IMG/VR virus record: IMGVR_UViG_3300030060_000636
Coordinates: 1-26,284 of that record
Direction: 5' to 3' (one strand)
Source of the DNA: a virus
Length of the DNA stretch: 26,284 nucleotides
Shown here: piece by piece, positions 1 through 26,284 of the stretch
Numbering within the stretch: the stretch's first letter is position 1
Layout of the letters: each line of letters begins with the position of its first letter
The notes under the pieces: model-generated
Database searches by the model: none
What the model was told of the DNA's origin: nothing
Seen by the model: the letters and a program-made list of their open reading frames with translations, nothing else
Translations under genes and position numbers: made by a program

Positions 1-340
1 TGGGGTAGCCACATTCTTCAAGGCTCCAACTGTAATTGTCCTGCCAGTCATTGTATAACGCGACACAGTAGTTCAACTCCCATCCTTCCTTGTTGCATAC
101 CCAGAACGTATACCTGTCTATGCGTTGACCCACGCCCTCAATCTCCGGTGTGGGTGGCTTGGGATCGACCATCATCAACAGCGCGATCCGCTCTTGCACC
201 CACTGCGGTAAATCTTCTACAGTAAGGTAATTACCCTCCAGTTCGCTGTCAACCCTATCTATGCCTATACATGACACTTGGACAGTATTTGTATCAGGGT
301 CTATTGAAACACGGTATAACGTGTCATGATCTAACGACAT
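1..340 (-). CDS. Partial hypothetical protein (C-terminus beyond left edge)
   Basis: An open frame runs from an ATG at 340 leftward past base 1, giving 113 codons that start MSLDHDTLYRVSIDPDTNTV. A GAGGGG ribosome-binding site lies about 8 nt upstream of the ATG, and the start overlaps the end of the upstream gene (stop at 324-326) by 17 nt, as is usual in a tightly packed phage operon. The visible part has a hydrophobic stretch (RIALLMMV), a PKPPTPE linker and a Trp/Tyr/Cys-rich end, with no motif I recognise. It appears to be the next gene of the leftward operon. Function unknown. Confidence 0.7.
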   Translation of the reverse strand, partial: MSLDHDTLYRVSIDPDTNTVQVSCIGIDRVDSELEGNYLTVEDLPQWVQERIALLMMVDPKPPTPEIEGVGQRIDRYTFWVCNKEGWELNYCVALYNDWQDNYSWSLEECGYP

Positions 341-1199
341 AGAACAACCCCTCGTCTGCGCGGTAGCCAACATCGTCAACGTATGTGCCGCTTTCGACCA
401 TAGCCAACATCGACACCTTACCCATTATATCCTCGGGCAGGTCATCAGTGTAACGCTGGAAGTCGTTGGACACTTTCGCGTTCCATCTGTTGGTGTGCAT
501 ATTGTCCACCATGCACACATCGAATGTCTGCTTGCCGAACTTCTCATACACACGAACAAAGTAACTGTGGATCGGTTTGTCCTTGAGTGCCTTGTGATCG
601 TCATACAGTTTGAACATCGCTGTAAGATCAGCACCGAACGCCGCGTCAACGAACTCATGTCCTGTGTCCACAAGGTTGCGCAACTCGGTCAACATCTTGT
701 TGGACTGACTGCTCTCATGGTCAAACAGCTTACGCATTGCGTTGCGATACTCTGTGCCAGCACCGCTCTCACTTTCCTGTGACTTACTCGCCGCCTCGGC
801 AAGATGCGCTCTCGCCATCTCATACGATGAGAAGTTACGGAGAAAACGCTTGGCGTTGCGTACAGCCGTGGCGATATTGGTTGTCATCTTCATGTGATGC
901 TGATCTTGATACGAGGCGTACTTGTCGTTGGTGATCGTGCGGGACGCAACCATGTATGTATCGTCACCAACAACCTCGGTGCGGAAGTCACCGTACCCGA
1001 TATACCCCATGGGGTACGGCTCGTCAGGGTAATACACCCATGCCTTCTTACCACCGTTGTACACCACGAACTCGACACCACGAAATGCCTCACGCACTTT
1101 CTGCATGAGCAATGACAGCCCACTGTTTGGCGGCATGGTGTTACCGTTGTTATCTTTGAGCATCACACTCACGGTCACGTCACTGAAGTTCTTTGCCAT
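324..1199 (-). CDS. Hypothetical protein, leftward operon
   Basis: This is a 291-aa soluble protein without signal peptide or membrane segment. The ATG at 1199 follows AAGGGTAAGAAG, so ribosome binding is plausible, and the stop of the preceding gene is only 4 nt upstream, which implies translational coupling. The middle (about residues 105-150) is rich in Ala, Arg and Glu and probably helical; the N-terminal third contains a Tyr/Gly-rich stretch near YIGYGDF. I do not recognise a catalytic motif. Its place downstream of the AAA+ ATPase and the VWA protein suggests co-expression with that module, but no role follows from sequence alone. Confidence 0.8.
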   Translation of the reverse strand: MAKNFSDVTVSVMLKDNNGNTMPPNSGLSLLMQKVREAFRGVEFVVYNGGKKAWVYYPDEPYPMGYIGYGDFRTEVVGDDTYMVASRTITNDKYASYQDQHHMKMTTNIATAVRNAKRFLRNFSSYEMARAHLAEAASKSQESESGAGTEYRNAMRKLFDHESSQSNKMLTELRNLVDTGHEFVDAAFGADLTAMFKLYDDHKALKDKPIHSYFVRVYEKFGKQTFDVCMVDNMHTNRWNAKVSNDFQRYTDDLPEDIMGKVSMLAMVESGTYVDDVGYRADEGLFYVVRS

Positions 1200-1203
1200 C
1201 TTC

Positions 1204-2172
1204 TTACCCTTTCACTGTCTTGGTGAACCCGCAGGTCTTGTTGATCCACCTGTTGTACTCTGCCCTAACTTGTTTTACGTCAGTATCTGACTGGACATTA
1301 CGAATTGTACCATAACTTGCCACAAAGTCAACAGCCATGGCTAGACGTAGCGGATGGTCTTGTTTGGTGATAACCTGTCGCATAACCTCTGGTGTTATCG
1401 GGTTCCAATACGATCCACCTGTCGCCTCGCGCACTTGCCGTTTCATCTCTTGGCGATAACCCCAGTCATCGACCTGTAGCATGGGGGCCATGGTGCTGAT
1501 CCAGTCAAGGTAACTTGCCATGGCGTTTTTGTACTTGGCCTTCTGCTTTTTGTTGACCAAGGTACGAGGCGGCTTGGGCGCATCGTATTCGCTACTGGCT
1601 AGGGTAAACCTCTCACCGTGTTCCTCGCGAAAGAACACCAGCGCCGATCCGTCGTCGGTTGCCCGCATCCAGTGTGCCTTGTGACCCGTATCGTATACAT
1701 GACGCGGCACATACATGCACTTAGGCAGATAGTGCTTGCCACTGTTGGCAATGACGTACTGTTTGCCGTTCCTGATGTCGAGGCACATACCGCGTGGTAG
1801 CATCCTGTCGAGGAACGAGTAGTGGCTCATGTGACAACCGTCACCGATACCGTTGCGTATGGTCACAGTTTCGGTGCCATCCTTGTGTCGTCTCCACACC
1901 ACAGGCGCGAGTTTGGCAATCTCGTTCAGTGTGGGCCGACCTGTCTTGGTATGGTAGTAGTACCCAAACACGTCGTCGTAGTAGCCCCCGTTCATGAGCG
2001 CGTAGCAGTTTGCTGATATCTTCTTTACACGCTCATGGTCACGCCTACGATCGCCGATCGGGCGTACGTCCTTGCCTTTGTTCCTGCCACGCATAGGCTT
2101 GGTGTTGTTGTAGATGTTCTCCACCTCTGCAAACGAGGTCGGCTTGATGTATGGCTGAGTATAAGCTGCCAT
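1204..2172 (-). CDS. Hypothetical protein, leftward operon
   Basis: This 322-aa protein is basic (many Lys/Arg) and has no recognisable catalytic motif, signal peptide or membrane segment. The start at 2172 is preceded by AAAGGTAG, and one of the 17-bp palindromes (2189-2205) sits directly upstream of that site, so its regulation may depend on that element. The upstream VWA gene ends at 2209, leaving a gap of only 36 nt that is almost filled by palindrome and ribosome-binding site. A Tyr-rich region (GGYYDDVFGYYYH, about residues 62-74) stands out. Function unknown; its reading frame and coding character are clear. Confidence 0.8.
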   Translation of the reverse strand: MAAYTQPYIKPTSFAEVENIYNNTKPMRGRNKGKDVRPIGDRRRDHERVKKISANCYALMNGGYYDDVFGYYYHTKTGRPTLNEIAKLAPVVWRRHKDGTETVTIRNGIGDGCHMSHYSFLDRMLPRGMCLDIRNGKQYVIANSGKHYLPKCMYVPRHVYDTGHKAHWMRATDDGSALVFFREEHGERFTLASSEYDAPKPPRTLVNKKQKAKYKNAMASYLDWISTMAPMLQVDDWGYRQEMKRQVREATGGSYWNPITPEVMRQVITKQDHPLRLAMAVDFVASYGTIRNVQSDTDVKQVRAEYNRWINKTCGFTKTVKG

Positions 2173-2188
2173 TGTTTTCTACCTTTCT

Positions 2189-2205
2189 GTTAGTGAACCA
2201 CTAAC
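2189..2205. promoter_or_regulatory. 17-bp palindrome, copy 1 (GTTAGTG-AAC-CACTAAC)
   Basis: Perfect 7+3+7 inverted repeat in the 36-nt gap between the VWA gene and the 2172-1204 gene. It is just upstream of the latter's ribosome-binding site and 17 nt from its start codon. As DNA it has the form of a dimeric regulator's operator. As RNA it would be a 7-bp hairpin with a 3-nt loop and no U-tract, so it is not a classical terminator. Confidence 0.85.
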
Positions 2206-2208
2206 ATT

Positions 2209-3420
2209 TTACATGTTGCTTGACTTGACGTGGACTGTGATACCGCAGTCCGGCTTGGCACTGTCGTTGTCGATGACAACCCACAGCACAGGGCATGACC
2301 ACTGACCCCACGACCCACCAAGATAGCCATCGGTAATCACGATAACAGCTTGTGGTGTGATGTGCTTGTTGGTCATGTATTCGGGGACACACTCGACGGA
2401 TGTACCGCCACCACCCTTGGGGCGCGTGGACTGGATCATGGTGTCGAGTTCGTGCATCTCGTACCGCTCGTCCTGACACACTTGGGTGTCCCAGTACAAC
2501 AGACGTACGGCCTCGGGATGCACAGTGTCGGCGATGGACTTGATCTCGGTCAGTGCCACGGCAACCTCGCGGTCACCGATAGATGCTGACATGTCAGTGG
2601 CAATCACTAACTCGTCCACACGCTCGGAGATACCGCTTGGCAGATACACGCCACTGGACATGAAACGTCTGTTGGGTCTGCGCCACGTCGAGTAGTCACT
2701 GCCCAGACAGGTGGAAGTGATGAAGTCACGCATGACCTCGCGCCAATCGACTTGCGGCTGGAGCAAGTCCTGCAAGTCACGGTCACCGCCTGTGCCCATC
2801 TTGCCAGCGATCAACGCACCCTGACGTATTGCCTCGTCAATGTCGCGCTCCAGCTCGCGTTGCTCGTCGGCGGTCATGTCTTGTGCGCCCTCGAAGTCGT
2901 GTTCGTCCAGCGGTTGACCGCCACCGCCGTCACCGTCGCCACCGTCACCACCTTCTTGTGGTGGGTCTTGCTTGAGCAGATTGAAGACTTGAGCCGTGTC
3001 CATGCCACGATACTTCTCGTCATAACAACCTTTGGTGAGTGGGCCTGTCATGGTAGCGAAGCCGTCTTGCTTGTTCTCGTCAACGATTTGCAGGTTGATG
3101 ACATAGTCCATGGCCATGTTGGCAAGGCGTGGGTTCTCGTCCCACAGATGCTTCCAAGTCTTGAGATGGCGATACAGCTTGTGGCGAACCTCATGCAGGA
3201 TAAGGAAGCGGAACTCTGGATCGTTGAGACTGTCACAGAACGTACGTCCATACACCTCGTCACGTCCGTTGGTGTAGGCTGTTGGCGCTGTCTCGCAGAT
3301 ACGCTTCTCGCCCAGCATGAGGACACCAGCCAGCGCGACATATCTGTCCTTGCCCATGATATCGACCACACACTTGTTGAGCCGTTGCTCGGTGGTCAGT
3401 TGCTTACCGATAGATAACAT
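2209..3420 (-). CDS. VWA-domain protein with HExxH metallopeptidase-like N-terminus
   Basis: This 403-aa protein combines two recognisable parts. Residues 76-80 are HEVRH, an HExxH zinc-peptidase signature, followed by a conserved-looking NMAMDYVIN segment. A Gly/Asp-rich linker (about 155-172) leads to a C-terminal von Willebrand A domain with a complete MIDAS: DMSAS (276-280), Thr340 in a GGGGT loop and Asp364 in VITDG. The architecture matches the 'putative metallopeptidase plus VWA-like' family (DUF2201 type, from memory). Such proteins often pair with MoxR/CobS AAA+ ATPases, and here that ATPase is the immediately upstream gene. The start at 3420 follows AAAGGAC. Likely role: substrate adaptor or protease partner of the ATPase; the target is unknown. 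Confidence 0.88.
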   Translation of the reverse strand: MLSIGKQLTTEQRLNKCVVDIMGKDRYVALAGVLMLGEKRICETAPTAYTNGRDEVYGRTFCDSLNDPEFRFLILHEVRHKLYRHLKTWKHLWDENPRLANMAMDYVINLQIVDENKQDGFATMTGPLTKGCYDEKYRGMDTAQVFNLLKQDPPQEGGDGGDGDGGGGQPLDEHDFEGAQDMTADEQRELERDIDEAIRQGALIAGKMGTGGDRDLQDLLQPQVDWREVMRDFITSTCLGSDYSTWRRPNRRFMSSGVYLPSGISERVDELVIATDMSASIGDREVAVALTEIKSIADTVHPEAVRLLYWDTQVCQDERYEMHELDTMIQSTRPKGGGGTSVECVPEYMTNKHITPQAVIVITDGYLGGSWGQWSCPVLWVVIDNDSAKPDCGITVHVKSSNM

Positions 3421-3435
3421 TAGTCTGTCCTTTCT

Positions 3436-3457
3436 GGGTGGGACACACGCCCCACCC
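3436..3457 (-). other. GC-rich leader hairpin without U-tract
   Basis: GGGTGGG (3436-3442) and CCCACCC (3451-3457) form a perfect 7-bp stem with an 8-nt loop. On the minus-strand transcript it lies between a 17-bp palindrome and the ribosome-binding site of the VWA gene. Without a U-run it is unlikely to terminate; it may mark an RNA-processing site or shape translation. Confidence 0.5.
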
Positions 3458-3465
3458 TGTTAGAT

Positions 3466-3482
3466 GTTAGTGAAGCACTAAC
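3466..3482. promoter_or_regulatory. 17-bp palindrome, copy 2 (GTTAGTG-AAG-CACTAAC)
   Basis: Perfect 7+3+7 inverted repeat at the junction of the ATPase and VWA genes. Its last base overlaps the stop codon of the ATPase gene (3482-3484), and it sits 46 nt upstream of the VWA start, ahead of the GC-rich leader hairpin. Confidence 0.85.
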
Positions 3483-4576
3483 TATTTCTTGTCAGCCGCG
3501 AACATATAGTTGTTGTCCATGGCCCACTGAGTGAACTTCTTGTTGGTCATAACAAGTGACTGCTTGGAATACTTGGGGGCGCGTACGCCATTGGCGAACA
3601 TACCCTGTGCTTCCTTGTCGAGCCTGACGAGATAATCCATCCATGGATCGACCCAATCTCTCTCCAAAGATGCTAGGGTGCGATACACCACCATGCAGAT
3701 CCCGGCGGCACTGTTTGGCACCTTGGCGTTCTTGGGGTCTTGCTTGATCGACTCGGCACTCGGTAGCTGGTCAGCCAGCTTGACAAACGCCATCAAGTCC
3801 ATGGCACCACGCTCACCGATAGTGCCCATGAGTGCGGCTGTCACAGTCTGATCGTCTAGTCCATCCCGCGCTTTGAGTATGTCACTCGCCGCTTCCAACG
3901 AGCGGGGTGTAACAAACGCGGCTCTCTGTTGCTTGGGATGGAAGATGTACGGATTGTCGTCGGGGTCTTTGACGTCCTCGAACGAGTAGAATAGTTGCGG
4001 GTTGTCTTTACACCAGCCCAGTAGCGTGTGGTCGATTTCATTGTTGATACCCCATTCGATCCATTCCATGTTGGTAGGTTTGCGTGTCTGCACGACAGTC
4101 ATGCGGTTGCGAGCGTGTGGTGGTAGCAAGTCACCGACACCCTCGGAACCTTTGTTGGTCGTGGCAAAGATTATGCTGTCAGGGTGTAGCGTGTAGCTAC
4201 CGATCTTGCGCTCCAGTATGAGACGCAACAGTGCGTTCTTGACCGCAGGGTTGGCCTTGCCGAACTCGTCAATCATGATGATGACAGGCGTGTTGTTGTG
4301 CGCGCCCAGTTCCTCATTGGTCAGGTAAGTCACATACCCTGTGCCATCGTCCAGCTTGGAGATGTTGGGTATGGTGATGTCACCCAAGTCCTTGGTCGTG
4401 CAGTCGAAGTAACACGGTGTGTGGTCAGGCAGTGCCTTGGCAAGCACGGTAAGAAGCGTTGACTTGCCTGTGCCCATGTCACCCTGCACAAGTATGGTGC
4501 GTAGTGCGCCAGACTTACGGATCAGAGCCTCGACTTGGTCAAGTCCCAGTGCATACATTGTCGTTGCTGTATTCAT
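3482..4576 (-). CDS. MoxR/CobS-type AAA+ ATPase
   Basis: A 364-aa AAA+ ATPase. With the start used here, Walker A is GDMGTGKS (32-39), Walker B IIMIDE (99-104), the sensor-1 region FATTN (to about 141), and a candidate arginine finger lies in PPHARNRM (about 153-159). The order and spacing fit the MoxR/CobS/dynein-related clade, which remodels protein partners, usually with a VWA protein. The next gene downstream encodes such a VWA protein. An ATG at 4588 would add four residues, but the ATG at 4576 has GGAG 6 nt upstream whereas 4588 has no ribosome-binding site, so 4576 is preferred. A 17-bp palindrome (4601-4617) lies in the leader. Confidence 0.9.
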   Translation of the reverse strand: MNTATTMYALGLDQVEALIRKSGALRTILVQGDMGTGKSTLLTVLAKALPDHTPCYFDCTTKDLGDITIPNISKLDDGTGYVTYLTNEELGAHNNTPVIIMIDEFGKANPAVKNALLRLILERKIGSYTLHPDSIIFATTNKGSEGVGDLLPPHARNRMTVVQTRKPTNMEWIEWGINNEIDHTLLGWCKDNPQLFYSFEDVKDPDDNPYIFHPKQQRAAFVTPRSLEAASDILKARDGLDDQTVTAALMGTIGERGAMDLMAFVKLADQLPSAESIKQDPKNAKVPNSAAGICMVVYRTLASLERDWVDPWMDYLVRLDKEAQGMFANGVRAPKYSKQSLVMTNKKFTQWAMDNNYMFAADKK

Positions 4577-4600
4577 GATAGTCTCCATTTCAAGAGTTGT

Positions 4601-4617
4601 GTTAGTGAACCACTAAC
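4601..4617. promoter_or_regulatory. 17-bp palindrome, copy 3 (GTTAGTG-AAC-CACTAAC)
   Basis: Perfect 7+3+7 inverted repeat in the 44-nt gap between the 305-aa gene (stop at 4621) and the ATPase start at 4576. It is identical in its centre to copy 1. Confidence 0.85.
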
Positions 4618-4620
4618 AAG

Positions 4621-5538
4621 TTACAGGCCGATTGATGGTAGTGATTTGATGACTTCATCCACGGTGCGTTTGGTCTCTGACCGCAGATGAGCATCCTCGC
4701 GTAGTGCATCGGCATTGACACCACGCAGTGCGTCTTCCAGCTTCATCCTTGCGGACTCCATCTGGCTGTCGCCTGTGACGTTACACACAGTAAGAAGTTC
4801 GACCATGTCGAGGACGTTGGTCACGAGTGTGTCACGGAATATCTTCTTGCCCTCGGACGCCGAATAGTCCAGCCGCTCGGACATGGCAGTCAACGCCTTG
4901 TGTGTGCGTTGCCACACGTCATTCATTGCGTTGTTAAGCTGTGTCGAGTAGTAGGACTGGTAGTGTTCCCTGACTTGCTCGGTCGCCTCGTTGCCGATGT
5001 CGATGCGGAAGTCACCAGCATCAGGCAGTGGGATGTACGACAAGCGGAACCCGAACTTGTTGCGTAGGCTGTCAACGGATGGGTACTCGTCGCGATGGAA
5101 CAAGTCGCCCAGCTTTGCGGACGCTTGGGTGATCTCCCATTCGTAACCAGACAGAAACAAGTCAACGAGTCTATCGTACTCGTTCTGGATGTCAGTCATT
5201 GTCTGATGGTACTTGAAGTATTGAGCCGTTGGCAAAAGACGCAAGCCTGTGTCCGACCATGGCATTGTCATGGCGTAGTGTATGTTGCGGCTGTTGGCTG
5301 TGAACTTCTGTACTGCAACGAGTTCCTGACAATCGGCAAGCAGCTTCTTGTGTACAGACGCGACACCGGATGCGGCACGGTTGTCTGTGGTAACGTCTTC
5401 TGACGCCTTGCGATCTTTCTTGCGTCCAGTCCATGTAGAGATGGACAACTCGCAAAGCATGGACGAGGAACCGATGCTCGGTGCGGCGGGGGATGTTAGT
5501 GCTTCACTAACAATCTGGTTCGTGGTGATCTGTGTCAT
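4621..5538 (-). CDS. Uncharacterised protein heading the ATPase/VWA operon (DUF3150-like?)
   Basis: A 305-aa soluble protein and the first gene of the leftward operon. The ATG at 5538 has a strong AAGGAG site 6 nt upstream. The middle holds a pattern of aromatic and helical segments (PWSDTGLRLLP near residue 93, then long amphipathic helices); there is no catalytic motif. From memory it resembles uncharacterised proteins (DUF3150 type) found beside MoxR/CobS ATPases and VWA proteins in mobile elements; this was not checked. If so, it would be the third partner of the module. Oddity: codons 10-15 (VSEALT) are written exactly by a 17-bp palindrome. An ATG at 5460 (Met27) would put that copy in the leader, but it lacks a ribosome-binding site. 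Confidence 0.82.
   Translation of the reverse strand: MTQITTNQIVSEALTSPAAPSIGSSSMLCELSISTWTGRKKDRKASEDVTTDNRAASGVASVHKKLLADCQELVAVQKFTANSRNIHYAMTMPWSDTGLRLLPTAQYFKYHQTMTDIQNEYDRLVDLFLSGYEWEITQASAKLGDLFHRDEYPSVDSLRNKFGFRLSYIPLPDAGDFRIDIGNEATEQVREHYQSYYSTQLNNAMNDVWQRTHKALTAMSERLDYSASEGKKIFRDTLVTNVLDMVELLTVCNVTGDSQMESARMKLEDALRGVNADALREDAHLRSETKRTVDEVIKSLPSIGL
5495..5511. promoter_or_regulatory. 17-bp palindrome, copy 4, inside a coding sequence
   Basis: Perfect GTTAGTG-CTT-CACTAAC on the + strand, located within codons 10-15 of the 5538-4621 gene. It is the only perfect copy inside a reading frame. It would still fit a site acting on transcription or on mRNA near the 5' end of the operon. Confidence 0.8.
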
Positions 5539-5598
5539 GTCGTTCTCCTTTGTGACAACAGGTTGTAATCCAGCCGTATCTCGACTGTCCTTATATTA

Positions 5599-5635
5599 TA
5601 GCAAATGTTATCAGGAATAGCAAATGTTACCAGAA
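5599..5635. repeat. Tandem direct repeat, two units
   Basis: Two adjacent units, TAGCAAATGTTATCAGGAA (5599-5617) and TAGCAAATGTTACCAGAA (5618-5635), differ by one substitution and one base of length. They lie 60-100 bp upstream of the leftward operon start, so they could be regulator sites or iterons. Confidence 0.7.
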
Positions 5636-5680
5636 TATATTATTCCGTGTTTATCTGTGTGTTGCGGTGTAATGTACTGT

Positions 5681-6012
5681 AATGTTCTTATGTGAGGGCG
5701 CGCAACGCCTTGGAAAGACAGCAATGTTCTATTGTTCGATTTGTGAGAGAATTGGACACCTGCCTCGACGCCCTCTTACGATCAGAACATTTGCGTCAAC
5801 GTGTTAGTGAGTCACTAACATATCTTAATACTTTTTAGAAAAACGAACATTATACTACTACTACAAGATTAGATAAGAATAGATAAAAGCTGATAGGCAA
5901 AGAATGGCATTGCCTGACACGCGCCGCTACACCACACCACCAAAACATAATGTTCTAACATGGCCTAAAAAAAACGAACATTGCGGAACATTACAACGAA
6001 CATTAGAACATT
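5681..6012. repeat. Cluster of nine GAACATT heptamers
   Basis: Exact copies occur as AATGTTC at 5681, 5723 and 5949, and as GAACATT at 5785, 5845, 5976, 5986, 5998 and 6006. The last four are spaced only 8-12 bp apart. A 7-mer on either strand would be expected far less than once in 330 bp, so the clustering is not chance. It resembles iterons or a cooperative binding array. Confidence 0.7.
5803..5819. promoter_or_regulatory. 17-bp palindrome, copy 5 (GTTAGTG-AGT-CACTAAC)
   Basis: Perfect inverted repeat; here the symmetry extends to 8+1+8. It lies in the noncoding region 265 bp upstream of the leftward operon's first start. It sits in a longer repeated segment (TCAACGTGTTAGTG shared with copy 6). 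Confidence 0.85.
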
Positions 6013-6161
6013 GGCTCGACGCGACTCTAAGAACTGGCTTCAACGTGTTAGTGCGTCACTAACATGACGCGTTACTATGCGTTGGCTCAACGCGGCTCTA
6101 AGAACTGGCTTCAAACACGTCATGCTACCTGTGGCTCAACGCGGCTCTAAGAACTGGCATC
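6011..6161 (+). repeat. Three copies of a repeat of about 33 bp
   Basis: Copies at 6011-6043, 6082-6114 and 6131-6161 share GGCTC[GA]ACGCG[AG]CTC followed by TAAGAACTGGC[TA]TC. Copies 1 and 2 differ at only two positions; copy 3 diverges at its ends. A degenerate relative occurs at about 5761-5800, where the flanks (CCTCGACG and TCAACGTGTTAGTG) are kept. No open frame of note crosses them. They may be binding sites or part of an origin. Confidence 0.75.
6047..6063. promoter_or_regulatory. 17-bp palindrome, copy 6 (GTTAGTG-CGT-CACTAAC)
   Basis: Perfect 7+3+7 inverted repeat directly after the first ~33-bp repeat. Together with its flanks it is 25/27 identical to the segment around copy 5, so the palindrome was duplicated as part of a larger unit here. 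Confidence 0.85.
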
Positions 6162-6171
6162 GCGCAGGCAC

Positions 6172-6199
6172 AAAAAAAGGCAGGGCCGAAGCCCTGCCT
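6172..6199 (-). terminator. Rho-independent terminator for the small leftward operon
   Basis: On the minus strand AGGCAGGGC and GCCCTGCCT form a perfect 9-bp stem closed by a UUCG tetraloop (6187-6190), followed by seven T residues (complement of 6172-6178). It begins 5 nt after the stop codon of the gene ending at 6205. This is a textbook intrinsic terminator and separates the four small genes from the ATPase/VWA operon. Confidence 0.93.
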
Positions 6200-6204
6200 G
6201 ATCT

Positions 6205-6357
6205 TTATTTGTCGCCATATTCCCTGAGATGTTCCTGTATCATCAGGAACAGCTGATGGCGTGAGATGCCCATGTAGTGACCAGTCTCTTCAGATTTAGT
6301 CAGCCATTCGCGCAACGTTTCAAGCCGCTGTTCCGGCGTCACTGGTAATTGTGTCAT
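6205..6357 (-). CDS. Small hypothetical protein, 50 aa
   Basis: A 50-aa soluble, mostly helical protein beginning MTQLPVTPEQRLETLREWLT. The start at 6357 overlaps the stop of the upstream gene as ATGA (6354-6357), which indicates translational coupling; a longer reading back to 6507 would run through the upstream membrane-protein gene in another frame and is not favoured. It is the last gene of the small operon and is followed at once by the intrinsic terminator. The length and helix-rich composition would suit a small regulator or inhibitor, but nothing identifies one. Confidence 0.65.
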   Translation of the reverse strand: MTQLPVTPEQRLETLREWLTKSEETGHYMGISRHQLFLMIQEHLREYGDK

Positions 6358-6563
6358 GGTGCAAATCCCCACCATAGACCAGCTATGAAGACAACCAAAC
6401 CTATGCAGATCATACCGGCTTCGATCGGACCCGCTAATGGTATAGCCATGAATGTCAGGATAAGACCGAACAGTGCGACACAGCGCCCAGACTGTTGTCG
6501 ATACCATGTCGCCTTGGCTTGGCGGCGTTTTTCTTCACGCCATTGTTGTAGTGTTTGCATCAT
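6354..6563 (-). CDS. Small two-span membrane protein, 69 aa
   Basis: A basic N-terminus (MMQTLQQWREEKRRQAKATW) is followed by two hydrophobic segments, roughly residues 28-44 and 50-67, joined by a short PIEA turn. It should be an inner-membrane protein with both termini probably cytoplasmic by the positive-inside rule. A strong AAGGAAGG site stands just before the two tandem ATG codons (6563 and 6560), and the gene overlaps the end of its upstream neighbour by 29 nt. Size and topology are compatible with a holin, spanin-like or superinfection-exclusion protein, but no lysis gene is adjacent, so the role is open. Confidence 0.7.
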   Translation of the reverse strand: MMQTLQQWREEKRRQAKATWYRQQSGRCVALFGLILTFMAIPLAGPIEAGMICIGLVVFIAGLWWGFAP

Positions 6564-6741
6564 TCACCTTCCTTTCTGGCAGTGTATACCGGATAAAGCG
6601 CACATCAGCGCCGATCCGGTGCAGGAAAAAATCGACGGCCGCATGGTCATCAGCTGCCAATGCAGTCATCAGGCAATCCATACATGCCGCCATATCTTCA
6701 GCAGCAGCACGTCGGGCAATCTTGAATGTCTTACTCTTCAT
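6535..6741 (-). CDS. Small hypothetical protein, 68 aa
   Basis: A 68-aa protein starting MKSKTFKIARRAAAEDMAAC, with two Cys (residues 20 and 23) and a helical Ala/Asp-rich middle. The ATG at 6741 has GGAG 8 nt upstream; the longer open frame to 6903 is rejected because it runs antiparallel in composition through the preceding gene's coding region and lacks its own site. It lies between the 179-aa gene and the membrane-protein gene in the same operon. The gap upstream contains a strong 10-bp hairpin. No function recognised. Confidence 0.65.
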   Translation of the reverse strand: MKSKTFKIARRAAAEDMAACMDCLMTALAADDHAAVDFFLHRIGADVRFIRYTLPERKVNDANTTTMA

Positions 6742-6763
6742 AACATGTTCTCCCATGATGGTA

Positions 6764-6787
6764 GGGCCGGACATTGCTGTCCGGCCC
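6764..6787 (-). other. Strong intercistronic hairpin without U-tract
   Basis: GGGCCGGACA (6764-6773) and TGTCCGGCCC (6778-6787) form a perfect 10-bp stem with a 4-nt loop. It lies between the 179-aa gene and the 68-aa gene on the minus strand and is followed by TACCATCATGGGAG, not by a T-run. It may act as an attenuator, a processing site or a 3' stabiliser of the upstream message. Confidence 0.6.
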
Positions 6788-6793
6788 ATGGTT

Positions 6794-6810
6794 GTTAGTG
6801 CTTCACACCG
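6794..6810. promoter_or_regulatory. Decayed copy of the 17-bp palindrome
   Basis: GTTAGTGCTTCAC keeps one full arm, the CTT centre of copy 4 and the first three bases of the second arm; the rest (ACCG) has diverged. It overlaps the stop codon of the gene ending at 6795. It is next to a perfect hairpin, so it may be a replaced or relic site. Confidence 0.45.
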
Positions 6811-7334
6811 GCCAGCTGTTTGACAGCCGCCTTGATGTGATCGGTGAGAGCGGGCAGATCGACGCCGTCGATACCCTCGGATTTGCCGATCACCTTCAGA
6901 CAATCATTGAGATTGTCAGCGATCCGCTGTTCATCCGAACGTGTCCGGCTTGTATTGCCGGATGCCTCGGCGTTCTCGCGCTTGGCAAGAGCGGTCTTGA
7001 AATCGTTGCGCTTGGCACCGATCTGCTGTTGCCCATTACGCCGCGCCAATTTCTGGGCATCAGTCATGCCCTTGGCAGATGGCGCATTGACCAAAGCCTG
7101 CGTGCGAGTGTTAAACCCAGCAACGATAGCATCGTTGATCTGCCCGAACAGCTCAGGATCAGCTGTGCTCTTGGCCTTGTTCGGCCCAGTAGGCGAGATC
7201 ATGTCAGTTGACAAGATCCCTAGTGCGATTAATGCATCAACAGCATTACCCTTGGCACGCTCATAGATGTTGCCTTTGGCAACGGCGGTAGTCATCAGAC
7301 CGGCTACCTCTTCGGTCAAAACGCGCTTAGTCAT
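6795..7334 (-). CDS. Hypothetical protein, 179 aa, first gene of small leftward operon
   Basis: A 179-aa soluble protein, probably mainly helical, starting MTKRVLTEEVAGLMTTAVAK. The ATG at 7334 follows AAAGGA by 8-9 nt; an open frame to 7412 exists but has no ribosome-binding site, so the shorter form is preferred. The middle is rich in Arg/Lys/Gln (about residues 85-110: DAQKLARRNGQQ) and could contact nucleic acid. It is the first gene transcribed leftward from the divergent intergenic region, with a 17-bp palindrome 124 nt upstream. I see no helix-turn-helix I would defend and cannot name a family. Confidence 0.75.
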   Translation of the reverse strand: MTKRVLTEEVAGLMTTAVAKGNIYERAKGNAVDALIALGILSTDMISPTGPNKAKSTADPELFGQINDAIVAGFNTRTQALVNAPSAKGMTDAQKLARRNGQQQIGAKRNDFKTALAKRENAEASGNTSRTRSDEQRIADNLNDCLKVIGKSEGIDGVDLPALTDHIKAAVKQLAGVKH

Positions 7335-7457
7335 AGCGACGTTCCTTTCTGCCCCATCGGGCATATGTGAAGCGAACACCATGTCCGCTTCGATGGTTGT
7401 AATATGGCACAATGGCGCGGCAAATGGAATGGATCGACTGTAAACGTGTTATTATTT

Positions 7458-7474
7458 GTTAGTGTAGCACTAAC
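7458..7474. promoter_or_regulatory. 17-bp palindrome, copy 7 (GTTAGTG-TAG-CACTAAC)
   Basis: Perfect 7+3+7 inverted repeat in the divergent intergenic region. It is 124 bp from the leftward start at 7334 and 222 bp from the rightward start at 7696, where an operator could affect either or both operons. Confidence 0.85.
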
Positions 7475-7509
7475 ATTATCAGGCAATGGCAAAATATGGC
7501 AGGCAATGA

Positions 7510-7637
7510 CCCCACCCCACCCCCATGCCGCGCTGTGTCACGTTATGTTGTACGCGTGTATGTATGTCTAATTTACACGAACAATCCGGTTTTTTCTGAG
7601 TTCGACCCCCACCCCCTCTCACACAGGAACACCCCCC
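7510..7637 (-). repeat. Six C-tracts (G-tracts on minus strand)
   Basis: C-runs occur at 7510-7513, 7515-7518, 7520-7524, 7606-7610, 7612-7616 and 7632-7637. Read on the minus strand they give two groups of three G-tracts with single-base or longer loops. Three tracts per group are one short of a classical G-quadruplex, so any quadruplex would have to combine groups. They are upstream of the packaging genes. Confidence 0.5.
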
Positions 7638-7656
7638 GGTAGGAGTCCCAACCTCC

Positions 7657-7685
7657 TTGCACAAAAAAATATTATACTGTATACG
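7657..7685 (+). promoter_or_regulatory. Possible promoter for the packaging operon
   Basis: TTGCAC (7657-7662), a 17-bp AT-rich spacer and TATACG (7680-7685) resemble a weak sigma70-type promoter. Transcription would begin near 7692, almost at the ATG at 7696, which would give a nearly leaderless message and would agree with the missing ribosome-binding site there. Weak match; treat as a suggestion. Confidence 0.22.
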
Positions 7686-7695
7686 TCGTCAAGAT

Positions 7696-8307
7696 ATGGC
7701 GATCATACTAGAACCTGAACTGGGTGTGGCAGTCCCCGAAGACCTGCCACCCATGGATCTGAAGAAACGTACGGACGCAGCAAGCCGTACGACAGAATTG
7801 CTCGCTGAACACGGTTTGGATGTAGAGCCGACCAAGGAAGACAAGGACGTGGCCGCTAAAATAACGCTGGCCTACGCTGATGATCCTGAAACCACCTCCA
7901 AAAAGATTACCAGTAGCAAGGTTGCAACCCTTACTCCGGCCTCTCTAAAGCTGACGAACAACATTTTGCAGGAGTTTGGCCACTCTGTTGTGCAGAGTGC
8001 GGTCCAAGTTCGGCATCTAGTGACCAACAAACTGATAGATGAAACCGAAAACCCCGACCCTAGAGTGCGAATACGGGCTTTGGAGCTGCTTGGTAAGATA
8101 TCTGACGTTGGTTTGTTTGCAGAAAAGTCCGAAGTGACCATAACTCACCAGTCTACAGACGATCTACGGGCAAAATTACGCGAGAAACTGCAAAAACTAA
8201 GCACGCCGGAAGAAAAAATCGAAGATGCGGTCGTAATAGACGGCGAATCGCTCGATGTTGACGCTGAACTCGGCCTGAAAGAGGACGAAAAGTTCGACGA
8301 TGACTGA
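7696..8307 (+). CDS. terS: Putative terminase small subunit
   Basis: A 203-aa protein directly upstream of, and overlapping by 8 nt, the large terminase gene. The central region (about residues 75-145) is helical and contains PDPRVRIRALELLGKISDVG, a pattern I associate with small terminase subunits; the tail is acidic. Small subunits recognise phage DNA and stimulate the large subunit. The ATG at 7696 is used although it lacks a clear ribosome-binding site; a TTG at 7657 in the same frame has AGGAG 11 nt upstream and would add 13 residues. Identification rests mainly on position. Confidence 0.68.
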   Translation: MAIILEPELGVAVPEDLPPMDLKKRTDAASRTTELLAEHGLDVEPTKEDKDVAAKITLAYADDPETTSKKITSSKVATLTPASLKLTNNILQEFGHSVVQSAVQVRHLVTNKLIDETENPDPRVRIRALELLGKISDVGLFAEKSEVTITHQSTDDLRAKLREKLQKLSTPEEKIEDAVVIDGESLDVDAELGLKEDEKFDDD

Positions 8308-9844
8308 AAACTTTACTGAATCAGAGATTCAGCAGATGCTGGACAACCTAGATCAGTATACTCCCGACGAAATCGTGGAGATTGACCGCCTCGTCGATGA
8401 ATTAAGCACCAGAAAGACAAATCAGGCGGCTTATGATGACCTGATAGAGTTCTGCAAGCGTATGCAGCCCGATTATATCGTCGGAAAGCATCATAAAATG
8501 CTTGGAGATCTGCTCATGGACATCGAAGAGGGTGATAAAGACCGTATTTGTGTCAACATACCCCCCAGACATGGCAAGTCGCAGCTTGTTTCGATATTCT
8601 TCCCTGCTTGGTTCTTGGGGCGCAACCCCAACAAGAAGGTCATGATGGTGTCTCACACCACTGACCTTGCGGTGGACTTCGGACGCAAGGTACGTAACCT
8701 GATATCGACGGACGAGTATGCTGCCATATTCCCCACAGTGAAGCTGGCGGTGGATTCAAAGTCTGCTGGGCGTTGGAACACTAACTCTGGAGGTGAATAT
8801 TATGCGTGTGGTATTGGTTCCTCTATTGCTGGCCGTGGTGCTGACCTCTTGCTCGTTGACGATCCCCATTCCGAACAAGATGTCATTAACGGAAATTTTG
8901 AAGTCTTTGAAAAAGCATACGAGTGGTTCACCTTCGGAGCGCGTACACGACTGATGCCCGGTGGTCGTGTGGCCATCATACAGACCAGATGGCACATGGA
9001 CGATCTGACCGGACGTGTCACTCGCGACATGGTGCAGAACGAGCGGGCCGATCAATATGATGTGGTCGAGTTCCCAGCAATACTAGATATAGTAAACAAG
9101 AAGACCAAGAAGTCAGAACAGAAACCTCTATGGCCTGAGTTCTTTGACCTTAACGCGTTACTACGCACGAAGGCATCTATGCCTACGTTCCAGTGGAATG
9201 CGCAGTATCAACAGGAACCTACCGCAGAAGAGGCCGCACTCATCAAACGAGAGTGGTGGAGCATCTGGAAGCACGAGTATCCGCCTGATTGTGAATACGT
9301 GATAATGTCTTTGGATGCTGCAGCAGAAACACACAACCGTGCTGACTTTACAGCCCTGACCACTTGGGGTGTGTTTTTGAATGAAGAAGTGAATAATTAT
9401 AATATTATATTGCTAAACAGCATAAAGAAGCGTATGGAGTTTCCAGAACTCAAGCAGTTAGCCATAGAAGAATACGAAGAGTGGGAGCCAGACGCGTTCA
9501 TCGTCGAGAAGAAAAGCGCAGGCACCGCGTTGTATCAGGAGATGCGCAGGTCAGGATTGCCTGTGCAGGAATATACCCCTCATAGAGGATCAGGCGATAA
9601 GTTGGCTCGACTAAACTCTGTATCAGATATTGTGGCGTCAGGAACGTGTTGGGTTCCTGAGACTCGGTGGGCAGAGGAAGTCGTCGAAGAGATTGCAGGT
9701 TTTCCGTTTATGAGCCATGATGACTTGGTTGATTCAACGGTTATGGCCCTCATGAGATTTCGTCAGGGGGGTTTCATACGCTTACCCAGTGATGAGCCTG
9801 AAGAACAACAATACTTCAAGCGTCGTGGCACTGGGTATTATTAG
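8300..9844 (+). CDS. terL: Terminase large subunit
   Basis: A 514-aa packaging motor and nuclease. The N-terminal ATPase has PPRHGKS (88-94) as Walker A, LLLVDD (183-188) as Walker B and a QTRWH coupling segment (228-232). The C-terminal RNase H-like nuclease shows SLDA with Asp339, IVEKKSAG with Glu403 and SHDDLVDS with Asp474/475, matching the acidic triad. Length is normal for the family, and the enzyme is complete. It docks on the portal to pump and cut DNA. The start overlaps the preceding gene in ATGACTGA; the portal gene follows after 10 nt. Confidence 0.95.
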   Translation: MTENFTESEIQQMLDNLDQYTPDEIVEIDRLVDELSTRKTNQAAYDDLIEFCKRMQPDYIVGKHHKMLGDLLMDIEEGDKDRICVNIPPRHGKSQLVSIFFPAWFLGRNPNKKVMMVSHTTDLAVDFGRKVRNLISTDEYAAIFPTVKLAVDSKSAGRWNTNSGGEYYACGIGSSIAGRGADLLLVDDPHSEQDVINGNFEVFEKAYEWFTFGARTRLMPGGRVAIIQTRWHMDDLTGRVTRDMVQNERADQYDVVEFPAILDIVNKKTKKSEQKPLWPEFFDLNALLRTKASMPTFQWNAQYQQEPTAEEAALIKREWWSIWKHEYPPDCEYVIMSLDAAAETHNRADFTALTTWGVFLNEEVNNYNIILLNSIKKRMEFPELKQLAIEEYEEWEPDAFIVEKKSAGTALYQEMRRSGLPVQEYTPHRGSGDKLARLNSVSDIVASGTCWVPETRWAEEVVEEIAGFPFMSHDDLVDSTVMALMRFRQGGFIRLPSDEPEEQQYFKRRGTGYY

Positions 9845-9854
9845 GGGTTAGATC

Positions 9855-12308
9855 ATGGCTATTGAAAAAGGATTGTATCAAGCTCCGGCGGGCATAGACG
9901 AGGAGTCTCAAAAAGAAGACGCACCCGCACTGGAGATAGAAGTAGTAAACCCAGACATGGTCACCTTGGATGACGGCAGTGTAGAGATAACTCTAGTGCC
10001 GGGAACCATGACAGACGGTGTACCGTTTGATGGCAATCTGGCAGAAGTCATGGAAGACAACGACCTTGCCAGTCTCGCAGATGACCTTATCGGACTTATT
10101 GATTCGGATCTGGACAGCCGCAAGGAGTGGGCTGAGACCTTCGTCGATGGCCTCGACGTGCTAGGATTCAAGTACGAGGAGCGTACAGAGCCGTGGGATG
10201 GGGCCTGCGGAGTATATTCTACAGTGCTGGCAGAGGCCGCGATTCGCTTTCAAGCTGAAACCATGAGCGAAACTTTCCCTGCTCTGGGGCCGGTGAAGAC
10301 AAAGATTCTTGGTGAAGAGACCAAACAGAAGGAAGAAGCCGCCGCCCGTGTCAAAGCGGACATGAACTACGAGCTGACGGAGAACATGGTCGAGTATCGA
10401 CCAGAGCATGAACGTCTGCTTTACAGCCTAGGACTTGCCGGATCGGCGTTCAAGAAGGTGTATCACGATCCGAACATCGGGCGACAGGTGGCACTTTTTG
10501 TGCCTGCAGAGGATTGTATCGTACCGTACAGCGCCTCTCACATAGAAACCGCAGAGCGTGTGACTCACGTCATGCGCAAGACGAAGAACGAACTGAAGAA
10601 GCTCCAAGCCAACGGGTTCTATCGCGATATAGAACTGGGCGAGCCAGAGCCATACCACTCTGACATCGAGGTTCGTAAGGCTGAAGAGGGTGGATACTCT
10701 CTGACTGACGATGACAGGTACGCGCTGTATGAGGTACACGCAGACCTCGTCATAGAAGGGTTTGATAACTCAGAGGACGAGATTGCCAAACCATACGTCG
10801 TTACAATGGAGCGTGGGTCTAGTGAGATCCTCTCTATCCGTAGGAACTGGAACCCCGTAGACCCTCTGATGCTGAAGCGCCAGCACTTCGTACATTATCC
10901 GTATGTGCCGGGATTCGGCTTTTACGGACTTGGGCTTATTCACATCATCGGTGGATATGCTCGCGCAGGAACCTCCTTGATACGCCAACTTGTCGATGCC
11001 GGTACGCTCGCTAATTTGCCCGGTGGATTGAAGTCCCGAGGGTTGCGTATCAAGGGGGACGACACTCCTATTGAACCGGGCGAGTTCAAGGACGTGGACG
11101 TCCCATCAGGCAGTATCCGTGATAACATCATGCCCCTGCCTTACAAAGAGCCGTCCCAGACGCTTCTGGCGTTGTTGGATAAGATCACAGCAGAAGGACG
11201 TAGACTGGGCGCTATCAGCGACATGAACATCTCTGACATGTCCGCAAACGCTCCAGTGGGTACAACGCTGGCACTTCTGGAGCGCACACTAAAGCCCATG
11301 GCTGCAGTGCAGGCTCGTGTCCACTACGCCATGAAGCAAGAGTTCAAGATGCTCAAGGCTCTCATGGCAGAGTATGCACCCACGGAATATTCCTACCAGC
11401 CTGTGCGCGGTGAGGTCACCGCCAGACAGGATGATTACGCGATGGTGGACGTGATCCCTGTTAGTGATCCTAACAGCTCTACAATGGCACAGCGCGTGGT
11501 GCAGTATCAGGCTGTGTTGCAGATGTCGTCTCAAGCACCGCAGATCTATGACCTGCCGCAGTTGCACAGGCAGATGATCGAAGTGTTGGGTGTAAAGAAC
11601 GCAGACAAACTTGTTCCTATAAAGGACGACATGAAGCCTGCAGACCCTGTCAGCGAGAACATGAACGCGTTGATTGGAAAACCTATGAAGGCGTTCATCT
11701 ATCAGGATCACGACGCGCATATCGGAGCGCACCTGTCGTTCCTGCAAGATCCACAAGTCATGGGCATGATCGGGCAGAACCCACAAGCGAAAAACATCAT
11801 GGCATCCCTGCAGGCCCACATTGCAGAGCATCTTGGCTTCAAATACCGCAAAGATATCGAAGAGCGGATGGGAGCCGAGCTACCGCCACCAAACGAGCAG
11901 CTTTCAGAAGATGTGGAAGTTCAACTCGCACGCGTGGTTGCAGAGGCTGGCAAGCAGCTTACACAAGCAAACCAGCAGCAGGCTGCACAACAGGCTGCAC
12001 AGCAGCAAGCACAAGACCCTATGTTCCAGCTTCAACAGGCAGAACTTCAGGTCAAGGCACAAGAAGTGCAGCGTAAAGCACAGAAGGACGCTGCAGATCT
12101 GCAACTGAGGCAGGAAGAGCAAAAGCGCAAACTTGTCAAGGATGTAGCAGACGCCAAGATCGAAGAAGAGCGTCTCAACCTTGAGAAGATGGAGCTTGGT
12201 ATAGACGCACAGAAAGCCGGTGTGAAGATGCGCGCCGACAGACGTGCGGAACGAAACAAAACAGATATGGAGGTAGCCAAACTCGTGTCTGACATTGCTA
12301 AGGAGTAA
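9855..12308 (+). CDS. Portal protein (P22-like)
   Basis: An 817-aa protein immediately after the large terminase, where the portal is expected. It has an acidic N-terminus, the portal-like region DSRKEWAETFVDGLDVLGFK (about residues 84-103), and a long middle with the segment SANAPVGTTLALLERTLKPM (about 466-485) that is typical of this portal group. The last 130 residues are Gln/Ala-rich then highly charged coiled coil, compatible with the helical barrel of P22-type portals. It forms the dodecameric ring at the capsid vertex. The P22 likeness is a judgement from pattern, not an alignment. Weak GGGG ribosome-binding site at 9844-9847. Confidence 0.85.
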   Translation: MAIEKGLYQAPAGIDEESQKEDAPALEIEVVNPDMVTLDDGSVEITLVPGTMTDGVPFDGNLAEVMEDNDLASLADDLIGLIDSDLDSRKEWAETFVDGLDVLGFKYEERTEPWDGACGVYSTVLAEAAIRFQAETMSETFPALGPVKTKILGEETKQKEEAAARVKADMNYELTENMVEYRPEHERLLYSLGLAGSAFKKVYHDPNIGRQVALFVPAEDCIVPYSASHIETAERVTHVMRKTKNELKKLQANGFYRDIELGEPEPYHSDIEVRKAEEGGYSLTDDDRYALYEVHADLVIEGFDNSEDEIAKPYVVTMERGSSEILSIRRNWNPVDPLMLKRQHFVHYPYVPGFGFYGLGLIHIIGGYARAGTSLIRQLVDAGTLANLPGGLKSRGLRIKGDDTPIEPGEFKDVDVPSGSIRDNIMPLPYKEPSQTLLALLDKITAEGRRLGAISDMNISDMSANAPVGTTLALLERTLKPMAAVQARVHYAMKQEFKMLKALMAEYAPTEYSYQPVRGEVTARQDDYAMVDVIPVSDPNSSTMAQRVVQYQAVLQMSSQAPQIYDLPQLHRQMIEVLGVKNADKLVPIKDDMKPADPVSENMNALIGKPMKAFIYQDHDAHIGAHLSFLQDPQVMGMIGQNPQAKNIMASLQAHIAEHLGFKYRKDIEERMGAELPPPNEQLSEDVEVQLARVVAEAGKQLTQANQQQAAQQAAQQQAQDPMFQLQQAELQVKAQEVQRKAQKDAADLQLRQEEQKRKLVKDVADAKIEEERLNLEKMELGIDAQKAGVKMRADRRAERNKTDMEVAKLVSDIAKE

Positions 12309-12310
12309 CC

Positions 12311-12508
12311 ATGGCAAAAACCGTCTTTGACGTGCTGAACGAGAAGTTGAACGAGGACAAGTCCTCTGCACTAGAGTTTCTTGGACAGGGCGGAGTAAAA
12401 GATTTCGCTCAATACAAGGAAACTACAGGTTTTATTCGAGGTCTAGAAACCTGCATGAATCACATATCAGACCTTTCGCGCAACTATTTGGAAGATGATG
12501 ATGACTGA
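12311..12508 (+). CDS. Small hypothetical protein, 65 aa
   Basis: A 65-aa acidic protein ending EDDDD, with a strong AAGGAG site 5 nt before the ATG and only 2 nt between it and the portal stop. Its end overlaps the start of the GroES-like gene by 8 nt. Helical throughout with no motif. It lies between portal and GroES-like genes, so a part in head assembly is plausible but unproven. Confidence 0.8.
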   Translation: MAKTVFDVLNEKLNEDKSSALEFLGQGGVKDFAQYKETTGFIRGLETCMNHISDLSRNYLEDDDD

Positions 12509-12905
12509 ACCAATTAAGATTCCTGACACTGCTCGTGTGGTAGAGGCTCCTGTTTCTCCTGAAGAATGGGAAGCACAACTACCAAAGCCCTGTGGCTACA
12601 GACTCCTTGTAGCCCTGCCAGATATAAGCGATCACTACGAAGGTAGCACTCTCCTCAAGACCGACAGCGAGATAAAGAAAGAGTACATCATGTCTATCAT
12701 GGGTGCTGTCATTGACATGGGGTCAGCCGCTTACACAGATAAAGACAGGTTCCCCACCGGCCCTTGGTGCAAGGTAGGAGACTACGTCATGTTCCGTATG
12801 AATACTGGCACCAGATTCAAAGTAAACGGGAAAGAGTTCCGTCTAATGAATGACGATTCCATTGAGGCAGTGGTTCCTGATCCTCGTGGCATTTGCAGAG
12901 TGTAG
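12501..12905 (+). CDS. GroES-like co-chaperonin
   Basis: A 134-aa protein whose core matches the Cpn10/GroES fold: KPCGYRLLVALPDISDHYEG (about residues 30-49), a GAVIDMGSAAY strand region and VGDYVMFRMNTGTRFKVNGK (about 90-109), which suit the oblique strand pair and the region after the mobile loop. Phage GroES homologues (T4 gp31 is the classic case) replace host GroES so that GroEL can fold the capsid protein. The gene lies three genes before the putative capsid genes, which fits. Three tandem ATGs exist at 12495, 12498 and 12501; the third is chosen for its spacing from GGAAG and the ATGACTGA overlap. Confidence 0.8.
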   Translation: MTEPIKIPDTARVVEAPVSPEEWEAQLPKPCGYRLLVALPDISDHYEGSTLLKTDSEIKKEYIMSIMGAVIDMGSAAYTDKDRFPTGPWCKVGDYVMFRMNTGTRFKVNGKEFRLMNDDSIEAVVPDPRGICRV

Positions 12906-12914
12906 GAGTGAGTT

Positions 12915-13931
12915 ATGGGTTTTGAAAAAGTTGAATACAAATTCCCTGATGAAGATGACAAGAAACCAGAGATTGAGGTTGAAGGTTCTGATGCTGTTGA
13001 GGTTGACCTATCTGGTGAGAAATCTGAGAAGCGCGAGGCAAAATCTACGCGTGAGGAGGACGATAAAGATGCTGGACTTGAAATTGAAGTTGTTGATGAT
13101 ACGCCAAAGGCTGATAGAGGGCGTAAGACTTCTGAGCCACCTAGTGATGTCACTGATGAAGAACTTGAAGAATACTCTGACAAGGTCAAAAACAGGATCC
13201 GGCACTTCAGCAAAGGCTACCACGATGAGCGCAGGGCGAAAGAACAAGCGCTCCGTGAGAGGCAAGAGCTAGAAGAATTTGCTAAAAAGCTGATAGACGA
13301 GAACAAAGAGCTGAAAGGCACGGTTGGCAAAAATCAGTCAACCATGCTTGACCAAGCTAAGAAATCTGCTGCAGGAGAGTTGGAAACAGCTAAAGCTAAA
13401 TACAAAGAAGCGTATGAAGCTGGAGATGCAGAAGCTGTCGTTGAAGCACAAGAAACTCTAACGGCTGCTAAGATTAAGGCCGATAGGCTAAACAATTTCA
13501 AACTTCCTGCTTTACAGGAAGAAGAAACTCCTGTTAACTTACCAACAGAAACCGCCCAACCGCAAGTAGATGCGAGAGCTGCAGAGTGGGCACGGGACAA
13601 TCCGTGGTTTAACTCTGACGAAGAAATGACCTCACTGGCGTTAGGGTTGCACCAGAAGATCGTGAATAGCGGCGTGGCCGTTGGAAGCGACGAATACTAC
13701 GAGAAGATTGACACTCGTATGCGCCAAGTGTTCCCCGACCAGTTTGAGGACACTGAAGAAGTCGAAGAGCCAAAGAAGCAGCCGAATGTGGTTGCACCCG
13801 CAACGCGGAGCGTAGCGCCAAAGAAGATCAAGCTAACGCAAACACAGGTGAACATTGCTAAAAGGCTCAACGTACCATTAGAATTATACGCCCAAAAGGT
13901 TGCAGAAGAGATGAGGAAAAATAATGGCTGA
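12915..13931 (+). CDS. Putative capsid scaffolding protein
   Basis: A 338-aa very acidic and coiled-coil-rich protein. Residues 1-90 are Glu/Asp-rich and likely disordered; residues about 90-190 are charged helices (RRAKEQALRERQELEEFAKK); a Pro/Gln linker and WARDNPWFNSDEEM follow; the tail is basic (APKKIKLTQTQVNIAKRL). This layout, an acidic body with a short basic C-terminal helix-turn, is that of scaffolds that bind the capsid protein during assembly, as in P22 gp8. The TAGGAG site precedes the ATG, and the next gene overlaps by 8 nt. Position between portal and capsid supports the call. Confidence 0.75.
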   Translation: MGFEKVEYKFPDEDDKKPEIEVEGSDAVEVDLSGEKSEKREAKSTREEDDKDAGLEIEVVDDTPKADRGRKTSEPPSDVTDEELEEYSDKVKNRIRHFSKGYHDERRAKEQALRERQELEEFAKKLIDENKELKGTVGKNQSTMLDQAKKSAAGELETAKAKYKEAYEAGDAEAVVEAQETLTAAKIKADRLNNFKLPALQEEETPVNLPTETAQPQVDARAAEWARDNPWFNSDEEMTSLALGLHQKIVNSGVAVGSDEYYEKIDTRMRQVFPDQFEDTEEVEEPKKQPNVVAPATRSVAPKKIKLTQTQVNIAKRLNVPLELYAQKVAEEMRKNNG

Positions 13932-14373
13932 GAATCGTATAAATCGTGACCAGACCACCCGCGAAAAAACGACCCGTACCAGAGCTTGGCAACGACCTGA
14001 AGTTTTGCCGTCACCGAACCCCGAGCCGGGTTACGCATTTCGTTGGATTAGAGTCGCCACGCAGGGGCAAACCGACGCCACTAACGTTTCCTCAAAATTT
14101 CGTGAAGGTTGGGAGCCTGTAAAGGCAGCAGACCACCCAGAGATCACTGTAGTAACTGTCGAGAACGAACGTTTCAAAGACAATGTTGTGGTCGGTGGGT
14201 TGATCCTTTGTAAGGCTCCAAAAGAACTGATTGAAGAACGCACCGCTTATTACGAGCAGCAAACCAAAGGCCAGATTGAATCAGTTGACAACAACCTTAT
14301 GAGAGAGAACGATCCTCGGATGCCGCTTTTCCATGAACGGAAAACAAAAGTTACTTTTGGCTCCGGGGGTTAA
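13924..14373 (+). CDS. Putative virion-associated protein, 149 aa
   Basis: A 149-aa protein with a basic N-terminal tail (RDQTTREKTTRTRAWQRP) and a compact middle (YAFRWIRVATQGQTDATNVS, then FREGWEPV). The start overlaps the scaffold gene by 8 nt with GAGGAAAA upstream. Similar proteins stand between scaffold and capsid genes in marine phages in my recollection; the function is not known. A head-assembly role is inferred from the position only. Confidence 0.7.
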   Translation: MAENRINRDQTTREKTTRTRAWQRPEVLPSPNPEPGYAFRWIRVATQGQTDATNVSSKFREGWEPVKAADHPEITVVTVENERFKDNVVVGGLILCKAPKELIEERTAYYEQQTKGQIESVDNNLMRENDPRMPLFHERKTKVTFGSGG

Positions 14374-14386
14374 CATCAAACCCTTG

Positions 14387-14400
14387 TTGTCTGGAGACAA
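14387..14400 (+). promoter_or_regulatory. Dyad carrying the ribosome-binding site of the next gene
   Basis: TTGTCTGGAGACAA is a perfect inverted repeat whose centre is GGAGA, the ribosome-binding site of the gene starting at 14405. As RNA it could form a 5-bp hairpin with TGGA in the loop. It may tune translation or be chance. Confidence 0.4.
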
Positions 14401-14404
14401 ATAG

Positions 14405-15037
14405 ATGGCATATCCTACTATTGATGCCCCCTATGGCCTTCGTCCGATTGGCATGATCGGTGGTCATAGTTATGCGGGTTCTACACGTAAGATCCCCATC
14501 GCTTCAAACTACGGCACGGCTCTTTTCTATGGGGACGTGGTGCAGTACAAGAACGATGGTACTATCATCATCACCACACTACAGAACGACACTTCCGTAG
14601 TAGCTGGTGTTATTGGTGTGTTTATGGGCTGTAGCTATACAGATCCGAATACAGGCCAACTGACCTTCCGCCAAAGCTATCCCGGTAGCATCGTAGCTTC
14701 TGACATTGAAGCCTACGTATGTGACGATCCGAACGTGCTGTTCAAAGTAGTGAACTGCACGGGTGCTTCTGCTGACGGTGCTGCTTCTGGGCTGCTTCCT
14801 GCTTATGTTAGCCGTGCTAACGCAATCTCCTGTAACGCGGAGCTTGTGCTTAACACTGGTGTGACGGCGTCAGGTAACAGCCGTATGGGCGTCTTTATTA
14901 ACAACGTGGCAACAATTCTGCCGATTACTGTTGTTGATGTCGTGCCTGATACAGCGAACAGTGATGGTAACTTTGTCGAGTTTATCGTTAAACTCACGCA
15001 GGGTTATCAACGTTATCAGCAAACAGCTGGCGTATAA
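14405..15037 (+). CDS. Putative head decoration/structural protein
   Basis: A 210-aa, beta-rich, weakly charged protein starting MAYPTIDAPYGLRPIGMIGG and rich in Thr, Val, Ser and Gly, as is typical of virion proteins. It directly precedes the capsid gene by 13 nt that hold an AAGGAGGGG site, so the two are co-translated in amount. Head decoration or minor capsid protein is the best guess; no motif proves it. Confidence 0.65.
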   Translation: MAYPTIDAPYGLRPIGMIGGHSYAGSTRKIPIASNYGTALFYGDVVQYKNDGTIIITTLQNDTSVVAGVIGVFMGCSYTDPNTGQLTFRQSYPGSIVASDIEAYVCDDPNVLFKVVNCTGASADGAASGLLPAYVSRANAISCNAELVLNTGVTASGNSRMGVFINNVATILPITVVDVVPDTANSDGNFVEFIVKLTQGYQRYQQTAGV

Positions 15038-15050
15038 GGAGGGGTAGGTA

Positions 15051-15959
15051 ATGGCTATTTCACGCGCACAACTACTGAAAGAACTCCTTCCCGGCCTGAA
15101 CGCTTTGTTCGGATTGGAGTACGCAAAATACGGTGAAGAACACGCAGAGATCTTCGAGACAGAGACCTCTGATCGCTCTTTTGAGGAGGAGACCAAATTA
15201 TCGGGCTTCTCAGCAGCACCAGTCAAAAACGAAGGCTCCGCCATCGAGTATGACAATGCACAAGAGGCGTTCACCGCTCGCTATACACACGAGACTGTCG
15301 CAATGGGCTTTTCAATCACTGAAGAGGCTATTGAAGATAACTTGTATGACTCACTGTCAGCTCGTTATACGAAGGCACTCGCTCGTGCTATGGCGTACAC
15401 AAAGCAAGTCAAGGCAGCGACTATCCTTAACAATGCCTTTTCTAGCGGCACTACATACGGCGACGGCGTAGAGCTTTGCTCCACGGCTCACCCGCTTGTT
15501 AGTGGCGGAACCAACTCTAACGAGCCTGCAACACCGGCTGATCTTAACGAGACTTCTCTGGAAGCCGCCGTTATTCAGATTGCTGGTTGGACTGACGAGC
15601 GCGGTCTGCTGATTGCTGCAAGGCCACGTAAGTTGATTATCCCACCGAACCTGCAGTTTGTTGCAACTCGCTTGCTGGAGACCGAAGGACGCGTGGGTAC
15701 AGCGGATAACGACCTTAATGCGCTTCGCAATAATGGTTCTATCCCCGAAGGATATACGATCAATCACTATCTGACAGATACTGATGCGTTCTTCCTTCTG
15801 ACTGACGTTCCAAATGGCCTGAAGCACTTCGTACGTAGCCCGATGGCTACCGCTATGGATGCTGACTTCAGCACTGGCAACAGCCGGTACAAGGCCCGTG
15901 AGCGTTACTCATTCGGTGTATCCGATCCACTGGGCATCTTCGGATCGCCCGGAGCATAA
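15051..15959 (+). CDS. Major capsid protein (HK97-fold likely)
   Basis: A 302-aa protein with the features of a phage major head subunit: an N-terminal helix (LLKELLPGLNALFGLEYAKY), the segment FETETSDRSFEEETKLSGFS (about 34-54), a central KNEGSAIEYDNAQ region followed by GFSITEEAIEDNLYD, and a spine-helix-like run (about 102-130). The pattern resembles Mu gpT-type HK97-fold subunits, though I have no alignment. It follows a strong ribosome-binding site (AAGGAGGGG) and is followed by an intrinsic terminator, both fitting a highly expressed protein. It could be confused with another abundant head protein, but none of its neighbours fits better. Confidence 0.85.
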   Translation: MAISRAQLLKELLPGLNALFGLEYAKYGEEHAEIFETETSDRSFEEETKLSGFSAAPVKNEGSAIEYDNAQEAFTARYTHETVAMGFSITEEAIEDNLYDSLSARYTKALARAMAYTKQVKAATILNNAFSSGTTYGDGVELCSTAHPLVSGGTNSNEPATPADLNETSLEAAVIQIAGWTDERGLLIAARPRKLIIPPNLQFVATRLLETEGRVGTADNDLNALRNNGSIPEGYTINHYLTDTDAFFLLTDVPNGLKHFVRSPMATAMDADFSTGNSRYKARERYSFGVSDPLGIFGSPGA

Positions 15960-15963
15960 CGAT

Positions 15964-15997
15964 GAGGGGGGAGTGGCTTGCTACTCCCCTCTTTTTA
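15964..15997 (+). terminator. Rho-independent terminator after the capsid gene
   Basis: GAGGGG...AGTGGC (15964-15977) pairs with GCTACTCCCCTC (about 15980-15991), with a two-G bulge and one G-U pair, and is followed by TTTTT (15992-15996). It lies 5 nt after the capsid stop codon. It should end or reduce transcription between the capsid gene and the genes downstream. Confidence 0.88.
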
Positions 15998-16063
15998 TTA
16001 TAGCATACAGTATCCCTGACAGTTACATTGAGTAGCTGACACTTGCCACGACAGGAGATAGAC

Positions 16064-16798
16064 ATGGCAAACACGACCTTTAACGGTGCAGTCCGCTCCG
16101 AAAACGGATTCAAAGTTGTAACCAAAAGTGCCACCTTGGGTACTTTTACAGAGCAGCTTAATGCCACCAGCGGTGGTTCTCTTGAAGTTCAGAAAGTTGC
16201 TACGTCTGGTAGAGACAACATCGTTGCAGCGGGCACCACTGTAGGTGCAAACAACGCCAGCCTAGGCACAGCAGCCACAATCTTTAACATCGCTCCTAAC
16301 GCGCACGGTTCTGGTATTGCCGATGCAGCAATCAACACCTTCATCAACAAGGTTGGTGGAGATATCGTCACTACGATTCTTGTTGATCTGCATGGTGGTC
16401 TGGCATCCGGCGGCGCTGCTAACGATGTTATCGGTACTGATGGCGGTGCAGCAAACGCGTACATTGCAGAACTCACAAAAGAAGTTAATGGCATCCCATA
16501 CAAGATGGAGTTCATCTGTATCGAAGTGCCAACTGGCGGTGATCCAGACATCAATCTGGTGTGTTCTGCAACAGGAACTACAGCTGAAAATGCTGCGGTT
16601 ACCAGCGGCACTGTACTGTTTAACAATGGAGACCTGACACTGGGACTTCATAACGAAGCTGATGCTGGCTCTACACTAGCAGCTCTGAGCAAGAAGTTTT
16701 TGTATCTGACTTGTGGTGACGCTACTGAAGCCGCTTATACGGCTGGTAAAATCGTCATCAAGATTCATGGTGCAGCTTTTGACTTCAACAATGGCTAG
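16064..16798 (+). CDS. Putative virion structural protein, 244 aa
   Basis: A 244-aa Ala/Gly/Thr-rich, probably beta-structured protein beginning MANTTFNGAVRSENGFKVVT. The ATG at 16064 has AGGAGAT upstream; a TTG at 16043 in frame is not needed. There are no acidic motifs of enzymes. It stands alone between two hairpin terminators, so its level may be set separately from the capsid gene. A capsid fibre or decoration protein is likely, given TFNGAV-type N-termini in phage structural proteins. Confidence 0.7.
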   Translation: MANTTFNGAVRSENGFKVVTKSATLGTFTEQLNATSGGSLEVQKVATSGRDNIVAAGTTVGANNASLGTAATIFNIAPNAHGSGIADAAINTFINKVGGDIVTTILVDLHGGLASGGAANDVIGTDGGAANAYIAELTKEVNGIPYKMEFICIEVPTGGDPDINLVCSATGTTAENAAVTSGTVLFNNGDLTLGLHNEADAGSTLAALSKKFLYLTCGDATEAAYTAGKIVIKIHGAAFDFNNG

Positions 16799-16808
16799 TA
16801 TTAACAGA

Positions 16809-16831
16809 GAGGGGGTTTGACAGCCCCCCTC
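16809..16831 (+). terminator. Hairpin, probable weak terminator
   Basis: GAGGGGG (16809-16815) pairs with CCCCCTC (16825-16831) across a 9-nt loop, followed by CTTTCG. The T-run is short, so termination would be partial. The next gene's TAAGGAG site starts 8 nt later. Confidence 0.55.
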
Positions 16832-16850
16832 CTTTCGTAAGGAGCTTAAT

Positions 16851-17456
16851 ATGGGCCACAGCTCAGATATATCAGCAAAATTCATCAGTGATGAAAATGC
16901 GTCAGATGACGATCGTCTGGTAACCGCTGCCAGACCAAACACTAGCGCAACCATGGCTAACACCACCTTTGCAGGAGGAGGTGCTAGGAATGTTATTGTC
17001 ACAACCACAGGCACGGGTGACAACGCTAAGACTTGCACAATCACAGGCACAGATGTTTTTGGCAACGCCATGACAGAAGTAATAACTTCTACTGGTAGTG
17101 CTGAAGCTGTGGCAGGCACTAAGTTGTTTCTCACAGTGACCGCAGTAGAATGCTCTGCGCAGTATGCTGCTAACATCAAGGTTGGATCTGGCAGTCTTTG
17201 TGCGGAAGCAATTAATGGTAGCAACAGGGTGCGGTTGAAAGGCTTCTCCATAGTCTCTGGTGGTTCATCTGGAGTTGTAGAGTTCTTCAACAATACTCCA
17301 GAGAATGGATCTGCCCTCTTCAAGTCTCGCACCATAGGCACCGACAACACCACATTGGACAGGACCATCCCAGCAGATGGTGTTCTGTTTCAAGACGGTA
17401 TGTCGGTCAAGTACACTGTGGCTACCGTAGACATGATGACATTCTTCCATGGCTAG
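16851..17456 (+). CDS. Putative virion structural protein, 201 aa
   Basis: A 201-aa Thr/Ser/Gly-rich protein, likely beta-structured, with a C-terminal part (about residues 128-200: KGFSIVSGGSSGVVEFFNNT, then TIPADGVLFQDGMSVKYTVA) that resembles a small beta-sandwich module seen in phage virion proteins. TAAGGAG precedes the ATG. The stop overlaps the start of the basic protein gene by 8 nt. Specific role unknown; structural by context. Confidence 0.7.
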   Translation: MGHSSDISAKFISDENASDDDRLVTAARPNTSATMANTTFAGGGARNVIVTTTGTGDNAKTCTITGTDVFGNAMTEVITSTGSAEAVAGTKLFLTVTAVECSAQYAANIKVGSGSLCAEAINGSNRVRLKGFSIVSGGSSGVVEFFNNTPENGSALFKSRTIGTDNTTLDRTIPADGVLFQDGMSVKYTVATVDMMTFFHG

Positions 17457-17739
17457 GCGTAAAGGCACCATGAAAGGTCATACCATCAAGGGTGGGCACA
17501 AGCGGCCCACCAAGTCTGGTGCGGGTATGACAGCGAAAGGTGTCGCCAAATATAGAAGAGACAATCCCGGCAGTAAGTTAAAGACTGCCGTCACTGGTAA
17601 AGTAAAACCCGGTAGTAAGGCCGCAAAGCGTCGTAAGTCGTTCTGTGCCCGCAGTGCTGGACAAATGAAGAAATTTCCGAAGGCTGCTAAAAATCCTAAT
17701 TCAAGACTACGGCAGGCGAGGAAGAGATGGAAATGTTGA
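17449..17739 (+). CDS. Small very basic protein 1 (96 aa)
   Basis: 96 aa with about 32 Lys/Arg and a single acidic residue by hand count. The central motif GVAKYRRDNPGSKLKTAV followed by KPGSKAAKRRKSFCARSAG is one I recognise from an uncharacterised family in phages (a DUF, number not certain). There is no ribosome-binding site; the start overlaps the preceding stop in ATGGCTAG, so it is translationally coupled. The charge suggests binding to DNA or RNA, and the position among structural genes suggests a packaged or assembly-linked protein. Not a ribosomal protein that I can identify. Confidence 0.8.
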   Translation: MARRKGTMKGHTIKGGHKRPTKSGAGMTAKGVAKYRRDNPGSKLKTAVTGKVKPGSKAAKRRKSFCARSAGQMKKFPKAAKNPNSRLRQARKRWKC

Positions 17740-18414
17740 ATGCCGTATTTACAGTCAAATATACCTCACTTTAACGCATGGGTTCGTAGGGAGTACACTA
17801 AGAACCTAGAGGAATATCATGGCGAGTTTCTTCATGCCATGGTGGTTGCTGTAACTACGATGCCGAATCGTACTCTAAGTTTCCAAGTCATATTTACTGG
17901 TTGCGAGTCAGATGACACTGATGAGCCTAATGTGCATGGTGGCGCAATGTGGGCGCGTATGCCCCTCACAGCGCTTGTGGCAGACACACCGTACGAGCAG
18001 TGGCCCACAGAGCTACCGCCCTACCTAGCACAGCCATGGGACTGCATGTCCCATTATCACGCGGTTTACAAGATAGAAAGAGCATCACCTGCACCTTGGA
18101 TTGCCAAGGTAGATGGTGAGTTCTACCCTGCTAAGTATTACTTCACCGTGGACTACACGGACAGTGAGGTGGCAGATCATCCTGCACAACACAAGCAGAG
18201 TCATGTATTAGAGCTGCTGGACGCAGGAGAGTATACAGGCAACATCGTAGCGTTGCCGAACAATCGGGTGCGAGTCACGCATCCTGCATGGTTTGAGACA
18301 GGGCAGGGCGCGCCCGACTTCAGACCAAACCAACATACCTTCAACTCAAAAGAGGATGTGGGGTATGTGTGGGATACTGAGCGCGTGTTCAACAACCTGT
18401 ATAAGGATGAGTAA
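17740..18414 (+). CDS. Hypothetical protein, 224 aa, Trp/Tyr/His-rich
   Basis: A 224-aa protein rich in aromatic residues, His and Pro, with PPYLAQPWDCMSHYHAVYKI near residues 92-111. It begins at the base after the preceding stop codon, so it is coupled to it, and sits inside the island of basic proteins while being itself near-neutral or acidic. No signal, membrane segment or enzyme motif. It may be a partner of the basic proteins or a structural component; sequence alone does not say. Confidence 0.75.
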   Translation: MPYLQSNIPHFNAWVRREYTKNLEEYHGEFLHAMVVAVTTMPNRTLSFQVIFTGCESDDTDEPNVHGGAMWARMPLTALVADTPYEQWPTELPPYLAQPWDCMSHYHAVYKIERASPAPWIAKVDGEFYPAKYYFTVDYTDSEVADHPAQHKQSHVLELLDAGEYTGNIVALPNNRVRVTHPAWFETGQGAPDFRPNQHTFNSKEDVGYVWDTERVFNNLYKDE

Positions 18415-18415
18415 A

Positions 18416-18877
18416 ATGAAGATGATGATGAAAAAGAAAAAGGGCATGGCCAAAGGCGGCATGACCAAGAAGGGCTACAAGATGGGTGGCATGACCAAGA
18501 AGGGCTATCAAGTGGGCGGCATGGCCAAGAAGACAAAGAAAAACCCGATGAAGGGTGGTCTTATGGATGCAATCGCCCAAGTGGACAAAGAACAGAAAAA
18601 GCCTAAGCCCAAGCCCAAGCCCAAGACTGATAGGCAGCTCATGCAGATGAGAGGCGGCGGCATGGCCAAAAAGGGCATGGCTGCTGGTGGCATGATGAAG
18701 AAGAAGGGCATGGCCAGAGGTGGCATGACTAAAAAAGGCATGGCCAAAGGCGGCATGACCAAGAAGGGCTACAAAAAGGGCGGTAAGGTCCGTGGTGTAG
18801 GCATCGCTTCTAAAGGTTTTCGCCCTGCAAAAATGGTCACGATGTCCAAGGGTGGCAAAAAGGGTGGTAAGAAGTAG
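18416..18877 (+). CDS. Low-complexity Lys/Gly/Met-rich protein 2 (153 aa)
   Basis: 153 aa with about 48 Lys/Arg and about 4 acidic residues by hand count. It is made of repeats of the type KGGMTKKG[YM] and GMAKKG, a KPKPKPKPK stretch, and the C-terminal motif VRGVGIASKGFRPAKM. The chosen ATG at 18416 has AAGGA upstream; ATG 18407 would add three residues. Longer frames overlap the preceding gene. Probably intrinsically disordered and able to bind nucleic acid or acidic surfaces. Repeats at DNA level (38-bp exact copies) make length changes likely. Confidence 0.75.
   Translation: MKMMMKKKKGMAKGGMTKKGYKMGGMTKKGYQVGGMAKKTKKNPMKGGLMDAIAQVDKEQKKPKPKPKPKTDRQLMQMRGGGMAKKGMAAGGMMKKKGMARGGMTKKGMAKGGMTKKGYKKGGKVRGVGIASKGFRPAKMVTMSKGGKKGGKK
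18443..18774 (+). repeat. 38-bp exact direct repeat in the low-complexity gene
   Basis: 18443-18480 and 18737-18774 are identical over 38 bp (GGCATGGCCAAAGGCGGCAT followed by GACCAAGAAGGGCTACAA). A third partial copy follows the first (18487-18510, ending GGGCTATCAA). Such repeats allow slippage or recombination that changes the number of KGGMTKKG units. Confidence 0.8.
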
Positions 18878-19167
18878 TGGCAAAGCGTAGGGATCCAAAA
18901 GTTGGCACAGGAAAAAAGCCAAAAGGATCAGGACGTAGGCTCTACACTGATGAAAACCCTAGAGATACAGTTGGAATTAAATTTGCTACTCCAGCAGATG
19001 CTAGAGCGACAGTCGCAAAAGTTAAGAAAGTTAGAAAGCCTTTTGCAAGAAAAATTCAAATCCTGACCGTAGGCGAACAAAGAGCCAAAGTGATGGGTAA
19101 GACTGAAGTTGCAAAGATCTTTCGACAAGGCAAGGAAAGCATAAGGAGGGCTAGAAAAAATGCCTAA
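18877..19167 (+). CDS. Small very basic protein 3 (96 aa)
   Basis: 96 aa with about 29 Lys/Arg by hand count. The N-terminal motif RRDPKVGTGKKPKGSGRRLY then TDENPRDTV is one I recognise from an uncharacterised family present in phages and some large viruses. It starts at GTG 18877, sharing one base with the preceding TAG stop. It ends overlapping the next gene by 8 nt (ATGCCTAA). The amount of charge and lack of a hydrophobic core suggest a nucleic-acid binding role. Confidence 0.78.
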   Translation: MAKRRDPKVGTGKKPKGSGRRLYTDENPRDTVGIKFATPADARATVAKVKKVRKPFARKIQILTVGEQRAKVMGKTEVAKIFRQGKESIRRARKNA

Positions 19168-19432
19168 AGACGCTTGTTATCACAAGGTTAAAGCCCGCTA
19201 CAAAGTTTTTCCTAGCGCTTATGCTAGTGGGGCTATAGCTAAATGCAGGAAGGTTGGTGCTGCTAATTACGGCACTGGCGGCAAGAAAAAGAAGAAGAAG
19301 GCTGAAGGTGGTGTTGTGCGAATGTCCAATGGTGGTCTCGCTAGAAGGCGTAGAAAACGTGCTTCTAACAATCCTAATGTTGCTAGGGGTTGTGGGGTAG
19401 TCAAACGCCGCAAGGTTACAAAATACGTGTGA
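19160..19432 (+). CDS. Small very basic protein 4 (90 aa)
   Basis: 90 aa with about 27 Lys/Arg. Motif CYHKVKARYKVFPSAYASGA, then KCRKVGAANYG, followed by GGKKKKKKAEGG and ARRRRKRAS. The PSAYASG core is shared with an uncharacterised family of phages and large viruses in my memory. GGAGG precedes the ATG. Four Cys (residues 6, 29, 78 and possibly others) are too few and too spread to claim a zinc site. Confidence 0.78.
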   Translation: MPKDACYHKVKARYKVFPSAYASGAIAKCRKVGAANYGTGGKKKKKKAEGGVVRMSNGGLARRRRKRASNNPNVARGCGVVKRRKVTKYV

Positions 19433-19438
19433 GGCACC

Positions 19439-19720
19439 ATGGCTGTACGCAAAACCAAAAGCGGACTAGCGTTAAAGCGGTGGTTCAAAGAGGATTGGAA
19501 AGATGTACGCACTGGCAAGAAGTGTGGCAGACAAAAGGGTGAAAAGCGTGGAACTCCTTACTGCCGCCCTTCCAAACGGGTTTCTTCAAAGACTCCAAAG
19601 ACGGCGTCCGAGATGTCGTCCGCAGAGAAAAGAAAACGCATCAGCCAGAAAAAACGTCTTGGCCAACCAGCAGGTAAGCCGAGGCGGGTAGAGGCAGCAC
19701 GCCGGAAAAGGAAAAAATAA
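19439..19720 (+). CDS. Small very basic protein 5 (93 aa)
   Basis: 93 aa with about 35 Lys/Arg. The N-terminal motif KSGLALKRWFKEDWKDVRTG then KKCGRQKGEKRGTPYCRPSK contains two Cys and a Trp/Phe patch; the rest is a Lys/Arg-rich tail. The RWFKEDW...YCRPSKRVSS pattern recurs in uncharacterised phage proteins. Six nt separate it from the preceding gene, and the stop is followed at once by the start of the adaptor gene. Confidence 0.78.
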   Translation: MAVRKTKSGLALKRWFKEDWKDVRTGKKCGRQKGEKRGTPYCRPSKRVSSKTPKTASEMSSAEKRKRISQKKRLGQPAGKPRRVEAARRKRKK

Positions 19721-20401
19721 ATGGCTACGTCAGGCACCACCGCATTCAATATGGATTTCGCCGAGATCGCTGAAGAGGCGTGGGAGCGTGCGGGCCGTGA
19801 AATGCGTTCGGGGTACGACTTGGCTACCGCTCGTAGATCCATGAATCTGATGACTATTGAGTGGCAGAATCGTGGGATCAACATGTGGACGATCGACAGC
19901 GGCACCATATCTGTCGTTGCGGGCACGGCCCAGTATGACTTGCCTGCTGACACCATAGACCTTCTAGACCACGTTATACGCACAAATGCAGGCAATACAG
20001 CAACGCAATCCGATTTAACTATAACTCGTATCGGTGTCAGCACTTATGCCTCTATCCCTAACAAGTTAACGTCTGGTAGGCCAATACAAGTATTTGTAGA
20101 GCGTCTAGCTACACCTAGAATAAATCTGTGGCCCGTACCCGACACCACTTACACGTTTGTGTACTTCAGGATGCGCCGTATCGAAGATGCAGGTAACGGT
20201 GCGGAGACACCCGATGTGGTGTTTCGCTTTCTGCCTTGTTTGGTTGCTGGACTGGCATATCACATAGCCATGAAGGTGCCGGAGCTGGCTGGAAGAGTTG
20301 AAATGTTAAAAGCCGCGTATGATGAGCAGTACAATCTGGCTGCAGGTGAGGATAGAGAGAAGACGTCTGAACGGTACGTCCCGAGGGTGGCTAGGATCTA
20401 A
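19721..20401 (+). CDS. Head-to-tail adaptor, P22 gp4-like
   Basis: A 226-aa protein with the hallmark FNMDFAEIAEEAWERAGREM (about residues 9-28) and DLATARRSMNLMTIEWQNRG (33-52), then PVPDTTYTFVYFRMR-type strands; this matches the gp4-type packaged-DNA stabilisation/adaptor family seen in short-tailed phages. It would bind under the portal to close the head and receive the tail. Complete in length. The ATG follows the previous stop directly. The call is from family pattern, not an alignment. Confidence 0.72.
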   Translation: MATSGTTAFNMDFAEIAEEAWERAGREMRSGYDLATARRSMNLMTIEWQNRGINMWTIDSGTISVVAGTAQYDLPADTIDLLDHVIRTNAGNTATQSDLTITRIGVSTYASIPNKLTSGRPIQVFVERLATPRINLWPVPDTTYTFVYFRMRRIEDAGNGAETPDVVFRFLPCLVAGLAYHIAMKVPELAGRVEMLKAAYDEQYNLAAGEDREKTSERYVPRVARI

Positions 20402-20403
20402 TC

Positions 20404-20730
20404 ATGTCAAACAGATTTGCATCAACAAAACGAGCTATCGCGGAATGCGATATATGTGGGTTCCAATACAAACTCAAAGAATTGCGCAATATAATAAGAA
20501 AAGGTAATGATACTAATATAAAAGCATGTTACGAATGTTTTGATGGGGATCACCCACAGAATGAGTTAGGTATGTTTCCTGTTCATGACCCGCAGGCTAT
20601 TAGAGACCCTAGGCCAGACTTTGCAGGGTATGCAGCAAGCAGGGCATACATTTACTCTGGCTCGTTAGATAGCAAGCTAGAGTTTGTGATGACTGCATCT
20701 TTAGGTTCAGTCACAGTGTCAACTTCGTAG
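20404..20730 (+). CDS. Zinc-ribbon protein, 108 aa
   Basis: 108 aa with CDIC (Cys15, Cys18) and CYEC (Cys42, Cys45), spaced as in a zinc ribbon or knuckle, then a short DGDHPQNELGMFPVHDPQAI region and a Ser/Thr-rich C-terminus. The base composition is more AT-rich than its neighbours. It begins 2 nt after the adaptor stop. It could bind DNA or another virion protein; no more can be said. Confidence 0.75.
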   Translation: MSNRFASTKRAIAECDICGFQYKLKELRNIIRKGNDTNIKACYECFDGDHPQNELGMFPVHDPQAIRDPRPDFAGYAASRAYIYSGSLDSKLEFVMTASLGSVTVSTS

Positions 20731-20738
20731 GTACAACA

Positions 20739-20969
20739 ATGGCAATATCGAGGGCAAACATGAGCAAGCAAGTACAAAATCCTCCTTCTAAATATAAGGG
20801 ATTCTCCAAGCTACCAGAAGCTGTGCAGCAGAAGATAGACCCAGAGCTGGCTAAGACTTATAGCAATGGCGGCATGGTAAAATCTAAAGGTAGAGCCAGA
20901 GGGGGTATAAAAATTCGTGGGGCGGGTGCAGCCACCAAAGGGAATATGGCTCGCGGGCCTATGGGGTAA
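20739..20969 (+). CDS. Small motif protein, 76 aa
   Basis: 76 aa starting MAISRANMSKQVQNPPSKYK. The C-terminal third is GRARGGIKIRGAGAATKGNM, whose RGAGAATKG core is the same motif as RGVGIASKG in the Lys/Gly/Met-rich protein at 18416. Basic but less so than the island proteins. Lies in the operon between the zinc-ribbon and connector-like genes. Role unknown. Confidence 0.7.
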   Translation: MAISRANMSKQVQNPPSKYKGFSKLPEAVQQKIDPELAKTYSNGGMVKSKGRARGGIKIRGAGAATKGNMARGPMG

Positions 20970-20972
20970 GTT

Positions 20973-21617
20973 ATGAACTACACCAGCTTAAAAGCAAATG
21001 TGGAGGATGTCTGTGAACAGACGTTCACAGCAGATCAACACGCCCTGTTTGCACAGCAGGCAGAACAACTGATCTTCAACTCGGTTGAGCTGCCTGTTAT
21101 GCGTAATGTTGATAGCAGTAGTTTAACCGCTGGTAATGAGCTGTATACTACACCTGATGGGTATTTATACACCTATAGTTTAGCAATAGTAGATAATGAT
21201 ACTCAGACTTTCCTACTAAATAAGGACTCTAATTTTTTAAGAGAAGCATATCCTGTAACCACAACTGCTAAACGTGGGCTACCAAAGTTTTATGCTTACC
21301 ATAGCACTTCAGGTTCAAATGTAAGATTTATGTTTTCTCCAATCCCAGATGCTAATTATACATTAGAACACATCTACGCTAAGTATCCTACGTCTATAGT
21401 GACAGCGGGAGGCACCTATTTGGGGGATAACTTCGATACCGCGCTTCTTAATGGTGCTTTGATGGAAGCAATTCGGTTCCAGAAGGGCGAACCTGACATG
21501 GTTGCTCTATATGAAAAACGTTACTTGCAGGCCATAGCTTTGTTACAGCGCACTGGAGATGGCAAGCTGCGTCAGGACTACTACCGTTCAGGACAGGCAC
21601 GCACGCCTGTAGCATAG
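20973..21617 (+). CDS. Putative head-tail connector/neck protein
   Basis: A 214-aa protein with MNYTSLKANVEDVCEQTFTA and ADQHALFAQQAEQLIFNSVE (about residues 20-39) at its start, a pattern I associate with phage adaptor or neck proteins, then a beta-rich middle and a helical end ending in QARTPVA. GGGGTAAG precedes the ATG. It follows the gp4-like adaptor, which supports a connector role. Not certain. Confidence 0.65.
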   Translation: MNYTSLKANVEDVCEQTFTADQHALFAQQAEQLIFNSVELPVMRNVDSSSLTAGNELYTTPDGYLYTYSLAIVDNDTQTFLLNKDSNFLREAYPVTTTAKRGLPKFYAYHSTSGSNVRFMFSPIPDANYTLEHIYAKYPTSIVTAGGTYLGDNFDTALLNGALMEAIRFQKGEPDMVALYEKRYLQAIALLQRTGDGKLRQDYYRSGQARTPVA

Positions 21618-21626
21618 GAATAATTT

Positions 21627-22058
21627 ATGGCGATCACTCAAACACTATGCACGTCCTTCAAAGTGGCTCTGCTAAATGCAGAGATGGACTTTAGTAGTGA
21701 TACGTCACAGACGTTCAAGGTAGCGCTGTATACATCCAGTGCAACGTTGGGAGCGGCTACTACCGCATATTCTACTACCAATGAAATTAGTGGCACAGGT
21801 TATACCGCTGGTGGTAACACGTTATCAATAGCAGCTAACCCAACATCTTCTGGGACTACGGCATTTTTAGATTTTTCTGATGTGACGTGGAGTTCTTCTT
21901 CGATCACAGCAAGAGCGGCTTTGATATACAAATCTGGTGGAGGTGACCCTGCCATAGCAGTCATAGACTTTGGCGGAGACAAACAAACAAGTTCGGCAGA
22001 TTTTGTAATACAGTTTGGTGCCGCAGACGCAACAAATGCGATAGTACGTATTGATTGA
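21627..22058 (+). CDS. Putative virion structural protein, 143 aa
   Basis: 143 aa starting MAITQTLCTSFKVALLNAEM, with repeated beta-strand patterns and the FKVALYTSSA ... GTGYTAGGNTL ... AALIYKSGG series. It looks like a tail- or fibre-associated virion protein found in many tailed phages; no enzyme motif. AGGAAT precedes the ATG, and the gene is followed by a short gap before the fibre gene. Confidence 0.72.
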   Translation: MAITQTLCTSFKVALLNAEMDFSSDTSQTFKVALYTSSATLGAATTAYSTTNEISGTGYTAGGNTLSIAANPTSSGTTAFLDFSDVTWSSSSITARAALIYKSGGGDPAIAVIDFGGDKQTSSADFVIQFGAADATNAIVRID

Positions 22059-22111
22059 TTGCGATTTCTGCTAGTTGAGTGTATTACTAATAGCATTCGT
22101 GAGGTTTTGTT

Positions 22112-24409
22112 ATGGCAACACAGTTTAGCACTCTTCTAAAACTCGCACTGCCAGTTCAAGGTGAGCTGGCGGGTACGTGGGGAGACTTGGTGAACAACAG
22201 TGTCACCAATATGATAGAAGAGGCCATAGCGGGTTCCAAAACCATAAACACTTGGAGTGGTAACTCCGCTACATTATCCACCGCAGACGGTGCTACTGCC
22301 GAAGCTAGAGCTGCAATACTGAACTTAACTGACACTGGCACATCGTTATCTGGCGCAGCTACAGTCATTGTTCCTGCCCTCACCAAAATATTTATTGTAA
22401 AGAATGGCACCGCCCAGACAGTTACAGTAAAGACAGCATCAGGAACTGGTATCGCCATTCCTTCTGGTAGCACAGGGCATGTGTACTGTGATGGCACTAA
22501 CGTAGTCGAAAGTCAGAACTACGTTGCTGGCAACTTTGGAGTTGGTGGCAATCTTACAGTAACAGGCACTACCACGTTTAACGGCGGCACAGTAACTCTT
22601 GGTGACGCAAACACCGATAACATTGTGTTTGGTGGCGAAGTAGATTCAAACATTATACCTGATGATGACGGAGCTTATGATCTAGGTAGTTCTTCTAAAG
22701 AGTGGAAAGACATATACATTGATGGTGTAGCATACCTAGACGCCATTAACTTTAACGGCACAGCAATTACTGCTACTGCCGCAGAACTCAACATCATGGA
22801 TGGTGTCACCTCCACGGCTGCAGAACTTAATATTCTTGATGGTGTTACCTCCACAGCCGCAGAACTTAACATTGTAGACGGCGGCACATCTGCCACGTCA
22901 ACCACACTCGCCGACGCTGACCGCGTTGTTGTAAATGACAACGGCACAATGGTGCAGGTCGCACTCACTGACTTTGAAACATACTTTGAAAGCGCACTGG
23001 ACACGCTATCCAATGTGACGACGGTTGGAGCGCTTAATTCTGGTTCAATCACGTCTGGCTTCGGCACTATTGATACTGGCTCATCAACGATTACAACCAC
23101 GGGCCTTATCACTGGCGGATCATTAGACATTGACGATGTCGTAATTAACGGCAGCACTATTGGTCACACAGACGATACAGACCTCATCACTGTGGCCGAT
23201 GGCATAGCTACAGTCGCTGGAGAAATATCGGTCACCACACTCGATATTGGTGGCACAAACGTCACATCCACGGCAGCAGAACTCAACATCCTTGATGGTG
23301 TTACTGCCACCACTGCAGAGCTTAACTACAGTGACACGGGAGCATCTGTAGGTACGGTTGTTGCGAGCAAGGTCGTAACTGTAGATGCAAACAAAGATGT
23401 AGCCAGCTTCCGTAATATCACTTTGACAGGCGAGTTAGATGCAGGGTCGCTTGATGTGTCTGGTGATGCAGATATTGACGGCACACTTGAAGCCGACGCG
23501 ATTACAGTTAATGGGACAGCACTTAATACAGTTATCGCGGGAGTGACAGTAGCTAATTCCACTCTAGCCGCCACAGTCACTGTCGCCGATAGCACAGCAA
23601 ACACCAACTTCCCAGTTGTATTTCACGATGAGTCTAACGGACTTTTAGATGACACAGGTGCTTTACGCTACAACCCAAGCACAGGTGAACTTCTAGTACC
23701 TAAACTCACTGTAGCAGGCACTACAACCACTGTAGATACAGTGACTATGAACGCTCAGAACGCCATCGTCTTCGAGGGTGCCACTGCTGACGCTAACGAA
23801 ACTACACTGACTATTATAGATCCAACAGCAGATCATACAATCAACTTACCAAACGTATCAGGTACAATACCTGTGTTAGCTGCTGCAAGCACCACGGCCA
23901 TTACTTCTACACCGGAAGAACTTAATATCCTTGACGGTGTGACATCGACTGCTGCAGAGCTGAATATCCTTGACGGTGTGACATCGACTGCTGCAGAGCT
24001 GAACATCCTTGATGGCGTCACTGCAACAACAGCAGAACTAAACATCCTTGATGGTGTAACATCAACTGCTGCAGAGCTGAACATCCTTGATGGTGTAACC
24101 TCTACAGCCTCAGAACTAAATATCCTTGATGGCGTAACTGCCACAACAGCAGAACTTAACTATAGCGACACAGGCGCAGCAGTTGGCACAGTTGTAGCCA
24201 GCAAAGTTGTAACTGCTGACGCTAACAAAGACGTATCCAGCTTTAGAAATATCACACTGACAGGTGAACTTGATGCAGGTTCACTAGATATTTCTGGGGA
24301 TGCAGATATTGATGGGACGCTAGAAGCAGATGCAATCACGGTCAATGGTACTGCGTTAAACACAGTAATCGCTAACGAGGCTACAGCCCTTGCTATTGCG
24401 TTAGGCTAA
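22112..24409 (+). CDS. Large repeat-rich tail fibre protein
   Basis: 765 aa. After an N-terminal attachment region (1-130) the chain is Thr/Ser/Asp/Gly-rich and consists of 13-residue TAAELNILDGVTS-type units: three near 222-260, one or two near 386-406 and seven at 600-680. Residues 399-476 and 677-754 form an internal duplication with 74 of 78 identical positions. Such repeats are common in marine phage fibres and should form an extended beta-structured trimer that contacts the host. The last 11 residues differ (NEATALAIALG). No signal peptide. GTGAGG lies upstream of the ATG. Confidence 0.85.
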   Translation: MATQFSTLLKLALPVQGELAGTWGDLVNNSVTNMIEEAIAGSKTINTWSGNSATLSTADGATAEARAAILNLTDTGTSLSGAATVIVPALTKIFIVKNGTAQTVTVKTASGTGIAIPSGSTGHVYCDGTNVVESQNYVAGNFGVGGNLTVTGTTTFNGGTVTLGDANTDNIVFGGEVDSNIIPDDDGAYDLGSSSKEWKDIYIDGVAYLDAINFNGTAITATAAELNIMDGVTSTAAELNILDGVTSTAAELNIVDGGTSATSTTLADADRVVVNDNGTMVQVALTDFETYFESALDTLSNVTTVGALNSGSITSGFGTIDTGSSTITTTGLITGGSLDIDDVVINGSTIGHTDDTDLITVADGIATVAGEISVTTLDIGGTNVTSTAAELNILDGVTATTAELNYSDTGASVGTVVASKVVTVDANKDVASFRNITLTGELDAGSLDVSGDADIDGTLEADAITVNGTALNTVIAGVTVANSTLAATVTVADSTANTNFPVVFHDESNGLLDDTGALRYNPSTGELLVPKLTVAGTTTTVDTVTMNAQNAIVFEGATADANETTLTIIDPTADHTINLPNVSGTIPVLAAASTTAITSTPEELNILDGVTSTAAELNILDGVTSTAAELNILDGVTATTAELNILDGVTSTAAELNILDGVTSTASELNILDGVTATTAELNYSDTGAAVGTVVASKVVTADANKDVSSFRNITLTGELDAGSLDISGDADIDGTLEADAITVNGTALNTVIANEATALAIALG
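22775..22891 (+). repeat. Fibre repeat block 1, three 39-bp units
   Basis: Three consecutive 13-codon units encoding TAAELNI[MLV]DG[VG]TS. The codons vary between units although the protein is nearly constant. They form the first block of the fibre's shaft-like repeats. Confidence 0.8.
23909..24142 (+). repeat. Fibre repeat block 2, six 39-bp units
   Basis: Six in-frame 13-codon units (residues 600-677) encoding T[PATS][AES]ELNILDGVT[SA], followed by a seventh that leads into the NYSDTGA duplication. Two adjacent units are almost identical in DNA, which allows expansion or loss by recombination. Confidence 0.85.
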
Positions 24410-24420
24410 AGGAGATATAA

Positions 24421-24780
24421 ATGGCCAATACATTCAAGGTTGTATCGCATGACGTTATGCCAGCCTCAAGCGGTACGCCAGAAGACCTTTACACTTGCCC
24501 CGGCAGCACTACTACAATCATCTTGGGTATGGTGCTTGCAAACGTACACACCAGCCAAGTTACAGTAAGTGTAAAGCTGGTTAGTGATACATCCGGTGGC
24601 GGACGTACAGCAACAAACACAACCACCTTTTTGTTGAAGGACGCTCCGTTACCGGTGGGTTCATCTCTTGAAATACTTGCGGGTAATAAGGTTGTGTTAG
24701 AGACAACCGACAAGATTCAGATTGACTGTTCTGTTGCTGACAAGACCAGCGTAACTATGAGCATCATGGAGATTACCTAA
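24421..24780 (+). CDS. Putative fibre-associated structural protein, 119 aa
   Basis: 119 aa, beta-rich, starting MANTFKVVSHDVMPASSGTP, without enzyme motifs. A strong AAAGGAG site precedes the ATG. It lies between two fibre genes and overlaps the next start by one base (TAATG), so a part in the tail tip or as fibre accessory protein is likely. It resembles small virion proteins that precede fibre genes in marine phages. Confidence 0.68.
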   Translation: MANTFKVVSHDVMPASSGTPEDLYTCPGSTTTIILGMVLANVHTSQVTVSVKLVSDTSGGGRTATNTTTFLLKDAPLPVGSSLEILAGNKVVLETTDKIQIDCSVADKTSVTMSIMEIT

Positions 24781-26012
24781 TGCCGTACATTGGTGCAGGG
24801 ATACAAAAGTTTAACACTGCGGACGGGCTGACTGTCTCTGGTTCCACTGAACTTGACGACAAGGTTGCAATTGGAACTGGCACAGCGGTTGGAACATTAA
24901 CAACAGAGTGTACAGCAGGCGACAGCAACTTTGCGCTAACTGCATATCACCCTACCAGCACATCTGCACGAACGATTGCTAAATTTCAATCAAACGTCGG
25001 CAGCACTCAAGCTGATAAAGTGACAATTCTTTGCGACGGAAACGTCGGCATCGGCACCAATTCACCTTCACAACCCCTAGAAATTTCTGGGGATGCGCCA
25101 ATTATCCGGCTTACTGACACCGGCGCATCAAATAATCACTCTGAAATCAATGCTGATTATACCTCTGGAAGTCTTCAGATTTCAGCGGACACGGCAAACG
25201 CTAGTTCTAACAGCCGCATTATTTTTGCAGTCGATAACACAGAACGTGGGCGTATTGATAGCAACGGCGACATACTGATTGGCAAAACCAGCACTTCTGC
25301 TTCAACTGATGGCATAAGGCTCACTGCTACTTCGGGCAACGCTAGTAATTTTAGCATCAATGCTGGCACCCCCATGCAAATTAACCGCAATGGAGATGAT
25401 GGCGGTCTAATCAATTTTCTCCAAGCTGGTTCGCTTGAAGGCGGCATATCTGTAAGTGGCTCAACGGTATCGTATACTGGAGGACACCTATCCCGCTGGT
25501 CACAGGCCACTGACGGCAGCCGCATCGACGGCCTAGTCAAAGGCACAGTGATGACGAACCTTGACCAGATGGCGAAGTGGCATCACGAGGCAAAAGCAGC
25601 CACCCTCTATGAAGATGATGACGAAATACCTGAAGGCAAAAAGGTAGGTGATGAAAAGACACCGGCTGTTGATGCGTATGATGAGGACAATGAGCAGTTG
25701 AACTGCATGGCTGTGTCATCCGTCGAGGGTGATGCAAACGTGGCTGGCGTGTTTGTTAATTGGGATGAAGATGACAAAGATTACACCAACGACATGGTTG
25801 TCGCCATGACTGGCGATATGGTCATCCGTATTGCCAAAGACACAACAGTAGCACGAGGCGACCTGTTGATGTCGGCAGGAGACGGCACCGCCAAGCCGCA
25901 GGGCGATGATATTGTTCGCAGCAAAACGATTGCAAAGGTCACATCGACCGTTAAGTCACATACTTACGACGACGGTTCGTATCTCTTACCATGCGTACTA
26001 ATGGCTTGTTAG
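24780..26012 (+). CDS. Tail fibre/spike-like protein, 410 aa
   Basis: 410 aa with an MPYIGAGIQKF N-terminus of the kind found on marine phage fibres, a repetitive NVGIGTNSPSQPLEISGDAP middle, and a distinct C-terminal domain (about 255-410) rich in Asp/Glu with WHHEAK (266-271), NCMAVSSVEGDANVAGVFVN (near 310-330) and a Cys near the end (CVLMAC). The C-terminal domain resembles chaperone-like or autoproteolytic fibre tails (peptidase G2 type), but no catalytic residue can be fixed. Receptor binding is the likely role. Confidence 0.75.
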   Translation: MPYIGAGIQKFNTADGLTVSGSTELDDKVAIGTGTAVGTLTTECTAGDSNFALTAYHPTSTSARTIAKFQSNVGSTQADKVTILCDGNVGIGTNSPSQPLEISGDAPIIRLTDTGASNNHSEINADYTSGSLQISADTANASSNSRIIFAVDNTERGRIDSNGDILIGKTSTSASTDGIRLTATSGNASNFSINAGTPMQINRNGDDGGLINFLQAGSLEGGISVSGSTVSYTGGHLSRWSQATDGSRIDGLVKGTVMTNLDQMAKWHHEAKAATLYEDDDEIPEGKKVGDEKTPAVDAYDEDNEQLNCMAVSSVEGDANVAGVFVNWDEDDKDYTNDMVVAMTGDMVIRIAKDTTVARGDLLMSAGDGTAKPQGDDIVRSKTIAKVTSTVKSHTYDDGSYLLPCVLMAC

Positions 26013-26024
26013 AAGGAGAATAAC

Positions 26025-26243
26025 TTGACACAAAACGTAATCACAATCGACGGCAAAGAATACAAGCCGGAAGACATGGATGCACAGCAGACGTATTTGA
26101 TTAATCAGATTAGGTCTTGCCAACAAAAAGCTGCAAACATGCGCTTTGACCTTGACCAAACTATAGCTGCACAGAATGCATTTACGAATACACTTATCCA
26201 GTCAGTACAAGAGACTGAAGAGGTACAAGCAGAGGTAGGATAA
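26025..26243 (+). CDS. Small coiled-coil protein, 72 aa, TTG start
   Basis: 72 aa beginning at TTG 26025, six nt after AAGGAG. The sequence ITIDGKEYKPEDMDAQQTYL, followed by a helix of Gln/Ala residues, is a recurrent short phage protein of unknown function. It overlaps the next gene in TAATG. Its position among fibre genes suggests a tail or assembly accessory. Confidence 0.75.
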   Translation: MTQNVITIDGKEYKPEDMDAQQTYLINQIRSCQQKAANMRFDLDQTIAAQNAFTNTLIQSVQETEEVQAEVG

Positions 26244-26284
26244 TGCCATATCTAGGTAAGACACCATCACAAGCGACACGCAAG
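26243..26284 (+). CDS. Partial fibre-like protein (N-terminus only)
   Basis: Fourteen codons, MPYLGKTPSQATRK, reach the right edge. The ATG shares one base with the preceding TAA stop. MPY[IL]GxxP N-termini mark tail-fibre genes in marine phages and match the MPYIGAG start of the gene at 24780, so another fibre-related protein is probable. Too short to say more. Confidence 0.55.
   Translation, partial: MPYLGKTPSQATRK

Follow-up and report, generated by a model that had tools for sequence, protein, structure and literature searches.

The internal proteins IPI, IPII and IPIII of phage T4 are small, basic and encoded together with head genes; they carry an N-terminal targeting peptide. The head proteins of T4 are processed by the prohead protease gp21, whose cleavage motif is L/I-x-E (PMC9026906), and one of the basic proteins, IPIII, also has an effect on the assembly of the head (PMC9026906). 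In the cyanomyoviruses, the "hypothetical" protein cluster T4-GC119 is encoded in the head/packaging gene block, in several phages between terS and terL. In the accessible parts of the literature it receives only a passing mention, where it is called a hypothetical protein and placed in a mobile cassette (PMC3037559).

The window analysed here (the whole stretch of viral DNA, 26,284 nt) derives from a marine phage and contains five small basic genes in a row, located between the capsid gene and a head-adaptor gene (Table 1). This island resembles the T4 internal protein genes in the size and charge of its products and in its association with head genes, a likeness for which homology is not claimed. 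Unlike the T4 proteins, its products contain no N-terminal capsid-targeting peptide, and no separate head protease was recognised among the genes of this phage that were searched.

Table 1. Features of the basic gene island and of the genes delimiting it.
Feature	Position	Strand	Characteristics
Major capsid protein, bounding the slot upstream	15051..15959	+	phrog_371 major head protein, E 6.5e-21
B1	17449..17739	+	96 aa, 33.3% Lys+Arg, net charge +31; DUF6321 domain, two invariant Cys (C66, C96)
N2, acidic protein within the island	17740..18414	+	pI 5.0
B3	18416..18877	+	153 aa, 31.4% Lys+Arg, net charge +44; KKGMAKGGMTKKGY-type repeats
Tail-like sequence VRGVGIASKGFRPAKMV in B3	18788..18838	+	12 residues from stop; read in sequence
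B4	18877..19167	+	96 aa, 30.2% Lys+Arg, net charge +21; GTG start
B5	19160..19432	+	90 aa, 30.0% Lys+Arg, net charge +25; DACYxKVKxRY..PSAYASGAIxKCRK domain, then C-terminal tail
Tail ARGCGVVKRRKVTKYV of B5	19382..19429	+	read in sequence
B6	19439..19720	+	93 aa, 37.6% Lys+Arg, net charge +28; DUF5872, two invariant Cys (C29, C42)
First SU10-type adaptor protein, bounding the slot downstream	19721..20401	+	Pfam PF24175, E 2.9e-15
b7	20739..20969	+	76 aa, pI 10.9; the sixth of the small basic proteins, in a second slot for tail-bearing genes between the two adaptor genes
Tail IRGAGAATKGNMARGPMG of b7	20913..20966	+	C-terminal
Second SU10-type adaptor protein	20973..21617	+	Pfam PF24175, E 7.2e-17

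A preliminary description of this DNA had reported five basic ORFs (90-153 aa, 30-38% Lys+Arg) within the structural operon, with overlapping stops and starts, and all of this was reproduced. The pI of the five proteins ranges from 11.1 to 12.0, and the products of the remaining genes of the operon contain at most approximately 16% Lys+Arg, with the exception of b7 (20%). The gene of B1 starts 8 bases inside the upstream gene (which ends at 17456), that of B4 shares one base with the stop of B3, and that of B5 starts 8 bases inside the gene of B4. The product of the gene at 17740 (N2), previously described as neutral, is in fact acidic.

Conserved slot with variable content

Ultra-basic ORFs (at least 50 aa and at least 28% Lys+Arg) are concentrated between the capsid gene and the first adaptor gene. 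Ten related, near-complete genomes contain 33 such ORFs, and the slot, at 6% of the genome, holds 27 of them (Fisher p 1.6e-25, a value that overstates independence, since the genomes are related). A survey of 106 loci, some of them overlapping, revealed slots with up to six basic ORFs and slots with none. The preliminary description had proposed checking whether the five genes stay together in relatives. As a complete set they do so in only 6/106 loci, and the view that all five travel together was rejected; the association holds for B1+B5+B6 (59/106) and, more loosely, for the presence of at least two basic ORFs (91/106). B3-like repeat proteins were counted in 32/106 slots, a number that is soft owing to the repeats. 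Relatives of b7 were found in many loci, and a search of phage records with one b7-type protein gave no match. The slot is conserved while its content shuffles.

Genes of the B1, B5 and B6 type also recur jointly in unrelated phages, where they are located (i) between the scaffold and capsid genes (P-SCSP2), (ii) directly before TerL (CRP-7) or (iii) between portal and GroES (HTVC027P; gp49, gp50 and gp52). The B1/B5/B6 homologs in HTVC023P are gp43, gp51 and gp52. In its accessible parts, the transcriptome paper on HTVC027P does not state the expression time of gp49-gp52.

Protein families and a fused counterpart in cyanomyoviruses

B1 is a member of the Pfam family DUF6321 (PF19846, E 4.8e-13, 50 bits vs. 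a curated cut-off of 28.5) and B6 of DUF5872 (PF19197, E 6.2e-15, 56.3 bits vs. 27.5; alignment to positions 49-111 of the 116 in the profile). B5 scores 16 bits against DUF5872, which is below the cut-off of 27.5, and is not assigned to this family; it matches phrog_727 and phrog_3477. B3 had no match in Pfam, PHROG or NCBIfam. The earlier remark that the families are uncharacterised was correct, as DUF6321, DUF5872 and the PHROGs are of unknown function, and a literature search for DUF6321 by exact string returned nothing. The term "protamine-like", also used earlier, fits the composition and goes no further: the resemblance to protamine-like and histone-like DNA-condensing proteins is compositional only, and two of the island families are conserved domains with invariant Cys pairs and a predicted folded structure.

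AlphaFold2 models of B1 (helical, pLDDT 82.5) and B6 (pLDDT of only 73.4) had no fold match in the PDB using Foldseek; in a viral structure library they retrieved DUF6321 proteins, plus a small number of entries that were unnamed or weak. When solved structures were searched by sequence with B1, B5 and B6, no natural PDB relative was detected, and B1 gave weak matches to designed helical proteins only. Neither these three sequences nor the two models matched a known DNA-binding protein.

Comparison at the sequence and profile level indicates that four of the island proteins (B1, B4, B5 and B6) correspond to homologous domains of one cyanomyovirus polypeptide, T4-GC119 (S-SM2 ADO97451, Bellamy gp123, S-SCSM1 QFG06285), a fusion that the preliminary description had missed. 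The order of the domains, in S-SM2 and Bellamy, is B4-B6-B5-B1. The similarity was detected (i) for B1, with the C-terminal domain (HMM E 1.8e-37), (ii) for B4, with the N-terminal domain (hhalign 98.3%, E 2e-14, 41% identity; HMM against T4-GC119 proteins, E 1.2e-16), (iii) for B5, with T4-GC119 proteins (HMM E 1.1e-25) and (iv) for B6, with the LRDWF domain (hhalign 97.2%, E 3.8e-11; control domains below 1%). In the last case a plain HMM failed to reach the cyanophage proteins, whereas profile-profile comparison succeeded. An HMM search of T4-GC119 proteins with B3 revealed no cyanophage counterpart. The B4-B5-B1 arrangement was present in 20 proteins and B5-B1 in 55, with a B6-like domain upstream of B5 in 69 of 83. 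T4-GC119 is a single polypeptide (172-1006 aa in the members examined), whereas the genes of this phage are separate ORFs; it also differs in that it contains protease-like sites and additional modules (DUF192, CWxGY), and in that the members examined lack the C-terminal tail described below.

The S-SCSM1 homolog (QFG06285.1; B6-B5-B1) is labelled "virion protein" in its record. By our count 48 CDSs of this record carry the label, which is missing from the two terminase subunits and from some baseplate genes, and 45 S-SCSM1 proteins were detected by mass spectrometry (PMC9602691). The labels track the mass spectrometry, although 48 labels vs. 45 detected proteins do not constitute proof, and a basic protein that co-purified could be a contaminant. 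The S-SM1 and S-CREM2 proteome papers, in their accessible parts, contained no usable statement on T4-GC119, and the literature search found no virion proteome of the phage type described here.

In dereplicated cyanophage proteins, the L/I-x-E motif precedes the CWxGY module in 38/47 cases (4.7 expected) and B5 in 20/49 (5.8 expected); L/I-x-D, -K and -Q have no such excess at these two junctions. The strict test failed before B1 (2/31, 2.2 expected) and B6 (4/36, 2.0 expected); a Glu residue lies within 6 aa of the B1 start in 31/31 proteins. With the strict motif at only two of the four junctions tested, a fully processed polyprotein is not claimed, and a looser count (V, M and F allowed; not dereplicated) was set aside. 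The T4-GC119 member of P-SSM7, alone among 89 distinct cyanophage proteins examined, starts with MKTYSQFIEE, which resembles the targeting peptide of the T4 internal proteins.

A shared C-terminal tail

A short C-terminal tail (RGxG[AI]Axx[KR]G...) is common to B5, b7 and, less cleanly, B3; it too had been overlooked in the preliminary description. It recurs in this phage type on a wide range of unrelated proteins. In blind scans of contigs, 203 of 208 matches were placed no more than 12 aa from the stop codon, the tail-bearing bodies formed 72 clusters, and 141 of the 143 contigs with matches encode this virion type; of 100 blind matches to the motif of the b7 family, RGxGAATKG, 93 were located exactly 8 aa from the stop. 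Among the loci 140 tails were found, compared with approximately 4 expected from shuffles, the largest tail-bearing class being the B5 proteins (52/140). The tail exists as a shared feature confined to one virion type. A search of the literature for it by exact string returned nothing. A DNA-level element is not favoured, since third codon positions vary beside residues that are conserved outside the requirements of the pattern.

It is possible, and we advance it tentatively, that the tail is a head-loading signal specific to the HTVC023P-like virion type, so that any carrier would enter the capsid and cargo genes would be exchangeable in fixed slots. The proposed signal would be a C-terminal counterpart of the N-terminal capsid-targeting peptide of T4. 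B1, B4 and B6 of this phage are devoid of the tail, which therefore cannot be the sole loading signal. A functionless tail, explained by simple descent within families or by basic sequence of low complexity, would be compatible with any interpretation of the island but seems unlikely. This view agrees with the size of a single family, b7 (63/183 bodies, the largest cluster), with the origin of nearly all carriers from one virion lineage, and with the possible splitting of distant relatives by single-linkage clustering. It accounts poorly for the 71 other body clusters, the fixed distance to the stop codon, the excess over shuffles, the codon variation mentioned above, and three contigs in which the tail comes after the Cys that is normally the last of the DUF6321 domain.

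Possible role of the island proteins

Four of the island proteins are fused in a virion-associated cyanophage protein, which makes packaging within the head probable for them. On balance, we consider it probable that the island encodes internal DNA-binding head proteins, likely ejected, that are made as separate cargo; presence in the virion of this phage, DNA binding and ejection are all inferred. The proteins would be produced late, together with the capsid, be taken into the head, where they would be in contact with the packaged DNA, and probably exit with it at infection; their place and use would be those of IPI, IPII and IPIII. The island would be the version, in individual genes, of a cargo set encoded by T4-like cyanophages as one long chain (T4-GC119), probably cut by the head protease at least at some junctions, and the tail may help to load its carriers. 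The earlier suggestion of internal virion proteins is in part, and indirectly, supported by the virion-labelled homolog, the protease-like sites at some junctions, the P-SSM7 N-terminus and the fixed place in the head block. If this interpretation is right, the island names the cargo set of these phages, suggests what a gene listed as "hypothetical" in hundreds of cyanophage records may do, connects separate podovirus genes to a fused protein of T4-like phages, and provides a short sequence tag for recognising other head cargo in metagenomes.

Basic composition alone would fit late intracellular proteins that bind nucleic acid of phage or host origin (in genome compaction before packaging, or as ribosome/RNA-binding proteins) and are absent from the virion, and co-purification with S-SCSM1 particles could occur for a strongly basic protein. 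We regard this as rather unlikely, given that the S-SCSM1 homolog is labelled as a virion protein, that two domain junctions have protease-like sites, that the P-SSM7 member has the targeting N-terminus, and that a shared tail is limited to one virion type. Less probable still is a function as assembly factors (scaffold partners, adaptor or portal helpers, decoration), whose charge would serve contacts with proteins, not DNA. The constant position beside the capsid and adaptor genes and the precedent of T4 IPIII speak for it, but the variable number and content of basic ORFs per slot are unlike an essential stoichiometric part, and HTVC027P has its set elsewhere.

As for N2, which was present in 27/106 loci, it matches phrog_3704, labelled "ferredoxin", and the equivalent position in HTVC023P is occupied by a gene for a protein annotated as PurM; N2 is probably a cargo gene.

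The basic island and its genomic slot

The window belongs to an IMG/VR virus record (26,284 bases; GC content 0.50), and its TerL has its closest cultured relatives in the Pelagibacter phages HTVC027P (45% identity) and HTVC023P (44%). The late block on the + strand has the order TerL, portal, GroES-like co-chaperonin, presumed scaffold gene, capsid protein, two small genes, basic island and two SU10-type adaptor genes. The five-protein very basic island of the preliminary description stands, with Lys+Arg contents of 30.0-37.6% and pI values of 11.1-12.0; the 17740 product, described there as neutral, was computed as acidic. The labels of this acidic protein (17740-18414) conflict: PHROG gives 'ferredoxin', while HTVC023P gp44, encoded at the same place, is annotated as PurM, as is HTVC027P gp11. 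The tandem adaptor genes have the 20404 gene and the small basic b7 gene between them.

Features of the late gene block
Feature	Position	Strand	Remark
Capsid protein gene	start 15051	+	upstream of island
Basic island	17449-19720	+	five very basic proteins (B1, B3, B4, B5, B6)
B1	start 17449	+	island protein
B3	start 18416	+	island protein
B4	start 18877	+	island protein
B5	start 19160	+	island protein
B6	start 19439	+	island protein
SU10-type adaptor gene 1	19721-20401	+	directly after island
b7	start 20739	+	later basic protein, outside island
SU10-type adaptor gene 2	20973-21617	+	tandem with adaptor 1

Of the 33 ultra-basic ORFs (≥50 aa, ≥28% Lys+Arg) encoded by ten near-complete relatives, 27 fall within the interval between the capsid and first adaptor genes (the slot), which comprises 6% of the genome. 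Two or more basic ORFs (≥25% Lys+Arg) occupy the slot in 91 of 106 loci having both anchors. Of the 106 loci, B1 occurs in 92, B6 in 71, B5 in 66, B3-like genes in 32 and B4 in 20, all five are present together in 6, and further cargo genes are gained or lost among them. Thus, conservation concerns the slot and the type of protein it holds, whereas the exact gene set varies; the joint persistence of all five genes in relatives, raised as a check in the preliminary description, is not general. The basic set is absent from the capsid-adaptor slot of HTVC027P, but in this phage a run of basic genes, including relatives of B5, B6 and B1 (gp49, gp50, gp52), lies between portal and GroES.

B1 contains invariant C66 and C96, and B6 invariant C29 and C42. 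The AlphaFold2 model of B1 is helical (pLDDT 82.5) and that of B6 is weaker (pLDDT 73.4). Foldseek found no match to either model in the PDB; in a viral structure library, B1 matched phage DUF6321 proteins, including the S-SCSM1 protein labelled 'virion protein'.

Fused counterparts in cyanomyoviruses

PHROG matches (phrog_727, phrog_3477) suggested that B5 and B1 map to a single profile, and this is confirmed by proteins of T4-GC119, a cyanomyovirus cluster of 'hypothetical' genes. The S-SM2 (708 aa) and Bellamy (618 aa) members contain, in order, B4, a B6-like LRDWF domain, DUF192, B5, a CWxGY module, further sequence and B1. HMM searches against T4-GC119 proteins gave E values of 1.8e-37 (B1), 1.1e-25 (B5) and 1.2e-16 (B4), and profile comparisons with T4-GC119 domains gave 98.3% for B4 (41% identity) and 97.2% for B6 (E 3.8e-11; control domains <1%). 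As judged by these matches, four of the five island proteins (B1, B4, B5, B6) are domains of one protein in cyanomyoviruses. The position of DUF192 between the B6-like and B5 domains was seen in S-SM2 (L247:1578-3704) and Bellamy (L250:1848-3704).

Among named phages and 80 IMG/VR loci, B4-B5-B1 occurs in 20 proteins and B5-B1 in 55, and B5 has a WF (B6-like) domain upstream of it in 69 of 83. In several cyanophages, terS and terL flank the T4-GC119 gene. Some unrelated phages have B1/B5/B6-type genes unfused and adjacent: P-SCSP2 between its scaffold and capsid genes and CRP-7 immediately upstream of TerL. Fusion in one lineage with adjacency in others usually indicates joint function, and we infer from this arrangement that the B1/B4/B5/B6-type proteins may work together. 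In the Roseobacter phage CRP-901, a B5-like stretch with no annotated gene lies between gp67 and gp68 (L244, OQ401623.1 ~41350-41451).

Indications of a location within the head

The S-SCSM1 member of T4-GC119 (QFG06285.1) is named 'virion protein'. Mass spectrometry detected 45 proteins in CsCl-purified S-SCSM1 virions (PMC9602691). This label is carried by 48 CDS in the whole record (L335-L339, MK867354.2), whereas the two terminase subunits and part of the baseplate genes lack it; it therefore tracks detection closely but not exactly.

The T4 head protease cleaves after L/I-x-E (PMC9026906). In 56 dereplicated cyanophage proteins, with expectations from shuffled linkers, 38 of 47 CWxGY modules (4.7 expected) and 20 of 49 B5 domains (5.8 expected) have this motif ahead of them, and no excess appeared at either when D, K or Q replaced E. 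There was no enrichment before B1 (2/31; 2.2 expected), where each start tested (31/31) has a Glu no more than six residues away, and no clear enrichment before B6 (4/36; 2.0 expected). This distribution supports putative processing of T4-GC119 proteins at some junctions only. The S-SCSM1 capsid protein contains FLAE|A at residue 58, a position comparable to the 65-residue T4 gp23 propeptide (PMC9026906).

A T4-like targeting N-terminus was found in 1 of 89 distinct cyanophage proteins, the T4-GC119 protein of P-SSM7 (MKTYSQFIEE). It resembles the T4 targeting peptide. Together with the protease motifs, it is a sign pointing to the head interior. Small proteins encoded right after T4-GC119-type genes also start like the T4 capsid-targeting peptide in S-RIM2 (L242:6630-6956; MKSYKQFMSES), S-SCSM1 (L241:8216-8536; MKTFKQFMSES) and S-SKS1 (L251:4293-4601; MKNFKQFLSES).

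The island encodes probable internal head proteins in unfused form. The earlier proposal of internal virion proteins is partly supported, by the label of the S-SCSM1 homologue and the motifs at some junctions among others. The basic internal proteins of T4 (~300 copies each) bind DNA at low salt and many are ejected (PMC9026906). The island proteins would function similarly; since a targeting peptide was not seen on any of the window proteins, they were not assigned to the T4 group.

A shared C-terminal tail

Newly seen here is a short C-terminal tail (RGxG[AI]Axx[KR]G) borne by some of the probable cargo proteins. B5 ends in ...ARGCGVVKRRKVTKYV and b7 in ...IRGAGAATKGNMARGPMG, and B3 contains VRGVGIASKGFRPAKMV twelve residues short of its C-terminus. 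A loose motif matched 162 times among the loci's 3,597 non-identical ORFs, and 140 of these hits fall ≤14 residues from the C-terminus, whereas shuffling of the last 40 residues predicts ~4. Two scans of the viral collection with DNA patterns, made with no position condition, gave at least 208 readable matches; among the matches listed, 203 of 208 end ≤12 residues from the stop, the distance being exactly two residues in 97/108 and exactly eight in 93/100. With the last 25 residues stripped beforehand, 183 tail-bearing bodies among the matches listed formed 72 clusters, the largest being the b7 family (63). Residues beyond the searched pattern are conserved and third codon positions vary, which indicates conservation at the protein level.

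Structural genes of the HTVC023P-like virion type are present on 141 of the 143 tail-bearing contigs among the matches listed. In the same listed matches, tails occupy two slots (capsid-to-adaptor and the gap ahead of the second adaptor), with a median distance of 497 bases to the closest head gene, and on three contigs the DUF6321 (B1) protein is itself tailed, beyond its usual last Cys. Cultured HTVC023P carries the tail on two proteins, gp32 and gp51. The simplest reading is that the tail is a candidate head-loading signal. Across 12 near-complete genomes, the structural block holds almost every tail, and one (in G003) is located past the fibre gene.

The window itself encodes a fibre-like acidic protein (765 aa; 22112-24409) with numerous TSTAAELNILDGVT-type repeats. 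On the minus strand, 2209-3420 and 3482-4588, with translations read by eye, look like a pair of a VWA-type protein and a MoxR-type ATPase.
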